Below are positions 1 through 64,000 of a stretch of 64,000 bases of DNA, in pieces. Within the stretch, counting starts at the first letter, position 1. Every line of letters starts with the position of its first letter. The DNA comes from Geothrix sp. (GTDB lineage: Bacteria; Acidobacteriota; Holophagae; Holophagales; Holophagaceae). The position numbers and the translations under genes are program-made. The DNA is taken from NCBI RefSeq assembly GCF_030219325.1, contig NZ_CP126625.1, positions 124,001 through 188,000 on the forward strand. Reading direction: 5' to 3'. The notes beneath the pieces were generated by a model. That model searched no databases, was not told where the DNA came from, and saw only the letters and a list, made by a program, of their open reading frames with translations.

Positions 1-511
1 TGACCGTCTGCTCGTGAAGCGGAGCGGCGAGCCCCAGGCCATCGGCCACCTCCGGGTGGTCGAGGTGCGCGGAGACCAATGCGAATCGCACTTCGAGCCG
101 AAGGGATCCACCTACCCCATGAAGGGGGATCTCGCACTCCGCGAAGAGCTGAAGTGGTTGCCTGTGCCAGGGCCATTGAATGTCGACCCGCTGCCCAGGG
201 CCCTCCATCCCGCCGTCTCGCACGAGGCGCCGCCAAGGGAGGGGCTGCTCTTCTTCCTGCCCCAGCAGGCAGAGCTGAGCCCGGCGGGACTGAAGAAGCT
301 GGAGGCATGGGTCAGTGACTGGGGCGCCGAGGGGCGATGGGCCGTGCAGGTGCCTTCGGCCAAGGCTCTGCCCGCGGCCCTCCAGAAGCGGAGGGCGGAG
401 GCCCTCCTGGCAGCCCTCCGTTCGCTGGGCGTGGCCGAGGCCAAGCTCGAGACCCTGCCGAGAACGGCCGAAGGCAGGTACGACCCGGCCTGGATCCGCC
501 ACTGGGACTAG
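1..511 (+). CDS. C-terminal part of an envelope-type protein (5' end outside window)
   Basis: The frame is already open at base 2 and stays open to a TAG at 509-511, so the GTG at 14 is probably internal and the gene begins left of the window. About 169 residues remain. The first ~50 (LLVKRSGEPQAIGHLRVVEV) resemble the small beta-barrel that ends FlgT/LPP20-type proteins. The last ~80 (LSPAGLKKLEAWV, then RRAEALLAALRSLGV) have the spacing of a degenerate OmpA-like domain, in which an RxxA...L..LGV helix follows a peptidoglycan-contact loop. Both assignments come from reading and are weak. It ends 16 bases before the cation transporter on the same strand. A cell-envelope role is inference. Confidence 0.6.
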   Translation, partial: DRLLVKRSGEPQAIGHLRVVEVRGDQCESHFEPKGSTYPMKGDLALREELKWLPVPGPLNVDPLPRALHPAVSHEAPPREGLLFFLPQQAELSPAGLKKLEAWVSDWGAEGRWAVQVPSAKALPAALQKRRAEALLAALRSLGVAEAKLETLPRTAEGRYDPAWIRHWD

Positions 512-527
512 GCGCTAACCTGAATCC

Positions 528-1430
528 ATGTCCACTGGTTCAGCCCGCGCCGTCGCCCTCGCCTTGGCCGCCAACGGCGGCATCGCCCTGTCCAAGTTCG
601 CGGTGTTCCTCCTCACGGGCAGCTCCAGCCTGCTGACCGAGGCCATCCACTCCACCGCGGATTGCGCCAACCAGGTGCTGCTCTTCATCGGCATGAAGCA
701 GGGCGCCAGGCCCCCGAGTCCCAGGCACCCCCTGGGCCATGGCCAGGCGGCCTTCGTGGCCAGCTTCCTGGTGGCGCTGCTCCTCTTCACCGTGGGCGGC
801 CTCTACTCCCTGGTGGAAGGCGTGCACAAGATCCGCCACCCCGAGCAGCCGCATCACCTGGGCTGGGCCATCGGGCTCCTGCTCCTGGCCATCGGACTGG
901 AGGGCTGGTCACTGCGGGGCGCCCTGCGGGCGGCGGAGCCTGAACGCCGGGGCCGCTCCCTCCTGCGCTACTTGCAGCGCTCCAGCAGCACGGAGCTGGT
1001 GGTGGTGCTGGCCGAGGACATCGCCGCACTGCTGGGCCTCGTGTTCGCCCTGGCCGCCGTGCTGCTCACGCTGCTGACGGGCAACCCGGTGTGGGATGGC
1101 GTCGGCAGCGTGGCCATCGGCCTCCTGCTCATTGGCGTGGCGGCCTTCGTGGGGGTGGAGGTGACGAGCCTGCTGATGAACGAGGCACCGCCCCTCGCCC
1201 TGCGGGCGGCCATCCGGACCGCGGTGGACGAGGACCCCGCCGTGGAGCACGTGCTGAACCTGGTGGCCGTGATCGTGGGCAGCGAACGCCTGATGGTGGC
1301 CCTTCAGGTGAAGTTCCGGGAGCAACCCAGCGGCACGGCCCTGGTGGAGGCCATCAACGCCCTGGAGCGCCGGCTCCACGAGTGCTTTCCGCAGATCCAG
1401 CATCTCTTCGTCGAACCCGATCTGGACTGA
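528..1430 (+). CDS. cation diffusion facilitator family transporter
   Basis: This 300-residue inner-membrane protein belongs to the CDF family, which exports divalent metals such as Zn, Fe, Mn or Co by proton antiport. About six hydrophobic segments precede a cytosolic tail of ~90 residues. Segment 2 carries the metal-site motif HSTAD (HxxxD) in LLTEAIHSTADCANQVLLF. Segment 5 has AEDIAALLG, the ED variant seen in the SLC30A9-like branch instead of a second HxxxD. The loop between segments 2 and 3 has PRHPLGHGQAAF, matching the family's H-P-x-G-x-G/x-x loop. No clear Shine-Dalgarno lies before the ATG. Which metal is moved cannot be told, because no metal regulator or metal-handling gene is adjacent. 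Confidence 0.88.
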   Translation: MSTGSARAVALALAANGGIALSKFAVFLLTGSSSLLTEAIHSTADCANQVLLFIGMKQGARPPSPRHPLGHGQAAFVASFLVALLLFTVGGLYSLVEGVHKIRHPEQPHHLGWAIGLLLLAIGLEGWSLRGALRAAEPERRGRSLLRYLQRSSSTELVVVLAEDIAALLGLVFALAAVLLTLLTGNPVWDGVGSVAIGLLLIGVAAFVGVEVTSLLMNEAPPLALRAAIRTAVDEDPAVEHVLNLVAVIVGSERLMVALQVKFREQPSGTALVEAINALERRLHECFPQIQHLFVEPDLD

Positions 1431-2054
1431 TCAGGGCAGCTCGGAGGCCCCCAGGCGGAAGGTCTGTCCGAGCGCGCCGTAGTTGGGCCCGGCCACCGAG
1501 GCCAGTCGCGAGATCGGCGTCCAGCAACTGGCGTCGGCGCAGTCATGCTCGGTGCTCCAGATGCGCTCGGCGGCATGGGTGACCAGGACATCCAGGAGGA
1601 CGAGGGTGCTGGCGGGGCCCAGTTCCAGCTCGCGGTTGAGGCGGCACTCCAGGGCCACGGGGGCGTCCTTGAGGCGGGGAGGCACCACCAGGTCCGCTGC
1701 CTCGGTGGTGAGCCCGAGGCGCTCCACTTCGCTGATGTCCGGGTCCACCTCGGCGGCGCTGGCGTGGAGGGCCTCCAGCAGGGGCAGGTCCGCCAGATGC
1801 ACCACGGCCTCTCCGGAGGTCCGCAGGTTGTGGTGGGTGTCCTTCAGGGAGCCGTCCTTCCGGCGGCCCAAAGTGATGGCCAGCATGGGTGGCCCGAAGA
1901 TGCCCATGAAGCTGCTGAAGGGGGCGAGGTTCACCCGGCCCGATCCGTCCATGGTCGTGATCCAGGCGATGGGCCGCGGGATCACCAGGCTGGAGAGGAT
2001 GCGGTAGACGTCACGCTTGGGAAGGGCGGACAGGTCGCGACTGATCATGGTCAT
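1431..2054 (-). CDS. flavin reductase family protein (FMN-binding split barrel)
   Basis: A 207-residue cytosolic protein of the DIM6/NTAB/RutF-like flavin reductase family, FMN-binding split barrels that reduce flavin or act as small flavoprotein oxidoreductases. The N-terminal family signature is clear: [19 protein letters not shown], then [19 protein letters not shown] and a KDTHHNL.....AVVHL block that lines the flavin pocket. The start overlaps the stop of the upstream yjbQ-like gene as ATGA (2051-2054), so the two are probably translated together. Its stop lies directly next to the stop of the convergent cation transporter. The substrate is unknown; family members range from flavin reductases to hydroxylase partners. 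Confidence 0.82.
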
Positions 2055-2485
2055 TCCCCGATCACCTTAATAAGGATGCGCTTGTCCCGGCGGCCGTCGA
2101 ACTCGCCATAGAAGATCTGCTCCCAGGTCCCGAAATCCAGGCGTCCCGCAGTAATGGCCACGACCACCTCTCTGCCCATGAGTTGGCGCTTGTGGTGGGC
2201 ATCGCCGTTGTCCTCTCCAGTCCGGTTGTGCAGATAGCCGCCCTGGATTGGATCGGTCCCTGCATTGAAAGGGGCCAACTTCTCCAGCCAGCGCAGGTAG
2301 TCCTGCTTGAGGCCCGATTCCTCGTCGTTGATGAAGACGCTGGAGGTGATGTGCATGGAGTTCACCAGGCAGAGCCCCTCCTGAATGCCGCTCTCCCGGA
2401 CAGCAGCAACCACCTCCTCCGTGATGTTCACGAAGCCCGAGCGGCTGGGGAGGTGGACGGTGAGGACTTTCCGGTGGCTCTTCAT
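2051..2485 (-). CDS. YjbQ family protein (UPF0047)
   Basis: A 144-residue single-domain protein of the YjbQ/UPF0047 family. Members were reported to have weak thiamine-phosphate synthase activity, but their real role is unsettled. Conserved elements are [12 protein letters not shown], a [21 protein letters not shown] block with the family's His/Asn/Asp-Ala-His cluster, and the closing [18 protein letters not shown]. The ATG at 2485 is chosen because the homologous region begins there; the upstream in-frame codons overlap a terminator and look non-coding. It is the first gene of a two-gene unit with the flavin reductase, joined by a 4-base overlap. Confidence 0.85.
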
Positions 2486-2497
2486 GGGCGAAGCATA

Positions 2498-2525
2498 ACC
2501 AAAAACCCGGGCCGGAGCCCGGGTT
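2498..2525 (-). terminator. intrinsic terminator of the PKD protein gene
   Basis: A perfect 9-base inverted repeat, AACCCGGGC (2504-2512) and GCCCGGGTT (2517-2525), encloses a 4-base loop. Read on the minus strand, the stem is followed by TTTTTGGTT. It lies 21 bases beyond the stop of the gene ending at 2547 and just before the yjbQ-like start, so it separates the two minus-strand units. Confidence 0.85.
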
Positions 2526-2546
2526 CGCAGCATGGGTGGCGTGGGC

Positions 2547-4412
2547 TCAGTAGCCGGCGATCTTGAAGTCGTCGAAGTTGACCCGGTTGGCGCTGCCGTC
2601 GGTCTTGCGCAGCTCGAAGCGGATGGCTCCGGGGACATTCACGGTGAAGGTGGCCGTGGCCAGGGTGGTGGACGAGGTGGTCACGGACGTTCCGGCCTGG
2701 GTCCAGGTGGTGCCGCCGTTCACGGAGTACCAGAGGCCCCAGGTGGCGTTGCCATCGGTTCCGTACTTCCCATGCTTGACGGTCACGGTCTTGGCCCCAG
2801 TGGCGAAGCTGAAGCCCATGGTGACCTTGCCGCTGTTGCGCACCCGGACGCTCTGGGTGCCGACCTTGGGGTCTGCGGTGGTGTTGCCCAGCAGGGCGTC
2901 GTCCAGGGTCCAGGAGCCGGTGGCGAGGGAGACGGCGCCCGTGGCATAGGCGCTCTTGGTGCCGGTGTCGAAGGTCTCCGAGAGGCTGGAGCCGGCGCTG
3001 GCCGTGAAGCTGGCGGCAATGGTGTGGTTCGCCGTGACGGCGGTGAACGTGTAGGTCCCGATGGCACCCTGGCTCACGCCGTCCACGGTGACGGCGCCGA
3101 TCACGTAGCCTGCGGACGGGGCGATGGAGAAGGTCTGGCTGCCACCGTTCGCCACGCTCACGGCTCCGGCCGGGGTGATGGTGCCACCCGTCCCCGCGCT
3201 GGCGGTGACGGTGAAGGCCGCGGCGTTCACGGTGATGGTGCGGGTGGCCGAAGCCGACTTGCCCTGGTTGCTGGTGGCGGTGAAGGTGGCGACGTAGGTG
3301 CCGGCGGTGGCATAGGTGTGGGCGACGGGGCCCAGGACCGCGGCGCTGGTGCCATCCCCGAAGGACCAGCTGTAGGTCATGGTGCTGCCGTCGGCGATGC
3401 TGGCGCTGCCCTGGAAGCTGATGGAGCCCCCCGCGGTGATGGTGGTGTTCGAGGCCGGGGAGGCGATGCCCACCACGGGCGTCGGGGCCACGGGCCCCGC
3501 ATCGCCCGCGAGGTAGGCCACGGCGTTCATGAAGAAGGCCCGGTTGCTGTTGATGGTGTAGCTGTTGTGGAGGGACTTGCCGGAAGTGGTGGTGGTGCCG
3601 TCGTCACTGGGAGAGCTGTCGCTGAGGGCGACCACGCGACCCGCTCCGACCGTCGACGTGACGATGAAGCTGCCGGTGTCGCCCGCGATCCCCGTGTGGA
3701 GGATCTCCCGGACATTGGGGTTCTGGGCGGTGTTGGGGGACAGGTAGGCGAAGCTGTGGAAGTCCATCAGGCTGAGCGTGCCGTAGGCGCCGTGGATGAT
3801 GGCCTGCTCGGCGGGGCTGGTGCCCGTGGCGAAGGCCGTACTGGTGGTGTTGGCGAGGGCGTCGCCGGGCCCGTGCCCGACGATGAAGGTGAAGCCGTAG
3901 GGGTTGCCGCCGTTGACGCTGACGAGGTCGTTGAAGACGGTGAAGGCGTCGGTGCTGCCGGGCACGGAGCTGGTCACGCGGCTGGCGCCCTGGTGGTTGC
4001 CGATGATGAAGAGGCCGCCGCCGCTCTGGACATAAGAATAGATGGCCTGCTTCTCGGCGGCCGTGAAGTAGACGTAGCACTCGGGGAGCACGTGGGCGGC
4101 GTACTTCGAGAGGTCCTGGGCGTTGGTGGTATCGCCATAGGTGATGCGCCCCCCCGGCGGGAGGGTCTCCACGGCGTAGCCGGCCTTGTTGAGGTCGAAG
4201 CCGAAGGCGCTGAGGCCGCCGTTCCAGGCGGTCTCGGTGGTGGGGTTGGCGGGGGAGGGGATGGGCTCGCTGGCGGAGCAGATCACCCACTCGGCGCTGG
4301 TGCCGCCATCCTCGTGCTTGGTGTGGTTGAAGAGGATCTTCTTCCCTGCGGCCTGGGCGAGCACGGAAGCGGCCGCCAGGAGGGCGCAGAGCGCGAATCT
4401 GAGGAAGGACAT
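2547..4412 (-). CDS. secreted ThuA-like/PKD multidomain protein
   Basis: A 621-residue exported protein. Residues 1-20 form a signal peptide ([16 protein letters not shown]). Residues ~24-300 look like a class I glutamine-amidotransferase-like (ThuA-type) fold: KILFNHTK at the first strand, then [17 protein letters not shown], the typical turn after which ThuA proteins place their glycine-rich loop. Residues ~311-395 are a PKD domain ([10 protein letters not shown]). Residues ~398-472 match the divergent InlB-type beta repeat ([20 protein letters not shown]). Residues ~478-621 form a jelly-roll-like C-terminal module ending [10 protein letters not shown]. The ATG at 4412 directly precedes the signal peptide; open frame upstream is antisense to the next gene. 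Substrate unknown; binding or cleaving extracellular polymer is inference. A terminator follows at 2504-2525. Confidence 0.75.
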
Positions 4413-4556
4413 GGTCACCTCGTGAAGGGGATTGGGGGAACCCCATTCCACCCCAGGCACGGATGAATGCGAGGTGAATTCTCCGTTCTTCACATCAATT
4501 AACAAGGAGGCTGGGCGGCCTTCTCGCGGCACACTGGTATCCCACCAGGACTTCCC
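4413..4556. promoter_or_regulatory. divergent promoter region, PKD protein / DUF1573-like protein
   Basis: These 144 bases separate two divergent genes for exported proteins. The stretch around 4480-4510 (TTCTCCGTTCTTCACATCAATTAACAAGGAGG split over that span) is clearly AT-richer than its surroundings and is the likeliest site of the promoters. No operator could be assigned. Confidence 0.4.
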
Positions 4557-5603
4557 ATGTTCTTGCTTCCCGCCCTCCTGTTCCTGCAGGCCCAGGCCCC
4601 GGCGACCGGGCCCCAGCCGACGCCTCCGGATCCGGTTCCGCCGGCCCGCATCGAGATGACCACGCCCTTCCCGGTGCACCTGGGCAGCGTGGGTCCCCGG
4701 GAGCTCCGGGAGGCGGTCTATGGCATCAAGAGCACGCACGACCGTCCCTTCCGCTTCCGTCTGCTGGACCTGTCCCTGGGGTTGACCCTCGACGAGGGCC
4801 AGTTCACCGGGCCCCTGCAACCCGGCGAGGTCCGCATGGTCAAGGTGCGGGTGGACCCGACGGGCATGGAGGGCTTCGTCCGGGGCGCGGTGCGGCTGGG
4901 GACGGATGATCCGACGCAGCCCAACTACATCCTCCGCTACGACATGACCGTGCGGCCCGAAGTGGCCGTGGACGCCGAACGCAAGAGCCTGGGGGAGGTG
5001 GCCCCCCACGAGAGCCCCGAGCTCCGGTTCCGGTTCACGCGGGAAGGCGGCGATCCGCTCAAGCTCGTCCTGGCCGGCGAACTGCCCGCGCACCTGGAGG
5101 CTGAGCTGATCCACGAAGGCCCCGTGGCGGACCTGCGGGTCACCCTGCGCCCGGCGCGTCTCAAGCCCGGCGCCATGGCCGGCCTGGACGTGCTCAAGGT
5201 GGCGACCAACGGGCCCCGGCAGCCGCTCTTCACCCTGTACCTCGACTGGCGTCTCGCGGTCCCCGTGATCGCCCAGCCCTCCCGGCTCGTGTTCAGCGAC
5301 CTGAAGACTACCCTGCTGGGGTTGGAGCTCACGGCCCGGGACGGCCGGCCCTTCCGCATCCGCAAGGCGGAGATCCAGGGCCGGGGCTTCGAGCTCCTCG
5401 ACCGGCCCACGGCGGAATCCAGCCGGCACACGATCCGGGTCCGCCGGACGGGCTCGACGCCGGAGGCGATGCTGGTGCTCGAGTGTTCCAACCAGGAGGA
5501 TCCCCTCAAGGTGCCCCTGCGCTTCCTCGATCCGAAGGCGCGACCTCCCAGGAACGGCCGCCCCGCGCCGCCCCCCGCGGACGAAGGGCACCACCATCAC
5601 TAG
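4557..5603 (+). CDS. exported DUF1573-like beta-sandwich protein
   Basis: A 348-residue protein with a short signal peptide (FLLPALLFLQAQA) followed by a proline-rich linker. The body holds about three repeated beta-sandwich units: FPVHLGSVGPRELREAVYG, then VAVDAERKSLGEVAPHESPEL, then PSRLVFSDLKTTLLGLELTA. Each reads like the DUF1573/ASPM-SPD-2-Hydin theme of F-x-G-x-V-x-x-G-x followed by paired strands, which usually binds proteins. This is a fold-level guess. The protein ends in a natural EGHHHH tail. It is divergent from the PKD protein, and its stop codon lies inside the first arm of a 13-base inverted repeat (see the gap after it). Function unknown. Confidence 0.65.
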   Translation: MFLLPALLFLQAQAPATGPQPTPPDPVPPARIEMTTPFPVHLGSVGPRELREAVYGIKSTHDRPFRFRLLDLSLGLTLDEGQFTGPLQPGEVRMVKVRVDPTGMEGFVRGAVRLGTDDPTQPNYILRYDMTVRPEVAVDAERKSLGEVAPHESPELRFRFTREGGDPLKLVLAGELPAHLEAELIHEGPVADLRVTLRPARLKPGAMAGLDVLKVATNGPRQPLFTLYLDWRLAVPVIAQPSRLVFSDLKTTLLGLELTARDGRPFRIRKAEIQGRGFELLDRPTAESSRHTIRVRRTGSTPEAMLVLECSNQEDPLKVPLRFLDPKARPPRNGRPAPPPADEGHHHH

Positions 5604-5653
5604 TGCACCTCGCCTGAAACACCTGGATCAATGGGCTGGTGGCGAGGTGCACT
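5602..5653. repeat. 13-base perfect inverted repeat at the stop codon
   Basis: AGTGCACCTCGCC (5602-5614) and GGCGAGGTGCACT (5641-5653) are perfect inverted copies separated by 26 bases. The first arm begins inside the TAG stop of the preceding gene. There is no T-run after the right arm, so a classical intrinsic terminator is unlikely. Confidence 0.8.
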
Positions 5654-5656
5654 TCC

Positions 5657-5774
5657 CCCGGCCAACGCGTGCGTTGGCCGGGATCTAGGGTCATCGGGGC
5701 ATGGCCCCACTGGCGCCCTTGCGCGCAGACGCGCCAGGGCTGTCACCCCGCTGGGGGCACTGGCGTGCCCCCAG
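5657..5774. repeat. cluster of perfect hairpins in the 5604-5908 gap
   Basis: Three further inverted repeats follow closely: CCCGGCCAACGC (5657-5668) with GCGTTGGCCGGG (5671-5682); CTGGCGC (5710-5716) with GCGCCAG (5731-5737); and CTGGGGGCAC (5751-5760) with GTGCCCCCAG (5765-5774). A shorter GGGGC-ATG-GCCCC lies at 5696-5708. No convincing gene fits the 305-base gap. It may be a structured RNA, a stacked termination region or a protein-binding array. Confidence 0.6.
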
Positions 5775-5897
5775 ACCCCCGCCACGTGGTGCCCACCTGC
5801 GCGGCGTCGGGTCCACCCATTTCGCGCGGGCACCTCCAGCTGCTCCGCGAGGCCGTCACAGCCCGGCCTCGCCGGCCTGCTAAGCTGACTCGCCCCT

Positions 5898-5904
5898 GGA
5901 GGTG
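5898..5904 (+). promoter_or_regulatory. Shine-Dalgarno that sets the SPFH gene start
   Basis: GGAGGTG lies 4 bases before the ATG at 5909. A TTG codon at 5906 is also in frame, but it is too close to this site, so ATG at 5909 is preferred. Confidence 0.7.
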
Positions 5905-5908
5905 ATTG

Positions 5909-6820
5909 ATGGTCCTCGTTGCCGTTCTGCTCATCGTGATTGGCGTGCTGGCGTGGAGGTGGAAGACGAAGGTCGGCTTCCCCCTGTCCTCGCGCCTGGT
6001 CATCGTGCAGTGGCTGGGGCTGGGGCTGGGTGTGGTGGTCCTCCTGGCCTCCATGGCCGTGGTGGTGCCTCCGGGCCAGGCGGGCATCCAGATCCTGTTC
6101 GGCAAGGTGAACGACGCGCCCCTGCCTTCGGGGCTGCACTTCATCAACCCCTTCGCCCAGGTGGTGGAGATGGAGGTGCGCACCAAGAACTACACCATGT
6201 CGAACGTGGCCGACGAGGGGCAGCGCAAGGGCGACGATTCCATCGCCGTGATCAGCAGCGACGGCCTCACGGTCAAGCTGGATGCCACCGTCTTCTACTC
6301 TCTCCAGCAGGCCCGCCTGCCGGAGATCTATCGCACCATCGGGCCCGACGTGGAGGAGCGCATCGTGCGCAGCGAGATCCGCGCGAGCCTGCGTGATGCG
6401 GCTGCCGCCCTGACCGCGACCGAGCTCTACACGTCCAAGCGGCAGGCCTTCATCGAGCAGGTGAGCAAGGCCCTCAAGGCGGCCTTCGAGAAGCGGGGCA
6501 TCACGCTGGAGCAGATGCTGCTTCGCAACGTCATCCTGCCGGACCAGATCACCAAGGCCATCAACGACAAGATCGCCGCGGACCAGGATGCCCAGAAGAT
6601 GGCCTTCGTGCTGCAGAAGGAGAAGCAGGAGGCGGAGCGCAAGCGCATCGAGGCCGAGGGCCAGGCCCGCGCCCAGCAGATCGTGAGCCAGAGCCTGACG
6701 CCCCAGATCATCGAGAACAACCGCATCCAGGCCCTGCGCGAGATCGGCGCCAAGGGCAACCTGATCATCACCCCCATGGGCGGTGCGACGCCCATGATCC
6801 AGGTGCCCGCCAGAAAGTAG
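5909..6820 (+). CDS. SPFH/prohibitin-family membrane protein
   Basis: A 303-residue protein of the SPFH (stomatin/prohibitin/flotillin/HflK) superfamily, which forms oligomeric rings at the membrane, often with proteases or in lipid microdomains. Two N-terminal hydrophobic segments (VLVAVLLIVIGVLAW and LGLGVVVLLASMAVVV) come before the signature VPPGQAGIQILFGKV. The SPFH core runs ~55-210 (LDATVFYSL, EERIVRSEIRASLRDAAA). A charged coiled-coil helix follows at ~215-265 (LQKEKQEAERKRIEAEGQARAQQI). The C-terminal strand INPMG-like IITPMGG is typical of prohibitins. No NfeD partner is adjacent; the convergent HtrA-type gene is the only protease nearby. Function beyond membrane organisation is not shown. 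Confidence 0.85.
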   Translation: MVLVAVLLIVIGVLAWRWKTKVGFPLSSRLVIVQWLGLGLGVVVLLASMAVVVPPGQAGIQILFGKVNDAPLPSGLHFINPFAQVVEMEVRTKNYTMSNVADEGQRKGDDSIAVISSDGLTVKLDATVFYSLQQARLPEIYRTIGPDVEERIVRSEIRASLRDAAAALTATELYTSKRQAFIEQVSKALKAAFEKRGITLEQMLLRNVILPDQITKAINDKIAADQDAQKMAFVLQKEKQEAERKRIEAEGQARAQQIVSQSLTPQIIENNRIQALREIGAKGNLIITPMGGATPMIQVPARK

Positions 6821-6843
6821 CGACCCCCGCCCGCGTTGACGAC

Positions 6844-8043
6844 TCAGAGGCTGTCGGGCGGCGGCTTCACGGGGCGGCCAGCGACCGGTTTCCGCAGGTC
6901 CAGCACCACCTTGATGACCTGCCCCTCACGCAGGACGTCAAAGACGACCTCCTCCGGGGGCGGCTCAGCCTCGACCATGGCCAGGTATTCCAGGAAGGCC
7001 TTGAACTGGCCCGCGCTGGTGAGGGGCTCACCCTGGAATGCCAGCAGGATGTCCCCCATGGCGATGAGCTGGCCGTCCTTGTCGAGCTTGAGGGGCCTGA
7101 GACCCGCCCTGGCTGCGGAGGTGTCCGCGTCCACCCCCGATACCACCAGACCCCGCTTGATGCCAAAGACCTGATCGGCATCGAAGGGCGTCAAGGTGGT
7201 GAAGCCCATGTGAACGGTCTCAATCTGCCCCTTGGCGATGAGCCTTGGAACGATGTTGTTCAGGGTGTCGACGGGGAGGGCGAAGCCGACACCCACGGAG
7301 CCCTCGGACCGGGTGGCGACGATGGCGGTGTTCATGCCGATGAGCCGCCCACTTGTGTCCAGGAGGGGGCCGCCGGAATTGCCCGGATTGATGGCGGCGT
7401 CGGTCTGGATGGAGTTGGTGGTCCGGGTGTTGTAGCCCGTCGAGATCTCCCGGCCCAGGGCGGAGATGACCCCCTTGGTCAGGGAGTGGTCGAGGCCGAA
7501 GGGATTGCCGATGGCCAGGACGGTCTGGCCCACCTGCAGGTTGGACCGCTGGCCGAGGGGGATGGGGCGCATGGCTTCAAGGGGCGCGAAGGCCTGGATG
7601 ACCGCGATGTCATAGGCAAAGCTCTTGCCGATGACCCGCCCCTTGTAGGCCTTGCCATTGGCCAAGGTGATCTCGACTTCCGTCACGTCCGCGAAGAGCT
7701 TCCCGTCGACTTCGGCGCTGATCACGTGGCGGTTGGTGACAATGTGTCCCCATTCATCCCAGATGAAGCCCGTGCCGCTGCCCGTGGGGATCTTGGGTGG
7801 TCCTTTGGGATCGGGGTTGGGGAGAAAGGCCGAGATGTAGACCACGCTCGGTTTGGCCTCCTTGAATCGCCGGATGGTGTTCCTTTCCTCTGAGTTCAAG
7901 GGCGCGCGGGGAGCGACCGGGCGGGGCTTGGCGTGGGCCCGGAACCGCTGGATGGTGGTGTCCTCCGTCGGGGGCGCGACCCTGGGCCGGGTCTGGGCGG
8001 TCAGGATCGGGACCAGCAGGGTGAGCAGAGCGACGCGGATCAT
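6844..8043 (-). CDS. HtrA/Deg-type trypsin-like serine protease with PDZ domain
   Basis: A 399-residue exported S1C protease for envelope protein quality control. A signal peptide occupies residues 1-17 ([16 protein letters not shown]). The protease domain (~62-255) has the full triad: His106 in TNRHVIS, Asp145 in AYDIAVIQ, Ser223 in [11 protein letters not shown] single PDZ-like domain follows (~270-385; [21 protein letters not shown], then [18 protein letters not shown]). HtrA members usually have one or two PDZ domains, so this is a one-PDZ, DegS/HhoA-like layout but without an obvious membrane anchor after cleavage. The ATG at 8043 is chosen for its GGGAG site and the signal peptide. It is divergent from the tandem TPR genes, with about 100 bases between. 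Confidence 0.9.
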
Positions 8044-8144
8044 GGGGGCTCCCGGGACGATTATGGGGTCTCGGGACGGCGGCGCCTCCTCCACGCTCCC
8101 CCGGATCTGAGGTACCTTGGAGAATCCCCTTTCCGGAACCCTCC

Positions 8145-9662
8145 ATGGCCGGCCCTCCCGATCCGTCCCCGCCGCGCCGACCCTCCCTGGCCGTCCTCCT
8201 TCCGTTGGCGGTCCTGCTGCTGTCGGGGATCGGTACCGCCTGGATGCTGCATCGCAGGGGCTTCGGCCGGTCGGTGCAGGTCCTGCTCATCCGCTCTGAA
8301 GGCGCCGACCAGGACGGCCTCGACCCCGACTTCCGCTCCGCCTTCCGGGATCTGGTGGAATACGACCTGGAGACGCTGGCGCCAGTGTCCCTCACGCATC
8401 TGTCCTACGCGCCCGGGCCGGAGCACCTGAAGCGTCTTCCGGATGCGGCCCTGGTGCTGGAATTGAGGCCGCGACGCGAAGGCCTCCAACTGGCCCTGAC
8501 CCTCCGGGCGGCCCGGGTGGATGCCCTGCGGTCCCGCGGCGGCTCAGCCTGGCGGGTCCTGGAGATCTCCGCCCGGTCGCCCCGTGAGGCCTTCGCGGCG
8601 CTGCGGGAGGAACTCCCCTTCCGCTTGGCACGGGAAGCCGGCGGGGGGGGCCTGATCCCCGGTGAGCCGGAGACCTTCTGGTCCCTTCTGCAGGCCATGG
8701 CCTGGCACCGGCAGAACGCCCGCCTGGGGGCGGCCATGGAACTGGCGAAGCGGGTCACGGATTCGGAGCCCCACTGCGCCACGGCCTGGATGACCCGGGG
8801 GGACCTGCTCTACCGCCAGCTTCTGATCGATCCCCAGGGCCACCCGCAGGGGCAGGCCGAGGCTGAGCGCTACTTCCGCACGGCCCTCGACCTGTCCCCC
8901 AGCCATCCCCACTGCGGGTACCTGCTTGCCCAGCTGAAGATCGACGCGGGGGACCAGCGCGAGGCCCTCTACGTGCTCCAGCAGAGCCTCCGGTCCCATC
9001 CCCTGGATCCCACCCTCTACACGGGGCTGGCCTATGCGGCGCGCTGCGCGGGCCTGCTGGGCCTGGCCGAGAAGGCCCTGGCCCGGCGGGACCAGCTGGT
9101 CTTCGCGGATCTCGAACCAAACGCCACCGAGAACGCCTACCTCTACAGCGGTGACCTGGAGCGCTTCGAGGGTGGACTCAACGAACACCCGGGGGATCCG
9201 CGCAACGCCGTGGTCCGCTTCTACCGGGGCTACGTGGCTCTGATGCGGGGCGACCGGACGCTGGCCCGGTACTGGTTCGCCCAGGCCCAGGCCCTGCCGG
9301 AAGGGTTCGCCCAGTTCCACCAGCTGGCCAGCATCTATGAAGCCGTGGCCGAAGGGCGGGCGAGCCTGGCCGCCGAGCGGCTGCGCCGCCTCGAGGAGGC
9401 CCGGGTGGGGCTCCGGGTGCCGGATGGGGAATTCACCTTCAAGATGGCCGAGGCCTGTGCCCTGACGGGGGACCTGCACGGAGCCATGGTGCATGCCGAC
9501 CGGGCCTTCAGCCAGGGCTTCGGCTGCACCCGTTGGTACCAGGAGAGTCCCTTCCTGGCCCCCATCCGGGGCACGGCCCGGTGGAACGCGCTGATCCAGC
9601 ACCTGGAGGAACGGCAGCGGCTCCTGCAAGCGCACTTCTCTCCGGCCCAGTTTGGGATCTAA
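8145..9662 (+). CDS. TPR-repeat membrane protein (paralogue 1)
   Basis: A 505-residue protein with a short proline/arginine-rich start and one membrane anchor (~15-35, [19 protein letters not shown]). A ~150-residue unassigned domain follows, then helical repeats from ~185 that read as TPRs: [55 protein letters not shown]. It closes with the block [19 protein letters not shown], typical of the end of CadC/TPR-type signalling proteins, where a 'depth' segment is followed by a short helical tail. It overlaps or nearly touches the next gene, a clear paralogue with the same layout. TPRs bind proteins; the target is unknown. Confidence 0.75.
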
Positions 9663-9669
9663 GCTGGGG

Positions 9670-11187
9670 ATGATGGCAAAGCTGACCTCCCGATCCCCTC
9701 GCTCCAACCTCCTGCTGGGCATCGCCTTCGCGCTGCTTCTGGTGGCTGGGAGCGGGCTGGCCTGGCTGTTGGCCCTGCAGGGGGTCCGCTCCCCCCTGAG
9801 GGTCGTGCTCATCACCCCCGCAGCCTCGGAGAGCTCCGGCCTGGAGGCCGCGCAGAGCCGGGCCGTGGCGGCGCTGATCCAGGATCACCTGGAGCACCAT
9901 GGCCGCTTTGCGATCACCAGCGTGACGGAGCTCCCGGCGGACCTCGGTCCCTTCTGCGGACAATCCCAGACCCTGCTGATCCAGTCAGAGACCCGCCGCG
10001 TGGGGGAGGACCTGGACCTCTCCTACCGCTATGTCTGGGGCAGGCAGCTGGTCCGGGGCCAGGCGGTGGCCTGGGCGTCCCGCAAGGCGGAGCCCAGGCC
10101 GCCGGCCCAGGCCTTCGAGGCCTTCCTCAAGACCTTTCCGCGGAAGGTTCACCCCGCCGCCGTGGATCTCATCCCCAAGAAGGTCCCGGTGTTCTGGGAT
10201 CTGGTGAAGTCCGGAGCCTGGCGCCTGCAGAACCAGCACCTGGAGGAGGCGATGAAGCTCGCGGAGCGGGCCACCCGCCAGGAGCCCACCTGCGCCAGCG
10301 CATGGATCCTACTCGGAAACCTGCGCTACCGCGCGCTGCTCAACAGCCCCGCGGCCTTCCGGCAGGAGCAGGCCGATACGGAAGCTTATCTCCAGCGGGG
10401 ACTGGCCCTGGCACCGGACCATCCCCGTGGGACCTTCCTGCTCTCCCTGCTGAAGGCGGACAGCGGCAACCAGCAGGAGGCCCTGGACCTGCTGCTGCGG
10501 GCCCGGCGGAAGCAGCCGCACAATCCGACCCTCCTGACCGGAATCACCTATGCAGCGCGCGGGGCGGGACTGCTGCCCCTGGCGCGGAGGGCCATGGATC
10601 TGCGCGACAGCCTGGCCTTCGCCCAGCTGCAGCCACAGGCCGTGGACATCACCTGCCTCTACACGGGAGAGATCCCGCGCTTCGAGGCCAGCCTCCAGGA
10701 GCAGCCGGGGCACCTTCGGAGCACCTCGGGCGTACTGCCCTTCTACCGGGGCTACCTGGCCCTGACCCGGGGGGACCACGCCCTGGCCCAGCGTGAGTTC
10801 CGCTCCGCCGCCGAGCTGGCCAACGGGTATCCGAACATCATGCGCCTAAGCGAGATCTACGGGCTGATCCTCGAGGGGCGGAAGGACGAGGCGTGGAAGA
10901 AGCTCCGCGAGTACGACCAGGAGCGCATCGGCATGCGGGAGCCGGACGGGGAGTTCACCATCCGGTTGGCCGAGGCCTATGCCCTCATGGGCGACCGCGC
11001 CAGCGCCATGGAGATGGCTGGCCGGGCCTTCGCCCGCGGGTTCGGGTGCACCACCTGGTACGAGCGGAGCCCGATGCTGGAACCCCTCCGTGGCCTGCCG
11101 AAATGGAAGGCCCTCATGCAGCACCTTCAGGAGCGGCAGGCGCTCATGGACGAGCGGTTCCCCATCGGCCTACTGGAGGAGAACTGA
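9670..11187 (+). CDS. TPR-repeat membrane protein (paralogue 2)
   Basis: A ~505-residue paralogue of the preceding gene. It has one anchor (LLLGIAFALLLVAGSGLAWLL cut at the membrane face), then an unassigned domain starting SPLRVVLITPAASE (compare [15 protein letters not shown] in paralogue 1), TPRs (CASAWILLGNLRYRALL, HPRGTFLLSLLKADSGNQ, PTLLTGITYAARGAGLLPLA), and the same end (GFGCTTWYERSPMLEPLRG). Matching block order over the full length shows tandem duplication. Start choice is uncertain: a TTG at 9652 overlaps the upstream gene, while ATGs at 9670 and 9673 follow a GGGG run; 9670 is used here. Likely one transcription unit with paralogue 1. Confidence 0.75.
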   Translation: MMAKLTSRSPRSNLLLGIAFALLLVAGSGLAWLLALQGVRSPLRVVLITPAASESSGLEAAQSRAVAALIQDHLEHHGRFAITSVTELPADLGPFCGQSQTLLIQSETRRVGEDLDLSYRYVWGRQLVRGQAVAWASRKAEPRPPAQAFEAFLKTFPRKVHPAAVDLIPKKVPVFWDLVKSGAWRLQNQHLEEAMKLAERATRQEPTCASAWILLGNLRYRALLNSPAAFRQEQADTEAYLQRGLALAPDHPRGTFLLSLLKADSGNQQEALDLLLRARRKQPHNPTLLTGITYAARGAGLLPLARRAMDLRDSLAFAQLQPQAVDITCLYTGEIPRFEASLQEQPGHLRSTSGVLPFYRGYLALTRGDHALAQREFRSAAELANGYPNIMRLSEIYGLILEGRKDEAWKKLREYDQERIGMREPDGEFTIRLAEAYALMGDRASAMEMAGRAFARGFGCTTWYERSPMLEPLRGLPKWKALMQHLQERQALMDERFPIGLLEEN

Positions 11188-11253
11188 CCCCGGGTAAACC
11201 ACCCCTTCGGATGCATGGGAAGCCCCGGTAGACTGGCCCTTCATGGGGGTTCC

Positions 11254-14200
11254 ATGTCCACGCTCACCGCCACCGAGACCGCCACCCACGCGCCCGAGGG
11301 GTACAGCCCCGTGCACAAGGTGCGGTTCATCACCGCCGCCAGCCTCTTCGATGGCCACGATGCCAGCATCAACATCATGCGGCGGATCCTCCAGGCCACG
11401 GGCTGCGAGGTCATCCACCTGGGCCACAACCGCTCCGTCCAGGACATCGTGGATACCGCCATCCAGGAGGACGCCCAGGGCATCGCCGTCTCCAGCTACC
11501 AGGGGGGGCACGTCGAGTTCTTCAAGTACATGGTGGAGCTGCTGCGGGAGCGCGGGGCCGGCCACATCCAGGTCTTCGGCGGCGGGGGCGGGGTCATCGT
11601 CCCCGACGAGATCCGCGAGCTGGAGGCCTACGGCGTCGCCCGGATCTACAGCCCCGAGGACGGCCGCCAGATGGGCCTGCAGGGCATGATCGACGACATG
11701 GTCGAACGCTGCGATTTCGATCCTCGCGAAAAGCCCGCGGCGCTGCCCTTGGCCCGGAAGATCACCGAGATTGAGCTCGGCGCCGTTGGCACGGCCGAAA
11801 AGCAGGCCAGGAAGATCCCCGTCCTCGGCATCACCGGTACGGGAGGTGCCGGGAAATCATCCCTGGTCGACGAGCTGCTGCGCCGCTTCCTGGTCGATTT
11901 CCCCGAAAACCGCGTCGCGGTTCTGAGCGTCGATCCCACCAAGCGAAAAACGGGCGGCGCCTTGCTGGGCGACCGCATTCGCATGAATGCGCTCTACCAT
12001 CCGGAACTCCGCGACCGCGTCTTCATGCGTAGCCTGGCCACCCGCAGCGCCGCCCACCGGGCCACCAGCGAGGCCCTGCTGGCCAGCATCGCCGCCGCCA
12101 AGGCCGAGGGCTTCGACCTGGTGATCGTGGAGACCGCGGGCATCGGCCAGAGCGACAGCGAGATCGCGGACATGGCAGACCTGGCCATGTACGTGATGAC
12201 GCCGGAATACGGCGCCGCCAGTCAGCTCGAGAAGATCGACATGCTGGATTTCGCCGACATCGTCGTGCTGAACAAGGCCGACAAGCGGGGCGCCGAGGAT
12301 GCCCTGCGGGACGTGCGCAAGCAGTACCAGCGGGCCCACAAGCGCTTCAGCCAGGCGCCCGAGGAGATGCCGGTCTATGCCACCTGCGCCTCCCAGTTCA
12401 ACGACCCCGCCACCAACTGGCTCTACGTGAACCTGGTCCGGGCCCTGGCCCTCAAGACCGGTGTCGGCTGGGAACCCCGGCTGCAGGCCGAGGCCGGCAG
12501 CCCCCGGCGGGCCGCCATCATCCCGCCCGAGCGGGTGCGCTACCTGGCGGAGATCGCCGATGCCGTGCAGGCCTACAAGGCCTGGGCCCGGCGCCAGGCG
12601 GAGACCGCCGAAGTGGCCCACTCCCTGTGGGTGAGCCTGCGGACCCTGGGGGATCGGGTGCCCCCCGCCGCCGCCTTCTACGACGCCGCCCACCTCGTGG
12701 AGGCCGTCGAAGGCGAGCAGGGCGCCGCCGTCCTCCTGCTCCGCCAGCGCTACCAGGAGCACCTGGGCGAGTTGCACGGCGAGAGCCGCCGCCTGCTGCA
12801 CGACTGGGCCGGCCTGCGGAAGAACTACACCGATCCCGAGAACGTCTATGTCGTGCGGGGGCGCGAGATCCGCACCGCCAACTACACGCAGTCCCTCAGC
12901 GGCACGCTGGTGCCCAAGGTGGCGCTGCCCGCCTACTCGGGCTGGGGCGACATCCTCCGCTGGCAGCTGCTGGAGAACCTGCCGGGCCGCTTCCCCTTCA
13001 CAGCCGGCTCCTTCGAGTACAAGCGGGCCGGCGAGGACCCCACCCGCATGTTCGCGGGTGAGGGCACGCCGGAGCGGACCAACAAGCGCTTCCACTATGT
13101 GAGCAAGGGCCAGCCCGCCGTGCGCCTGAGCACGGCCTTCGACAGCGTGACCCTCTATGGCGAGGACCCCCACGTGCGCCCCGACATCTACGGCAAGGTG
13201 GGCAACAGCGGCGTCTCGATCTGCACCGTGGACGACGCGAAGAAGCTCTACTCCGGCTTCGACCTGCTCTGCCCCACCACCAGCGTGAGCATGACCATCA
13301 ACGGCCCCGCGCCCACGATGCTGGCCTTCTTCCTCAATGCTGCCATCGACCAGCGGGCCGAGCAGTGGCTGAAGGAGCATGGCCAGATGGAAGCCGCCCA
13401 GGCGAAGGTCGATACCCTGTACGCGTCGAAGGGCATGGCCCGCCCCCGGTACGAGGGCGGGCTCCCCGAGGGCAACGATGGGCTAGGGCTCGCCCTGCTG
13501 GGCGTGACTTCGGACGAGCTCCTGCCGCCAGAGGTCTACGCCAGGCTGCGGGCCGAGGCCCTGCAGTCCGTGCGGGGCACGGTGCAGGCCGACATCCTCA
13601 AGGAGGACCAGGCCCAGAACACCTGCATCTTCAGCGCGGAGTTCAGCCTCAAGGTGATGGGCGACATCCAGGAGCGTTTCATCGAGGAGAAGGTGCGCAA
13701 CTTCTACTCCGTGAGCATCAGCGGGTACCACATCGCCGAGGCCGGCGCGAACCCCATCTCCCAGCTGGCCTTCACCCTGGCCAACGGCTTCACCTTCGTG
13801 GAGTACTACCTCTCGCGGGGCATGGACATCGACGACTTCGCGCCGAACCTGTCCTTCTTCTTCAGCAACGGCCTGGACGCCGAGTACAGCGTCATCGGCC
13901 GCGTGGCCCGGCGCATCTGGTCCCTGGCCATGCGGGAGAAGTACGGGGCCAATGACCGCAGCCAGAAGCTGAAGTACCACATCCAGACTTCGGGCCGGTC
14001 GCTGCACGCCCAGGAGATCGATTTCAATGACATACGTACGACGCTGCAAGCGTTGTACGCCATCTACGACAACTGCAATAGCCTCCACACGAATGCCTAT
14101 GACGAGGCCATCACCACGCCCACGGAGGAGAGCGTCCGCCGGGCCATCGCCATCCAGCTCATCATCAACCGCGAGCTGGGCGGCGCGAAGAACGAGAACC

Positions 14201-14670
14201 CCCTGCAGGGCGCCTTCATCATCGAGCAGCTCACGGAGCTGGTGGAGGAGGCGGTCCTCGCCGAGTTCCGGCGCATCGCCGACCGCGGGGGCGTGCTGGG
14301 CGCCATGGAGACCATGTACCAGCGGGGCAAGATCCAGGAAGAGTCCATGCAGTACGAGCACCTCAAGCACAGCGGGGAGCTGCCCATCGTGGGCGTGAAC
14401 ACCTTCCTGAATCCGGCGCCGGCCGAGATGGGCGCCATCGAGCTCATCCGCAGCAGCGAGGATGAGAAGGCCCAGCAGATCCGCAACCTGGAGGCCTTCC
14501 ACCGCCGCAACGCTGGGCGGGCCCCGGCGGCCCTGGCCGCCCTCAAAGAGGTCGCCCGCAGCGGCGGCAACCTCTTCGAGGCCCTGCTGGACACCGCCAA
14601 GATCTGCAGCCTCGGCCAGATCAGCCAGGCCCTCTACGAAGTGGGCGGGCAGTACCGACGGAACATGTAA
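11254..14670 (+). CDS. icmF: fused isobutyryl-CoA mutase IcmF
   Basis: A 1138-residue adenosylcobalamin enzyme that interconverts isobutyryl-CoA and n-butyryl-CoA by carbon-skeleton rearrangement; some members also act on pivalyl-CoA. Order of domains: B12-binding (~22-150) with the lower-ligand motif DGHDAS (His35); a MeaB-like G-protein chaperone (~185-430) with P-loop GTGGAGKSS (~195-203), [11 protein letters not shown] switch and NKAD; then the mutase barrel (~560-1100) with [34 protein letters not shown] and [12 protein letters not shown]. This B12-G-mutase order is diagnostic of IcmF rather than methylmalonyl-CoA mutase. The ATG at 11254 is chosen at the homologous start. The large antisense frames over it are compositional shadows. 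It stands apart from the TPR genes by 66 bases. Confidence 0.95.
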
Positions 14671-14678
14671 GGTGGCCC

Positions 14679-15110
14679 TTGCCTGATCAGCTCCCATCCC
14701 TCGAAGGCACCACCCTCTCGGGCCGCGCCCTCTGCTTTCCGAGGGATCTGCCGGCGGCGGGCGTCGTCCTGGTGATCGGCTTCACTCATGGCGCTCGGCA
14801 TGATGTGGGCGCCTGGAAGGCTGCGCTTGCGGGGCGCGGCATCGCCTTCCTCAGCCTTCCGACCGCTGAGAGGGACACGGCACCCGAATCGATGGCTGGT
14901 GTGGCAGAGGCCATGCGGGCGCATGTCCCGAGCGGTGCCTGGGATCAGGTGGTGCAGGTCCATCGGGGCGGGGAGGCCTTAAAGAAGGTATTCGGTTGGC
15001 AGGTCGATGTTTTTGCCAAGCTGCTTCGAGTGACACGCGAGGGCGACGTGCTGGCGCGTCACGACGAAGGCTCCTTCAGCGAGGATGCCCTGGCGGCCTT
15101 CCTGGGGTGA
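14679..15110 (+). CDS. small thioredoxin-fold-like protein without redox cysteines
   Basis: A 143-residue protein starting 8 bases after icmF. The only reasonable start is TTG at 14679, preceded by AAGGTGG; the first in-frame ATG is more than 200 bases inside. Strand-helix spacing in GVVLVIGFTHGARHDVGAWKA and GIAFLSLPTAERDTAPESM resembles the AhpC/TSA or ATP10 branch of thioredoxin folds. The position of the CxxC or peroxidatic Cys is taken by HGAR, and the only cysteine lies at residue ~19. A redox enzyme role is therefore unlikely. Function unknown; linkage to icmF may only be transcriptional. Confidence 0.6.
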   Translation: MPDQLPSLEGTTLSGRALCFPRDLPAAGVVLVIGFTHGARHDVGAWKAALAGRGIAFLSLPTAERDTAPESMAGVAEAMRAHVPSGAWDQVVQVHRGGEALKKVFGWQVDVFAKLLRVTREGDVLARHDEGSFSEDALAAFLG

Positions 15111-15140
15111 TCGGTCCTCAGGCCTTATCATGGAAGCTCC

Positions 15141-15980
15141 ATGCTTCGCTCCGTCCTGGTCCTTCCCCTCTTCGCCCTGACCCTCGCTGCCGGGACGCCA
15201 CGGGTGCCGGTGAAGCCTGGCGTCACCTACCTCTACACCTACTACGACCCGCAGGGCCGCCTGGTGATCAACAACCTGCCACCCGCCTACATGAAGGGAC
15301 AGGGGCTGGTGCTGAAGCACGTGGGCGTGGGCAAGGTGCGCCTCGCGGTGACGCCCGCGGAGATGGCCAGGGCCCTCAAGAGCCCCGAGCTCATCGCCCT
15401 GGTGGACGAGATCGCCCAGCGCGAGGGCGTGGACACGCACCTGGCCCGGGCCATCATCCAGGCGGAGAGCGCCTTCAACTACAAGGCCCGCTCCCGGGTC
15501 GGGGCCCTGGGCCTCATGCAGCTGATGCCCTCCACGGCCGAGCGCTTCGGGGTGCTGGATCCCTTCGATCCCCGCCAGAACATCCAGGGCGGCGTGAAAT
15601 ACCTGAAGTGGCTCCACGACTACTATTCCGGCGACCTCATCCGGGTGGTGGCTGCCTACAACGCCGGCGAGGGTGCCGTGAACAAGCACAAGGGCATCCC
15701 CCCCTTCCGCGAGACCCGGGCCTACGTGCCCAAGGTGCTGGACCTCTACCACCGCAAGGCCGTACAGCCGGATCCCAAGCTGGCGGGGAGCATGACCCTG
15801 CTGCAGAAGGGCCGGGGCGGCTTCAAGGTGGAGGAGGAGAAGACCGTCCCCGAGCCCACGGCGCAGCAGCGCGCCGCCACCCGCATCTACCAGTGGACGG
15901 ACGCCAACGGCCGCATCCAGATCAGCGACCAGCCGCCGCCCAAGGGCACGGCGGGCGTGAAGCCCTTCGGCGCGCCCTGA
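15141..15980 (+). CDS. lytic transglycosylase with flanking DUF4124-like segments
   Basis: A 279-residue exported peptidoglycan-cleaving enzyme. A signal peptide (LRSVLVLPLFALTLAA) is followed by a short DUF4124-like strand pair (YTYYDPQGRLVINNLPP). The SLT/GH23 domain occupies ~85-195: IAQREGVDTHLARAIIQAESAF holds the catalytic Glu in QAESAFN, then ALGLMQLMP, NIQGGVKYL and VVAAYNAGEGAV. A second DUF4124-like segment ends the protein (YQWTDANGRIQISDQPPP). SLT proteins flanked on both sides by this motif suggest two wall-contact or protein-contact tips. It ends 3 bases before the stop of the convergent HPt gene. Confidence 0.9.
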   Translation: MLRSVLVLPLFALTLAAGTPRVPVKPGVTYLYTYYDPQGRLVINNLPPAYMKGQGLVLKHVGVGKVRLAVTPAEMARALKSPELIALVDEIAQREGVDTHLARAIIQAESAFNYKARSRVGALGLMQLMPSTAERFGVLDPFDPRQNIQGGVKYLKWLHDYYSGDLIRVVAAYNAGEGAVNKHKGIPPFRETRAYVPKVLDLYHRKAVQPDPKLAGSMTLLQKGRGGFKVEEEKTVPEPTAQQRAATRIYQWTDANGRIQISDQPPPKGTAGVKPFGAP

Positions 15981-15982
15981 CG

Positions 15983-16351
15983 CTACTTCTTCTTCAGGCC
16001 CTCGACAATGGCCTCCAGGGCCGCAAGGGAAGCCAGGAAAGTGCCCTCCAGCCGTCCAGGCAGGTCCGGGCCCGCGCTGCTGGAGCCCTCCCGGCCCAGG
16101 GCCTCCAGCTCGGCCGCCAGGGTGCGCAGGGCGTTGGCGCCCAGGGCGCCGGAGCCGCCCTTCAGGGCATGGCCCGCACGGGACAGTTCCTCGGCATTCC
16201 CCTCGGCGATGGCCGTGAGGATGTCCTGGATGCGGCGGGGCGTGTCCTCCCGGAAGATGGCGACCATTTCGGAGAGCAGGCCATGGCCGCCGTCGTCCAG
16301 TTCCACCAGGTTCTGGATGGTGGTCATGTCCAGCAGGTCCGACGCGCTCAT
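15983..16351 (-). CDS. stand-alone HPt phosphotransfer protein
   Basis: A 122-residue histidine phosphotransfer domain. The phospho-accepting histidine is His61 in SRAGHALKGGSGALGA, the classic HALKG(S)S helix of a four-helix HPt bundle. Stand-alone HPt proteins carry phosphate between hybrid kinases and response regulators. No kinase is adjacent; the hybrid kinases at 35555-38527 and 56653-58494 both end with receivers and have no HPt of their own, which makes them possible partners (inference). The ATG at 16351 is used because the domain starts there; frame upstream of it is antisense to the next gene. It is divergent from the gene at 16424 with 72 bases between. Confidence 0.85.
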   Translation of the reverse strand: MSASDLLDMTTIQNLVELDDGGHGLLSEMVAIFREDTPRRIQDILTAIAEGNAEELSRAGHALKGGSGALGANALRTLAAELEALGREGSSSAGPDLPGRLEGTFLASLAALEAIVEGLKKK

Positions 16352-16423
16352 GGAGAACTCCCAGGTCCCATGCTGAGGCAGGTGGCCCCGTTCGTCCAAG
16401 GGGGATGGCGGTAGGCTGGAGGG

Positions 16424-16897
16424 ATGGATGACCTGACTGCCATGACCCCGGCCGAAACGGCCCTCTCCCTGCTGTTCCGCAAGCTGCACCCCCACCTGGA
16501 GGACGCGGCCCATGCCCTGGCCCGGGGAGCCGCCCGCCGGGAGCTGGAGCGCCTGCACCTCAAGCTGATCACGGCCCGGCTGAAGACCGTCGAGCTGCTG
16601 GAGGCCGAGGCTGAGGCCCTGCCGGAAGACTCGCCCTTGGCCGAGCTCCTGGAGACCCTGTCCGCCAACCTGACACCCGTGGGGGAGAGCTACCGCCAGG
16701 CCTTGACCCTCACGCAGCTCTGTCTGGAGGAGGCCCCGGCGGACCTGCTGCCCCACGCCCCAGAGGGCTGCGTGGCGACCTCCTCCTGGGGCCCGCGCAT
16801 GACGGACTTCCTCGCACACCTGAAGGATCCCGCCTTCCAGGCTCATCACCGCTGGGAAGCCGTCGAGGAAGACATCGGCGAAACCGAGGAAGGTTAA
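16424..16897 (+). CDS. hypothetical helical protein
   Basis: A 157-residue protein not recognised. It is almost wholly helical by composition: AETALSLLFRKLHPHLEDAA and RRELERLHLKLITARLKTVE, with heptad-like Leu spacing, suggest coiled coils over ~10-65. A second helical region follows to ~105, then an acidic tail (VEEDIGETEEG). No signal peptide or membrane segment. The start is uncertain: ATG 16424 has a GGAGG only one base upstream, and ATG 16442 is an alternative. It is divergent from the HPt gene, so the two may share control, but nothing in the sequence proves a link. Confidence 0.55.
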   Translation: MDDLTAMTPAETALSLLFRKLHPHLEDAAHALARGAARRELERLHLKLITARLKTVELLEAEAEALPEDSPLAELLETLSANLTPVGESYRQALTLTQLCLEEAPADLLPHAPEGCVATSSWGPRMTDFLAHLKDPAFQAHHRWEAVEEDIGETEEG

Positions 16898-17041
16898 TTT
16901 TCGATATTGAAATTGAATCCGCCTGGTAAATAAAATTCAAAATATGCCGATACCCATTAAACTGGGAGGCGTTCGTCATTGGCCTGGCCCCAGGGACCTG
17001 CCCGGCCCCGGAGTGTGTCTCGCGAATCATCAGGAGATCCC
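16898..17041 (+). promoter_or_regulatory. AT-rich leader of the PstS-like gene
   Basis: Bases 16892-16965 are strikingly AT-rich against the GC-rich background (TTAATTTTCGATATTGAAA at 16894 onward; GGTAAATAAAATTCAAAATA around 16925). TTGAAT (16913-16918) and ATTCAA (16935-16940) form a spaced inverted repeat that could be a regulator site. The AT-rich block is the likely promoter for the gene at 17042. The part after 16980 is GC-rich again and ends in a clear AGGAGA ribosome-binding site. Confidence 0.5.
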
Positions 17042-18025
17042 ATGCGCTCTTTCCTTTTCGCCTTGGTGGCCGGTTCCCTGCTGTTCAGCCAGGGGGTACC
17101 CCAATCCGCGCCGAAGGTGGATCCGGGCCTGGCACCCTATGTGCCCACCCAGGCCATCACGACCACGGTGGAGAGCATCGGTGCCGATTCCCTTACGGAT
17201 GTCTGGGAAGAGTGGAGGGCCGGGTTCAAGGCCCTGCAGCCCGGGGCCCAGTTCAAGGTCAACCACGGCCTCTCCACGGCGGCCGTAAAGGCCTTCATGG
17301 AGAATGCCTCTCCCATGATCCACATGGCCCGGGAACTCACCCTGGACGAGCACAAGGCCTTCGAGAAGAAGTTCGGCTACGCCCCCACCAAGGTGGTGGC
17401 CTGCTACGACGCGTTCATCGTCTTCGTCAACGCGGGCAATCCCATAAAGGACATCGGCATGGACCAGCTGGATGCGGCCTATTCCACCACCCGCAACGGC
17501 GGCTACAAGTCCGATTCCACCGTGGAAACCTGGGGCGACCTGGGCGTCCGGGGATCGGACTACGCCAGGCGGCCCATCCACGCCTACATGCGCGCCGAGG
17601 GCACGGCCTCGCGGACGACCATCCAGGATCTCGTGCTCTTGAAGGGCAAGTACAAGCCCACGGTCAAGGACGCGGTGGACTGGCCCAGCATCGCGGAAGC
17701 GGTGATGACGGACGCCTCGGGCCTCGGCATCGGCACCCTGTCCAACTGGCTGTCCCGCAACAAGACCCTGGCGGTGGCGCCCCTCCAGGTCAAGGAACCC
17801 GTGCCGCCCACCCAGGAGAATGTGGTGTCCGGCAAGTACCCCCTGTCCCGCACGTACTACTTCTACGTGAACCGCGCCCCGGGCGCCCAGCTCTCCCCGG
17901 CCGTGGCGGAGTTCCTGTCCTTCGTACTCTCGCGGCAGGGGCAGAACGCCGTGGCCCTGGCCTCCCTCTTCCCCTTGCCACCCGACATCGCGCAGTTGAA
18001 CCGGAAGCGCCTGCGCGCCAACTGA
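17042..18025 (+). CDS. orphan PstS-like phosphate/anion-binding protein
   Basis: A 327-residue exported periplasmic binding protein. A signal peptide (RSFLFALVAGSLLFSQG) precedes a type II binding fold with PstS-like landmarks: VESIGADSLTDVWEEW at the first binding loop, PMIHMARELTLDE, then DAFIVFVNAGNPIKDIGMDQL, which is the hinge strand and the 'F/V-NxxNP' turn of PstS proteins. Near the C-terminus it has YYFYVNRAPG and EFLSFVLSRQGQ, the usual PstS end. No pstC, pstA, pstB or phoU gene is nearby, so it may serve a distant transporter or act in sensing. The ATG at 17042 follows AGGAGA and the AT-rich leader; an intrinsic terminator follows. Confidence 0.8.
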   Translation: MRSFLFALVAGSLLFSQGVPQSAPKVDPGLAPYVPTQAITTTVESIGADSLTDVWEEWRAGFKALQPGAQFKVNHGLSTAAVKAFMENASPMIHMARELTLDEHKAFEKKFGYAPTKVVACYDAFIVFVNAGNPIKDIGMDQLDAAYSTTRNGGYKSDSTVETWGDLGVRGSDYARRPIHAYMRAEGTASRTTIQDLVLLKGKYKPTVKDAVDWPSIAEAVMTDASGLGIGTLSNWLSRNKTLAVAPLQVKEPVPPTQENVVSGKYPLSRTYYFYVNRAPGAQLSPAVAEFLSFVLSRQGQNAVALASLFPLPPDIAQLNRKRLRAN

Positions 18026-18045
18026 GGTCCCAGGCCGTCGAACGG

Positions 18046-18075
18046 AAAGGGCGCGGGTTTCCCGCACCCTTTTTG
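18046..18075 (+). terminator. intrinsic terminator after the PstS-like gene
   Basis: AAGGGCGCGGG, a TTT loop and CCCGCACCCTTTTT make a stem with one mismatch followed by a T-run, about 20 bases after the stop at 18025. The rest of the 18026-18230 gap holds no gene; its last part is the leader hairpin of the next gene. Confidence 0.75.
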
Positions 18076-18182
18076 GGCCTGTCCCGGAAAAGATCCGGCC
18101 CCGTTCGACCCCCGATCCCTGTCATTCGAGCCCCCGGAACTGCCACCGGGGGAAGGGGCCCCACCAGGGAGGCCTGGATCGC

Positions 18183-18226
18183 ATCTCCTGGTGTGGACGG
18201 ATGATCCGCCCCAGCCACCAGGAGAT
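18183..18226 (+). promoter_or_regulatory. hairpin sequestering the ribosome-binding site of the Spy-like gene
   Basis: ATCTCCTGGTG (18183-18193) is the exact reverse complement of CACCAGGAGAT (18216-18226), which contains the Shine-Dalgarno AGGAGAT for the ATG at 18231. The 22-base loop holds a second small inverted repeat, CGGAT-G-ATCCG (18198-18208). In RNA, the hairpin would hide the ribosome-binding site, suggesting translational control. That effect is inferred, not shown. Confidence 0.55.
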
Positions 18227-18230
18227 CCCC

Positions 18231-18725
18231 ATGACCATCCACCCCCTCCGATTCGCCGCCCTCGCCTTGGCCCTGCTCGCCATCGGCACGGCGCTCTCCG
18301 CCCAGGGCTTCGGCCCCGGCCATGGCCGTGGACTGCGGGGCCTGAACCTCAGCGAAACCCAGCAGACCCAGGTGAAGGCCATCCACGACAAGCACCAGGC
18401 CGCCTTCAAGGCCAAGGGAGAGACGGCCCGGGCCGCCCACAAGGCTCTGTTCGAGGCCATGCAGAACGCGGCCATGGACGCGGCGGCGCTGAAGACCCTC
18501 CATGACAAGGCCTCCGCCGCCCAGTTCGACCTGCTGCTGGAGCATCGGGCCGCGCGGCAGGAGATCCTGCCCCTGCTCACGGCCGAGCAGAAGGCCAAGT
18601 TCGAGAAGACCCCCATGGGCATGGGCCCCCGGGGCGGACGCGGGCGTGGCCCAGGGTTCAGCGGCCCGAGGCATGGGGGACCGGCTCCCGAAGGCCCCGA
18701 TGCGCCTCCCGTGAAGCCGTCCTGA
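18231..18725 (+). CDS. Spy/CpxP-like periplasmic protein
   Basis: A 164-residue exported protein of the Spy/CpxP/LTXXQ group. These are small helical periplasmic chaperones or stress and metal sensors. A signal peptide (FAALALALLAIGTALSAQG) precedes a Gly/His-rich patch (GFGPGHGRGLRG). Two copies of the LTxxQ theme are present: LNLSETQQTQVKAI and PLLTAEQKAKFEK. A Gly/Arg/Pro/His-rich tail (GPRGGRGRGPGFSGPRHGG) ends the protein and could bind metal. The ATG at 18231 is set by AGGAGAT inside a hairpin. The gene is followed after 20 bases by a LytS-type kinase and its regulator, hinting at an envelope-sensing unit like CpxP with CpxAR (inference). Confidence 0.8.
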   Translation: MTIHPLRFAALALALLAIGTALSAQGFGPGHGRGLRGLNLSETQQTQVKAIHDKHQAAFKAKGETARAAHKALFEAMQNAAMDAAALKTLHDKASAAQFDLLLEHRAARQEILPLLTAEQKAKFEKTPMGMGPRGGRGRGPGFSGPRHGGPAPEGPDAPPVKPS

Positions 18726-18745
18726 TGTCGCTATCCTGAGGCAGC

Positions 18746-19846
18746 ATGCGCGCTTCTGCGGTATTCCAGGCCACCTGGCAGCGGACGCGGCGCCCCCGGA
18801 CCTGGGGCGCCGCGCTCCTGTTCGGGCTGGTGTGGAATGGGACTCGGCTCCTGATGGGCCTGCCCGAACCCGGGCTCATCGAGGCGCTCACGCCCCCGCT
18901 CTGGGTGGCGCTCTTTCTCGTGCTGGCGCCACTGCCCTGGCAGTGGACCGGCGACGAGGCCCCCATGGCCAGCGCCCCGCGTGGCGCGGCCCAGGCCCTG
19001 CCCTGGATGGCGGCCCTCACCCTGGGCGTCCTGCTGCTCCTGGGCGCCGCGGGGAGCCCGCCGCCGGGCCGTGGCCCGGGTCCCGGTGCCATGGAGCGGG
19101 GCGCCTCCCGCCGAAACCTGGACCGCCCGGAAGCCCCGAGGCGGATGCACCTCCATCCGCGCCTCTGGATCCTGGGCGTGGCGCACCTCTCCTTCGGTCT
19201 GCTGCTGGGTTGGATCCTGGCGGATCGCGAGCGGGCCGAACACCAGGAGGCCGCGGCGCGCCGGGCCGCCGACGAGGCCCAGGCCCGCGTGCTCCAGGGC
19301 CAGATGAACCCGCACGTGCTGTTCAACGCCATCAGTGGATTGACCGAGCTGGTGCGGGAGGATCCCGTCGCGGCGGAGGCCGCCCTGGTGAACCTCTCCG
19401 ACCTGCTGCGGGCCCTGCTGGAGCACGGATCCCGCCTGCGGGCGCCCTTGCGCGACGAGCGCCGGCTGGTCGAGCTGCACCTGTCCCTGGAGCGCCTCCG
19501 TCTGGGCCACCGCCTGCGCGAAAGCTGGGACTGGCCCGAGGCCCTGGATTCGCTCGAGATCCCGCCCCTCATGATCCAGCCCCTGGTGGAGAACGCCCTG
19601 AAGCATGGCGTGGCCCTGGCCGTGGGCGGCGGCGAGCTGAAGGTGCAGGTGCGCCGCGAGGAGGATCAGCTCTTCATCTGCGTGGCGAACACGGGGCCGG
19701 CCCCGGCAGAGATGGAAGGGCGGGGCCTGGGACTGCGCAACCTGCGGGAACGCCTGGACCTGCTGGGGGCCCCCGCCGATGCGCTCCAGCTCCGGCGCGA
19801 CGGCGACTGGACCGTGGCCGAGCTGCGCCTGGTGGTGAAGGCATGA
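18746..19846 (+). CDS. LytS/YehU-type sensor histidine kinase
   Basis: A 366-residue inner-membrane kinase. Four hydrophobic segments lie in the first ~155 residues (WGAALLFGLVWNGTRLLMG, PLWVALFLVLAPLPW, WMAALTLGVLLLLGAA, LGVAHLSFGLLLGWILA). A short coiled coil leads to the His_kinase (PF06580-type) phospho-acceptor QMNPHVLFNAISGL. The ATPase half has PPLMIQPLVENALKHGV (N box) and GRGLGLRNLRERL (G box). This family pairs with LytTR regulators, and the next gene is one, overlapping by ATGA (19843-19846). It senses through membrane segments or the short periplasmic loops; the Gly/Pro-rich stretch (PPPGRGPGPG) between segments 3 and 4 is unusual. Confidence 0.9.
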   Translation: MRASAVFQATWQRTRRPRTWGAALLFGLVWNGTRLLMGLPEPGLIEALTPPLWVALFLVLAPLPWQWTGDEAPMASAPRGAAQALPWMAALTLGVLLLLGAAGSPPPGRGPGPGAMERGASRRNLDRPEAPRRMHLHPRLWILGVAHLSFGLLLGWILADRERAEHQEAAARRAADEAQARVLQGQMNPHVLFNAISGLTELVREDPVAAEAALVNLSDLLRALLEHGSRLRAPLRDERRLVELHLSLERLRLGHRLRESWDWPEALDSLEIPPLMIQPLVENALKHGVALAVGGGELKVQVRREEDQLFICVANTGPAPAEMEGRGLGLRNLRERLDLLGAPADALQLRRDGDWTVAELRLVVKA

Positions 19847-20565
19847 GCCTGCGCGTGCTCGTGGCGGAGGACGAGCCCTTCAACCGGAAGCGCCTCACGC
19901 GATTGCTGCGCGAAGCGGGCTGCGAGGTGGTGGCCGAGCTGGAGGACGGCCCCGCCGTGCTGGACTGGCTGGCCCGCGGCGAGGCCGTGGACGCCCTCTT
20001 CCTGGACATCCAGATGCCCGGGCTCACCGGCCTCGACGTGGTCGCGGACCTGCCGCGCCCCTTCCCGGTGGTCTTCGTCACGGCCTATGCCGAACATGCC
20101 GTGCGGGCCTTCGAGCAGGCCGTCACGGACTACCTGCTGAAGCCGGTGACGGCGGAGCGCCTGGCCACCACCCTGCAGCGCCTGCGCGCGCGCCTCGAGG
20201 CGGCCACCGGGCGCGAAGCCGCCGCACGACCAGCCGGGCCCTTCCGTTTCCCCGTGAAGGCGGGCGAGGGTGTGGTGCTGGTGGACCTGGCCAGGACCAC
20301 CCACTTCGTCTTCGAGGACGAGGCCGTGTGGGCCTTCGCCGGTGAGCGCCTGCGCACCACCTGGAAGACCCTGGCGGAAGCGGAAGCTGCCCTGGGCACC
20401 CGCGTGGTCCGCGGCCACCGGCACCTGCTTCTCCGCCCCGAGGCCATCGTGGGCGTGCGCGCGGGGGATTCAGGCCGCCTGCGCGTCAGGCTGGCGGGCG
20501 GGGCTGAGCTGGAAGTGAGCCGCGGAGCGGCACCAGGACTCAAGGCCAGGCTGGGGCTGGGCTGA
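19843..20565 (+). CDS. LytTR-family response regulator
   Basis: A 240-residue DNA-binding response regulator. The receiver occupies 1-120: acidic pair EDE in VLVAEDEPFNRKRL, phospho-acceptor Asp in ALFLDIQMPGLTGLDVV, Thr in VVFVTAYAEHAV, Lys in DYLLKPV. Residues ~140-240 form a LytTR domain (FPVKAGEGVVLVDLARTTHFVFEDEAVWA split here; then RVVRGHRHLLLRPEAIV), which binds direct repeats with beta-strand contacts. It starts inside the stop of the LytS-type kinase (ATGA), so the two are translationally coupled and form a cognate pair. The upstream Spy-like gene is the obvious candidate target. Confidence 0.92.
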   Translation: MSLRVLVAEDEPFNRKRLTRLLREAGCEVVAELEDGPAVLDWLARGEAVDALFLDIQMPGLTGLDVVADLPRPFPVVFVTAYAEHAVRAFEQAVTDYLLKPVTAERLATTLQRLRARLEAATGREAAARPAGPFRFPVKAGEGVVLVDLARTTHFVFEDEAVWAFAGERLRTTWKTLAEAEAALGTRVVRGHRHLLLRPEAIVGVRAGDSGRLRVRLAGGAELEVSRGAAPGLKARLGLG

Positions 20566-20583
20566 TCGGGATGGGAGGCCGAG

Positions 20584-21180
20584 TCAATCGGGCAGGCGGG
20601 AACGGGTGGCCAGGAATTCCCCTTTTCCGACGGGGACCAGGCACGTGGTGTAGGCCGGGTCGGCCTGGACGGCGGTGATGAAGGGCACCAGCTCCTCGGA
20701 ATGGGAAGTGGCGTTGTCCACGACCAGCAGCCCGCCCGGGCGGAGCGCCCGGTTGAGATCCGGCCACCACCCCGGGTATTCGGTCCGTTCGGAATCGAGG
20801 AAGATGAGATCGAAGGACGCCTCGCCCATGCCGGCAAGCATCACCCCGGCATCCTGCCGGACCTGCGTGATGTGAGGACCAAGACCTGCCCGGAGGAAGT
20901 TGCGGGCCGCCAGATCCGCCTTCGCATCGGAATGCTCAACGGTCCAGACATGGCCCCCGGTTGCCAGAGCCGCCTCGGCGAGCCAGAGCGTCGAATAGCC
21001 ATTGGAGGTCCCGATTTCCAGGATCCGTCGGGCCTGGGTGGATCGGACGAGGATGGAGAGAAAGGCGCCCGTGTCCGGAGTGATGTTCAGCATGCGATCG
21101 GCGCGCGCGATCGCCGAGCGGTCGTTCTCCTCGCCGAACTGCGCCAGCTCTGCCAGCAGGGCCTGCAAGGGCGAAGTCAT
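20584..21180 (-). CDS. class I SAM-dependent O-methyltransferase-like protein
   Basis: A 198-residue cytosolic enzyme resembling the CCoAMT/methyltransferase-3 family. Motif I is RRILEIGTSNGYSTLWLA. The acidic ribose-binding residue lies in HVWTVEHSDAK, and motif IV is SFDLIFLDSERTEYPGWW, followed by LRPGGLLVVDNATSHSEEL, where family members bind the metal through Asp-Asn. The LDxxR/K..Y pattern and the DN pair support O-methyl transfer to a catechol-like or other small acceptor, though the substrate cannot be told. It converges with the LytTR gene (18 bases between stops) and lies 20 bases upstream of the ridA-like stop, on the same strand. Confidence 0.8.
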   Translation of the reverse strand: MTSPLQALLAELAQFGEENDRSAIARADRMLNITPDTGAFLSILVRSTQARRILEIGTSNGYSTLWLAEAALATGGHVWTVEHSDAKADLAARNFLRAGLGPHITQVRQDAGVMLAGMGEASFDLIFLDSERTEYPGWWPDLNRALRPGGLLVVDNATSHSEELVPFITAVQADPAYTTCLVPVGKGEFLATRSRLPD

Positions 21181-21200
21181 CCCTACCCCCTGGCGCGCGA

Positions 21201-21575
21201 CTACACTTCCGCGATCAGCTCGATCTCGACCTTGGCGCCCTTGGGCAACGCGGCCACCTGGACGGTGCTGCGGGCGGGCTTGGCGGCGCCCAGGGCCTTT
21301 TCGTAGACGGCGTTGAAGGCGGCGAAGTCGGCCATGTCCGTGAGGAAGACGGTGGTCTTCACCACGCGGTCCCAGCCGGTGCCGGCGGCGGCCAGCACGG
21401 CGGCGAGGTTCTTCAGCACCTGCTCGGCCTGGGCCTCGATGGGGCCGGTGACCATCTCCATGGTCCCGGGCACCAAGGGGATCTGGCCCGAGGTGAAGAG
21501 GTGGTTGCCCGAGATCTGGGCCTGGCTGTAGGGGCCGATGGCGGCGGGGGCGTTCGGGGTGGCGATGGTGCGCAT
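21201..21575 (-). CDS. ridA: RidA-family enamine/imine deaminase
   Basis: A 124-residue protein of the RidA (YjgF/YER057c/UK114) family, which hydrolyses reactive enamine/imine intermediates made by PLP enzymes. Family landmarks are all present: NAPAAIGPYSQAQISGNHLFTSGQIPL (cut to the SQA and SGQ motifs), VLKNLAAVLAAAG, VVKTTVFLTDM, the catalytic-site Arg in AKPARSTVQVAALPKGAKVEIELIA. This pattern fits the archetypal RidA subgroup that keeps the substrate-binding arginine. Length is normal. The ATG at 21575 has a modest GGAG upstream. It sits between the methyltransferase and the SNF2-SWIM pair, all minus strand with short gaps. Confidence 0.92.
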   Translation of the reverse strand: MRTIATPNAPAAIGPYSQAQISGNHLFTSGQIPLVPGTMEMVTGPIEAQAEQVLKNLAAVLAAAGTGWDRVVKTTVFLTDMADFAAFNAVYEKALGAAKPARSTVQVAALPKGAKVEIELIAEV

Positions 21576-21600
21576 GGGGAACTCCAGAGACTCGATTGTG

Positions 21601-22569
21601 TCAGCCCTTCTTGCCCCAGCGTCGCTTCTTGTGGCGCCAGTTGCGGCTGGTCTTGGGGGGGGGCTGCGGGGGGGCGTCGAAGGGCGAGGCCGGCTGTTCC
21701 AGGTCGCCTTCTCCTTCGCCATCCTCCAGGCGGTGCGGGCCGTCCTCGATCTGCTGCTGCACCCACTGGGCGGTGCGGTGCATGAGGGCCGCCAGGCAGA
21801 GGCTGGTCTCGATGCGGGCATGGGGCAGAGGGCCCAGCTGGGTGAACACCGAGGGATCCGGCGGGATCACGCGGGGGATGGCGATCTCCGGCAGGGGCAT
21901 GGGGATGGCGTCGTAGGCCTCCTCCGGGAGGCGTCGCCAGGGCTCGGGCTCGGGCTGCTCGCGGCGCAGGAGGTCCGCCACGGTCTGCTTCTTCTTGGGG
22001 GGGCGGCCCCGCTTCTTGGGCGCAGCCACGGCGGCGGCATCCAGGGCCGACTGCAGGGCCTGCAGCACCTCGTCGCGGCTCTTGCCGCGCAGGTCGAAGA
22101 GCAGCCAGGGGTCGCGGTCCAGGGCCTCGGCCATGACATAGCAGACGGCCGCCACGTGCTTGCAGGGGTTGGCCCAGTCCGGGCAGTCGCAGTGGGTCTG
22201 CAGCTCCTTGGGCACGCGCGGATAGAGGCTGGCGCCCGCCTCGCGGAAGGTCTCGTCCAGGCCCTGGGGCATCTCGCCCGCCAGCAGCGAGGCCACGAAG
22301 CGGCTCTCCAGGGCGATGCGGTCGAGGGCCTTCTCCCACTGGGCCGCGGTGAGGGCCGGCAGGCCCAGGGTCACGTTGTAGGTCTTGCGGCCGTGGACCC
22401 GGGCCTGGATCTCGCCGGGCTGCACGCCGAAGTGCGACACGTGGCCGTCCTCCGCGTACTTCTTGCCGCGGGGCAGGCGGTTCTCGTAGTCGTCCCCCAG
22501 CTTCTCGAGGCCGTTGATCCAGAGGCGGCCCCACCAGGTGGCGCCGAAGCGGTCGGCGTGGCTGATCAT
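21601..22569 (-). CDS. SWIM zinc-finger protein, partner of the SNF2 helicase
   Basis: A 322-residue protein with a SWIM zinc finger (CxCx(n)CxH) at ~127-142: CDCPDWANPCKHVAAV. The N-terminal ~120 residues (RFGATWWGRLWINGLEKL, RGKKYAEDGHVSHFGV, PGEIQARVHGRKTYNV) match the usual front of SWIM proteins found next to bacterial SNF2 genes. An AT-hook-like PKKRGRPPKKK follows at ~185. The C-terminal part is Pro/Glu-rich and ends in a very basic tail (SRNWRHKKRRWGKKG), which would bind nucleic acid. The start overlaps the SNF2 stop as ATGA, so the two proteins are made together. Role in DNA remodelling or repair is inference. Confidence 0.87.
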   Translation of the reverse strand: MISHADRFGATWWGRLWINGLEKLGDDYENRLPRGKKYAEDGHVSHFGVQPGEIQARVHGRKTYNVTLGLPALTAAQWEKALDRIALESRFVASLLAGEMPQGLDETFREAGASLYPRVPKELQTHCDCPDWANPCKHVAAVCYVMAEALDRDPWLLFDLRGKSRDEVLQALQSALDAAAVAAPKKRGRPPKKKQTVADLLRREQPEPEPWRRLPEEAYDAIPMPLPEIAIPRVIPPDPSVFTQLGPLPHARIETSLCLAALMHRTAQWVQQQIEDGPHRLEDGEGEGDLEQPASPFDAPPQPPPKTSRNWRHKKRRWGKKG

Positions 22570-25500
22570 TCGGCCACCTCCTTCACTTTGCGGCGGCCCA
22601 GCTTGGCGCCGGGCTTCGGCGCGGCGGGCTCATCCCCATTGCCCTCGTCCGGATCCAGCAGCTCGGCATCAGGATCCAGGGCCACCAGGCGGCGCAGGGC
22701 GTCGTCGTCGAGTTCCGTGAGCCAGCCTTCGCCGCTGCCCACCACGCGATCCGCCAGATCCCGCTTGGATTCCAGCAGGGCGTCGATCTTCTCCTCCAGC
22801 GTGCCGATGGTGACCAGCTTGTGCACCTGCACGTTCTTGGTCTGGCCGATGCGATAGGTGCGGTCCGTGGCCTGGTCCTCCACGGCGGGGTTCCACCAGC
22901 GGTCGAAGTGGAAGACATGGGTGGCGGCCGTGAGGTTGAGGCCCACGCCACCGGCCTTGAGGCTCAGCAGCAGCACCGGCGGAGAGTCCGGATCCTCCTG
23001 GAAGCTGCGCACCAGCTCGTCGCGGCCTTCGCGGCTGGTGCCGCCATGGAGGAAGGGCGGCTCAAAGCCGAGGGCGTCGTTCAGGTGGATCTGCAGGCGG
23101 TCGCCCATCTCCTTGAACTGCGTGAAGACCAGGGCGCGTTCGCCGGCCTCGACCACTTCCTCCAGCATCTCCGTGAGGCGGTCCAGCTTGCCGCTCCGGC
23201 CCCGATAAGGTCCTTGCGCCTTGAGGAACTGGCTGGGGTGGTTGCAGATCTGCTTGAGGTGCGTGAGCAGGGCCAGGATGCGGCCCCGGCGCTCGATGCC
23301 CGAAGACGCGGCATCCAGTTCCTCGTCCATCTTCTCCACGCGGTACTGGTAGAGCTCGGCCTGTTCGCGGCTCAGGGTGGTGAAGACCTTCATCTCGTGC
23401 TTCTCGGGCAGGTCCTGGATGATGGCCTTGTCGCTCTTGAGGCGGCGCAGGATGAAGGGCCCGATGCGCTGGCGCAGCTCGTTGGCGGCGTCGGGATCGC
23501 GGTACTTCTCGATGGGCGTGGCGAAGCGCTCCTTGAAGTGGGACTCGCTGCCCAGGTAGCCCGGCAGCCCCGCGCTCATGATGGCCCACAGCTCCGTGAG
23601 GCGGTTCTCGATGGGCGTGCCCGTCAGCGCCAGGCGGAAGGCGCCGTGCAGCTTGCGGATGGCCTTGGCCTGGGCCGAGCCCGCGTTCTTGATGGCCTGG
23701 GCCTCGTCCACCACCACCATGCCCCAGGGGCGGCTGGCGAAAGTGTCCTCCTCGCGGCGCACCACGCCGTAGGTGGTGAGCACGAGGGTATGGGCCTTGA
23801 AGGTGTTGGGCAGGCGGTCGCGGTTGTTGCCGTGGTGCACGAAGACCGGCAGGCTGGGCGCGAACTTGGCCAGCTCCCGCTCCCAGTTGCCCAGCAGTGA
23901 GGTGGGGCAGACCAGCAGGGTGGCCGGTCCGAACTCCGGGCTGTGGGTCTGGCGGTGCAGCAGCAGGGCCAGCACCTGGATGGTCTTGCCCAGGCCCATG
24001 TCGTCGGCGAGGATGCCGCCCAGGCCCAGGCGCGACAGGCCCTCCAGCCAGGCGAGGCCGCGCAGCTGGTAGGGGCGCAGCTGGCCCTGGAAGCTGGCGG
24101 GCTGGACGATGGGCTTGTCGGGCAGGACCTTCAGGTCCTCCAGGGCCGCACCGAAGTCGCCGGCCACCTCCACCTCGATGGCCTCGCTGACGCCGGGGAT
24201 GCGCGCCGTACCGGTGAGGGCCGCGGCCAGGGCCTCGCCCTTGGTCATGCTTTCGAAGCCGGCGCCGCGGCTGGCCTGGATGACCGTGGAGATCTGCTTG
24301 AGGGTCTCGGGATCCAGGGCCACCCACTTGCCCTTCCAGGCCACCAGGGGGTGCTTGAGGCTCGCCATCTGGGCGAAGTCCTCCACGCTCAGGGCGTCGT
24401 CGCCCAGCATGAGGGACCAGTCGGCGCTGACGCTGCCCTCCAGCCCCGCCTGAGCCAGGGGCGCGGAGTCCAGCACGTTGCGGGCGCCCAGACGCACCTT
24501 GGCGCGCAGGCGCTTGGCACCGCCGAAATCGGCGAGGCCCTCGGGGATGTGGACGAGGAAACCGGCTTCTTTGAGCTGGGCGGCGCCGCGGGTGAGGAAG
24601 CCCCAGGCTTCTGTGGGCCGCAGTACCAGGTCCTCGGGCTTCTGGCCCGAGAGAGCCCGCTCCAGGGCCGGGAAGAACGGCACGGCGCGGGCCAGGCCGC
24701 GCAGCAGTACCTGGCGGGCCTGCAGCACCTCGGGCTCCGTGGAGGGTTCCCAGAGCTTGGCCACGCCGATGTCGGCGCCGGCCTCGGTCTCCAGGCCCAC
24801 CTTGAGGATCCAGCCCTCCTCGGCCATCCGGTCCGCGTCCTGCACGGCCTGGAGGGCCGTGGGCACCTCCGGGGTCTCCAGGCGGAGGCTGGGCCGCAGC
24901 CACTGGGGCCGGGCGCCCTCGCTCCACTGGGCCAGCTGCTCGCCCAGGGTGCGTTCCGTGATGCCCGTGGTGGGGAACTCCGGCAGCTGGTGGGAGAGGG
25001 CCACCATGATGCGCTCGTCCCAGGGCAGGCGGTCCCGCTTGTGGCCCCGCAGCCGGTGGATGAGGCCCAGGCGCGGGTCATCCCCGGCCCGCAGGCCGCC
25101 GGACACGAAGCGCATGATGAAGTCGGCGCCATCCTCCAGGAAGGCCGTCAGCACGGCGTCCGCGGCGGGGGGCATGGCCAGGTCGTCCTCGATGTCGAAG
25201 GCGTCCAGCTCGCCCAGGGCCACGGTCTTGGTGAAGGCCCAGGTGTCGTTCTCGGGGAAGGCCACGGCCGCCGGGGGCATGGCCTCGGCCAGCTGGCGCA
25301 GGGCGGCGCGGTCCGAGGGGCTGGTGAGGCTGATGCCCCAGCGGGCCTTCCAGGGGTTCCCGCGGGTGTCGAGCTGGGGCAGCATGGCGCCGCGCACCAC
25401 CAGCGACTGCAGCAGGCGCAGGGCCATGGCCCAGTAGCGCAGGGTAGGCCCGGCATTCCCCGGACGCAGGGCCAGGGAGGAGAGCCAGGGGTAGGCCCGC

Positions 25501-25709
25501 TGCCAGCGCAGGGGCACGGCATGCATCTCCACCAGGGAGCCGTCCGGCAGGAAGATCTGCGCCTTGGCGGGGGTCAGGCGTTCCCGGCCCTGCAGCTCGC
25601 CCGGCAGGGTGCGGAGCGCACGCACCCACTCCGCCGCGTCCACGGCCTCGGGCATGCAGAGCAGGAAGCCCCGGTCCTGGGGACGGTACTGGAGGAAGGG
25701 ATTCAGCAT
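22566..25709 (-). CDS. SNF2-family DNA-dependent ATPase/helicase
   Basis: A 1047-residue bacterial SWI2/SNF2 protein. The N-terminal ~500 residues contain the bacterial SNF2-associated region (KVGLETEAGADIGVAKLWEP and onward). The motor lies at ~570-1010: ILADDMGLGKTIQ (Walker A), VVVDEAQAIKN (DEAQ box), LTGTPIENRLTELW, then helicase C motifs LLSLKAGGVGLNLTAATHV and DRTYRIGQTKNVQVHKL. It acts as a DNA translocase, not a strand-separating helicase, in the family. The ATG at 25709 is chosen at the homologous start. It is first in a two-gene unit with the SWIM protein and divergent from rpiB with 50 bases between. No nuclease or methylase is adjacent, so a defence role is not supported. Confidence 0.93.
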   Translation of the reverse strand: MLNPFLQYRPQDRGFLLCMPEAVDAAEWVRALRTLPGELQGRERLTPAKAQIFLPDGSLVEMHAVPLRWQRAYPWLSSLALRPGNAGPTLRYWAMALRLLQSLVVRGAMLPQLDTRGNPWKARWGISLTSPSDRAALRQLAEAMPPAAVAFPENDTWAFTKTVALGELDAFDIEDDLAMPPAADAVLTAFLEDGADFIMRFVSGGLRAGDDPRLGLIHRLRGHKRDRLPWDERIMVALSHQLPEFPTTGITERTLGEQLAQWSEGARPQWLRPSLRLETPEVPTALQAVQDADRMAEEGWILKVGLETEAGADIGVAKLWEPSTEPEVLQARQVLLRGLARAVPFFPALERALSGQKPEDLVLRPTEAWGFLTRGAAQLKEAGFLVHIPEGLADFGGAKRLRAKVRLGARNVLDSAPLAQAGLEGSVSADWSLMLGDDALSVEDFAQMASLKHPLVAWKGKWVALDPETLKQISTVIQASRGAGFESMTKGEALAAALTGTARIPGVSEAIEVEVAGDFGAALEDLKVLPDKPIVQPASFQGQLRPYQLRGLAWLEGLSRLGLGGILADDMGLGKTIQVLALLLHRQTHSPEFGPATLLVCPTSLLGNWERELAKFAPSLPVFVHHGNNRDRLPNTFKAHTLVLTTYGVVRREEDTFASRPWGMVVVDEAQAIKNAGSAQAKAIRKLHGAFRLALTGTPIENRLTELWAIMSAGLPGYLGSESHFKERFATPIEKYRDPDAANELRQRIGPFILRRLKSDKAIIQDLPEKHEMKVFTTLSREQAELYQYRVEKMDEELDAASSGIERRGRILALLTHLKQICNHPSQFLKAQGPYRGRSGKLDRLTEMLEEVVEAGERALVFTQFKEMGDRLQIHLNDALGFEPPFLHGGTSREGRDELVRSFQEDPDSPPVLLLSLKAGGVGLNLTAATHVFHFDRWWNPAVEDQATDRTYRIGQTKNVQVHKLVTIGTLEEKIDALLESKRDLADRVVGSGEGWLTELDDDALRRLVALDPDAELLDPDEGNGDEPAAPKPGAKLGRRKVKEVAE

Positions 25710-25759
25710 GGGAAGCCGGCCGCCGCTTGGCGGTAGGATGCAAGGCGGGGGGATGGACG

Positions 25760-26194
25760 ATGAAGCTCGGATTCGCAAGCGATCATGCGGGGTTCGACCT
25801 GAAGGAGCGGCTCAAGGCCTGGGCCATTGGGCAGGGGCACGACGTGGTGGATTTCGGCACGGATGGGATGGCCTCGGTGGATTACCCGGATTTCGCGCAC
25901 CGGGCGGCGGAAGGTAGGGATCAGTGGGAGCGCCTGGTGCTGGTCTGCGGATCCGGCATCGGCATCAGCATCGCGGCCAACCGCCATGCCGGCATCCGCT
26001 GCGCGCTGGTGACCTCCCCCGAGCACGCAGCACTGGCTCGACAGCACAATGACGCAAACGCCATCGCTTTCGGCCAGCGGCTGACGGATCCGCTCAAGGC
26101 AGAATCCTACCTCAAAACCTTCCTGGAAACACCTTTTGAGGGGGGCCGCCACCAGGGACGGGTGGACAAGATCGAGTGGAAGGGCACCTGCTGA
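25760..26194 (+). CDS. rpiB: RpiB/LacAB-family sugar-phosphate isomerase
   Basis: A 144-residue ribose-5-phosphate isomerase B-type enzyme, converting ribose-5-P and ribulose-5-P, or a related sugar phosphate such as allose-6-P. Landmarks: LGFASDHAGFDLKERL with the SDHAG motif; VDYPDFAHRAA; the catalytic loop LVLVCGSGIGISIAANR with the conserved Cys in place; CALVTSPEHAALARQHNDANAIAFGQR. All are standard for RpiB. The ATG at 25760 follows a G-run, and an upstream in-frame codon is not needed. Its TGA overlaps the ATG of rph by one base (TGATG), and rph in turn overlaps the patatin gene, so this is a three-gene operon. Confidence 0.93.
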   Translation: MKLGFASDHAGFDLKERLKAWAIGQGHDVVDFGTDGMASVDYPDFAHRAAEGRDQWERLVLVCGSGIGISIAANRHAGIRCALVTSPEHAALARQHNDANAIAFGQRLTDPLKAESYLKTFLETPFEGGRHQGRVDKIEWKGTC

Positions 26195-26910
26195 TGCGTC
26201 AAACCGAGGAACTGCGAGCCCTTGGCCTGGAGAAAGGCGTGCAGCTGCACGCCTCCGGCTCCTGCCTGGTGAAGCTCGGCCGCACCCACGTGCTCTGCGC
26301 CGCCAGCCTGGAGGAGCGGGTGCCGGGCTGGATGAAGGGCAGGGGCTCGGGCTGGCTCACGGCCGAATACGGCATGCTCCCGGCAGCGACCAACACGCGG
26401 TCTGATCGCGAGGCCGCCCGCGGCAAGCAGCAGGGCCGCACCGTGGAGATCCAGCGGCTCATCGGCCGCAGCCTCCGCCAGGCCGTGGATCTCGCCGCCC
26501 TGGGCGAGCGCACCCTCACCGTGGACTGCGACGTGCTCAACGCCGACGGGGGCACCCGCTGCGCGGCCATCACGGGCGCCTGGGTGGCCGTGGCGCTGGC
26601 GCTGCGCGCCCAGGGGCTGGACTCAGCCCTGGTCCGCCAGGTGGCTGCCGTGAGCGTGGGCATCGTGGAATCGGGGGAAGGGCGCCGAGGTCTGGTGCTC
26701 GACCTGGAATACGAGGAGGATCACCTGGCCGCCGTGGACTGCAACCTGGTGGCGGCCCGCCCCACCCTGGGCGGGGAGCTGGAATTGGTGGAGTTCCAGG
26801 GCACTGGCGAGGGCCGTGCCTTCAGCCGGGCCGAAGCGGCCGGGCTGCTGGACCTGGGCTTGGCGGGCTGTGCGGCGCTCATGGACGCCCAGGGGGCGGC
26901 CCTCAGATGA
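26194..26910 (+). CDS. rph: ribonuclease PH with divergent N-terminus
   Basis: A 238-residue phosphorolytic 3'-5' exoribonuclease that trims tRNA 3' ends. The core is well preserved: KGRGSGWLTAEYGMLP, SDREAARGKQQGRTVEIQRLIGRSLR (cut: phosphate-site Arg pair), [32 protein letters not shown] and the catalytic acidic site LDLEYEEDHLAAVDCN. What differs is the start. Most RNase PH proteins begin with an RxDGR...LRP segment; this one begins MRQTEELRALGLEKGVQLHA, without RxDGR, and no in-frame upstream sequence supplies it. The catalytic residues are intact, so activity is likely. It overlaps rpiB by one base and the patatin gene by four. Confidence 0.9.
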   Translation: MRQTEELRALGLEKGVQLHASGSCLVKLGRTHVLCAASLEERVPGWMKGRGSGWLTAEYGMLPAATNTRSDREAARGKQQGRTVEIQRLIGRSLRQAVDLAALGERTLTVDCDVLNADGGTRCAAITGAWVAVALALRAQGLDSALVRQVAAVSVGIVESGEGRRGLVLDLEYEEDHLAAVDCNLVAARPTLGGELELVEFQGTGEGRAFSRAEAAGLLDLGLAGCAALMDAQGAALR

Positions 26911-29639
26911 AACCCGTGCTGCTGGCGCTCGGGCTTTCCGTCCTGCTGGCGGGCCAGACCCCGCCGCCCGGTGTCCCCCCGCCGGGGGCGCCCCGCCGCA
27001 TCGACGTGGAGGTGCAGCCCGCGGACATGGTGTTCCGCTTCACCCCCCGGGTGACCATCCCCGGCATGCCCCGCGTGGCGGTGGCCCTCAGCGGCGGCGG
27101 GGCCCGCGGCCTGGCGCACATCGGCGTCCTCCAGCGCTTCGAGGAGGTGGGCTTCCCCCTGGACAGCGTCACCGGCACCAGCGCCGGCGCCCTGGTGGGC
27201 GCGCTCTACGCCAGCGGGTTCTCGGCCAAGGAGATCGAGGACCTGTTCAACCGGCTGGACCTGACCCGCGCCTTCCTGGAGCCGCTGTGGCGCAACCCGG
27301 GGGAGACCCTGGGCGAGCAGGAGGAGCGGAGCGACACCTTCCTCTCCATCGAGCGGCACCAGGGTCGCCTTTCGCTGGCCCAGGGTCTCCGCAGCGGGGT
27401 CGAGGTCCAGCACACGCTCCAGGGCCTGCTGGCCCGGGGCGCGTATTTCTCGGGAGGCGACTTCGACCGGCTCCAGCGCCCGCTCCGCATCCTGGCCACC
27501 AACCTGGAGACGGGGCAGGGGCGGGTCTTTGGGCGGGGCGACCTGGTGGAGGCCGTGCGGGCCTCCATGTCCATCCCCGGCGGCTTCCGCCCCGTCATCA
27601 TCGAGGGCCAGCAGTACGTGGACGGGGCCCTGGTGGAGAACATCCCCGTCAGCACGGCCAAGGAGGCCTTCCATCCCGACCTGGTCATCGCCGTGGACAC
27701 CAGCTCGCCCCTGGAGCAGCGGCCGGCCCTGAGCATCCTGTCCGTGGCGGCCCGCAGCCTGGATCTGGTGGTGGAACGGCGCCAGTGGGAAAGCCGCGCC
27801 GCCGCGGATTTCGTGATCCGTCCGGACATCCGGGGCGTGAACTTCCTGGAGTACGGCACCGACGGGGCCAAGCTGGTGCGCCAGGGCCGCGAAGGGTTTG
27901 ACGCCCGCCGGGAGGCCCTGCGGGAGCTGATGCGCAGCCGCCTGAGCCAGGAGCGCCTGGACGCGAGCCAAGTCGCCTTCGAATGCCCCGGCGGGCTGAG
28001 CCCGGCCATGGCCGGACTGTTGGCGGAGGGTGTGAAGCCCGGGCCGGATGGCATCCTGCTCCAGGACGCCCAGATCCTGCTCCAGCAGGTGCTCGTCCAC
28101 GGGCTGGCCCAGGAGGCCTGGGCCACGGTGGATCCGGGGCGCGTCCTCACCATCCACCTGCGGCCCTTCCCGGCGATCCGATCCGTGGAGGTGCAGGCGC
28201 CCGATGGCTGGCGGGCCGCCATCCAGAGCGCCGTGGCCGATGCGGTGAAGGTGGGCGAGCCCTTCAATCCCCAGCTGTTCGGCCGGATGATGGGGCACCT
28301 GGTCTACCGCTTCCTCATGGAGGGCGGGCCCCTGGTGGATGTGCGGGGTTCGATGTTCGAACCCCAGACCGGGCACCTCCTCATCAGCGTCGACGAGCCC
28401 TTCATCACCAAGGTCGAGGCCCGCTCGGCCGCCGGCGCGCCGGTGGCGGAACCCCACCTCCTGCGCCTGCTCGGAGAGTTGAAGGGACGCCCCTTCCGCC
28501 CAGCGGACCTGCAGAATCGCGTGGCCTTGGCGGAGCATCGGCTCCACCTGGCAGAACTGCGCTACCAGCTGCGGCCGGATGGCGAGGGGGGCACGGCCAT
28601 CACCCTCGTCCCCGTCCCGCTGCAGCGCGAGCGGCTCGATCTTTCGCTGGGTTACGAGACCACCCTGGGCAGCCAGGTGGGTCTGGCCTACCGGGCGGTG
28701 GACCTGGGCTTCAGGGGCACGGAGCTGCAGCTGAGCGCGGCCCGAAACCGGCTGCAGGAGCGGGCCACGCTCTCCGTCGGGAGCCCCTTCGGCTTCTCGC
28801 CCGGCACGGGGGTCGAGCTGGTGGCGGATTACTGGCAGCAGCGGCTGGAGCTGCCCCTGCTGTGGGTGGCGCCCGAGCTGCCGGGCGATGGCCTGGGTGC
28901 GCGGATCAGCGCCTCCGACCTGATGCTGCGGACCTTCTTCCGCTTCAGCAACCTGGGCACGGGGAAGGTGAGCCTCGACCTCGGGCGCCGGAACGCCGCC
29001 TTCCGGGAGGATGGCCAGCGGCGGACCCAGAACCAGGATGCGGCCTTCCTCTCCGGGGAGTGGGACAACTTCGACCGGCACACCATGCCGCGGGATGGCC
29101 TCCTGCTGCGGGCGCGGTTCGGCGCGGGGCATGCCCTCGCGGGTGAGCTGCCCGGAGCCACCTTCCAGCAGAGCTACTTCCGGGCCCGGGGACTGACTTC
29201 CATCGGGGAGCACCTGGGCTTCGACCTCGACACGGAGTGGGGCCAGGGGCGGCGCCTGCCCCTGGATCGCTGGTGGGTGCTGGGGGGCCCCTCCTTCGTC
29301 ATCGGCTCCCGATCCCTGGGCTTCATGGCGCCCAACTTCGCGGCGGTGCGCTTCGGCGTCCCCCTGCGCCTCTACATGGGCCTGGGCCTCACGGTGGAGC
29401 TGACCCCCCGCTTCGACCTGGCCTGGGTGGCCCAGGACCCCGCTGACCTGCTCAAGCCCGAGGTGGATTTCCGGGCCCAGGGCACGGGGCTGATGCTGCG
29501 CACGACCCTGTCCAATTTCTACGTGGAGCTGGCCTACGGCTTCCTGAAGGTCCGCACCCCCCAGGATGGCGGCCGGGCCGTGGGCAGCTTCAATGTCCTC
29601 ATCGGCACCCAGCCCTTCGACCTCTGGAAGCGGCATTAG
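26907..29639 (+). CDS. patatin-like phospholipase with POTRA/beta-barrel (PlpD-like, type Vd)
   Basis: A 910-residue outer-membrane protein. A signal peptide (LLALGLSVLLAGQ) leads to a patatin domain (~55-330): oxyanion loop SGGGARG (62-68), nucleophile Ser92 in GTSAG, Asp239 in VDGA; Ser-Asp is the patatin dyad. Next come POTRA-like units (~370-530; RVLTIHLRPFPAIRSVEV) and a BamA-type surface-antigen barrel (~560-910; LDLSLGYETTLGSQVGLAYRA, then GLGLTVELTPRFDLAWVA). This is the PlpD-type autotransporter layout, in which the lipase is carried to the surface or released. It starts within the rph stop (ATGA). Phospholipase A activity on membranes is expected from the family; target unknown. Confidence 0.92.
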   Translation: MKPVLLALGLSVLLAGQTPPPGVPPPGAPRRIDVEVQPADMVFRFTPRVTIPGMPRVAVALSGGGARGLAHIGVLQRFEEVGFPLDSVTGTSAGALVGALYASGFSAKEIEDLFNRLDLTRAFLEPLWRNPGETLGEQEERSDTFLSIERHQGRLSLAQGLRSGVEVQHTLQGLLARGAYFSGGDFDRLQRPLRILATNLETGQGRVFGRGDLVEAVRASMSIPGGFRPVIIEGQQYVDGALVENIPVSTAKEAFHPDLVIAVDTSSPLEQRPALSILSVAARSLDLVVERRQWESRAAADFVIRPDIRGVNFLEYGTDGAKLVRQGREGFDARREALRELMRSRLSQERLDASQVAFECPGGLSPAMAGLLAEGVKPGPDGILLQDAQILLQQVLVHGLAQEAWATVDPGRVLTIHLRPFPAIRSVEVQAPDGWRAAIQSAVADAVKVGEPFNPQLFGRMMGHLVYRFLMEGGPLVDVRGSMFEPQTGHLLISVDEPFITKVEARSAAGAPVAEPHLLRLLGELKGRPFRPADLQNRVALAEHRLHLAELRYQLRPDGEGGTAITLVPVPLQRERLDLSLGYETTLGSQVGLAYRAVDLGFRGTELQLSAARNRLQERATLSVGSPFGFSPGTGVELVADYWQQRLELPLLWVAPELPGDGLGARISASDLMLRTFFRFSNLGTGKVSLDLGRRNAAFREDGQRRTQNQDAAFLSGEWDNFDRHTMPRDGLLLRARFGAGHALAGELPGATFQQSYFRARGLTSIGEHLGFDLDTEWGQGRRLPLDRWWVLGGPSFVIGSRSLGFMAPNFAAVRFGVPLRLYMGLGLTVELTPRFDLAWVAQDPADLLKPEVDFRAQGTGLMLRTTLSNFYVELAYGFLKVRTPQDGGRAVGSFNVLIGTQPFDLWKRH

Positions 29640-29645
29640 CATCAT

Positions 29646-29725
29646 CCGGGGGTTCCTCGCTCCGCTGCGCTGCGCGAACACCCCCGGGCCCCCACGCTCT
29701 GCCCGGCGGAGCCGGGCTTCGCTTT
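29646..29725 (+). repeat. paired hairpins downstream of the patatin gene
   Basis: CCGGGGGTTC (29646-29655) pairs with GAA-CA-CCCCCGG (29676-29687) across a GC-rich loop. It is followed by GCCCGGC-GGA-GCCGGGC (29701-29717) and then TTCGCTTT. The second hairpin with its T-rich tail could end the rpiB-rph-patatin transcript. The remaining part of the 29640-29884 gap shows no gene. Confidence 0.5.
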
Positions 29726-29848
29726 GATGCTCTCCGGGAAGGCCCGCGCTTGGCCAGGCGCCTCCGCCTTCAGGTGGTGAGCGGTCTGTGGTGGTAGGGT
29801 CTGTGACCCGATCCACAAGGGTTCCTTCCGGGGCCGCCTGATACCCTG

Positions 29849-29872
29849 GAGCGTTGGTTTTCAACGCTCTTT
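29849..29872 (+). promoter_or_regulatory. hairpin with T-tail in the gcvPA leader
   Basis: GAGCGTTG (29849-29856), loop GTTTT, and CAACGCTC (29862-29869) then TTT form a perfect 8-base stem ending 12 bases before the gcvPA ATG at 29885. It looks like a short terminator or a translation-blocking stem in the 5' leader. No glycine-riboswitch core was found around it. Confidence 0.45.
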
Positions 29873-29884
29873 GCCGAGGCCGCC

Positions 29885-31237
29885 ATGCGCTACCTGCCCT
29901 CTTCCCCTGTCGAGGATCGTGCCCTCCTGGACACCATCGGCGTCCCGGACGCCGAGGCGCTGCTGGTGGGCATCCCGGAGCCGCTGCGCCTGGGGCGGGA
30001 GCTGGACCTCCCCACCCAGGGTTCCGAGCAGGAAGTGGCCTGGCAGATGATGGGCCTGGCCAACAAGAACATGCGCTTCTGCGCGCAGTTCCTGGGCGCC
30101 GGGGCCTACGACCACTTCGTGCCCTCGGCCATCGACGCCATGATCAGCCGCCAGGAGTGGTTCACGGCCTACACGCCCTACCAGCCCGAGATCAGTCAGG
30201 GCACCCTGCAGCACATCTTCGAGTACCAGACCCTCATCTGCGACCTGACGGGCCTGGAAGTGACCAACGCCAGCCTCTACGACGGCGGCACGGCCTGTGT
30301 CGAGGCCGCACTGATGGCCGTGCGCGTGGCGAAGAAGCGCAACACGGTGCTCATCAGCCGTGGCCTGCACCCCATGTACCGCGATGTGCTCAAGACCAAC
30401 TTCGATCCGCACGAGGACCTGCACCTGGTGGAGGTCGGCCTGAAGGATGGCGTCACGGACCTGGCCGACCTGCAGGCCAAGCTCAACGGCGACGTGGCCG
30501 CGGTGATGGTGGGCTATCCCAACTTCCTGGGCGTGGTGGAGGACCTCACGGCCCTGGCCGGCCCCGTCCACGCGGCCGGTGCCCTGTTGATCAGCGTCAC
30601 GCAGGAGGCCTTCGCCTTCGGCTGGTTCGAGGCCCCCGGCAAGGTCGGCGCGGACATGGCCTGCGGGGAGGCGATGTCGCTGGGCAACAAGCCCAACTTC
30701 GGCGGCCCCTTCCTGGGCTTCCTGGCCGTGAAGGATGCCCACAAGCGCGAGATCCCCGGCCGCGTGGTGGGCCAGACCAAGGATCTGGAGGGCCGCACGG
30801 GCTACGTGCTGACCCTCACCGCCCGCGAGCAGCACATCCGCCGCGACAAGGCCACTTCCAACATCTGCTCGAATCAAGGTCTCGTGGCGTTGCGCGCCAA
30901 CATCTTCATGCAGCTGGCCGGCCCCGAGGGGCTCAAGGGCCTCGCCGAGCAGAACGCCGCCAAGGCCCAGTACCTGCGCCAGCGCCTGCTGGAGCTGCCG
31001 GACATGGAGCCGGTGGGTGACCAGCCCTTCTTCAACGAGTTCGTGCTGCGCTACACCGGCGACTACGCCGCGCTGCAGGAGGCCTGCCTGAAGGAGAGCC
31101 TGCTGCCGGGCCTGGACCTGGGCCGCTTCTATCCCGAGTACGCGGGCTGCATCCTCTGGTGCGCCACGGAACTCCACACCCGCCAGATGATCGAGAGCCT
31201 CGTCGAGATCCTGGCCCGCGTCCCCGCCACGGTTTGA
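29885..31237 (+). CDS. gcvPA: glycine dehydrogenase (decarboxylating) subunit 1
   Basis: A 450-residue alpha subunit of the two-chain P-protein of the glycine cleavage system, which decarboxylates glycine and passes the aminomethyl group to lipoyl-GcvH. Typical sequences: RYLPSSPVEDRALLDTIGV at the start, FLGAGAYDHFVPSAIDAMI, FTAYTPYQPEISQGTLQ, FEYQTLICDLTGLEV, SLYDGGTACVEAALMA, and the later VVGQTKDLEGRTGYVLTL. The PLP lysine is not in this subunit but in GcvPB, the next gene, 10 bases downstream. gcvT and gcvH are not in the window. A hairpin just upstream may regulate it. The split P-protein is common in deep-branching and Gram-positive lineages. Confidence 0.96.
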   Translation: MRYLPSSPVEDRALLDTIGVPDAEALLVGIPEPLRLGRELDLPTQGSEQEVAWQMMGLANKNMRFCAQFLGAGAYDHFVPSAIDAMISRQEWFTAYTPYQPEISQGTLQHIFEYQTLICDLTGLEVTNASLYDGGTACVEAALMAVRVAKKRNTVLISRGLHPMYRDVLKTNFDPHEDLHLVEVGLKDGVTDLADLQAKLNGDVAAVMVGYPNFLGVVEDLTALAGPVHAAGALLISVTQEAFAFGWFEAPGKVGADMACGEAMSLGNKPNFGGPFLGFLAVKDAHKREIPGRVVGQTKDLEGRTGYVLTLTAREQHIRRDKATSNICSNQGLVALRANIFMQLAGPEGLKGLAEQNAAKAQYLRQRLLELPDMEPVGDQPFFNEFVLRYTGDYAALQEACLKESLLPGLDLGRFYPEYAGCILWCATELHTRQMIESLVEILARVPATV

Positions 31238-31247
31238 GGAGAGAGCC

Positions 31248-32777
31248 ATGTTCCTTCGTCAGCGCGAACCCCTCTCCTTTGAACGCTCCGTCCCCGGCAA
31301 GCGGGGCATGGACCTGCCGAAACTCGACGTGCCCGCCGCCCAGGACACCCGTCCCGCCCACCTGAAGCGCCGCGGTTTCGACGCCTTGCCCGAGCTGAGC
31401 GAAGTGGAGGTCATCCGCCACTTCACCCGCCTCTCCAAGTGGAACTACGGCGTGGACGACGGCATGTATCCGCTGGGCAGCTGCACCATGAAGCACAACC
31501 CGCGGCTGAATGAAAAGGTTGCCGGCATGCCGGGCTTCACGGACAGCCACCCCATGGCGCCGGACGCCCTCGTCCAGGGCAACCTGGAGATGCTCTACAC
31601 CCTACAGGAGTGGCTGAAGGAGATCACGGGCCTGCCCGGTGTCACCCTGCAGCCCAGCGCCGGCGCCGCCGGCGAGCTCACCGGCGTCATGCTCATCCGC
31701 GCCTACCACCTGAGCCACGGCCGCAAGCGTCGCGTCATCCTCATCCCGGACAGTGGCCATGGCACCAACCCCGCCACCGCCGCCATGGCGGGCTACGAGG
31801 TGGTGGAGCTGCCCTCCGGCCCCGATGGCACCATCAGCTTCGACGACGTCACCGATCCCGTGAACGGCAAGGTGCGCAAGGGCCTCAAGACGCTGGTGAG
31901 CGAGCTGGGCAGCGAGATCGCCGGCGCCATGATCACCAACCCCAACACCATCGGCGTCTTCGAGTACCGCTTCAAGGAGATCAGCGACCTGCTGCACAGC
32001 GTGGACGCCCTGGTCTACATGGACGGCGCCAACATGAACGCGCTCGTCGGCGTGGCGCGGCCCGGTGACTTCGGCGTGGACGTCATGCACCTGAACCTGC
32101 ACAAGACCATGTCCACGCCCCACGGCGGCGGCGGTCCCGGCGCCGGTCCCGTGTGCTGCGGCGCAAACCTCATGCCCTTCCTGCCCGTGCCCGTGGTCGT
32201 GCGCGACACCGTGAAGGTAGGCGAAGGGGAAGTGCCGAAGCACAGCTACCGCATGGACTGGGACCAGCCCCAGAGCATCGGCAAGGTGCACACCTTCTAC
32301 GGCAACTTCGGGATCCTGGTGCGGGCCCTCACCTACTGCCTGAGCCACGGCTCCGACGGCCTGAAGGAGGCGACCCTGCGCGCCATCGTCAACGCCAACT
32401 ACATCCGCACCCGCCTGAAGGGCGCCTACGCCCTGCACATCGACTCGCCCACCCTGCACGAGGTGGTCTTCAGCGACACCCACCAGGCCAAGCACGACGT
32501 GCACACCCTGGACATCGCCAAGCGCCTCATCGACCACGGCTACCACCCGCCCACGATCTACTTCCCCCTGATCGTGCCCGGCGCGCTGATGATCGAGCCC
32601 ACGGAGAGCGAGGGCAAGGATGAGTTGGACGCCTTCTGCGACACCATGCTCGCCATCGCCAGGGAAGCCGAGGAGAACCCCGACGCCCTGCACCAGGCCC
32701 CGACCCTCGCGCCCCTGCGGCGCATGGACGAGACCACGGCCGCCCGCAAGCCCGTGCTGCGGTGGACGAAGGGTTGA
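31248..32777 (+). CDS. gcvPB: glycine dehydrogenase (decarboxylating) subunit 2
   Basis: A 509-residue beta subunit of the P-protein. The PLP-binding lysine lies in HLNLHKTMSTPHGGGGPGAG. Other family marks: YPLGSCTMKHNPRLNEK, SAGAAGELTGVMLIRAYH, IPDSGHGTNPATAAM, TNPNTIGVFE and YMDGANMNALVG. It is about 25 residues longer than many homologues, through the N-terminal leader before RGMDLPKLDVP. GAGGAGAGAG-type purines precede the ATG at 31248. With GcvPA it forms the active heterotetramer. The pair ends at a strong bidirectional terminator. Confidence 0.96.
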   Translation: MFLRQREPLSFERSVPGKRGMDLPKLDVPAAQDTRPAHLKRRGFDALPELSEVEVIRHFTRLSKWNYGVDDGMYPLGSCTMKHNPRLNEKVAGMPGFTDSHPMAPDALVQGNLEMLYTLQEWLKEITGLPGVTLQPSAGAAGELTGVMLIRAYHLSHGRKRRVILIPDSGHGTNPATAAMAGYEVVELPSGPDGTISFDDVTDPVNGKVRKGLKTLVSELGSEIAGAMITNPNTIGVFEYRFKEISDLLHSVDALVYMDGANMNALVGVARPGDFGVDVMHLNLHKTMSTPHGGGGPGAGPVCCGANLMPFLPVPVVVRDTVKVGEGEVPKHSYRMDWDQPQSIGKVHTFYGNFGILVRALTYCLSHGSDGLKEATLRAIVNANYIRTRLKGAYALHIDSPTLHEVVFSDTHQAKHDVHTLDIAKRLIDHGYHPPTIYFPLIVPGALMIEPTESEGKDELDAFCDTMLAIAREAEENPDALHQAPTLAPLRRMDETTAARKPVLRWTKG

Positions 32778-32789
32778 TCCTTCCCCATG

Positions 32790-32823
32790 CGAAAAACGCG
32801 GGCCATCCGGCCCGCGTTTTTCG
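32790..32823. terminator. bidirectional intrinsic terminator, gcvPB / modC
   Basis: CGAAAAACGCGGGCC (32790-32804), loop ATCC, and GGCCCGCGTTTTTCG (32809-32823) form a perfect 15-base stem with A-runs and T-runs at its base. It can therefore end transcription from both sides: gcvPAB on the plus strand and modABC, whose last gene stops at 32852, on the minus strand. Confidence 0.92.
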
Positions 32824-32851
32824 TTGGCCTCCGCCTGCGGCGGAGTCGGAA

Positions 32852-33964
32852 TCAATCGTGCGGGATGAGGTGCACGGCCGCGGCCTTGAGGATGGCGCAG
32901 ACGCCGTCCCCTTCTGAAAGCCCGAGGTCGGTGCAGGCCTGGCGCGTGACGAGGCTCTCCAGGGGGAAGCCGCAGTCGAGGCTGATGCGGACCAGGGACC
33001 CTTCCGGGTTCAGGGCGGTGATGCGGGCGGGGAGTCGGTTGCGGGCCGTGGATCCGGAGCCGGCTCCGCTGCCGCGCTCCACGGCCACGTCCTCGCCGCG
33101 GATGCAGATGAAGACCTCCCAGCCCAGTCCACCCGGGTCGGCGGCGAAGATGCGGGCCGAGCCCACGGCGATGGTGGCCATGCCCCCCACGATGGATTCG
33201 ATCTGGCCGCGCACTACGGTCTCCACGCCCAGGATCCGCGCCACGGCGGGATCCGTGGGGCGGTCGAAGACCTGCTGGATGTCGCCGCACTGGCAGACGC
33301 GGCCCTGGTCCATCACCACCAGGCGGTCCCCGAGCTGGAGGGCCTCGGCACGGTCATGGGTCACCAGCACGGTGGGGATGTCGAGGGTGCGGAGCAGGTC
33401 GCGCAGCTCCTTGCGCAGCCGCACCTGGGAGGGCCGGTCCAGGGCCGTCAGAGGCTCGTCCAGGAGGAGCAGGGCCGGCTTCCGGGCCAGGGCCCGGCCC
33501 AGGGCCACCCGCTGCTGCTGGCCACCGGAGAGCTCGCCGGGGTGGCGGCCCTCCAGGTCCCGGAGATCCAGCAGGGTGAGGAGCTCGTCCACCCGGGCGC
33601 GCCGCTCGCGGGTGCCGAGCGAGGCCAGCCCGTAGCCGAGGTTCGCGGCCACGCTGAGGTGCGGGAAGAGGGCGTAGGCCTGGGGCAGGAAGCCCAGGTC
33701 GCGGGCCTGGGGCGGACGGTGGATGCCCCCGGCGGCATCGGACCAGGTGGCGGCGCCGAAGCGGATGCTGCCGCGATCCGCCCGCTCCAGCCCGGCCAGG
33801 AGGCGCAGGGCCGTGGTCTTGCCCGAGCCCGAGGGCCCGAACAGCACGGTCACGGAAAAGCCCGGCTGCGGGATCTCGAAGCGGGCCTCCACGGCGGGGC
33901 CGCCCCGGTAGTGGCGCTCGGCGTCCGCCAGCAGATGGGGGCCGCGGTTCAGATGAGCGTCCAC
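32852..33964 (-). CDS. modC: molybdate ABC transporter ATP-binding protein
   Basis: A 370-residue ATPase of the molybdate (or tungstate) importer. The ABC domain has Walker A GPSGSGKTTALRLLAG, Q-loop LPQAYALFPHLSV, signature LSGGQQQRVALGRAL, Walker B LLLLDEPLTALD and switch VTHDRAEA. A C-terminal TOBE/molbindin-type domain (~285-370; ARITALNPEGSLVRISLDCG) is diagnostic of ModC and binds oxyanion for feedback control. No ATG fits; the GTG at 33964 is preceded by AGAGGAAG (33967-33974) and overlaps modB by 16 bases, so it is the preferred start. Frame upstream is antisense to nothing real and lies within modB. Confidence 0.92.
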   Translation of the reverse strand: MDAHLNRGPHLLADAERHYRGGPAVEARFEIPQPGFSVTVLFGPSGSGKTTALRLLAGLERADRGSIRFGAATWSDAAGGIHRPPQARDLGFLPQAYALFPHLSVAANLGYGLASLGTRERRARVDELLTLLDLRDLEGRHPGELSGGQQQRVALGRALARKPALLLLDEPLTALDRPSQVRLRKELRDLLRTLDIPTVLVTHDRAEALQLGDRLVVMDQGRVCQCGDIQQVFDRPTDPAVARILGVETVVRGQIESIVGGMATIAVGSARIFAADPGGLGWEVFICIRGEDVAVERGSGAGSGSTARNRLPARITALNPEGSLVRISLDCGFPLESLVTRQACTDLGLSEGDGVCAILKAAAVHLIPHD

Positions 33965-34623
33965 GGCTTCCTCTGGTGGCGCCGCAGGGCGTAGGTGAAG
34001 GTGAGCACCAGGAAGGACACGCCCAGCAGCAGCGCGGCGGTGCGGGCCGCGGGGGCGTAGTCCATGGCCTGCACCTGGTCGTAGATGGCGATGCTCACGG
34101 TGCGGGTGCGGCCCGGCAGGTTGCCGCCCACCATGAGCACCACGCCGAACTCGCCCAGGGTGTGGGCGAAGCTGAGCACCACGCCCGTGAGGATGCCCGC
34201 CCAGCTGAGCGGTGCGATGACGCGCAGGAAGGTGCGGACCCGCGATTCGCCGAGACACCAGGAGGCCTCGATGAGCCCGCGGTCCACGGCGGCGAAGGCG
34301 GCGGCCAGGGGCTGGATCATGAAGGGCAGGCTGTAGAGCACGGAGGCCAGGAGCAGGCCCTCGAAGGAGAAGGGCAGGGTGCGGCCGAAGAGGTTCTCCC
34401 AGGCGCGGCCGAAGGGGCTGCGGGGCCCCATGGCCATGAGCAGGTAGAAGCCCAGCACCGTGGGGGGCAGCACCAGGGGCATGGCCACCACGGCCTCCAC
34501 CAGGAACTTCCAGCGCCGCCGGGAGTAGGCCAGCCAGTAGGCCAGGGGGAGGCCCAGGATGAGCAACGAGGCCGTGGTCAGGGCGGCGAGCCCGAGGCTC
34601 AGGCGGATGGCCTGCCAGTCCAT
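33949..34623 (-). CDS. modB: molybdate ABC transporter permease
   Basis: A 224-residue inner-membrane permease with about five hydrophobic segments (LGLAALTTASLLILGLPLAYW, EAVVAMPLVLPPTVLGFYLL, GLLLASVLYSLPFMIQPLA, GILTGVVLSFAHTLGEFGVV, ARTAALLLGVSFLVLTFTY). The EAA loop that contacts ModC is RGLIEASWCLGESRVRTF, followed by the ModB signature FAHTLGEFGVVLMVGGNLPG. The start overlaps the modA stop by one base (TGATG at 34621-34625). Length is normal for the family. Confidence 0.94.
   Translation of the reverse strand: MDWQAIRLSLGLAALTTASLLILGLPLAYWLAYSRRRWKFLVEAVVAMPLVLPPTVLGFYLLMAMGPRSPFGRAWENLFGRTLPFSFEGLLLASVLYSLPFMIQPLAAAFAAVDRGLIEASWCLGESRVRTFLRVIAPLSWAGILTGVVLSFAHTLGEFGVVLMVGGNLPGRTRTVSIAIYDQVQAMDYAPAARTAALLLGVSFLVLTFTYALRRHQRKPWTLI
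33967..33974 (-). promoter_or_regulatory. modC: Shine-Dalgarno deciding the GTG start of modC
   Basis: Read on the minus strand, AGAGGAAG lies inside the end of modB, with GAGG five bases before GTG at 33964. It is the only good ribosome-binding site upstream of the ABC domain. Confidence 0.65.
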
Positions 34624-35390
34624 CAGCGGGCCGCCACCACGAAGCCGTACCGGCGGAGGATCTCCACCGCGGGCGGGGACTGCATGAAGGCGCGGAAGGC
34701 CAGGGCGTCGGCGCGGTTCCGGGCGTGGTTCAGGATCACGCCGCCCTGGTCCAGGGGCGGATGGGCGTCCTCGGGCAGCTCCCAGAAGCGGCCGGAGGCG
34801 GCCATGACGGGGGCCTTGGCCAGGGACAGGGCCAGGATGCCGATGTCGGCGGCGCCGGTCTGCACGAACTGGGCAGTCTGGCCGATGTTCTCGCCGAAGA
34901 CCAGGCGCGGCTGCACGGCCGCCAGCATTCCGAACTTGGCGAGGGCCGCCTCGGCCGCCCGGCCATAGGGCGCCACCCGCGGGTTGGCGATGGCCACCCG
35001 CTTCGCCGCGGGGTGCAGCAGGGCCTTCATGCCCAGCTGCTCCACGGGGATGGGGGAGGCCTTCGGCACCCACAGCACCAGGTGGCCCCGGCTGTAGAGG
35101 AACTCCGTGGTGCCGTCGGCCACGCCCGCTTCCACCAGCTTCTTCGGATAGCTGAGGTCCGCTGAAAGGAAGAGGTCGAAAGGGGCCTTGTTCATCAGCT
35201 GGGCATGGAAGTTTCCGGAGGAGCCGTAGGTGATGGCCACCTCCACGCCGGGATGGGCCTTCATGAAGGCCGCCTTCACCTCCACCAGGGCGAACTGCAG
35301 GTCGGCGGCCGCGGCGATGGCCAGCTGCGGCGATTCCGAACGGCCGACCAGGGCCATCAGGCAGAGCAGCAGGATCCTGAGCTGGAACAT
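34623..35390 (-). CDS. modA: molybdate ABC transporter substrate-binding protein
   Basis: A 255-residue periplasmic binding protein with a signal peptide (QLRILLLCLMALVGRSES). The ModA sequence is clear: AIAAAADLQFALVEVKAAF (oxyanion Ser/Ala site), VAITYGSSGNFHAQL, APFDLFLSADLSYPKKL, RVAIANPRVAPYGRAAEAAL, and FGENIGQTAQFVQTGAADIG. The second-lobe YGxxA..AL and the Q-T-G-AADIG motif are standard for molybdate/tungstate binders. The ATG at 35390 is chosen before the signal peptide, with AAGGA upstream. It is first of modABC; no ModE gene or molybdenum-cofactor riboswitch was seen in its 164-base upstream spacer. Confidence 0.93.
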   Translation of the reverse strand: MFQLRILLLCLMALVGRSESPQLAIAAAADLQFALVEVKAAFMKAHPGVEVAITYGSSGNFHAQLMNKAPFDLFLSADLSYPKKLVEAGVADGTTEFLYSRGHLVLWVPKASPIPVEQLGMKALLHPAAKRVAIANPRVAPYGRAAEAALAKFGMLAAVQPRLVFGENIGQTAQFVQTGAADIGILALSLAKAPVMAASGRFWELPEDAHPPLDQGGVILNHARNRADALAFRAFMQSPPAVEILRRYGFVVAAR

Positions 35391-35554
35391 GCGGTGGTCC
35401 TTGAACGCCCTGTTCGGGGTCCCTCCCATCATGCCCCTTGGGGCGGGTCCGCTCCAGCCTGCGCTTGCGGCGGGAAGCGGCCCCGCCCGGATTGCAGGTG
35501 CGCCCGGGGGTGGGCTCGGTTCTAATCGAGGGCAGGTCCCAAGAAGGAGCTCGC
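35391..35554. promoter_or_regulatory. divergent promoter region, modABC / hybrid kinase
   Basis: This 164-base spacer separates modA (minus) from the kinase gene (plus). It contains GCCCCTTGGGGC, a 12-base palindrome near 35434, but no ATATA-N-TATAT ModE-type site. AAGGAG at 35544-35549 precedes the GTG at 35555 by five bases and decides that start. Confidence 0.4.
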
Positions 35555-38527
35555 GTGTCCTTCATCCACCAGCGGTCCATCGCGGCCCAGGTCCGGGTGG
35601 CACTGGGCCTGCTCGCGCTCCTGATGATGATGGGTTCCCTGGGGATGCTGGTGCTGGCCCGCCGGGCGGCCCGCCAGGCGAGCGACGTGTACCGGGACCA
35701 CCTGCAGCCGATGCTGTGGCTCATGGAGGTGTCGGAGGCCTACTCCGTGGACATCACCATCTCGTTCCGGATGGTGCGCGCCGGGCGGATGTCCTCCGAG
35801 GAGGGGCTGCGCCGGCTCCGGGAGGGGGAAGCCAAGGCCCGGCGGAACTGGGCGGCGTTCCGGGCGAAGCGGACGACGACGCCGGCGATCCAGGAGACGG
35901 AGGCGGAGCTGGCGCGGCTGGAGACGGTGGGCAATCAACTGGCCGCCATGCTCCCGGACGGCATGAGCAAGGAACTGGGGGTCTTTGGAGACCACCAGTG
36001 GCTGCCGGAGGTGCTGAACTGCTCGCGGATCCTCGAGCAGCTGCGGAACGAGGAGGATCGCCGGGCCGAGACCACCATCCAGGCCCTGGAGCTCAGCTCC
36101 CAGCGGACCACCCTGGGGGGCCTGTCCCTGATGCTGGTGTCGCTGGTGCTCGCCCTCGGGCTGGGGCAGGCCTTCGCCTCGCACCTGCGGAAGGGCGTGA
36201 ACTCCCTGGTGGCGCGGCTACAGAGCGTGGCCGACGGGAACCTCGAGCCACCTCCGGTGGCCCCCGGGGGCAGCGAACTGGCCAGCGCGGAGCGGCAGCT
36301 CAACCGCACCGTCGCCCACCTGCGGCAGCTGATCACGGAGAACCAGGCCCAGAAGGCCCTGGAACAGGCGATCCTGGACGGGGCCCACGCCATGATCATC
36401 GGCCTCGACCTCGAAGGGCGGGTCAGCCGCTGGAACCACTCGGCGGAGCTGCTCCTGGGCCATCGCGCCGAGGAGGTCATCGGCCGGGCCACGCCCGCGC
36501 TCTGGCGGCTTCCCGAGGAGATGGCCGCCCTGGCCGTGGAGATCGGCGAGCGGGTGGGGCGGACCCTGGCCCCGGGCCTCGAAACCCTGCAGGTGGCCGC
36601 GACCATTCCGGGCTTCGCCACCGAGTGCCACTTCCGCGCCAAGGACGGGTCCCTCATTCCCGTGCTGCTGACCATCTCCCAGGTGCGCGGCCCCGAGGGG
36701 GCCCTGCTCGGCACCATGGGCGTGGCCCTGGACCTGAGGGACCTGGATCGCCTTCGGAAGGAGCTGCGTGCCAGTGAGGACCGCTACCGCCTGCTGGCGG
36801 AACGGCTGCCGGACGTGGTCTACCAGTCGCAGATCTGGCCCGACGGGCGACGGACCTGGCCCTTCATCAGTCCGCAGTTCCAGACCTTCTATGGCGTGGA
36901 ACCCGGCGCGCTGGAGCGCGATCCGGGCTATTCCTTCAACAAGCTCCATCCCGAGGACCAGGCCGGATTCCTCGCCTGCCTGGAGGAGGCCACCTCCCGC
37001 ATGGGGCCCATGACCTGGGAGGGGAGGTCCTTCACGGAGCGGCCGGGTGAGCTGAAGTGGATCCGGGTCCGGAGGAGCCCCACCCCGCAGCCCGATGGCA
37101 GCATCCTCTGGGATGGCGTGCTGGAGGACATCACGCGGCTCAAGCAGTCCGAGGAGGCCCTGCGCCTCAGCGAGACCCGGGCCCAGGATGCCTCCCGGGC
37201 CAAGAGCGCCTTCCTGGCCAGCATGAGCCACGAGCTGCGGACCCCCCTCTCGGCCATCCTCGGCTACTCCCGACTCATGGCCCGGGACCTGGGCCGCAGC
37301 GAGGAGGACCGCATCCAGCTCGAGCAGGTGCTCCGGGCGGGGGAGCACCTGCTCGCCCTCATCAACGACGTGCTCTCCCTCTCGAAGATCGAGGCGGGGA
37401 GGATGGAGTTGCGCTCCGCCGCCTTCTCCCCGGCGGAGCTGGTGCGGGAGCTGGAGGCCCTCTTCCGCCTCTCGGCCCTGAGCAAGGGGCTGGCCTTCGA
37501 GATCGAGGCCCGCGGCCTGCCCACCCTGGTCGAGGGGGACCAGCCGAAGCTGCGCCAGGTGCTGGTGAACCTGCTGGGCAATGCGCTGAAGTTCACCGCC
37601 CACGGCACGGTGAGGCTGTCCGTGGCCTGGCGCGGCGGCATCGGCGCCTTCCGCGTGGAGGACACGGGCCCGGGCATCCCGGCCGAGGAGCAGGTCCAGA
37701 TCTTCGCCGCCTTCCACCAGACGGCCCTGGGGCACACCAGCGGCGGCACGGGTCTCGGGCTCCACATCAGCCAGGCCCTGGTCTCCCTCCTGGGCGGCCA
37801 GGTCCGCATCGACAGCCGCCCCGGCGAGGGCTCGCGCTTCGACTTCGAGATCCCGCTGCCTGAGCCGGAGGGCCCCGTCGTCCTGCCTTCGCGGGGGCGG
37901 GTGGTGCGCCTGGCCGGAGGGGAGGCGCCCCGGAAGCTGCTGATCGTGGACGACCGCGTCGAGAACCGGGACATGCTGGACCGGCTGCTCAGGCTGGTGG
38001 GCTTCCACTGCAGCCTGGCCGAACACGGGGCGGCGGGCTTGGAGCAGTGGCGCGAGGGGCACCCGGACCTGATCCTCATGGACCTCCGGATGCCGGTCCT
38101 GGATGGCTTCGGGGCCGTGGAGCAGCTGCGGCGCCTGGAAGTGGAGCTGGGGCGCGCCCGGACGCCGGTGCTGGCCATCAGCGCCAGCGTCTACGACGTC
38201 AGCACGGAGGACCTGATCCGCCGGGGCTTCGATGCCTTCCTCACCAAGCCCATCGACGAGGACCAGCTGTTCGCCAGCCTGGAGGACCTTCTCGGCGTCC
38301 GCTTCGAGCGGCGGTCCCTGCCCGGGGAGCCCGGACCCGTTCCGCTGGATGGCCTGGCCCATCAGCACTCGGACTGGCGTGCCCGCTTCCTCGACCAGGT
38401 GGCCAGCGGCGACCTGGAGGCCGCCGAGGCCCTGCTGAGGGAACTTACGGATTCCGGCCTCGCCGAAGCCACCCGGGCTGCCCTCCGCGCCTATAATTTC
38501 GAAGACATCCTGAAACAACTCCGCTGA
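35555..38527 (+). CDS. membrane hybrid sensor histidine kinase/receiver
   Basis: A 990-residue sensor. Segment 1 (~14-34, LGLLALLMMMGSLGMLVLA) and segment 2 (~172-192) bracket a four-helix periplasmic domain. HAMP follows (~195-245), then two PAS domains (~265-385, LDGAHAMIIGLDLEGRVSRW; ~390-520, LPDVVYQSQIWPDG). HisKA holds the phospho-His in FLASMSHELRTPLSAILGY; the ATPase has NLLGNALKFTAHG, DTGPGIPAEE and GGTGLGLHISQAL. A receiver (~790-915) has Asp in LILMDLRMPVLDG and Lys in AFLTKPIDED. The C-terminal ~60 residues are helical without an HPt histidine motif. GTG at 35555 is set by AAGGAG. The next gene is another kinase, 7 bases away. The signal is unknown. Confidence 0.9.
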   Translation: MSFIHQRSIAAQVRVALGLLALLMMMGSLGMLVLARRAARQASDVYRDHLQPMLWLMEVSEAYSVDITISFRMVRAGRMSSEEGLRRLREGEAKARRNWAAFRAKRTTTPAIQETEAELARLETVGNQLAAMLPDGMSKELGVFGDHQWLPEVLNCSRILEQLRNEEDRRAETTIQALELSSQRTTLGGLSLMLVSLVLALGLGQAFASHLRKGVNSLVARLQSVADGNLEPPPVAPGGSELASAERQLNRTVAHLRQLITENQAQKALEQAILDGAHAMIIGLDLEGRVSRWNHSAELLLGHRAEEVIGRATPALWRLPEEMAALAVEIGERVGRTLAPGLETLQVAATIPGFATECHFRAKDGSLIPVLLTISQVRGPEGALLGTMGVALDLRDLDRLRKELRASEDRYRLLAERLPDVVYQSQIWPDGRRTWPFISPQFQTFYGVEPGALERDPGYSFNKLHPEDQAGFLACLEEATSRMGPMTWEGRSFTERPGELKWIRVRRSPTPQPDGSILWDGVLEDITRLKQSEEALRLSETRAQDASRAKSAFLASMSHELRTPLSAILGYSRLMARDLGRSEEDRIQLEQVLRAGEHLLALINDVLSLSKIEAGRMELRSAAFSPAELVRELEALFRLSALSKGLAFEIEARGLPTLVEGDQPKLRQVLVNLLGNALKFTAHGTVRLSVAWRGGIGAFRVEDTGPGIPAEEQVQIFAAFHQTALGHTSGGTGLGLHISQALVSLLGGQVRIDSRPGEGSRFDFEIPLPEPEGPVVLPSRGRVVRLAGGEAPRKLLIVDDRVENRDMLDRLLRLVGFHCSLAEHGAAGLEQWREGHPDLILMDLRMPVLDGFGAVEQLRRLEVELGRARTPVLAISASVYDVSTEDLIRRGFDAFLTKPIDEDQLFASLEDLLGVRFERRSLPGEPGPVPLDGLAHQHSDWRARFLDQVASGDLEAAEALLRELTDSGLAEATRAALRAYNFEDILKQLR

Positions 38528-38534
38528 GGTCGAC

Positions 38535-39668
38535 ATGCTCGTCCCGCCCGCCGATGTCCTCCTGGTGGATGACAACCCCACCAACCTCGATGTGCTCGCG
38601 CGGGTGCTGCGGTCCCAGAACCACCGGGTCAGGACCGTCACCAGCGGAGCCCTGGCCCTGGAGGCCATGCGGCGCCAGCCGCCGGAGGTGGTCCTGCTGG
38701 ACGTGGCCATGCCGGACATGGACGGCTACCAGACCTGCGCCCTGATCCGGGACGATCCCAAGCTGGCCAGCATCCCCGTGCTGTTCATCAGCGCCATGGA
38801 CGGCCCCCTGGACAAGGTGAAGGCCTTCGAGAGCGGCGGCCGGGACTACGTCACCAAGCCCTTCGCCGCCGAGGAGGTCCTGGCCCGCGTCGAGCACCAC
38901 GTGAACCTGGGCCGCCTGCAGAAGAACCTCGAACAGCAGAACCAGTCGCTGCAGGACGCGAACCTCAAGCTGAAGGAGATCCACGTCCTCAAGGCGAACT
39001 TCACCGCCATGCTCGTCCACGACCTCCGCTCGCCCCTCACCAGCGTGGGCCTCACCCTGGAGCTGCTGCGCTCCGGGCAGACCCCGAGGCCGGGCATGAT
39101 CGACCAGGCCGTGGACAGCTTCCAGCGGGTGCAGGGCCTCCTGGACGAGATGCTGGACCTGCATCGCAGCGAGCACGGCCAGATGCCGCTTCGCAGCGAC
39201 ACCATCGACCCGGTGGCCTGGCTGCAGGGCTTCGCCGACCAGTTCTCCGTGCGGGCCCAGGCGGAGGAGGTCCTGTTCCAGACCTACTGGCCGGAGACCC
39301 TGGCCCCCATCAAGGGCGACCGGAGCAAGCTGGATCGCGTGCTCCACAACCTGCTCAGCAACGCCATCAAGTTCACGCCGCGGGGTGGAGCCGTGAAGCT
39401 GGAGGCCTCCGTGGAGTTCGGGGCGGGGGTGGAGGCGGGGCTGCGCTTCCTCCGGATCGCCGTGATCGACACGGGCCGGGGCATTCCCGCCGAGCAGCTG
39501 CCCTTCATCTTCGATCCCTTCCGCCAGTCGGAGCCGGGCGACGCCCACAGGGGCTTCGGCCTGGGGCTGGCCATCGTCCAGCGCCTCGTGGCCGCCCACC
39601 ATGGCCAGATCCGGGCCCAGAGCCAGCTGGGCTTCGGCAGCAACTTCACGGTCCTGCTGCCCTGCTGA
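38535..39668 (+). CDS. receiver-first histidine kinase
   Basis: A 377-residue cytosolic protein that begins with a receiver (~7-125: VLLVDDNPTNLDVLARVL, Asp in VVLLDVAMPDMDGYQ, Lys in DYVTKPFAAEE) and continues through a coiled coil (NLEQQNQSLQDANLKL) to a HisKA domain (FTAMLVHDLRSPLTSVGLTL, phospho-His in VHDLR) and an ATPase (NLLSNAIKFTPRGG, DTGRGIPAEQLPFIFDPF, GFGLGLAIVQRL). Such REC-HK proteins accept phosphate from an upstream kinase and relay or gate a second output. It follows the membrane hybrid kinase by only 7 bases, so they probably form one phosphorelay. No DNA-binding output lies nearby. Confidence 0.9.
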   Translation: MLVPPADVLLVDDNPTNLDVLARVLRSQNHRVRTVTSGALALEAMRRQPPEVVLLDVAMPDMDGYQTCALIRDDPKLASIPVLFISAMDGPLDKVKAFESGGRDYVTKPFAAEEVLARVEHHVNLGRLQKNLEQQNQSLQDANLKLKEIHVLKANFTAMLVHDLRSPLTSVGLTLELLRSGQTPRPGMIDQAVDSFQRVQGLLDEMLDLHRSEHGQMPLRSDTIDPVAWLQGFADQFSVRAQAEEVLFQTYWPETLAPIKGDRSKLDRVLHNLLSNAIKFTPRGGAVKLEASVEFGAGVEAGLRFLRIAVIDTGRGIPAEQLPFIFDPFRQSEPGDAHRGFGLGLAIVQRLVAAHHGQIRAQSQLGFGSNFTVLLPC

Positions 39669-39742
39669 GGCTGCCCCGGATGGGAATTCCCCTCCACGGA
39701 TCGGCCCGCCGGCTCCAGAATGAAGGGTTCCTAGGAGCCTCC

Positions 39743-41512
39743 ATGCGCCTGCTTCCAGCCCTGATCCTCGGTGTGCCCCTGATGGCCCAGATGGCCGCCC
39801 CCCTGCAGGACCGGGCCGACCGCTTCCTGAAGCTGGTGAACGCGGGCTACCAGTCGCTCACCTACGTGGCCGCGCAGGCCAGCTGGAACGCGGCCTCCGA
39901 CGTGAAGCCCGAGAACGATGCCGCGGCGGAGTGGGCGGGGAAGGCCTATGCCGCCTTCAACGGCAACCCGGCCCTCATCACCGAGGCCCGGGAGCTGCTC
40001 CAGCACCGCAAGGAGCTGAAGGGGATCACCGTCCGCCAGCTGGAGCGCGTCCTGCTCAACGCCGCCGAAGGACCCATGACGAACCCCAAGCTGGTCTCGG
40101 ACCGCATCGTGGCGGAGACGGCCCAGACCAGTACCATGAACGGGTTCACCTGGACCCTGGACGGCCAGCCCATCAGCGCCAACCGCATTGACGAGATCCT
40201 GGGCAAGAGCGCCGACCTGGCGGAGCGCCGCAAGGTATGGGAACTGTCCAAGGAGAATGGGCCGGCCCTGCGGGCGGGGCTGGTGAAGCTGCGCGACCTG
40301 CGCAACGGCTGCGCCCAGGCTCTGGGCTACCCCGACTACTTCGCCCTGCAGGTGGCCAAGTACGACCTGAGCACGGACGAGATGATGGCCTTCAACCGGA
40401 AGTTCCTCGCAGAGCTGAAGCCCCTCTACCTGCAGCTGCACACCTGGGTGAAGTACGAGATGGCCAAGAAGTACGGCCAGCCCGTGCCCAGGGCCATCCC
40501 CGCGCACTGGATCAACAACCGCTGGAGCCAGAACTGGACCGGCTTCGTGACGGCCGTGGACTTCGACCCCTACTTCAAGGGCTGGCAGCCCGAGCGCATC
40601 GTGAAGACCGCCGAGGCCTTCTACACGGGGCTGGGCTTCGATCCGCTGCCCGCCTCGTTCTGGGTGAAGTCCGACCTCTACCCGGTGAAGCCCGGCGAGA
40701 CGCGGAAGAAGAACAGCCACGCCTTCTGCAACCACCTGGACCTGGAGAACGACATCCGCAGCCTCATGAGCGTGGAGGCCAACAGCCAGTGGTTCGAGAC
40801 GGCCCACCATGAGCTGGGGCACGGCTACTACTTCATGAGCTACACCAACCCCAACGTGCCGCCGCTCCTGCGGGACGGGGCGAACCCCAGCTTCCACGAG
40901 GGCATCGGCGAGCTCGTCGGCCTGGCCACCCGCCAGATCCCCTACCTGAAGGCCACGGGCGTCCTGCCCGCCGACTACAAGGTGGACGAGATGCAGGTGC
41001 TGCTGAACGACGCGCTGGAGACGGCCATCCCCTTCATGTTTTGGGCCTGCGGCACCATGCCCGAATGGGAGGCCGACTTCTACGCCAAGGGCATGCCCGC
41101 CGGCGAGATGAACGCACGCTGGTGGAAGCGGGTCCGCGAGCTGCAGGGCGTGGAGCCCCCCAGCCCGCGCGGCGAGCAGTTCTGCGATGCCGCCACCAAG
41201 ACCCACATCAACGACAATCCCGCCTACTACTACAGCTACGGCTGGGCCACGGTCTTCAAGTTCCAGGTGCACGACCACATCGCGCGCAAGATCCTCCACC
41301 AGGACCCCCGCGCCACCAACTACGCCGGCCACAAGGAGGTGGGCGCCTTCCTCAAGACCATCCTCTCCAAGGGGGCCACCGAGGACTGGCGCAAGGTGCT
41401 GAAGGACGCCACGGGCGAGGACCTCTCCACGCGGGCCATGATGGACTACTTCAAACCCCTGATGGCCTGGCTGGAGCAGCAGAACAAGGGCCGCCAGATC
41501 GGCTGGGACTGA
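39743..41512 (+). CDS. M2-family peptidyl-dipeptidase (ACE-like)
   Basis: A 589-residue exported zinc peptidase of the M2 (angiotensin-converting-enzyme) family, which removes C-terminal dipeptides. A signal peptide (RLLPALILGVPLMAQMA) precedes the catalytic domain. Zinc site: His356 and His360 in HHELGH, third ligand Glu386 in SFHEGIGE; His355 and the preceding WFETAHHE match the ACE pattern. Other landmarks are AHWINNRWSQNW and AYYYSYGWATVFKFQVHDHI near the C-terminus, where the oxyanion Tyr lies. Single-domain length fits bacterial members. TAGGAG precedes the ATG at 39743. It lies 2 bases before hslO. Confidence 0.93.
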   Translation: MRLLPALILGVPLMAQMAAPLQDRADRFLKLVNAGYQSLTYVAAQASWNAASDVKPENDAAAEWAGKAYAAFNGNPALITEARELLQHRKELKGITVRQLERVLLNAAEGPMTNPKLVSDRIVAETAQTSTMNGFTWTLDGQPISANRIDEILGKSADLAERRKVWELSKENGPALRAGLVKLRDLRNGCAQALGYPDYFALQVAKYDLSTDEMMAFNRKFLAELKPLYLQLHTWVKYEMAKKYGQPVPRAIPAHWINNRWSQNWTGFVTAVDFDPYFKGWQPERIVKTAEAFYTGLGFDPLPASFWVKSDLYPVKPGETRKKNSHAFCNHLDLENDIRSLMSVEANSQWFETAHHELGHGYYFMSYTNPNVPPLLRDGANPSFHEGIGELVGLATRQIPYLKATGVLPADYKVDEMQVLLNDALETAIPFMFWACGTMPEWEADFYAKGMPAGEMNARWWKRVRELQGVEPPSPRGEQFCDAATKTHINDNPAYYYSYGWATVFKFQVHDHIARKILHQDPRATNYAGHKEVGAFLKTILSKGATEDWRKVLKDATGEDLSTRAMMDYFKPLMAWLEQQNKGRQIGWD

Positions 41513-41514
41513 GG

Positions 41515-42351
41515 ATGACGGAACCACAGCACCGGGCCCGGGTCATCAAGGCCGTCACGAAGGACCGGCACATCCGCCTGTCCTCGCTGGATGCCAGCCC
41601 GCTCTGGGATGGCGTCCGCCGGGGGCATCCGCACCTGGACCCGGAGGCCTGTGCCTGCCTCACCGAGCTGCTGTCGGCCACGGCCCTGCTCCAGGGCCGC
41701 ACGGTCTTCGAGGAGCGCCTCCAGCTGCTGGTCAAGGGCTCCGGCCGCGCCAAGGCCGTGGTGGCGGACTGCTGGCCCGATGGCACCATCCGCGGCGTGC
41801 TGGACCTGGGCGAGGCCAAGGCCGAGCGCTGGATCCAGGCCCCGGGCGTGCTGCAGGTGATGCGCTCCAATCCCGCGGGCTCCCCCTACATCGGCAACCT
41901 CGAGCTGGTGGAGGGCGGCATCCAGGTGCAGGTGGAGCACTACCTCCAGAACTCCGAGCAGATCCAGGCGAGCCTCACGCTCTGGTGCGATCCGGGCACG
42001 GGGGAGGCCGGCGGCCTGCTGGTGGAGCTGCTGCCGGACTGCCCCCCGGCCCGCGTCGCCCGGCTGGTGCAGGCCATCGAGGGCCTGGAGGTGGTGCCCC
42101 ACTGGGAGCGCACGCCGGAGTTCCTGGCCGCCTGGGTCTCCCAGGGCGAGGGCACGGAGGAGCTGGCGGCCATGGACCTCTTCTACCGCTGCCGCTGCAC
42201 CCGTGAGGCCCTGCTGGAGACGCTGCGGCGCTTTCCGGAGGCGCAGAAGGCCGATCTCTTCAAGGAAGACGAGCCCCTGGAAGTCCGCTGCGACTACTGC
42301 GGCACGCTGTACCCCATCACCCGCGGGGACCTGTTGCCGGGGCAGGCCTGA
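41515..42351 (+). CDS. hslO: Hsp33-family redox-regulated chaperone
   Basis: A 278-residue cytosolic holdase of the Hsp33 family. It stays inactive while four cysteines bind zinc; oxidation releases the zinc and unfolds the C-terminal switch. The zinc motif CxC...CxxC is present as RCRCTREALLE and RCDYCGTLYP. The N-terminal substrate domain has LTELLSATALLQGRTVFEE and KAVVADCWPDGTIRGVLD-type strands. The start lies 2 bases after the M2 peptidase stop, and its TGA overlaps the ATG of the acyltransferase by one base. It heads a seven-gene tight run through folK. Confidence 0.92.
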   Translation: MTEPQHRARVIKAVTKDRHIRLSSLDASPLWDGVRRGHPHLDPEACACLTELLSATALLQGRTVFEERLQLLVKGSGRAKAVVADCWPDGTIRGVLDLGEAKAERWIQAPGVLQVMRSNPAGSPYIGNLELVEGGIQVQVEHYLQNSEQIQASLTLWCDPGTGEAGGLLVELLPDCPPARVARLVQAIEGLEVVPHWERTPEFLAAWVSQGEGTEELAAMDLFYRCRCTREALLETLRRFPEAQKADLFKEDEPLEVRCDYCGTLYPITRGDLLPGQA

Positions 42352-43055
42352 TGGCCGCGCGGCTCGTCATCGCGGAGCGCGGGCGGCCCCTGGGCTCGCC
42401 CTTCTCGGTGTGGCTGAACTTCCGTGCCGTGCCCTTCCTCGTGGCCGGGCTCACCAAGCTCTGGTCCTACACCCTGCGGGTTCGGCGCGAGGGCTTCGAG
42501 GCGGTGGAGGACCTCCTGGCGCGGGACGAGCGCTTCATCCTCAGCTTCTGGCACCGGCGCCTCTTCATGATGCCCCTCGCCTACCCCTTCCAGCGGAAGG
42601 GGCGGGGCGTGGCCATCCTGTCCAGCGACAGCAAGGACGGCGAGCGCAGTGCCGCCACCTGGCGCTGGTTCGACATCCATGCCGTGCGCGGCACCGCCAG
42701 CGACGACGGGGCCAAGGCCCTGGTGCGCATGATCCAGGCCGTGAAGCAGGGCTGGGATTTCGGCATCACGCCGGACGGCCCCCGCGGACCGCTCATGGAG
42801 CTGAAGCCCGGCACCATCGCCCTGGCCCGCAAGACCGGGGCCTGGATCGTCCCCGTGACCCTGGCCTTCGACCAGTGCTTCGAACTGAAGACCTGGGACC
42901 GCATGGTGATCCCCCTCCCGTTTGCGAGTTGTGTGATCAGGTACGGCGAGCCGTTCCGGGTTCCGCCCAAGGCGGAGGATGGCGCAGAAGGCCTGCGTCT
43001 TCAGCGGGAGATGGATGCGCTGGAAGCGTGGGCGGAAGGACTGCGACATGGCTGA
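42351..43055 (+). CDS. DUF374-type lysophospholipid acyltransferase-like protein
   Basis: A 234-residue protein of the DUF374/LPLAT group, related to lipid A acyltransferases. Markers: ILSFWHRRLFMMPLAY with the HxxxxxP-type catalytic His (usually WHG/WHR), VAILSSDSKDGE, FGITPDGPRGP, the DGPxGP element of the family, and ALARKTGAWIVPVTLAFD. There is an N-terminal amphipathic or membrane-dipping stretch (NFRAVPFLVAGLTKLWSY). The family probably acylates a lipid A-type or phospholipid precursor at the inner membrane; exact product unknown. It overlaps hslO by one base and queC by 8 bases. Confidence 0.85.
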   Translation: MAARLVIAERGRPLGSPFSVWLNFRAVPFLVAGLTKLWSYTLRVRREGFEAVEDLLARDERFILSFWHRRLFMMPLAYPFQRKGRGVAILSSDSKDGERSAATWRWFDIHAVRGTASDDGAKALVRMIQAVKQGWDFGITPDGPRGPLMELKPGTIALARKTGAWIVPVTLAFDQCFELKTWDRMVIPLPFASCVIRYGEPFRVPPKAEDGAEGLRLQREMDALEAWAEGLRHG

Positions 43056-43749
43056 GCTCGCCGTCGTCTCCCTCTCCGGCGGCATGGATTCCTGTGTCAC
43101 GGCCGCCATCGCCAAGGCCCAGGGCTACGAGCTGGCGCTGCTCCACGCGGACTACGGCCAGCGCACCCAGGCGCGCGAAAGGCAGGCCTTTCGCGATATC
43201 GCGGACTTCTACGAAGTCCGCGCCTCCCGCCGCCTCATCATCGCTTTCGACACCCTGAAGGCCATCGGCGGCTCGGCCCTCACGGACGCCAGCATTGCCT
43301 TGCCCGAGGGCGATCCCGAGCGGGCCGGCGTGCCCGTGAGCTACGTGCCCTTCCGCAACGCGCACCTGCTGGCCACTTGCGTGAGCTGGGCCGAGGTGCT
43401 GGGGGCCCGCGCCATCTTCGTGGGGTTCGTGGAGGAGGACAGCAGCGGCTATCCCGACTGCCGCGAGGCCTTCCTCAGGAGCTTCGAGCAGACCGCGAAC
43501 CTGGGCACCAGGCCCGAGACGCAGCTGGCCTTCCACGCCCCCCTCCTCCACCTGCGCAAGTCCGAGATCGTGCGGAAGGGCCGCGACCTGGGCGCGCCCC
43601 TGCACCTCAGCTGGTCCTGCTACCAGGGCGAGGCCGAGGCCTGCGGCCACTGCGACTCCTGCCACCTGAGGCTCCGTGGCTTCAAGGAGGCGGGCTTCGC
43701 CGACCCCATCCCCTACGCCTACCTTCCGCCCGGCCTCGCACCGCGCTAG
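43048..43749 (+). CDS. queC: 7-cyano-7-deazaguanine synthase
   Basis: A 233-residue enzyme that converts 7-carboxy-7-deazaguanine to preQ0 with ATP and ammonia, for queuosine in tRNA. The PP-loop is VSLSGGMDSCVTAAIA (residues 8-23). The zinc site is SCYQGEAEACGHCDSCHLR, with the family's C-x(8)-CxxCxxC spacing. VPFRNAHLLATCVSWAEVLGA carries the conserved P-x-R-N motif. The ATG at 43048 is chosen for its GGAAGGA and the homologous start; it lies 8 bases inside the previous gene. queD and queE are absent here; queF lies two genes downstream. Confidence 0.95.
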   Translation: MAELAVVSLSGGMDSCVTAAIAKAQGYELALLHADYGQRTQARERQAFRDIADFYEVRASRRLIIAFDTLKAIGGSALTDASIALPEGDPERAGVPVSYVPFRNAHLLATCVSWAEVLGARAIFVGFVEEDSSGYPDCREAFLRSFEQTANLGTRPETQLAFHAPLLHLRKSEIVRKGRDLGAPLHLSWSCYQGEAEACGHCDSCHLRLRGFKEAGFADPIPYAYLPPGLAPR

Positions 43750-43763
43750 CGTGGCATGACCCC

Positions 43764-44495
43764 ATGACCGAGCCGCCCATGTCCACCTCCGCCGAATCCT
43801 CTCCTGCCAAGCCCCTGGCCTTCGTGCCGGAGACGCGCTTCGGCGTGTGGTTCCTGGCCACGGAGGTGTGGCGGGTCCACGTGCTGGGCGTGGCCCTGGA
43901 CAGCCTCCAGGCCCTGGCGCCGGACCTGCCCACCGGTGGCACCATCCTGGACATCGGCACGGGCCTCGGCCACTCCCTGGGTGCCCTGGCGGCGCGCTTC
44001 CAGCCGGAGCGCATCCACGCCCTGGATCCCGACCCGGCCTTTCCCGCCAAGGCCGGGGCCAGCCTCACGACCTGCCCCGTTCCGGTGACGGTGCACCGCA
44101 CCCACGCCGAGGCCATGGACCTGCCGGACGCCTCCGTGGACCTGGTCTTCTGCCACCAGTCCCTGCACCACATCGTGGGCCAGGAGCGGGCCCTCGCGGA
44201 GATGTTCCGGGTCCTGAAGCCCGGTGGCCACCTGCTGCTGGCGGAATCCACCCGGCGCTACATCCACAGCTGGATCATCCGCCTCTTCTTCCGCCATCCC
44301 ATGCACGTGCAGCGCACGGCGCCCCAGTATCTGGACATGCTCCGGGCGGCGGGCTTCGAGGTGCGACCCGATCGCGTCCACACGCCGTACCTCTGGTGGA
44401 GCCGCTGGGACCTCGGCGCCCTCGAGTGGTTCGGCATGAAGGTGCCCACGGAGCGGGAGGAGACCCTGCTCAACACGGTGGTGCGCAAGCCCTGA
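43764..44495 (+). CDS. class I SAM-dependent methyltransferase
   Basis: A 243-residue cytosolic methyltransferase between queC and queF. Motif I is TILDIGTGLGHSLGALAA, the acidic ribose residue follows in RIHALDPDPAF, and post-motifs are AEAMDLPDASVDLVFCHQSL and VLKPGGHLLLAEST, which together match the UbiE/methyltransf_11 class. The N-terminal FGVWFLATEVWRVHVLG region is unusual for the class and may bind the acceptor. The start is uncertain: ATG 43764 or ATG 43779; neither has a strong ribosome-binding site. A role in deazapurine or queuosine chemistry is suggested only by position. Confidence 0.75.
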   Translation: MTEPPMSTSAESSPAKPLAFVPETRFGVWFLATEVWRVHVLGVALDSLQALAPDLPTGGTILDIGTGLGHSLGALAARFQPERIHALDPDPAFPAKAGASLTTCPVPVTVHRTHAEAMDLPDASVDLVFCHQSLHHIVGQERALAEMFRVLKPGGHLLLAESTRRYIHSWIIRLFFRHPMHVQRTAPQYLDMLRAAGFEVRPDRVHTPYLWWSRWDLGALEWFGMKVPTEREETLLNTVVRKP

Positions 44496-44548
44496 GGAGG
44501 TACCCTGGATGAGGACCACCTCATTCCGGCCCCTTTCCAGGATCCACC

Positions 44549-44962
44549 ATGCCCACCAAGAAGACCCCGAAGGCCTCCCTGCCCAGCCCCCTGCCGCAGT
44601 TCGTTGTGACGCGGCCCACGGGCCAGCTCGACACCTTCGTGAGCCCCCGCCCGGGCCGCCCCTTCACCATCACCTTCGAGACCGAGGAGTTCACCTGCCT
44701 CTGCCCCCTCACGGGCCAGCCGGACTTCGCCAAGCTGCGCATCGTGTACCAGCCCGACCAGCTCTGCGTGGAGTCGAAGTCGCTCAAGCTCTACCTCTGG
44801 AGCTTCCGGGACCAGGGCGCCTTCCACGAGGCCGTCACCAACCAGATCCTCGACGACCTGGTGAAGGCCACGAAGCCCCAGTGGATGCGCATCGAGGGCG
44901 ACTTCCTCATCCGCGGCGGCATCCGGACCCTGGTGGTGGCGGAACACGGGAAGAAGCATTGA
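44549..44962 (+). CDS. queF: preQ0 reductase (NADPH-dependent 7-cyano-7-deazaguanine reductase)
   Basis: A 137-residue type I QueF, which reduces preQ0 to preQ1. The active-site Cys is in EFTCLCPLTGQPDFA (the family pattern F-x-x-x-C-P-x-T-x-Q-P-D), where Cys forms the thioimide and the Asp protonates. QueF motif ESKSLKLYLWSFRD binds NADPH. The C-terminal VTNQILDDLVKATKP and GGIRTLVVAE are standard. Length fits the short T-fold QueF. It follows the methyltransferase by 53 bases and precedes the membrane protein by 4. Confidence 0.95.
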   Translation: MPTKKTPKASLPSPLPQFVVTRPTGQLDTFVSPRPGRPFTITFETEEFTCLCPLTGQPDFAKLRIVYQPDQLCVESKSLKLYLWSFRDQGAFHEAVTNQILDDLVKATKPQWMRIEGDFLIRGGIRTLVVAEHGKKH

Positions 44963-44966
44963 AACA

Positions 44967-45581
44967 ATGAAAGCCGCCCTTGCCACAGGTTCGAGCCCTC
45001 GGCGCCAGCTCCGCAATGCCTGGCTGGGCCTGGCCGTGCTGTCGGCCATGGTGCTCCACACCTACCTGAAGTGGCGTTGGGGAACGCTTCCTGAACTGCT
45101 CTGGGGCTGCAACGTGGCCAGCTTCGTCATCGTCATGGGCCTGTTCCTCGATCATCCGGCGATGGTGGGCACGGGGTTCCTCTGGCATGTCGGTGTCGGT
45201 GAACCTGGATACGTCTTCGGCGTGATCCAGACCGGGCACACCACCTGGGTTTCGGTCCTGGTGCATAGCTTGCCAACCGTGGCCGCCTTCCTCTCGCTGC
45301 GTCGCACGGGCCTGCCCAGGCCTTCACCCTGGCTGGCCTTCCTCCTCTTTGTGGCGCTGGTGCCCATCAGCCACTACCTCACGCCTGCGCGGTTCAACGT
45401 GAACCTGGCCCATGAGCGGCTGTGGGTGCTCCAACGCCACTTCCCCGGCAACTGGGATTACCGGTTTGCCTTCAGCGCGATCATGCTGGCCATCCTCCTG
45501 CTGGCCGACTGGGGGTTCGGGGCCTGGTTTGGCCGGCCCGGCGGGAAGCCTGATTCCCTGAAACCGGTAGGTTCAGCATGA
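44967..45581 (+). CDS. hypothetical multi-pass membrane protein
   Basis: A 204-residue protein with about five or six hydrophobic segments (LGLAVLSAMVLHTYLKW, CNVASFVIVMGLFLDHP, VLVHSLPTVAAFLSL, LAFLLFVALVPISHYL, FAFSAIMLAILLLADWGF). Several histidines lie in or near segments (HTYLKW, DHPAMVGTGFLWHVGVG, VHSLP, SHYLTP, HERLWVLQRHFP), which might bind haem or metal, but no known motif was recognised. It overlaps the folK start by 4 bases (ATGA) and follows queF by 4 bases, so it is a full member of the run. Function unknown. Confidence 0.65.
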   Translation: MKAALATGSSPRRQLRNAWLGLAVLSAMVLHTYLKWRWGTLPELLWGCNVASFVIVMGLFLDHPAMVGTGFLWHVGVGEPGYVFGVIQTGHTTWVSVLVHSLPTVAAFLSLRRTGLPRPSPWLAFLLFVALVPISHYLTPARFNVNLAHERLWVLQRHFPGNWDYRFAFSAIMLAILLLADWGFGAWFGRPGGKPDSLKPVGSA

Positions 45582-46057
45582 AGGCCGTCGTCGCCCTGGG
45601 CTCGAACCTCGGCGATCGCCGGGCGCACCTGGAGGCGGGGCTGGCCGCCTTGCGCACGTTGGGCGCGGTGCTGCCTTCGCCCCTGGTGATGGAGACGCCG
45701 GACGAGTCGGGTCGCGGTCCCGCCTACCTCAACACGGTGGCGATGCTCGTGGCTGATGAAACGGATCCGCGCCGGCTGCTGGAAGCCCTGTTGCGCCTCG
45801 AACTGACGGCGGGCCGGGATCGGAACGCCGGGAGGAACGCGCCCCGCACCCTGGACCTGGACCTGATCACCACGGACGGCCCGCCGGGGATCTGGACCTG
45901 GGACACGCCGGAGGACCTGCGCGCCCTGGGCCCCACGCTGAGCCTGGAACTCCCCCATCCCCGCGCCTTCAGCCGGCCCTTCGTGCTGGAGCCCTGGCGG
46001 GCCCTGTCCGATCCGGGAGAGTGTGGGGGCATCATCCCAAAAGAGAAAGAGCATTAA
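45578..46057 (+). CDS. folK: dihydropteridine diphosphokinase
   Basis: A 159-residue HPPK that pyrophosphorylates 6-hydroxymethyl-7,8-dihydropterin in folate synthesis. Family marks: VVALGSNLGDRRAHLEAGL; SGRGPAYLNTVAML, with the F/Y-LN motif; LLRLELTAGRDRNAGRNAPRTLDLDLI, containing the R-x-x-R-W-G-P-R-T-x-D-x-D motif with the metal-binding Asp pair; and LELPHPRAFSRPFVLEPW. It starts inside the stop of the membrane protein. Its TAA forms the first bases of a long palindromic element. folB and folP are not adjacent; the shared pterin/deazapurine precursor GTP may explain its place near queCF. Confidence 0.93.
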   Translation: MKAVVALGSNLGDRRAHLEAGLAALRTLGAVLPSPLVMETPDESGRGPAYLNTVAMLVADETDPRRLLEALLRLELTAGRDRNAGRNAPRTLDLDLITTDGPPGIWTWDTPEDLRALGPTLSLELPHPRAFSRPFVLEPWRALSDPGECGGIIPKEKEH

Positions 46058-46128
46058 CCGCAGATGTCGCAGATTCACGCAGATGAAAAGCACTCTTTAT
46101 CTGCGGCCATCTGCGACATCTGCGGTTA
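46055..46128. repeat. 74-base palindromic element of CGCAGAT units, after folK
   Basis: The 20-base arm at 46055-46074 (TAACCGCAGATGTCGCAGAT) is matched exactly by its reverse complement at 46109-46128. A second pairing, CGCAGAT (46078-46084) with ATCTGCG (46099-46105), and AAAG/CTTT extend it inward, so almost the whole element can fold. The arm is three 10-base units, CGCAGAT-NNN. It begins at the folK stop codon and lies between convergent genes, so it may act as a two-way terminator. A sibling occurs at 51013-51131. Confidence 0.9.
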
Positions 46129-46133
46129 GAAAA

Positions 46134-48149
46134 TCAGTCCTGCTTTTGCTTCGTCCAGCGCTCGCACCAGCCCAGCACGGTCTCATACCAGAGCTTGCTG
46201 TTCTGGGGCTTGGCGACGAAGTGGGCCTCGTCGGGGAAGTAGAGCAGCTGGCTGGGGATGCCGCGCACCTGCAAGGTGTTGTAGAGCTGGAAGGCCTCGG
46301 TGACGGGCACGCGGTAGTCCAGCTCGCCGTGGATGACCAGCATGGGCTTGGTCATGTGGGCGATGGCGCCGCTGGGGCTCTGGGCCTGCCAGCGGGCCTT
46401 GGTCTCGGCGCTCTCCCAGGGCCAGCCCTTGAACTCCCAGTGGGGGAACCACAGCTCCTCGGTGCCCAGCTGCATGGACTCGGTGTTGAAGATGCTGGCG
46501 TGGGTCACGAAGGCGGCGAAGCGCTCCGGGTAGTGCCCAGCGATCCAGTTCACGGCATAGCCGCCATAGCTGCCACCGGCGGCGACGACACGCTTGGGAT
46601 CGGCGTTGGGGTACTGCTTGAGCACCGCGTCCAGGGTCTTCATGAGGTCGGTCATGACGGCGCCGTTCCAGTCGCCGCTGATGGCATCGCAGTAGGCCTG
46701 CCCGAAGCCCGTGGAGCCGCGGGGGTTGGGCAGCACCGTGATGAAGCCGCGGCTGGCCCAGGCCTGGGCGTTCCACCGGGGGTGCCAAGCATCGGCCCAG
46801 GCGCCCTGGGGGCCGCCGTGGATGACGAAGGCCACGGGGTAGGTCTTCTTGGGGTCGTAGCCCGGAGGCTCCACGATGAAGGCGTGGGTCATGGTCCGCT
46901 TGCCTTCGACGGGCAGGGTGTCCAGCCAGAGGTCGCTGGTCTGGGCGAGGCCCAGCTCCGCCGCCAGGGCCTCGTTGTGCCGGGAGGCGCGGACCGCCTT
47001 GTGGTCGTTCATGGTCACCGTGTAGAGATCCGGCGGGGTCGTGAGGCTGGAGGACACGACGATGGCGTGATCCTTGGCCAGGGCGAAGCCTTCGACGTGC
47101 AGGCGATCACTGAGCGGCTGGATGGAGGCGCCGTCCCAGCGGTACAGGTCCGTGTGGCCGTGCCGCTCGCTGGTGCCCACCAGGTCCGCGCCCTGCCACT
47201 GGTAGTCGCCGAAGCTCTGGTCGAAGGCCTGCGTGGTGCGAACGACCTTGCCCGTGGCGCGGTCCATGACCCACAGCTCCCACTTGTCGGCCTCGAAGCC
47301 CTCGCGCCGCTGGGCGCGCCAGGCCAGGTGCTTGCCATCCGGCGAGTAGCGCGGGGAGTTGTCCATGGCCTTGTTGTCGGAGAGCAGCTTCGCGGGGCCA
47401 CCAGCCAAGGCCACCTCGTAGATTTCGCCGTTGGTGGTGGTGGCCTTGGCCTGGTCAGGGTGGGATTCGAAGGCCAGAGCCCGGCTGTCCGGTGCCCAGG
47501 CGTAGCCGTCGCCGGCGGACACGCCGGCATAGTTGGGCACGTCCGTGGTGAAGCCCGCCGTGAGGTCGCGGGGCGCGGCGCTGCCATCGGCGGGCACCAC
47601 GAAGAGGTGGCTCAGCTGCTTGGCGTCCTTCCACTCGTTCCAGTGGCGGTAGGTCAGCGCGGTGTAGAGGCGGCCCGAGACCTTGGAGGCCTCCTTGGCC
47701 TTCAGGTAGGCGGCGTTCTCGGCCTCGTTGCCACTGGGCACCGTGGTGCTGAGGAAGGCGATCCACTTGCCGTCGGGGCTCCAGGTCTGGCCCTCGGCGC
47801 CGCCGCTCAGCTTGGTGAGCTGATGCTTCTCCTTCGTGCCCAGGTCCACGATCCACACCTGGCCACCGGACTGGTAGGCGAGCTTCTTCCCGTCGGGGCT
47901 GAAGCGGGGCCGGGTCTGGCTGCCGCCGCCGAGGTCCAGCTCCTTCGCCTCTGCGCCTCCAGACTTGAACCAGATCCGGTTCACGGTCTTGTTGGCGGCG
48001 AAGTCCACGGTGCCCACCTGGTAGGCCAGGGCGCCGGCGGTGCTGAGCTGCGGATCGGCGACCTTCTTGACCTTGAAGAGGTCGTCCACCTGCAGCGGAC
48101 GCGAGGCGAGCAGGGCCATGGAGGCCGTGAGGAGGAGGGCGGTGCGCAT
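46134..48149 (-). CDS. S9-family prolyl-oligopeptidase-like peptidase
   Basis: A 671-residue exported serine peptidase (dipeptidyl-peptidase/acylaminoacyl-peptidase type). A signal peptide (TALLLTASMALLASRPLQ) precedes a beta-propeller (~30-400) with repeated RFSPDGKKLAYQSGG, WSPDGKWIAFLS, YSPDGKHLAW and similar blades. The alpha/beta-hydrolase domain has Ser in GGSYGGY, Asp in GELDYRVP and His in DEAHFVA. The start at 48149 is preferred over ATG 48161 because GGGAG lies just before it and the signal peptide then starts cleanly. It follows the acyl-CoA dehydrogenase and S41 peptidase on the same strand. Substrates are probably short peptides. Confidence 0.9.
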   Translation of the reverse strand: MRTALLLTASMALLASRPLQVDDLFKVKKVADPQLSTAGALAYQVGTVDFAANKTVNRIWFKSGGAEAKELDLGGGSQTRPRFSPDGKKLAYQSGGQVWIVDLGTKEKHQLTKLSGGAEGQTWSPDGKWIAFLSTTVPSGNEAENAAYLKAKEASKVSGRLYTALTYRHWNEWKDAKQLSHLFVVPADGSAAPRDLTAGFTTDVPNYAGVSAGDGYAWAPDSRALAFESHPDQAKATTTNGEIYEVALAGGPAKLLSDNKAMDNSPRYSPDGKHLAWRAQRREGFEADKWELWVMDRATGKVVRTTQAFDQSFGDYQWQGADLVGTSERHGHTDLYRWDGASIQPLSDRLHVEGFALAKDHAIVVSSSLTTPPDLYTVTMNDHKAVRASRHNEALAAELGLAQTSDLWLDTLPVEGKRTMTHAFIVEPPGYDPKKTYPVAFVIHGGPQGAWADAWHPRWNAQAWASRGFITVLPNPRGSTGFGQAYCDAISGDWNGAVMTDLMKTLDAVLKQYPNADPKRVVAAGGSYGGYAVNWIAGHYPERFAAFVTHASIFNTESMQLGTEELWFPHWEFKGWPWESAETKARWQAQSPSGAIAHMTKPMLVIHGELDYRVPVTEAFQLYNTLQVRGIPSQLLYFPDEAHFVAKPQNSKLWYETVLGWCERWTKQKQD

Positions 48150-48154
48150 GGAAT

Positions 48155-48159
48155 CTCCC
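48155..48159 (-). promoter_or_regulatory. Shine-Dalgarno deciding the S9 peptidase start
   Basis: Minus-strand GGGAG lies five bases before ATG at 48149 and inside the alternative four-residue extension from 48161. This supports the shorter start. Confidence 0.6.
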
Positions 48160-48160
48160 A

Positions 48161-49318
48161 TCAGTATTCCGACTGCAGGTACCGCGCGATCACGGTGCGC
48201 TGGATCTCGCTGGTGCCTTCGCCGATGGTGCAGAGCTTCACGTCCCGGTAGTACTTCTCCACCGGGTAGTCCTTGATGTAGCCGTAGCCCCCGAGGATCT
48301 GCACGGCCTGGTCCGCCACGCGGCAGGCCACCTCAGAGCTGTAGAGCTTGGCCATGCTGGCGGCCTTGGCGTAGGGCAGGCCCGCGTCCTTCAGGCCCGC
48401 AGCGCGGTAGATGAGCAGGCGGGCCGCCTCGATCTCGGTGCCCATGTCCGCCAGCTTGAACTGGATGCCCTGGTGGTCGGCCAGGGGCCTGCCGAAGGTG
48501 TGGCGGATCTTGCTGTAGCGCACGGCCTCTTCGAAGGCGCCCTGGGCCATGCCGAGGCCCAGGGCGCCGATGCTGATGCGGCCACCGTCGAGGGTACGCA
48601 TGGCCTGCTTGAAGCCCACGCCGTCCTCGCCCAGCAGGTTGGCCTCGGGCACCTTCACGTCCTCCATGATCAGCTCAGAGGTGTCGCTGGCGCGCAGCCC
48701 CAGCTTGTTCTCCTGCTTGCCGGCCCGGAAGCCGTTCATGCCCTTTTCCAGCACGAAGGCGCTGATGCCGTCAGCGCTGCTGTGGCCAGGCTGGGGTGGC
48801 CGCGTGCGGGCCATCACCACGAAGATGTCGCCGTAGGTGCCGTGGGTGATGAAGGTCTTCGTGCCGTTGAGAATATAGTGCGAGCCTTCCTTCTTGGCCG
48901 AGGTGCGCAGCGATCCCGCGTCACTGCCAGAACCCGGCTCCGTGAGCCCCCAGGCGCCCAGGGCCTTGCCGCTGGCCAGGGGCTTGAGGTAGGCCTGCTT
49001 CTGCCGCTCGTCGCCCATGCTGTAGATGTGGTTGCTGCAGAGGCTGTTGTGGGCGGCCACGGTGATGCCCACGGAGCCGTCCACGCGGGAGAGCTCCTCG
49101 ACCACCACGGCGTATTCCAGGTAGCCCATGCCCGCGCCGCCGTATTCCTCGGGGAAGATGACGCCCATCATCCCCATCTCGCCCAGCTGCTTCACCACGC
49201 CGAAGGGAAAGGTCTTGGCCTCGTCCCAGGTCATGACGTGGGGGCGGATCTCCTTCTCGGCGAACTTCCGCACCTCCTGGCGCAGGGCTTCGACGTGCTC
49301 AGGCAGCGTGACGTCCAT
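48161..49318 (-). CDS. short-chain-type acyl-CoA dehydrogenase
   Basis: A 385-residue FAD enzyme that introduces the alpha-beta double bond into acyl-CoA. Sequence marks: GMMGVIFPEEYGGAGMGYLE, AWGLTEPGSGSDAGSLRT (FAD/substrate loop), KTFITHGTYGDIFVVMA, LGLRASDTSELIMEDVKVP, GRPLADHQGIQFKLADM, QILGGYGYIKDYPVEKYYRD and the catalytic Glu367 in TIGEGTSEIQRTVIA, the position used by butyryl-, isovaleryl-type and other common members. IcmF elsewhere in the window makes butyryl- or isobutyryl-CoA, so a short-chain substrate is plausible, but this is inference. It starts 12 bases after the S41 peptidase gene and nearly touches the S9 gene. Confidence 0.93.
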   Translation of the reverse strand: MDVTLPEHVEALRQEVRKFAEKEIRPHVMTWDEAKTFPFGVVKQLGEMGMMGVIFPEEYGGAGMGYLEYAVVVEELSRVDGSVGITVAAHNSLCSNHIYSMGDERQKQAYLKPLASGKALGAWGLTEPGSGSDAGSLRTSAKKEGSHYILNGTKTFITHGTYGDIFVVMARTRPPQPGHSSADGISAFVLEKGMNGFRAGKQENKLGLRASDTSELIMEDVKVPEANLLGEDGVGFKQAMRTLDGGRISIGALGLGMAQGAFEEAVRYSKIRHTFGRPLADHQGIQFKLADMGTEIEAARLLIYRAAGLKDAGLPYAKAASMAKLYSSEVACRVADQAVQILGGYGYIKDYPVEKYYRDVKLCTIGEGTSEIQRTVIARYLQSEY

Positions 49319-49330
49319 GGGGACCTCGGA

Positions 49331-50911
49331 TCAGCGGAGGGTGGCGACCGTGGCGGGGGCGCTGCGCTGGAGGAGCTGCTTCTTCTGCAGCAGGGCGTCC
49401 GCCTCGGGCAGGATCTCCAGGGCCTTGAGGATGACGGGATCCTTCTCGCACTGGATCTTGAAGCCGGCCTCGATGCCGTAGGCCACGTTCTGCATCTCGA
49501 TGGAGATCTGTTCCTGCATGGAGGCCAGGTTGGCGTCCCAGTCCTTGTCGCCGACGGTCAGCTTCTGCTCCAGGGCCCAGGCACGGAACCGCGCCATGAT
49601 CACCTCGTCGGCATGCTGGCCGGGCTTGATGCCGAAGTGCTCCTTCTCGTGGACCGCGAAGCGGAAGAAGGCCTGGTGTCGGAACCGCAGATCCACCATG
49701 AACTCGTTGAAGCGGAGGGTGGGCATGGGGTAGTCGGGGTTGATGCCGCCGCCGCCGTAGACCGTGCGGCCCAGGTCGGTCTTGAAGGCCGGGCCCTGGG
49801 GCTTGGCGTCCTTCTCGTCCTCGGGGTTGTAGTAGTCGTCCAGGCCGTGGGTGTAGTCCCGCTGGATGCTTCGCCCCGAGGGCGTGTAGTAGCGGGCGGT
49901 GGTGAGGGCCAGGCCGCGGGAGCGGCTGATGGTGAGCACGCTCTGGACCAGCCCCTTGCCCCAGCTGGTCTGGCCCACGACCAGCCCCCGGTCGTGGTCC
50001 TGCACGGCGCCGGTGACGATCTCGCTGGCACTGGCAGAGCCCCGGTTGATGAGGATGGCGAGGGGGAAGGGATCCAGCTGGGCGCCCTTGCTGGTGCGGG
50101 TCTGGTTCTCCTCGCGGCCGTCCCGGCCCTTCTGGCTGACGATGAGCTGGTCGGGGCCCAGCAGCTGTCGGCAGATGCCGATGGCCGCGTCCAGCACGCC
50201 GCCGCCGTTGCTGCGCAGGTCCAGGATGAGCTGCTTCATGCCCTGCTTCTTCAGGGTGGCCACGGCCCGCTCGAATTCGTCGGCGGTGGTCTCGCCGAAG
50301 TCCTTGATGAGGATGAAGCCCGTGGTGGGGTTCAGCATGAAGCTGTAGTAGACGCTGTTGGTGGGCACCTCGGCCCGGGGGATGGAGAAGCGCAGGAATT
50401 CGGCGATGCCCGCCCGCTGGACGGCGATCTCCACCAGGGTGCCCTTCTCGCCCCGGAGCTTCTGGAGCGCGGCGTTGGAGGTCATGCCCTCGGTGCTGGT
50501 GCCGTCGATCTCCTTGATGATGTCGCCGGAGCGCACGCCCAGGCGCTCGGCCGGCCCGCCCTTCATGGGGCTGATGATGGCGATGCCCTGGTCGTGCTGC
50601 TGGATGATGGCGCCGATGCCGAAGAAAGAGCCCTTCTGCTCCTCGCGAAGCAGCCGGAACTCACTCTCGTCCATGTAGTTGGAGTGGGGGTCCAGGGTGT
50701 GGAGCATGCCCTGGATGGTGGCGTGGGTCAGCTGCCGGGGGGGCGGGGGTTCGGGGCTCTGCTTCTGGACCAGGTCCATGATCTCGGTCAGGGTGTCCAG
50801 GCTGCGCTGGCGGGCGGTCTCGCCGCTGGAGCGGGCCAGCAGGGGTCCTGCCACGGCGATGGTGGCGGTCAGGACCAGCCACATCCAATTGCGCTTGATG
50901 AAACGGGCCAT
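49331..50911 (-). CDS. S41-family C-terminal processing peptidase
   Basis: A 526-residue Ctp/Prc-like envelope protease. One N-terminal anchor or uncleaved signal (FIKRNWMWLVLTATIAVAG) is followed by a PDZ domain (~90-180; GIGAIIQQHDQGIAIISPM, SGDIIKEIDGTST). The S41 core has FILIKDFGETTADEFERAV, LILDLRSNGGGVLDAAI, Ser294 in NRGSASASEIVTGAV and Lys319 in GQTSWGKGLVQ, 25 residues later as in characterised members. A ~130-residue helical C-terminal extension follows (FNEFMVDLRFRHQAFFRF onward). The ATG at 50911 has GGGAG upstream. It heads a three-gene minus-strand group with the acyl-CoA dehydrogenase and S9 peptidase. Confidence 0.92.
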   Translation of the reverse strand: MARFIKRNWMWLVLTATIAVAGPLLARSSGETARQRSLDTLTEIMDLVQKQSPEPPPPRQLTHATIQGMLHTLDPHSNYMDESEFRLLREEQKGSFFGIGAIIQQHDQGIAIISPMKGGPAERLGVRSGDIIKEIDGTSTEGMTSNAALQKLRGEKGTLVEIAVQRAGIAEFLRFSIPRAEVPTNSVYYSFMLNPTTGFILIKDFGETTADEFERAVATLKKQGMKQLILDLRSNGGGVLDAAIGICRQLLGPDQLIVSQKGRDGREENQTRTSKGAQLDPFPLAILINRGSASASEIVTGAVQDHDRGLVVGQTSWGKGLVQSVLTISRSRGLALTTARYYTPSGRSIQRDYTHGLDDYYNPEDEKDAKPQGPAFKTDLGRTVYGGGGINPDYPMPTLRFNEFMVDLRFRHQAFFRFAVHEKEHFGIKPGQHADEVIMARFRAWALEQKLTVGDKDWDANLASMQEQISIEMQNVAYGIEAGFKIQCEKDPVILKALEILPEADALLQKKQLLQRSAPATVATLR

Positions 50912-51012
50912 GAGGCTCCCGGGGAATCGACCTCCAGGATACGCCCGGGCCGGGCCAGGGGCGAATGGTGGTTCCAGACGGGCAGTGAGGTACCACCAAG
51001 AAAAGGACTTGA

Positions 51013-51131
51013 AACCGCGAATGGCGCGAATGAACGCGAATAGGGCAAGCAGGGCAGATGCGTTTCGCTTGGGTCTCTGCCTTATATCTTTCATTTGCGC
51101 GCCCGGAGGGCGATTCGCGTCATTCGCGGTT
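51013..51131. repeat. inverted-repeat element of CGCGAAT units, after gmk
   Basis: AACCGCGAATGGCGCGAAT (51013-51031) pairs with ATTCGCGTCATTCGCGGTT (51113-51131) with one mismatch. The left side shows three 10-base units, CGCGAAT-NNN (51016-51045). The 81-base interior has weaker pairings such as AGGGCAGA with TCTGCCTT. The right arm ends one base from the gmk stop on the minus strand, so it directly follows that gene. It has the same plan as the element at 46055-46128 with CGCGAAT replacing CGCAGAT. The rest of the 50912-51132 gap holds no gene. Confidence 0.85.
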
Positions 51132-51132
51132 C

Positions 51133-51747
51133 CTAGAAGCCTTCCAGGATGCGCTGAGCGGCCGGGGCCATGCGTTCCCGGCCGGCCCGGGTGGCCAGGA
51201 TGATGCTCTCGAAGTGGCGGTAGCCGAGCTCAAGGTCGTCATTCAACACCAGGTAGTCGTAGGCCGGGTACTGCTCCAGTTCGTGGCGGGCGTGCTTGAG
51301 CCGGATGGCGATCTGCTCGTCCGAGTCCTTGCCGCGGCTGCGCAGGCGCTGCTCCAGGCTGGCGGCCGAGGGGGGCAGGATGAAGATCATCCGAGCATCA
51401 GGAATGGCTTCGCGCAGGTTCCTGGCGCCGGTGGTCTCGATGTCCAGCAGCACGTCCCGGCCCGTGGCCAGCGTCTGCTGGAGCCAGTCCCGGCCCGTGC
51501 CGTAGCGGTGGCCGTAGACCTGCACCCACTCCACGAAGCCGCCCTCGCGGACCATGGCGTCGAAGCGGGCCTCGTCGATGAAGAAGTAGTCGCGGCCGTC
51601 CACCTCGCCGGGGCGGGGCTTCCGCGTCGTGAAGGAGATGGAGAAGACGAGGTCCGGCACGGTCGCCACTAGGCGCTGGGCGAGGGTGGACTTGCCCGCG
51701 CCCGAGGGCGCGGAGACCACGAACACGTTTCCCGGATGCTGGATCAA
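51133..51747 (-). CDS. gmk: guanylate kinase
   Basis: A 204-residue enzyme that converts GMP to GDP with ATP. The P-loop is VVSAPSGAGKSTLAQRL (residues ~10-26). The GMP-binding motif is FSISFTTRKPRPGEVDGRDYFF, followed by FVEWVQVYGHRYGTGRDWL, LLDIETTGARNLRE and ILPPSAASLEQRLRSRGKD, all standard. The ATG at 51747 follows GGAG-type purines. rpoZ, often linked to gmk, is absent. Directly after its stop lies an inverted-repeat element; upstream is the PEP/pyruvate-binding gene with 57 bases between. Confidence 0.95.
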   Translation of the reverse strand: MIQHPGNVFVVSAPSGAGKSTLAQRLVATVPDLVFSISFTTRKPRPGEVDGRDYFFIDEARFDAMVREGGFVEWVQVYGHRYGTGRDWLQQTLATGRDVLLDIETTGARNLREAIPDARMIFILPPSAASLEQRLRSRGKDSDEQIAIRLKHARHELEQYPAYDYLVLNDDLELGYRHFESIILATRAGRERMAPAAQRILEGF

Positions 51748-51804
51748 GGGCCCCTCCTGGTTCCACTTTAACGGAACGGGCCCAGGAAGCCGCCCCCGGT
51801 GCGC

Positions 51805-54800
51805 TTACAGGAACGCCTCCGCCTCCGGTTCCGGCGCCGGGGGTGTCCGCTTGAAGATCGCCGAGGCGCTGCGCCGCCCGTCCATGACGATGTGGACGGG
51901 TTCGTCGAGCCGCGTGTGGACCAGGCAGCCCGAGCGCCAGGTCTCCGGCTGCTGGCGCAGCCAGTCCCAGTCGAGGACGCTGGAGCCCCGGGGGTAGGGC
52001 ACGGTGAAGTAGCCGATGTTCAGGGAAGTCACGTTGTGGAAGAAGTGGGAGCCCAGGGAGGCATCCGCCTGGAAGTTCTCCATGGCGTACTCCACGATCA
52101 CCTGGGCGCAGGAGATCATGGACCACTGGATGGGGATGCCCAGGTGCTGGTCGTTGCTGCCCCAGCGCCCGGGGCCCAGCAGCACGTACTTCCCGCCACC
52201 GGCGCGGAAGCGATCGTTGAGGTGCTCGATCTCGGTGGCCAGGGCAGGCGTCTCGAACTTGTCGAAGCCCTCGGGATCCACCCAGACGATGTCGTGCAGG
52301 CCCTCGACCACGCCGTTGCCCACGCACTTCTCGGAGAACAGGAACAGCCCTGAGCAGTCCAGCGTCTCGGGATCCAGGTTCACCTCCGCGGAATCCATGA
52401 GCTGGTGCTTGATCTGCAAGAGGGTGAAGGTGGGCTTGCCGTTGAGGGGGTCCTTGTCGAGGTTCACGGCGAACTCGAGCTCGACGGGCGTCTCCATGGC
52501 GTCGCGGATCAGCTCCAGCAGGTGCTGGAGGATCTTCGGGAGGGGGAACTGGTCGTACTTGAGGATGTTCCGGAAGTTCACGACGCGGGGCCCGGGGTGG
52601 TCCAGGCCATCCCGGATGCGGTCGTCGTTCCAGTCCCAGACCGAGGCGCAGTGCTGGAGTGCGCCGTCCTTCTCGGCCTCGGCGATGTCCAGGCTGAGCA
52701 GGGTGGCGTCCTCGCCGCCGTACAGATCGATGGCCGTGCGGCTCATGTCCAGGGCGTAGAAGTGCTTCTGGGTGGTGCGGAACTGCTCCTTGGGGGACAG
52801 CATGTCCATCTCGGGGTAGGGGGGCGAGAAGCGATAGGCCTTGTCCCCTTCCACCACGTATTTCCCCAGGCCCACGGCCAGGTTGGCGATGCCGTCCTGG
52901 GGCTGGGTGTAGGCCACGGGGTAGTAGTTGAAGGACTGGGCCACGCCCGAGATGTGGGGATAGAAGCGGTCGCCGAAGCGGCGTCCGGAGACCTCCTGGA
53001 CGAGGATGGCCATCTGCTCCTCCTCGATCTTGTAGTCGATGGCCTGGAAGTAGGAGCGCGCGGCCTTGGTGTAGACCGAGGCGTAGACCAGCTTGATGGC
53101 CTCCGCGAGCTGGGCCTCGCGCACGCCGGGATCCGGGTCGGTGTTGGGCAGGAAGAAGGTGTTGTAGAGGCCCGCGAAGGGATGGGACAGGCTGTCCTCC
53201 AGCAGGCCCGAGGAGCGCACGGCCAGGGGGCCGCGGGCGTGGTTCGCCAGGAAGAGGCGCAGCTTGGCCATCAGCTCCGGCGAGAGGGAGCCCGTGAGGA
53301 AGCGCCGCTTGATGAGGTCGTCGTCCACGTCGTTCTGCAGCATCTGGCGCAGCCCGTGCCGGCTGATGAACGAGGTGAACTCCTCGGTGCCGATGATGGC
53401 CGAGCGGGGGATGCGGATGTTGGCCTCGGGCACGAGGCTGTCCAGGTCCATGCGGGCCAGCAGGGAGTGGATGAAGGCCACGCCCCGGCCCTTGCCGCCC
53501 ATGGAGCCCGGGGCCAGGCGCAGGATGTTGGGCTCGTCCTTCGGCGTGGACTCGGTGAGGGGGACCACCTTGCCGAGGGTCTTCATTCGCTGGACGTAGT
53601 CGCCCACGTTGATGAGGAAGGTGCGCATCTCCTCCGGGTCGCGGTAGTCGGTGATGCGGAACTTCCCCAGCACCTTGGCCACCTGCACCTCGCCGCGCGC
53701 CATGATCCAGGCGGAGAAGTGGTTCCGGGAGGCGTGGTAGACCAGGGACTCCACGGGCACCGTGCGCAGCTTGGCCTGCAGGTCTTCCATGTTCACGGCC
53801 CGGGCGATCTCCTGGCCCTGCTCGTTGCGGAAGATGAAGTCGCCAAAGCCCAGGCTCTCGTGGAAGAAGGCCGAGAGCTCGGCGCCCAGGGTGTACGAGT
53901 TCTTGTTCAGGAAGCCGCTCTGGATGGCCGTGGCCCAGGACTCCTTGAAGGGGTCCGACGACTGCAGCAGGGTGGGCAGGTAGGGGTTCCGGTGCTTCAC
54001 GGCCTTGATGAGCTTGATGCCGGCCTCCCGGTCCAGGGCCCCGTCCTTGGGGTACTTCCGGTCCGTGATCACGCAGAGCAGGAAGTCCTGGTAGCGGTCG
54101 GCGAAGGCGATGGCCTCCTCGTATGTGGTGGCCAGGAGCACCTTGGGGCGGACCCGCATGGCGAGGGTGCGGCTCATGCCGTCGGCGCTGTGGTCCTTGG
54201 CCAGGCGGGTGGTCTGCTTGAGCAGTTCGCTGTACAGGATGGGCAGGTACCGCGAGTAGTAGCGGATGCTGTCCTCCACCAGGAGGATCACGCGGGTGAG
54301 GCCCACGGAGGTGTCGTTCTCGACGTTGGACCGGTCCTCCATGAACTTCACCATGGCCATGAAGACCTCGGGATTGCCGTTCCACACGAAGACCTGGTCG
54401 TAGTTCCGCTGCAGCTCCTGGCGGCGCCGGTCGAGGGCCCCCACCTCCACGTTGTCGTTGAGCAGCAGGTAGATGGGGGTGCGGGGCGCGGCCTTCTTCA
54501 GGGCCTTGGACAGCTCCACGTGGCCGCCCTGGCCCAGGCGGCTCATGACGATGATCATGTCGAAGTGGCGGCTGGCGCACTTCTCCAGGGCCTCCTCGGC
54601 GGTGGAGACGTTGGTCACCCGGGGCGGGTTGCTCATGTTGAGCTGGTAGTAGCCCTCGAAGAGGATTTCCGTGAGCAGGCCGTCCTGCTCCAGCGTGAAG
54701 GCGTCGAAGGCCGGGGCCACCAGCAGGATCTCCCGGGCCCGGAGCGGCATCAGGTCGTGGAAGATCTCCTTGTCCGAGGCGTACTTGCGGAAGATCTCAT

Positions 54801-54819
54801 TGAACTCGCTGCTGATCAT
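51805..54819 (-). CDS. receiver-receiver-PPDK_N protein (PEP/pyruvate-binding domain)
   Basis: A 1004-residue protein of unknown function. Residues ~28-160 look like a degenerate receiver (EILLVAPAFDAF first strand; FDMIIVMSRLG where the Asp should be, now Met/Ser). Residues ~176-310 keep a receiver's active site: Glu182-Asp183 in VILLVEDSIRYY, Asp253 in LLCVITDRKYPKDG, Ser287/288 in LLQSSD, Lys306 in GFLNKNS. Residues ~430-800 match the ATP-binding domain of PEP synthase/PPDK (APGSMGGKGRGVAFI with Lys443; LAVRSSGLLEDS at ~532-543). There is no TSH-type swivel histidine and no PEP-binding barrel. Similar-length proteins are listed as PEP/pyruvate-binding in other phyla, without a proven role. 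ATG 54819 is at the first conserved residues. gdhA lies upstream behind a terminator. Confidence 0.8.
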   Translation of the reverse strand: MISSEFNEIFRKYASDKEIFHDLMPLRAREILLVAPAFDAFTLEQDGLLTEILFEGYYQLNMSNPPRVTNVSTAEEALEKCASRHFDMIIVMSRLGQGGHVELSKALKKAAPRTPIYLLLNDNVEVGALDRRRQELQRNYDQVFVWNGNPEVFMAMVKFMEDRSNVENDTSVGLTRVILLVEDSIRYYSRYLPILYSELLKQTTRLAKDHSADGMSRTLAMRVRPKVLLATTYEEAIAFADRYQDFLLCVITDRKYPKDGALDREAGIKLIKAVKHRNPYLPTLLQSSDPFKESWATAIQSGFLNKNSYTLGAELSAFFHESLGFGDFIFRNEQGQEIARAVNMEDLQAKLRTVPVESLVYHASRNHFSAWIMARGEVQVAKVLGKFRITDYRDPEEMRTFLINVGDYVQRMKTLGKVVPLTESTPKDEPNILRLAPGSMGGKGRGVAFIHSLLARMDLDSLVPEANIRIPRSAIIGTEEFTSFISRHGLRQMLQNDVDDDLIKRRFLTGSLSPELMAKLRLFLANHARGPLAVRSSGLLEDSLSHPFAGLYNTFFLPNTDPDPGVREAQLAEAIKLVYASVYTKAARSYFQAIDYKIEEEQMAILVQEVSGRRFGDRFYPHISGVAQSFNYYPVAYTQPQDGIANLAVGLGKYVVEGDKAYRFSPPYPEMDMLSPKEQFRTTQKHFYALDMSRTAIDLYGGEDATLLSLDIAEAEKDGALQHCASVWDWNDDRIRDGLDHPGPRVVNFRNILKYDQFPLPKILQHLLELIRDAMETPVELEFAVNLDKDPLNGKPTFTLLQIKHQLMDSAEVNLDPETLDCSGLFLFSEKCVGNGVVEGLHDIVWVDPEGFDKFETPALATEIEHLNDRFRAGGGKYVLLGPGRWGSNDQHLGIPIQWSMISCAQVIVEYAMENFQADASLGSHFFHNVTSLNIGYFTVPYPRGSSVLDWDWLRQQPETWRSGCLVHTRLDEPVHIVMDGRRSASAIFKRTPPAPEPEAEAFL

Positions 54820-54854
54820 CGGTGCCCCAGGTTCCAGGAAGTGTACCGGTCTGC

Positions 54855-54890
54855 ACAGAAAAGGGGGCCGCATGCGGCCCCCTTTTCTGT
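54855..54890 (-). terminator. intrinsic terminator after gdhA
   Basis: A perfect 17-base stem, ACAGAAAAGGGGGCCGC (54855-54871) with GCGGCCCCCTTTTCTGT (54874-54890), has a 2-base spacer (AT), giving a tight hairpin. On the minus strand the stem runs into CCCCTTTTCTGT. It separates gdhA (stop at 54910) from the PEP/pyruvate-binding gene (start 54819), which must then have its own promoter or rely on read-through. Confidence 0.88.
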
Positions 54891-54909
54891 GACTGCGAAA
54901 GGCTGGTGG

Positions 54910-56259
<1,350 letters not shown>

Positions 56260-56652
56260 GGTTCCTCCAGGAAGGAAGGTGTTGAGAAAGAGGGGCACAT
56301 GCCCGGGGTGTTGATCAGAAGGGGTTCACCAAGGGGCCCGTCCCGGGGCTGCGATGGCGCGTTTCAAGGTCGGAAACGGGACGACATGACTCTAGCCGGA
56401 GGAACCAGATGTCGGGAGGGCCGAGGGATGAAGAGGTGATGAGAAGCACTAAATGGGGCATGTTTTTAAGGGTTACCTCTCGGGTGGTTGACGAACCGTC
56501 AAATCAAGGCGAACCCGGAAGTCTGGCACTCCCTTCCCCCTGTCGGTCGCCTCCGGGGAGGGAATGCTGCGTCCATGGGCCCCCGATCAAGGTGTCCGGA
56601 ATTTCGGGTTCGGCGCCGGGGGCTGCATGGGCGGAGCCTGGATCACCCTGCC
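56260..56652. promoter_or_regulatory. 393-base spacer upstream of gdhA
   Basis: No gene was recognised here. It must carry the gdhA promoter (minus strand). The stretch 56445-56510 is locally AT-rich (AAGCACTAAATGGGGCATG, then TTTTTAAGGG), and TTGACG (56488-56493)-AAC-CGTCAA (56497-56502) is a perfect short inverted repeat that could be an operator. CACCCTGCCTCAGGGTG, around 56646, lies at the end of the convergent or downstream hybrid kinase and may be part of its termination. Confidence 0.4.
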
Positions 56653-58494
56653 TCAGGGTGCCTCGGCGCGCCCGACTCGCCCGCTCGGCGGGATGCGTTC
56701 CAGGCGCTTCATGAGCTCCCGGATCTTGACCGGCTTGGGGAGGTAGTCGTCCATTCCAGCCTGAATACAGGCATTCCGGTCCTCGTCCATGACGCAGGCG
56801 GTCACGGCCACGATCGGGATGTGGCGGCCACTGCCAACCTCCATCTGGCGGATGCGGCGAGTGGCTTCCAGGCCATCCATGACGGGCATCAGCAGGTCCA
56901 TGAGGATGACGTCGAAATCGGGGGGCCTCACTTGCAGGTCGCCCAGGACCTCCAGCGCTTCCGCGCCGTTAGAAACCACCAGAACCTGATGCCCCCATTT
57001 CTCGAGGGTCTGGCATAGAAGCTGTTGATTGATCGGGTGATCCTCCACGATCAGGATGGCCAGGGGCGCGACCTTGGGCGGGTTGATGGGAGGCGGATCC
57101 TCCGGCGCCCTTGCGGCCACCGCCGGGGCTGGAGGTCCATCTTGGGATGCCGTCCGGGCATCGACGAGTTCCACCCAGAAGGTGCTGCCCTGTCCCTGGA
57201 GGCTGTCGAAGCCCAGATTGCCCGACATCATCCTGATGAGGCGCGCGCTGATCGAGAGCCCCAGCCCGGTTCCCTCGATCTTCGTTCCCTCGGCGCCCAG
57301 TCGGTTGAAGGGCTGGAACATCCCCTCCTGCAAGTGTTCGGGGATCCCCTGCCCCGTATCGCGGATCTCGATGCGAACCATGCCCGGCTGCACCCGACGG
57401 GCGTTGATGAAGACCTGGCCCAGGGGCGCGTTGTACTTCACGGCGTTGGACAGGATGTTGATCAGCACCGACCTCAATTGCACTGGGTCGGCCAGAACGC
57501 GCAGGTTGGAAAGCTGCTCAAGATCAAAGTGGATCTGGATCTGGCGGAGATTGGCCAGGGGCAGGACCAGGCTGAGGGAGTTGGAGAAGGGTTCAGAGAG
57601 CGGGATCTCCTCGATTGAAATGGTCACCTTTCCCGCTTCGATGCTGCTGAGCTGCAGGACCTGGTTGACGAGCCCCAGCAGCAGCTCTCCGCCCTGATGG
57701 AGCTGGTCCACCAGGTGGGACTGTCGGGGGCTCAGGGGTGGATTCTGATCCTCCTTGAGCAGGTCTGCGGAGAGCAGCACGGCGTTCAGAGGTGTTCGCA
57801 GCTCATGGCTCATGGAGGCGAGAAAGACGGACTTGGCGTGGTTGGCCGCTTCCGCGGCATTCTTGGCTTCATAGAGGAGACGCTTGGACTTCTCGCGCTC
57901 CGAGGTCACGGCGACGGCTGCCACCACCACCACCGCCACGCTGGAAAGGATGGAGAGAAAGGTGAATTCCGGGGTCAGGGAGGCCGGGGCCTGATTCACG
58001 GGGAGCCTGCCTCGAAGGGTTGCTTCAAAAAGCAGGACGAGCACCGCCAGGAGGACGCCAGCCGTCGAGATCAGCATCCGTTTGCTGCCGAAGGTGCTCA
58101 GCAGGAACAGATTCGGAAGAAACCAGGGCAGAGCCACCGAGGTGATGCCCCCGGTGATGGCGCACCAGAACGCGACGATGCCGATGCCAGCCATGTTGGT
58201 GAGGAACAACCCCAGCTCCAGGCGGCCCGTGACGCGTACGAACAGGGCGCCCAGGATCGGGGAGAGGATGGCCGTGGCGAAGAGCAGGCCCTCCTGTCGG
58301 GTGAGATCCGACCGCACCAGGATGTAGGCCAGAAAAAGGATGGCGACCACGCCGGAAATGGAAAGGAGGGACTTGGCGATCCCGCGGTGGCGAAGCCGGC
58401 GCCGCTGATCCTCGCGGGCCTTTGGCGGGACCAGAAGGTCGAGAACGTCGCCCTTAGTCCTCATGAGGCCTGGCCATTGATCACCAAAAGTCAC
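56653..58494 (-). CDS. membrane hybrid sensor histidine kinase/receiver
   Basis: A 613-residue sensor with about six membrane segments in residues ~42-205 (SLLSISGVVAILFLAYILV, FATAILSPILGALFV, FLTNMAGIGIVAFWCAIT, PWFLPNLFLLSTF, LISTAGVLLAVLVLLFEA, ILSSVAVVVVAAVAV), so it probably senses within or at the membrane. HisKA carries the phospho-His in FLASMSHELRTPLNAVLL; the ATPase has NILSNAVKYNAPLG, DTGQGIPEHL and GTGLGLSISARL. A C-terminal receiver has Asp in FDVILMDLLMPVMDG and Lys in DYLPKPVKIREL. No HPt. Start: GTG 58494 has AGAGG nine bases upstream; ATG 58464 is the alternative. It stands alone; signal and partner unknown. Confidence 0.88.
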   Translation of the reverse strand: MTFGDQWPGLMRTKGDVLDLLVPPKAREDQRRRLRHRGIAKSLLSISGVVAILFLAYILVRSDLTRQEGLLFATAILSPILGALFVRVTGRLELGLFLTNMAGIGIVAFWCAITGGITSVALPWFLPNLFLLSTFGSKRMLISTAGVLLAVLVLLFEATLRGRLPVNQAPASLTPEFTFLSILSSVAVVVVAAVAVTSEREKSKRLLYEAKNAAEAANHAKSVFLASMSHELRTPLNAVLLSADLLKEDQNPPLSPRQSHLVDQLHQGGELLLGLVNQVLQLSSIEAGKVTISIEEIPLSEPFSNSLSLVLPLANLRQIQIHFDLEQLSNLRVLADPVQLRSVLINILSNAVKYNAPLGQVFINARRVQPGMVRIEIRDTGQGIPEHLQEGMFQPFNRLGAEGTKIEGTGLGLSISARLIRMMSGNLGFDSLQGQGSTFWVELVDARTASQDGPPAPAVAARAPEDPPPINPPKVAPLAILIVEDHPINQQLLCQTLEKWGHQVLVVSNGAEALEVLGDLQVRPPDFDVILMDLLMPVMDGLEATRRIRQMEVGSGRHIPIVAVTACVMDEDRNACIQAGMDDYLPKPVKIRELMKRLERIPPSGRVGRAEAP

Positions 58495-58538
58495 TTATAC
58501 GCCTCTGGCGATCGGGGCCACAGGGCATTGTTGGCCCA

Positions 58539-59399
58539 TCAGGGGCGAATTTTCGAATCTTCCTGGTCCGCCCCACCCACGAGCTGCCGCCGCCAGACCG
58601 TGGGCGAGAACCCCGTCTCCTTGCGGAAGCGGCGGGCGAAATAGGCCTGGGAGCTGAAGCCCAGCCGCTCGGCGATGGCGCCCACGGACAGGCTGGTGTC
58701 GCCCAGCAGCTGGCAGGCCCGCTCCACCTGCTGAAGCAGGCGGTAGCGCTGCGGCGTGAGGCCCGTGTGGGTGCGGAAGCTCCGCCGGAACCAGGAGTAG
58801 CTCACGCCCAGATCCTCGGAGACGGTCTCCAGGCCCAGGCGGCTGCGCTCGGGATCTCCCAGCAGGCGGCAGGCGTCCTGGACGAGTCCGCGCTGCCGAC
58901 CCACGCCGCTGCCCGCACGGGTGGTGCATTCGAGCCGCGCGAGCAGGTGGCCCAGGGCTCCGGCCATGAGGCGGCCGGAATCCGGCACCGGGTCCTTGGC
59001 CAGCTCCACCAGCTTCACCATGAGTCCCAGCAGGGCCTCGTCGAAGCCCGCCCGGATCACCCGTGGCAGGGGGCCGAAGAAGCCCGCCTCCTCCCAGCGC
59101 TCCATCCAGGCCCCGCCGAAATCCACCTGGTGGCTGCGGCAGGGCCGACCCGGATCGGGCAGCAGGGCGCCGCCGCTGGCGGCGGAGGACAGCACCACGT
59201 CCCCGGCCTCCACCCGCTGGCGGCGGCGGCCGGGGGCCGTCAGGGTGCCGGCGCCCCGCACCACGCAGGCCAGGCGCCAGCGCCCGGGGGGAAGGCCCAC
59301 CTGTTCCTCCCCCGAGGCGATGGTGCTCACGTACAGCCCCCAGGCCTCGTCCAGGGGGGTCGAGGGGATTCGCCAGACGGTGGCATGGGATTCGGACAT
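58539..59399 (-). CDS. AraC-family transcriptional regulator
   Basis: A 286-residue regulator. The N-terminal ~165 residues form a cupin-like sensing domain (RRQRVEAGDVVLSSA). The C-terminal ~100 residues contain the paired helix-turn-helix of the AraC family: LETVSEDLGVSYSWFRRSF and TGLTPQRYRLLQQVERA for the first, LSVGAIAERLGFSSQAYFARRF and TGFSPTVWRR for the second. The ATG at 59399 has GGAGAC upstream. It is divergent from the PTS genes with 117 bases between, the usual position for a sugar-locus regulator. The inducer is unknown; alpha-mannosides or a derived sugar are plausible (inference). Confidence 0.9.
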   Translation of the reverse strand: MSESHATVWRIPSTPLDEAWGLYVSTIASGEEQVGLPPGRWRLACVVRGAGTLTAPGRRRQRVEAGDVVLSSAASGGALLPDPGRPCRSHQVDFGGAWMERWEEAGFFGPLPRVIRAGFDEALLGLMVKLVELAKDPVPDSGRLMAGALGHLLARLECTTRAGSGVGRQRGLVQDACRLLGDPERSRLGLETVSEDLGVSYSWFRRSFRTHTGLTPQRYRLLQQVERACQLLGDTSLSVGAIAERLGFSSQAYFARRFRKETGFSPTVWRRQLVGGADQEDSKIRP

Positions 59400-59516
59400 G
59401 GGGCGTCTCCAGCTTCTTGATGATGGTGCCAAAAAGTGCAAATGAAGGGACAGAACTCCCCCTTTTGGTGGACCCATCCCGGCGACTACGCTGTCAGCGA
59501 GTCCTCAGGAGCCGAC
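59400..59516. promoter_or_regulatory. divergent promoter/operator region, AraC regulator / PTS genes
   Basis: These 117 bases separate the regulator from the PTS operon. TGGTGCCAAAAAGTGCAAAT (around 59424) and CCCCCTTTTGGTGG (around 59458) hold CCAAAA (59429-59434) and TTTTGG (59463-59468), inverted copies 28 bases apart that could be an AraC-type site. TCAGGAG at 59505-59511 is the ribosome-binding site for the ATG at 59517. Confidence 0.45.
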
Positions 59517-60560
59517 ATGCACGCGAGCCTTCAGCGTCTGAAGACCTACCTCCTCTGCGGCGTCTCCCACGTGATCCCCTTCGTGGCCTGTGGCGGCATC
59601 CTCATCGCCGTGGCCATCGCCTTCGCCCCCATGCGGCCCGGCACCGGCCCGGACTTCAGCCAGGCCCCGGTGCTGAAGCTGATCATGGACATCGGCGTGG
59701 CCGCGTTCTCCCTCGTGGTGCCCGTGCTCGCGGGCTACATCGCCTTCGGCATGGCCGACCGCCCGGGCCTGGTGCCCGGCTTCGTGGGGGGCTTCATCTC
59801 CAACGCCGTGGGGGCGGGCTTCCTGGGTGGGCTGGCGGCGGGCCTCCTGGCGGGTGGCGTGGTCGTGCTGCTGAAGAAGCTCCCGGTGCACCGGCTGCTG
59901 CGGCCCATCATGCCCATCCTGGTGATTCCCGTGCTGTCCTCCCTGGTGGTGGGTCTGGCCATGTACGGCCTCCTGGGCGCACCCATCAAGGGGCTCATGG
60001 CCTGGCTGGCCCTGGCGCTGCAGAACCTGGGCAGCGGCAACCAGATCCTGCTCGGGCTCGTGCTGGGCGCCATGATCGCCTTCGACATGGGGGGGCCCGT
60101 GAACAAGGCGGCCTTCTTCTTCGGCGTGGCCATGATCAAGGAGGGCCACGTGGGCGTGATGGGCGCCTGCGCCGCCGCCATCTGCATCCCGCCCCTGGGC
60201 TTGGGCCTGGCGACGCTCCTGGCCCCCAAGCGCTGGTCGGACAGCGAGCGCGAATCGGGCCTGGCGGCCCTGGCCATGGGCACCATCGGCATCACGGAAG
60301 GGGCCATCCCCTTCGCCGCCGCCGATCCCCTCCGCGTGATCCCCACCATCATGGGCGGCTCGGCCCTGGGCGCGGTCATTGCGATGCTGGGCAGCGTGGG
60401 CGACCACGCGCCCCACGGCGGGCTGATCGTGCTGCCCGTGGTGGACCACCGCGGGTGGTACCTCGCCGCCATCGCCATCGGCACCCTCGCGGTGGCCGTG
60501 ACCATCAACCTCCTGCGCGCCCACGCCCGGCCCGCCCAGCCCTCTGCAGAGGCCCCATGA
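59517..60560 (+). CDS. PTS fructose-type permease, IIC component
   Basis: A 347-residue inner-membrane sugar transporter of the fructose PTS class. About eight to ten hydrophobic segments include LLCGVSHVIPFVACGGILIA, FSLVVPVLAGYIAFGMADRPG, GFVGGFISNAVGAGFLGGL and LGAMIAFDMGGPVNKAAFFFG; the GITEGAIPFAAADP motif is the sugar-binding GITE loop of the class. IIB and IIA activities are separate here: the next gene is IIB and the one after carries IIA. The start at 59517 follows CAGGAG. It overlaps the IIB gene by ATGA (60557-60560). Confidence 0.93.
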   Translation: MHASLQRLKTYLLCGVSHVIPFVACGGILIAVAIAFAPMRPGTGPDFSQAPVLKLIMDIGVAAFSLVVPVLAGYIAFGMADRPGLVPGFVGGFISNAVGAGFLGGLAAGLLAGGVVVLLKKLPVHRLLRPIMPILVIPVLSSLVVGLAMYGLLGAPIKGLMAWLALALQNLGSGNQILLGLVLGAMIAFDMGGPVNKAAFFFGVAMIKEGHVGVMGACAAAICIPPLGLGLATLLAPKRWSDSERESGLAALAMGTIGITEGAIPFAAADPLRVIPTIMGGSALGAVIAMLGSVGDHAPHGGLIVLPVVDHRGWYLAAIAIGTLAVAVTINLLRAHARPAQPSAEAP

Positions 60561-60853
60561 AGATCCTCGCCATCACGGCCTGCCCCACCGGCATCGCCCA
60601 CACCTACATGGCTGCCGAGCAGCTGGAGCGCACGGGCAAGCAGCTGGGCCACAGCATCAAGGTGGAGACCCAGGGCGCCATGGGCATCGAGAACCGGCTG
60701 ACGGAGGCCGACGTGGCGGGCGCCGATGCCGTGATCTTCGCGTCGGATCTGCCCGTGCAGGGGCGGGAGCGCTTTGCCGGCGTCCCCCGGATCCTGGAAG
60801 TGCCCGTGCAGCTGGCCATCAAGAACCCGGCCGAGATCTTCGCGCGCCTCTGA
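60557..60853 (+). CDS. PTS fructose-type IIB component
   Basis: A 98-residue cytosolic IIB. The phospho-cysteine is Cys9 in ITACPTGIAHTYMAAE, the exact fructose-IIB loop. Later parts (VETQGAMGIENRLTEADVAGADAVIFASD) match the family. It receives phosphate from the IIA domain in the next gene and passes it to sugar in IIC. It starts inside the IIC stop, and its TGA is directly followed by the ATG of the next gene (60854), so the three are tightly coupled. Stand-alone IIB proteins of this kind are typical of the FrwBC/FryBC-like group. Confidence 0.94.
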   Translation: MKILAITACPTGIAHTYMAAEQLERTGKQLGHSIKVETQGAMGIENRLTEADVAGADAVIFASDLPVQGRERFAGVPRILEVPVQLAIKNPAEIFARL

Positions 60854-63331
60854 ATGGACTACGCCTTCGACTTCCCCCTGGCGGGCGGCCTCCACGCCTG
60901 GCCCGCCGCCGCCCTCCGCGAGCGGAGCGCGGCCCACTCCGCCCGCTTCGAATTCCTGAACGAGCGCACGGGCCGGACCGCATCCCTGGACAGCGTGCTG
61001 GGCCTGCTGGCCACGGACACCCGGAAGGGCGACCCTTGCCGGATCCGTGTGGAAGCCGGCGACGAGGCCGAGGCCCACCGCGACCTGGTCACCTTCCTGC
61101 AGGGCCCCTTCCTGGACTGCGACCGCAGCGTGGCGTCCGGGACGCGGGCCTCCACCGTGGTCCCGCGCCTGGTGGAGCGCTCCGGCGGACGCTGGTGGGC
61201 GGGCGAGGGTGTCTCTGAAGGCGTGGGTACCGGCCTGGCCGTGGGGCTGAGCGCCACTGCGCCGCGGTCCCGGGAGCCGCAGGGCGAACCGCAGGCCGAG
61301 GCCGAGCTGCAGGCGCTCCAGGGGGCCATCGCGGCCCTGGGGGCGCGGCTGCAGGCTGAGATTCGCCAGGCCACCCATGCCGCCCCGCGCAGCGTGCTGG
61401 AGGTGCACCGCGCCCTGCTGGAGGATCCGGGCTGGCGCCGCGGCATCGAGGCCGCCATCCGGGAGGATCACCTGGGCGCCGCGGCCGCCGTCGAGGCCGC
61501 CACGCGGTCGGCGGAAGCTTTGCTGGGCCGCTCGGAGCATGCGGCCATCCGCGAGCGGGCCCTGGACCTGCAGGACGTGGCCGACCGGCTGCTCCGCGAG
61601 CTCGGCGGTGAGGCGCCCGAGGCCTCCCGCCTGTGCCTGGTCCAGCCCTCGGTGCTGGTGGCCGAGCGGCTGGCGCCCTCGACCCTCCTCGCCCTGGATC
61701 ACGGACTCCTGCGGGGCCTCGTGCTGGCCGAAGGCGGCGGCACCTCCCACACGGCCATCCTGGCCCGCTCCTTCGGGATCCCCTGTGTGACCGGACTGGT
61801 GCCCGAGGCTGTCGAAGGGAAGCGCCTGCTCGTGGATGGGCTCAGGGGCCTCGTCATTGCGGAACCCACCCCTGAAGTCGAGGCCTACTACCGCCTGGAG
61901 AGCGAGGGACTGCGGCGGTGGACGGCCCGCCTGGCCACACTGCCCGAGGCCCGAACGCAGGATGGGCATCCCGTGCAGGTGCTCGCCAACATCTCCGCCG
62001 CCGAAGAGACCGCCCGTGCCCTGGAGGCCGGGGCCGAGGGCATCGGGCTGTTCCGCACCGAGATGCTCTTCCTCCACCGGCCGACTCCGCCCGGCGAGGA
62101 GGAGCAGGTCCAGGCCTATGCCCGGGTGCTCCGGGAAGCGGCGGGGCGGCCCGTCACCCTGCGGCTGCTGGACGTGGGCGGCGACAAGCCCCTGGCCTAC
62201 CTGCCCCTGCTGCCGGAGGCAAATCCCTTCCTCGGCCGTCGCGGCGTCCGCTGGTACGCCGATCAGGTGGACCTGGTGCGCACCCAGGTCCGGGCGGCCC
62301 TGCGCGCGGCGGCCCACGGCCACCTGCGCCTGATGATCCCCATGGTCGCCGAGGTGGAGGAGCTGCGCTGGGTGCGCGCCCTCGTGCGGGAGGTGCGGGA
62401 GGACCTCGCCGCCGAAGGCGCCACGGCGCCGGAGGTGCCCCTCGGCATCATGGTGGAGGTCCCCGCGGCCGCGCTGAACCTCGAGGCGCTGGCCCGCGAG
62501 GCGGACTTCCTCTGCGTGGGCACCAACGACCTGGTGCAGTACCTGTTCGCCGCGGACCGCGGCGACGCCGGCCTGGCGAAGGCCAGCCACGAGTGGCATC
62601 CGGCCACCCTGCGCCTCCTGGCGCACATCGCCCAGGGCGCGAAGGCCGCCGGGAAGCCCCTGAGCCTCTGCGGGGAGATGGCCAGCCGGACGAGGCTGCT
62701 GCCACTCCTGCTGGGCCTCGGTTTCGACGAGCTCAGCGTGGCGCCCTCCGCCGTGAGGGGCATCCGGGCCGCCCTCGCCTCCCTGGATTTGCCAGCCTGC
62801 CTGGACCTCACCCGGAAGGCGCTGCGGGCCGCCACCGCCCTCGAGGTCGAAGGGCTCCTGGATGGGGCCCTGGGCTCCGGCGCCGCGCCGCCCCTGCTGG
62901 ATCCAGACCTGGTGGTGCTCGGGGCCGATTGCGCCACCAAGGAGGAGGCCCTCAAGCTCCTGGTGGAGCGGCTCGTCAGCGCCGGACGCACCCGGGATCC
63001 CCTGGGCCTGGAGGAAGCCATCTGGGCCCGGGAGGCCGCCTACGCCACGGGAATCGGCTTCGGCTTCGCGGTGCCCCACTGCAAGAGCCCCGCCGTGGCC
63101 GCCAACGCCATCGCCGTCCTGCGGCTGGCCGCGCCGGTGGTCTGGAGCGACGAGGCCGAGGCCAGGCTGGTCCTCCTCTTCATCACGCGGCCCGATGGCG
63201 CCGACGAGCACCTCCGGGTCTTCGCCCGGCTGGCCCGCCGCCTCATGGATGCCGACTTCCGCCAGGGGCTCCTCGACGCCCCCGGCGCCGACGCCCTGCT
63301 CGACCTGCTCCGCCCGGTCCTCTCCGACTAG
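60854..63331 (+). CDS. multiphosphoryl transfer protein HPr-EI-IIA (FryA-like)
   Basis: An 825-residue soluble PTS protein with three parts. Residues ~1-90 are HPr-like: LAGGLHAWPAAAL, with His14; the next-but-one residue, normally Arg in GLHARPA, is Trp16. Residues ~115-660 are enzyme I: EGVSEGVGTGLA, His299 in EGGGTSHTAILARSFGIPCV (cut), EGIGLFRTEMLFL, LLDVGGDKPLAYL, CVGTNDLVQYLFAADRG and Cys in LSLCGEMAS. Residues ~680-825 are fructose-type IIA with His742 in FAVPHCKSP. The order HPr-EI-IIA equals E. coli FryA, not FruB. With all general parts built in, this PTS could work without separate ptsH and ptsI. It starts at the base after the IIB stop. Confidence 0.93.
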   Translation: MDYAFDFPLAGGLHAWPAAALRERSAAHSARFEFLNERTGRTASLDSVLGLLATDTRKGDPCRIRVEAGDEAEAHRDLVTFLQGPFLDCDRSVASGTRASTVVPRLVERSGGRWWAGEGVSEGVGTGLAVGLSATAPRSREPQGEPQAEAELQALQGAIAALGARLQAEIRQATHAAPRSVLEVHRALLEDPGWRRGIEAAIREDHLGAAAAVEAATRSAEALLGRSEHAAIRERALDLQDVADRLLRELGGEAPEASRLCLVQPSVLVAERLAPSTLLALDHGLLRGLVLAEGGGTSHTAILARSFGIPCVTGLVPEAVEGKRLLVDGLRGLVIAEPTPEVEAYYRLESEGLRRWTARLATLPEARTQDGHPVQVLANISAAEETARALEAGAEGIGLFRTEMLFLHRPTPPGEEEQVQAYARVLREAAGRPVTLRLLDVGGDKPLAYLPLLPEANPFLGRRGVRWYADQVDLVRTQVRAALRAAAHGHLRLMIPMVAEVEELRWVRALVREVREDLAAEGATAPEVPLGIMVEVPAAALNLEALAREADFLCVGTNDLVQYLFAADRGDAGLAKASHEWHPATLRLLAHIAQGAKAAGKPLSLCGEMASRTRLLPLLLGLGFDELSVAPSAVRGIRAALASLDLPACLDLTRKALRAATALEVEGLLDGALGSGAAPPLLDPDLVVLGADCATKEEALKLLVERLVSAGRTRDPLGLEEAIWAREAAYATGIGFGFAVPHCKSPAVAANAIAVLRLAAPVVWSDEAEARLVLLFITRPDGADEHLRVFARLARRLMDADFRQGLLDAPGADALLDLLRPVLSD

Positions 63332-63364
63332 GACCCTCCACGCCACGCTGCTTCAGGAGCCTTC

Positions 63365-64000
63365 ATGCGCTTTCTCCGCACCACCGCCCTCTCCGCCCTC
63401 GGCCTCGCCCTCGCGGCCGCGCCCCCGACTCCGCCTCAGGACCTGGCGAAGGAGCGGACCCTCTACGTGATGAACTACTCCCACCTGGATACCCAGTGGC
63501 GCTGGTCCTATCCCCTGGTGGTCCGGGAGATGCTGCGGAACACGCTGTACGACAACTTCGCGCTGATGGAACAGCACCCGGACTACGTCTTCAACTGGAG
63601 CGGCGCGGGCCGCTACCAGATGTTCCAGGAGTACTACCCCGGGGAGTACGCGCGGCTGAAGGGCTACGTGGCCAAGGGCCAGTGGTTCCCCGCCGGCTCT
63701 GCCTGGGAGGAATCGGACGTGAACGTGCCGTCCTCGGAATCCCTCCTCCGCCAGCTGCTGCTGGGGCACACCTTCTTCAAGCGGGAGTTCGGCACCGAAA
63801 GCTCCGAGTACATGCTGCCGGACTGCTTCGGCTTCCCGGCTTCGCTGCCCTCGATCCTGGCCCACTGCGGGCTGAAGGGCTTCTCCACCCAGAAGCTCAC
63901 CTGGGGTTCCGCCAACGGCGTGCCCTTCAACGTGGGCCGCTGGGAGGGCCCCGATGGCCGCTCGATCATCGCCGCCCTGAACCCGGGGAGCTACGACGCG
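63365..64000 (+). CDS. exported GH38 alpha-mannosidase (3' end outside window)
   Basis: The first 212 residues of a glycoside hydrolase family 38 protein; the frame is open to the window edge. A signal peptide (FLRTTALSALGLALAAAPP) is followed directly by the catalytic barrel. Zinc and active-site residues: His40 and Asp42 in NYSHLDTQWRW, and probable nucleophile Asp153 in YMLPDCFGF, the GH38 'PD-x-FG' site. GSAWEESDVNVPSSES carries the usual family helix. GH38 enzymes remove terminal alpha-mannose. The signal peptide sets it apart from cytosolic MngB-type enzymes linked to PTS uptake of mannosylglycerate. AGGAG precedes the ATG. It is the fourth gene of the PTS operon, 33 bases after HPr-EI-IIA. 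Confidence 0.9.
   Translation, partial: MRFLRTTALSALGLALAAAPPTPPQDLAKERTLYVMNYSHLDTQWRWSYPLVVREMLRNTLYDNFALMEQHPDYVFNWSGAGRYQMFQEYYPGEYARLKGYVAKGQWFPAGSAWEESDVNVPSSESLLRQLLLGHTFFKREFGTESSEYMLPDCFGFPASLPSILAHCGLKGFSTQKLTWGSANGVPFNVGRWEGPDGRSIIAALNPGSYDA

Follow-up and report, generated by a model that had tools for sequence, protein, structure and literature searches.

The Spy-like gene that opens a spy-lytS-lytTR row in this Geothrix genome is preceded by a hairpin in which its Shine-Dalgarno (SD) sequence would be paired, and the left arm of this hairpin probably occupies the predicted -10 region of the operon, so that the operon's own transcript would lack it. We consider it quite possible, though short of probable, that the hairpin acts as a gate on transcript origin, with the ribosome binding site (RBS) masked only in read-through RNA. 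The LytTR regulator encoded by the row would activate the operon promoter, probably via three direct repeats (R1–R3) to which it is predicted to bind, and transcription would start just past the left arm, at about 18194–18197. The operon's own messages would carry no left arm, keep a small 5' stem-loop and have an exposed SD, while RNA reading through from the upstream gene would include the left arm, form the 11-bp stem and stay untranslated. The hairpin, a conserved block, the repeat geometry, the effect of the left arm on the masking energy and the neighbour pattern were computed, and from these the promoter, start site, LytTR binding and effect on translation are predicted.

The gene row and the hairpin at the SD

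All features lie on the forward (+) strand, and coordinates refer to the window, the whole stretch of 64,000 nucleotides that was analysed, from a genome consisting of a single contig of 3.73 Mb. The first gene of the row (18231–18725) encodes a Spy/CpxP-like protein of the LTXXQ and Metal_resist families (PF07813, E 2e-9, and PF13801, E 2e-7). Directly downstream, on the same strand and as the preliminary description had it, follow a LytS-type histidine kinase (18746–19846; PF06580, E 6e-15) and then, as the third gene, a LytTR response regulator (19843–20565; PF00072, E 2e-22, and PF04397, E 6e-7). Upstream is a PBP-like gene (16979–18025) ending 156 nt 5' of the left arm, followed by a hairpin with a T-run resembling an intrinsic terminator at 18053–18075 (one found in the scan, mean of 0.1 in shuffles). 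A terminator is thus already present upstream of the operon in this genome, which counts against a gate on transcript origin.

The arms ATCTCCTGGTG (18183–18193) and CACCAGGAGAT (18216–18226) are exact reverse complements of 11 bp with 22 nt between them. The right arm includes AGGAGAT (18220–18226), with the SD AGGAGA at 18220–18225, and 4 nt separate the arm from the ATG at 18231. The second small repeat earlier noticed within the loop is the inverted repeat CGGA-TGA-TCCG at 18198–18208, part of an inner stem-loop, or imperfect DNA palindrome, GGACGG-N5-CCGCCC (18195–18211), that is recognized by folding and conservation. The loop also holds an in-frame ATG (18201–18203), ten codons 5' of the one at 18231, which is missing in many congeners and therefore probably has no role as a start.

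The 49-nt element folds with -24.7 kcal/mol, compared to a mean of -13.5 (sd 2.5) for 200 dinucleotide shuffles, none of which is as good (z -4.42); over a 111-nt segment the signal is diluted (z -0.67, with 48 of 200 shuffles equally good). Inverted repeats of at least 11 nt are not rare in themselves, with 32 pairs within 60 nt of each other across the 64 kb, many of those listed being overlapping palindromes. The control set consisted of 124 genes with GGAG followed by ATG and at least 200 codons, taken from the window and from 20 stretches, each of 20 kb; with 164 aa, the Spy-like gene falls under this size limit and so outside the set. In the control genes an exact arm against the SD region reaches 9 nt at most, in two of them, indicating that the rarity lies in an 11-nt arm on an SD and not in 11-nt inverted repeats as such. 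Elsewhere in the window there is a perfect 19-nt inverted repeat with zero spacer (54854–54891), and a 36-nt inverted repeat with a 2-nt loop and 86% complementarity (46055–46128).

Opening the SD at this locus costs 12.9 kcal/mol at 37 C when the left arm is part of the RNA, more than in any of the 124 control genes (median 5.0, maximum 11.5), energies here and below being those of naked RNA at default settings, with ribosome kinetics ignored. The masking proposed earlier for this hairpin would thus be strong, provided that the left arm is transcribed. The cost stays at 11.8–13.5 kcal/mol for RNA whose 5' end lies at the first base of the left arm or up to 60 nt further upstream, is 10.3 for an RNA starting 3 nt into the arm, and is 3.7–4.8 from 6 nt in.

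The conserved block and the predicted promoter

The Spy-like protein was found in 68 of the 77 genomes of the family, and a scan of genome contigs for named relatives gave five loci, three of them in Holophagaceae MAGs. A first alignment held 28 leaders; without the outlier L030 and with G027 added, it gives the 28 main-type loci, all from the genus of the window, three other rows (L002, L028 and L031) having been removed as paralogues or because the leader is absent from the contig. L030, from the congener G035, has a perfect inner hairpin with its left arm replaced by CTAGGAGA. Its block is shifted, and it was set apart in the SD-duplex profile and in the SD-context ranking, column-invariance, covariation and opening-cost tests, and kept in the first alignment, the folds for SD unpaired probability, the swap test and the count of upstream neighbours. 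The distant set of 14 leaders, five from the same genus but other species and nine from other genera of the family, comes from 20 regions hand-chosen from the list of Spy-like hits, the leaders with the hexamer being picked by eye; L093, L107, L108, L109 and L110 were excluded because a comparable hexamer was not recognized, and L111 as a duplicate of L015.

The left arm lies in a 31-nt block (18181–18211) in which 21 of 31 columns are invariant among the 28 main-type loci, compared to none of the 15 columns in the spacer just upstream and one of the eight just before the SD. On a tree built from downstream coding DNA (27 loci), parsimony gives no change at 21 of the 31 block positions and 5–12 changes at each spacer position. 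The eight positions before GGAG show 5–11 changes each with one exception, a C two bases 5' of GGAG that has none, and is the partner of an invariant left-arm G, which counts in favour of pairing. Exact matches to the block were found in at least 19 genomes among the matches listed, one in each and every one at the spy locus. As a motif at other genes the block was rejected, since matches elsewhere with one or two mismatches are no commoner than those of a reversed control pattern; a near match in G017 falls in long open frames on both strands. The nearly invariant 31 nt are a well-defined experimental target in Holophagaceae.

In the 28 main-type loci the nearly frozen block, left arm included, stands at a fixed distance from LytTR-like direct repeats with a register of 21 bp, that is a 9-bp repeat and a 12-bp gap. 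These are R1 (CCCCGTTCG, 18099–18107) and R2 (TGTCATTCG, 18120–18128), both conserved in congeners, and R3 (18141–18149), which is degenerate here (TGCCACCGG) and TGCCATTCG-like in many congeners. Allowing one mismatch, the repeat pair occurs in 11 of 60 genomes, of which nine belong to the genus and have the match at the spy locus and two are more distant; with up to two mismatches the two-repeat pattern matches the spy leader in several congeners. In this genome the two-repeat pattern has no match with two mismatches allowed and R3 is degenerate, which counts against the gate.

According to PMC6193735, operons of LytTR regulators have 9-bp repeats with gaps mostly of 12 bp and strongly favour a distance of 10 bp from the repeats to the -35; several of the examples then have 17 bp between -35 and -10. 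By this geometry the -35 position is predicted as CCCACC (18160–18165; mostly TCCACC in congeners), 10 bp past R3, and the -10 as ATCTCC (18183–18188) or TCTCCT (18184–18189), 17 bp past the predicted -35. The predicted -35 is a slow-evolving island before a fast-evolving spacer, with 15 fast-evolving positions in the 17 bp between TCCACC and ATCTCN. TCTC of the predicted -10, and the T two bases on, are invariant in all 28 loci. The arrangement repeats, 10 bp, TCCACC, 17 bp, ATCTCN is fixed in nearly all main-type leaders and speaks for the gate, while against it stand a promoter scan that found none at this locus and the poor match of ATCTCC or TCTCCT to a σ70 hexamer. With poor hexamers, an empty scan and a degenerate R3, the promoter is proposed from geometry and conservation. 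If the spacing rule of PMC6193735 is valid here, transcription would start at about 18194–18197, just past the left arm.

Proposed RNA mask, promoter DNA and read-through

Somewhat doubtful, in our estimate, is the account in which left arm and 31-nt block serve as promoter and initiation DNA only, with the longer match to the SD due partly to chance and shared ancestry and no masking function in the RNA. TCTCC in a -10 region will complement any GGAG, and the left arm is invariant whatever its partner: T3, T8 and G12 of alignment A2 never change, yet among 25 distinct rows they lack a pairing partner in 13, 9 and 8, respectively, so that some constraint beyond pairing must hold the arm while its partner drifts. 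Covariation, whose absence the preliminary description named as a refutation of its reading, does not rise above shuffles. On each of five measures, 96–237 of 500 shuffles do as well as the real alignment, with paired cells, double changes, pair types and the covariation score lying in the shuffle range; as proof of the stem covariation was discarded, and its lack counts against the gate as well. Pairing amounts to 77.5%, compared to 44–53% in slid versions, an excess that conservation of SD and left arm alone can yield. A left-arm G is changed to A in four leaders, with the matching C to T in L010 and L025 and without it in L015 and L027.

The complementarity between the left arm and its own SD has been compared with that of other SD contexts. 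Set among 124 genome SD contexts, 13 of the 28 right arms are in the best 5% at pairing with the left arm of their own locus, which argues against promoter DNA only, while in eight loci 31–92% of the contexts equal or surpass the own SD in pairing with the left arm, as would be expected from it. A swap test, with kinship uncorrected, likewise falls on both sides, with P 0.006 when pooled, and 0.06 for the main type and 0.18 for the distant set taken separately. In the main type the complementarity to the SD has its peak at the left arm (-13.7, background -5.9, sd 1.3). The value for the left arm in the distant operons is -7.7, which does not stand out from the background (-6.0, sd 1.1), with a lower one of -8.8 elsewhere, and these operons largely retain the geometry and not the mask, in line with promoter DNA only.

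When the first 8 nt are removed, the opening cost falls by at least 3 kcal/mol at 16 of the 28 main-type loci, at none of the 14 distant ones and in 3 of the 124 control genes (Fisher 2e-4 for main type versus distant set, kinship uncorrected), which supports the gate and counts against promoter DNA only, as does the C two bases before GGAG that is unchanged on the tree. The fall is absent in the other 12 main-type loci, which counts against the gate, and also in L030, with a cost of 6.4 with and 6.8 without the 8 nt. The masking fold recurs among congeners, with a mean SD unpaired probability of 0.05 or less at 18 of 28 loci (a set with L030 and without G027) compared to 17% of the 124 control genes, and five of the 13 distant leaders reach this level too. 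At first this suggested a fold shared by every clade, a view overturned by the duplex profile and the opening-cost test of the distant operons.

A same-strand gene with a recognizable C-terminus precedes the left arm at 23 of the 29 main-type loci that include L030, with a PBP-like C-terminus in nine and the ending EDIGETEE(G/E) in 14 others. Apart from the present genome these genes end 81–109 nt before the left arm, leaving scant room for a terminator before R1 and making read-through a likely problem for the mask-bearing clade, where same-strand genes abut. The top-scoring upstream frame is divergent in all 13 distant loci checked, judged by codon-position GC and not by homology, L103 lying at a contig end without an upstream neighbour. 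This contrast is in effect one comparison between clades. Within the main type, mask and neighbour show no clear correlation by eye, L004, L015 and L022 having an abutting same-strand gene and a fall below 3 kcal/mol, and L010 a stem without a clear abutting gene, and the neighbour pattern is thus suggestive only.

An RNA switch in the main transcript, with the left arm transcribed and the stem opened by a protein such as CsrA, a small RNA, a ligand or temperature, appears unlikely. The fold is stable and partly conserved, the invariant ACGGA of the block (18197–18201) resembles the ANGGA core of CsrA sites, and CsrA is encoded by the genome. The promoter geometry would keep the left arm out of the main transcript, however, and the lack of covariation above shuffles applies here as well. 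A known cis-regulatory RNA family was dropped, since the Rfam search gave seven matches at E up to 10 and none at the gathering score, the one with the lowest E reaching 16.9 bits of the 49 needed. Opening by heat, as first suggested for this stem, is implausible, and an RNA thermometer was rejected, since by computation 8.8 kcal/mol are still required at 60 C and the SD helix fails to open in the growth temperature range.

The palindrome at 18195–18211 is of fixed length in the 28 loci, with CCGCCC or CCGTCC as the right half-site, and could be a candidate regulator operator at the predicted start site. That a second, dimeric regulator binds GGACGG-N5-CCGYCC and the outer arms match only incidentally is nevertheless very unlikely, for although both half-sites are near-invariant, and A-C oppositions make a poor RNA stem yet suit a GGRCGG half-site, no candidate regulator was identified and several distant operons fold a stem-loop of other sequence at the same place.

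Extended from this locus to the clade, the gate on transcript origin becomes a stress operon in which the 5' arm of an RBS-masking hairpin harbours the LytTR-activated promoter, the Spy-like chaperone being made solely from deliberately initiated mRNA, an arrangement that would be found in the clade with same-strand neighbours and be absent from relatives with divergent ones. We regard this wider proposal as possible, with distinct reservations. The locus is also a warning that an RBS-masking hairpin drawn from sequence alone may have its left arm 5' of the start site.

Comparison with known systems

Papers joining Geothrix and LytTR, or LTXXQ and LytTR, were not found in a search that left most subscription journals outside. 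In RNA thermometers such as ROSE and fourU the SD is paired within a hairpin; the perfect GC-rich stem of 11 bp seen here is far too stable for that class. IS10/Tn10 masks its RBS in read-through RNA and not in its own transcript, as proposed here, but that system is a mobile element. Operons with AgrA/ComE-type LytTR regulators have the same layout of repeats, -35 and -10 upstream of the regulator's own operon.

The closest promoter architecture is that of the LytTR regulatory systems (LRS), which according to PMC6193735 share with this locus direct repeats of 9 bp separated by 12 bp, a distance of 10 bp to the -35 and often one of 17 bp to the -10. Also as in LytTR autoregulated operons described there, the repeats lie upstream of the regulator's own operon, with the LytTR regulator (PF04397) in the same row, and their 21-bp register and the 10 bp to the predicted -35 agree with the repeats of about 9 bp, gaps of 11–13 bp and distance of about 10 bp expected of such promoters, R3 being degenerate here. 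The locus differs from LRS in having three repeats, one of them degenerate, a weak -10, a different repeat sequence and a Spy-like gene, and with a kinase partner of LytS type (PF06580) in place of an inhibitory membrane protein, the operon is not classed as an LRS.

The masking itself is most similar to gene e (lysozyme) of phage T4, where, according to PMC3014915, an RBS-masking structure has late promoters in the region of its 5' strand and masking affects the longer early transcripts only. Here the operon's own promoter is predicted in the DNA of the left arm, which would confine the mask to longer transcripts initiated upstream, and the mask in these is stable, by computation. The differences are that the present locus is a chromosomal two-component row and not a phage gene, that its start and translation are predicted only, and that 12 of the 28 main-type loci are without the left-arm effect. 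If the gate on transcript origin is correct, a chromosomal envelope-stress operon can filter its messages according to where they were initiated, a design that PMC3014915 describes for a phage gene. A frozen left arm with a drifting partner points to a promoter and the excess complementarity to a mask, and both fit the design of T4 gene e.

Follow-up and report, generated by a model that had tools for sequence, protein, structure and literature searches.

A receiver and PPDK_N protein family of Geothrix and other bacteria is recurrently encoded beside glutamate dehydrogenase

Organization of the locus

The window – the whole 64,000-nucleotide stretch of Geothrix sp. DNA that was analysed – contains a gene whose product joins two receiver domains to a PPDK-type ATP-binding domain, and for which we use the working label FAM. 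The gene directly upstream, on the same strand and separated by a gap of 90 bp, encodes glutamate dehydrogenase (GDH). The three genes that concern us here are:

51805..54819, minus strand: FAM, a receiver-receiver-PPDK_N protein (open reading frame of 1004 aa, with homologues found)
54910..56298, minus strand: gdhA, NADP-specific GDH (NF006929, 710.6 bits against a cut-off of 536)
56653-58494, minus strand: hybrid histidine kinase, two genes upstream of FAM and not clearly cognate

An alternative in-frame start for FAM is present at 54873, and the match shared across the genus begins at the Met of 54819; the true start of gdhA is likely at 56259. A promoter and terminator scan of positions 51000-56700 returned nothing above chance, and so lends no support to co-transcription of FAM and gdhA in this genome. 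Elsewhere in the window, a plus-strand gene (60854-63331) encodes PTS enzyme I and a fructose-type EIIA as one fused chain, and adjoins a gene for a fructose-type EIIC (59436-60560).

FAM comes from a Geothrix relative, and a homologue search finds its near relatives in Geothrix and other Holophagaceae. It is single-copy in its genome, where the second match is another PPDK_N protein, which shares 28% identity with FAM across a portion of the ATP-grasp domain. Relatives are encoded on at least 590 genome stretches, and the occurrence of FAM is therefore far beyond chance. These proteins often carry the annotation 'PEP/pyruvate-binding', and form an uncharacterised but widespread family. Residue conservation is given below as counts over an alignment of 112 FAM homologues, and the whole chain was modelled with AlphaFold2 from a 16-sequence alignment (pLDDT 79, pTM 0.57). 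The features of the chain, all encoded on the minus strand, are:

54304..54738, minus strand: receiver domain 1, residues 28-172, Asp-less (AlphaFold2, Foldseek, alignment)
53854..54294, minus strand: receiver domain 2, residues 176-322, with catalytic E182, D183, D253, S287 and K306 (AlphaFold2, Foldseek, alignment)
54061..54063, minus strand: codon of Asp253, the predicted phosphorylation site, present in 111/112 homologues (alignment)
53605..53802, minus strand: DUF5752-like region, residues 340-405, with His362 (111/112); passes the Pfam cut-off in two homologues
52390..53502, minus strand: PPDK_N ATP-grasp domain, residues 440-810 (Pfam E 3.2e-33, Foldseek, alignment)
51850..52389, minus strand: C-terminal domain without a family name, residues 811-990, with motifs GPGRWG..D..LGIP and S.G(S/T)HFF (alignment, model)
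52045..52047, minus strand: codon of His925, the sole His invariant in 112/112 homologues, kept in receiver-less paralogues

Apart from PPDK_N, Pfam reports on FAM a weak Response_reg (60-119), which is below cut-off in the Geothrix protein and above it in several homologues, and a weak DUF5752 (340-405), a family for which no paper was found among openly licensed PMC papers. Neither an FHA domain nor a Ser/Thr kinase domain gave a Pfam match. In Bacteroidota homologues receiver 1 is preceded by tandem repeats of about 140 residues, one to several in number (L105:8753-10000, L108:8738-10000, L066:9488-10003), with the motif ERLKEL..IN ... WQYP ... GPFLKEERNLI and no significant Pfam match; these are probably a sensory domain.

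Two receivers, of which the second is complete

AlphaFold2 gives a (beta-alpha)5 receiver fold for both residues 28-172 and residues 176-322, and in Foldseek these match REC-REC proteins (PleD and 3luf, E 1e-7 to 1e-5) and single receivers with TMt up to 0.81. The original prediction, which placed a receiver with every catalytic position at residues 176-310, is borne out by this model and by the alignment, in which the acid pair (E182 in 112 of 112, D183 in 99 with N in 12), the phospho-acceptor D253 (111), S287 (111) and K306 (112) are retained. Its description of residues 28-160 as having the fold's pattern without the Asp also holds: the (beta-alpha)5 pattern is kept in receiver 1, with Met92 (Met in 97/112) at the Asp position and Trp146 (111/112) at that of the Lys.

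PleD likewise has two consecutive receivers of which one alone is phosphorylatable, but its active receiver is the first and its output is a GGDEF cyclase, whereas in FAM the complete receiver is the second. No conserved histidine kinase was found among the neighbour clusters of FAM homologues or in related loci. The hybrid histidine kinase at 56653-58494 was considered as the cognate partner of FAM and dropped, because its gene is not kept beside the FAM-GDH pair in related loci.

Receivers linked to a PPDK-type domain have been recorded before. The REC-PPDK combination is catalogued as 'Bacteroides-like' (PMC5847659), and Asp-less receivers are listed as associated with PPDK (PMC4395418). 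FAM, with receivers (one of them Asp-less) and a PPDK-type domain in one chain, belongs with these proteins, and as far as the relevant passages of those sources go, its receiver and PPDK architecture is already known; to have called the ATP-binding domain an 'orphan' was thus too strong. Those passages give no function, neighbour or C-terminal domain for such proteins.

An ATP-grasp domain followed by a conserved C-terminal domain

A PPDK/PEP-synthase-type ATP-binding domain does follow the receivers as originally proposed, at residues 440-810, and its closest solved folds in Foldseek are rifampin phosphotransferase (RPH; 5hv1, E 7e-12, the best match) and PPDK. In an alignment with a PEP-synthase-type protein that this genome also encodes, residues K443, R535, E780, E782, Q802 and K804 fall on ATP-site positions. 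Residues of this site are kept in 98-100% of the homologues: K443, R535, E541 and E782 in 112/112, E780 in 110 and Q802 in 111, with K or R at position 804 in 112/112. PPDK requires its D-x-E ... Q-x-R set for phosphoryl transfer. The conservation of the ATP-site residues argues for an active enzyme and not a pseudoenzyme, and on this sequence evidence FAM is predicted, with good confidence, to be an ATP-dependent enzyme that is active.

Rifampin phosphotransferase, PEP synthase and PPDK share with FAM an ATP-grasp domain with identical ATP-site residues. In contrast to them, FAM has two N-terminal receivers and an unnamed C-terminal domain, and no recognisable swivel His, PEP barrel or rifampin-binding domain. 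The rifampin phosphotransferase profile NF041857 covers the ATP-grasp part only, at 15.4 bits against a cut-off of 999, and the rifampin-binding and His domains that follow the ATP-grasp domain in that enzyme were not found in FAM. The earlier statement that swivel His and PEP barrel are both lacking is upheld by sequence, with PF00391 (swivel) and PF02896 (PEP barrel) unmatched and the chain stopping about 190 residues past the ATP-grasp domain; yet there is an invariant His, His925, in the C-terminal domain.

That domain lies beyond the point at which the earlier description stopped, and comprises a further ~180 conserved residues. The motifs GPGRWG..D..LGIP and S.G(S/T)HFF are near-invariant across the 112 homologues, and receiver-less paralogues of about 770-1080 aa have the ATP-grasp domain, the C-terminal domain and His925 in common with FAM. 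A Pfam search of 95 C-terminal domains gave no consistent match and a few weak, scattered ones. A model built from 95 sequences is confident (pLDDT 91, pTM 0.88), and a PDB fold search with it found nothing significant (best E 0.006; LD-carboxypeptidase at TMq 0.35). By eye, the segments YVLLGPG, VIVE, S.GSHFF, GYFTV and V.MDGR parallel, in order, GDILVT, AIVTD, GG.TSHAA, PAVVG and VTVDG of the swivel domain. The likeness, in which His925 takes the place of a swivel His, found no statistical backing: hhalign of the C-terminal domain against a swivel-domain alignment (24 PEP-synthase/PPDK-type sequences) returned P 0.1-0.16, and with the result of the fold search we regard identity with the swivel as unsupported. 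His925 is a candidate phosphate carrier, a role that we consider conceivable though somewhat doubtful. In one receiver-less paralogue (L039:7249-10485), whose gene and that of a GDH are about 0.5 kb apart, a nucleotidyltransferase (NTP_transf_2) is fused at the C-terminus.

Recurrent pairing with glutamate dehydrogenase

The recurrent GDH context of FAM was missed by the original prediction. A survey of neighbours gives GDH as by far the commonest cluster (39 loci), followed by tandem family copies (24) and 2-oxoacid:ferredoxin oxidoreductase (15); it returns GDH as a recurrent neighbour across phyla, and no conserved histidine kinase. A GDH gene is located within 1.2 kb of FAM in 46 of the 95 homologues with enough flanking sequence, a fraction that may be lower in the family as a whole, as the named loci are the 80 best matches to the Geothrix query, which has its own adjacent GDH, and are dominated by Bacteroidota. 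The 46 pairs occur in four orientations, with GDH downstream on the same strand (17), upstream on the opposite strand (16), downstream on the opposite strand (7) or upstream on the same strand (6). They are distributed over about nine phyla (Acidobacteriota, Bacteroidota, Spirochaetota, Cloacimonadota, Bdellovibrionota, Eiseniibacteriota, Gemmatimonadota, Fidelibacterota and Myxococcota), and the family tree needs 18 changes in adjacency, of which at least 15 are forced by well-supported branches. We estimate that chance would place GDH beside a given gene in well under 1% of cases, taking one to three GDH genes and a search span of about 5 kb in a genome of 3-4 Mb.

Searches of 60 whole genomes of relatives agree with the locus counts. 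The two genes are adjacent in nearly all resolvable genomes of the same genus and in G037, G038, G040, G045, G048, G049, G053 and G057, and in three genomes of one Acidobacteriota family (G038, G040 and G048) they overlap by 4 bp. Other neighbours of the pair in the window are absent from the related loci L052 and L054, and FAM and GDH can therefore be regarded as a conserved unit. In G044 and G054, receiver-less paralogues adjoin a GDH of a different type, with about 35% identity. The association is not obligatory in either direction: four genomes (G042, G046, G050 and G056) have GDH without FAM, and about half of the loci have FAM without an adjacent GDH, the adjacency label being clustered on the tree. 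No GDH positions were found that separate FAM-adjacent GDHs from others, in a comparison with only six non-adjacent GDHs. Openly licensed PMC papers yielded no link between the FAM family and GDH.

In many Bacteroidota the family gene is preceded by genes for a two-subunit 2-oxoacid:ferredoxin oxidoreductase (L066, L067, L071, L076, L079, L081-L085, L088, L096, L099, L102 and L117). Tandem pairs of family genes are present in L058, L060, L063, L066, L111 and others, often with GDH on one or both flanks, and their second copy is about 36-42% identical to the Geothrix FAM.

Discussion

A functional tie between FAM and GDH is, in our judgement, highly probable. The original prediction had proposed a phosphorylation-controlled, ATP-dependent phosphotransferase, and with receiver 2 complete and the ATP-site residues conserved this is still the most likely reading; its 'unknown partner' can be narrowed by the recurrence of GDH as a neighbour across phyla. 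More specifically, we favour an ATP-grasp phosphotransferase under receiver control and devoted to GDH and the glutamate/2-oxoglutarate node, a proposal that falls a little short of being probable. A sensor kinase would phosphorylate Asp253 of receiver 2, with receiver 1, which is not phosphorylatable in the usual way, being used for docking or dimerisation. This change of state would open or close the PPDK-type ATP-binding domain, and a phosphoryl group would pass from ATP, probably via His925 of the C-terminal domain, to GDH or to a partner acting on it. Transfer would set the activity of GDH, an effect whose direction, too, we infer. That GDH is itself the phosphorylated target we hold only tentatively.

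The closest functional analogy is in Actinobacteria, where PknG-GarA/OdhI controls glutamate and 2-oxoglutarate enzymes (PMC5448819, PMC9769921, PMC12321487), and where control of these enzymes by direct binding exists (PMC5448819, PMC12321487). That system, like the one proposed for FAM, places a phosphorylation-controlled protein at the glutamate/2-oxoglutarate node, but is built from a Ser/Thr kinase and an FHA protein in place of receivers and an ATP-grasp domain; there is no homology, and the analogy is for function only.

FAM could instead phosphorylate a small metabolite of the same node with receiver 2 as the switch, GDH being a pathway neighbour and not the target. The characterised PPDK_N enzymes to which the library matches point (PEP synthase, RPH and PigC) all act on small molecules, and some copies adjoin 2-oxoacid oxidoreductase in place of GDH; but FAM lacks a third domain, like the PEP barrel, to bind a substrate, and the fixed pairing with one enzyme, with gene overlaps of 4 bp, fits a protein partner better. 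We consider this explanation unlikely. Equally unlikely is that FAM is an allosteric sensor of ATP/ADP and receiver phosphorylation that would bind GDH and phosphorylate nothing, by analogy with GarA/OdhI. Direct-binding control in Actinobacteria provides a precedent (PMC5448819, PMC12321487), and sequence comparison reveals no acceptor domain in FAM, whereas more than 98% of homologues retain residues that serve phosphoryl transfer and not nucleotide binding alone, and the C-terminal domain has its invariant His. Finally, although GDH adjacency forms clusters on the tree and is lacking in half of the homologues, it is very improbable that FAM is an unrelated PEP-synthase-like signalling protein beside GDH by inherited synteny without function, given the four orientations, the number of forced changes and of phyla, the lack of conservation of non-GDH neighbours, and the different GDH type beside receiver-less paralogues.

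In its fullest form, the favoured reading of a phosphotransferase dedicated to GDH would amount to a regulatory system spread widely through Bacteroidota and Acidobacteriota and not recognised before. GDH would be reversibly modified by a PPDK-type phosphotransferase that is gated by a two-component receiver and has a phosphohistidine domain of its own, of a new kind, with His925. Taken as a whole this is rather unlikely, and we put it forward as speculation.

GDH is one of the main points at which ammonia enters metabolism, and we know of no two-component system dedicated to controlling this enzyme itself. The recurrent pairing suggests that FAM may control the nitrogen/carbon balance of the cell. 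By this pairing, an uncharacterised family becomes a candidate, open to test, for the regulation of nitrogen assimilation in many bacteria of the environment and the gut. If the proposal is true, a PPDK-type phosphotransferase would be a new sort of response-regulator output.
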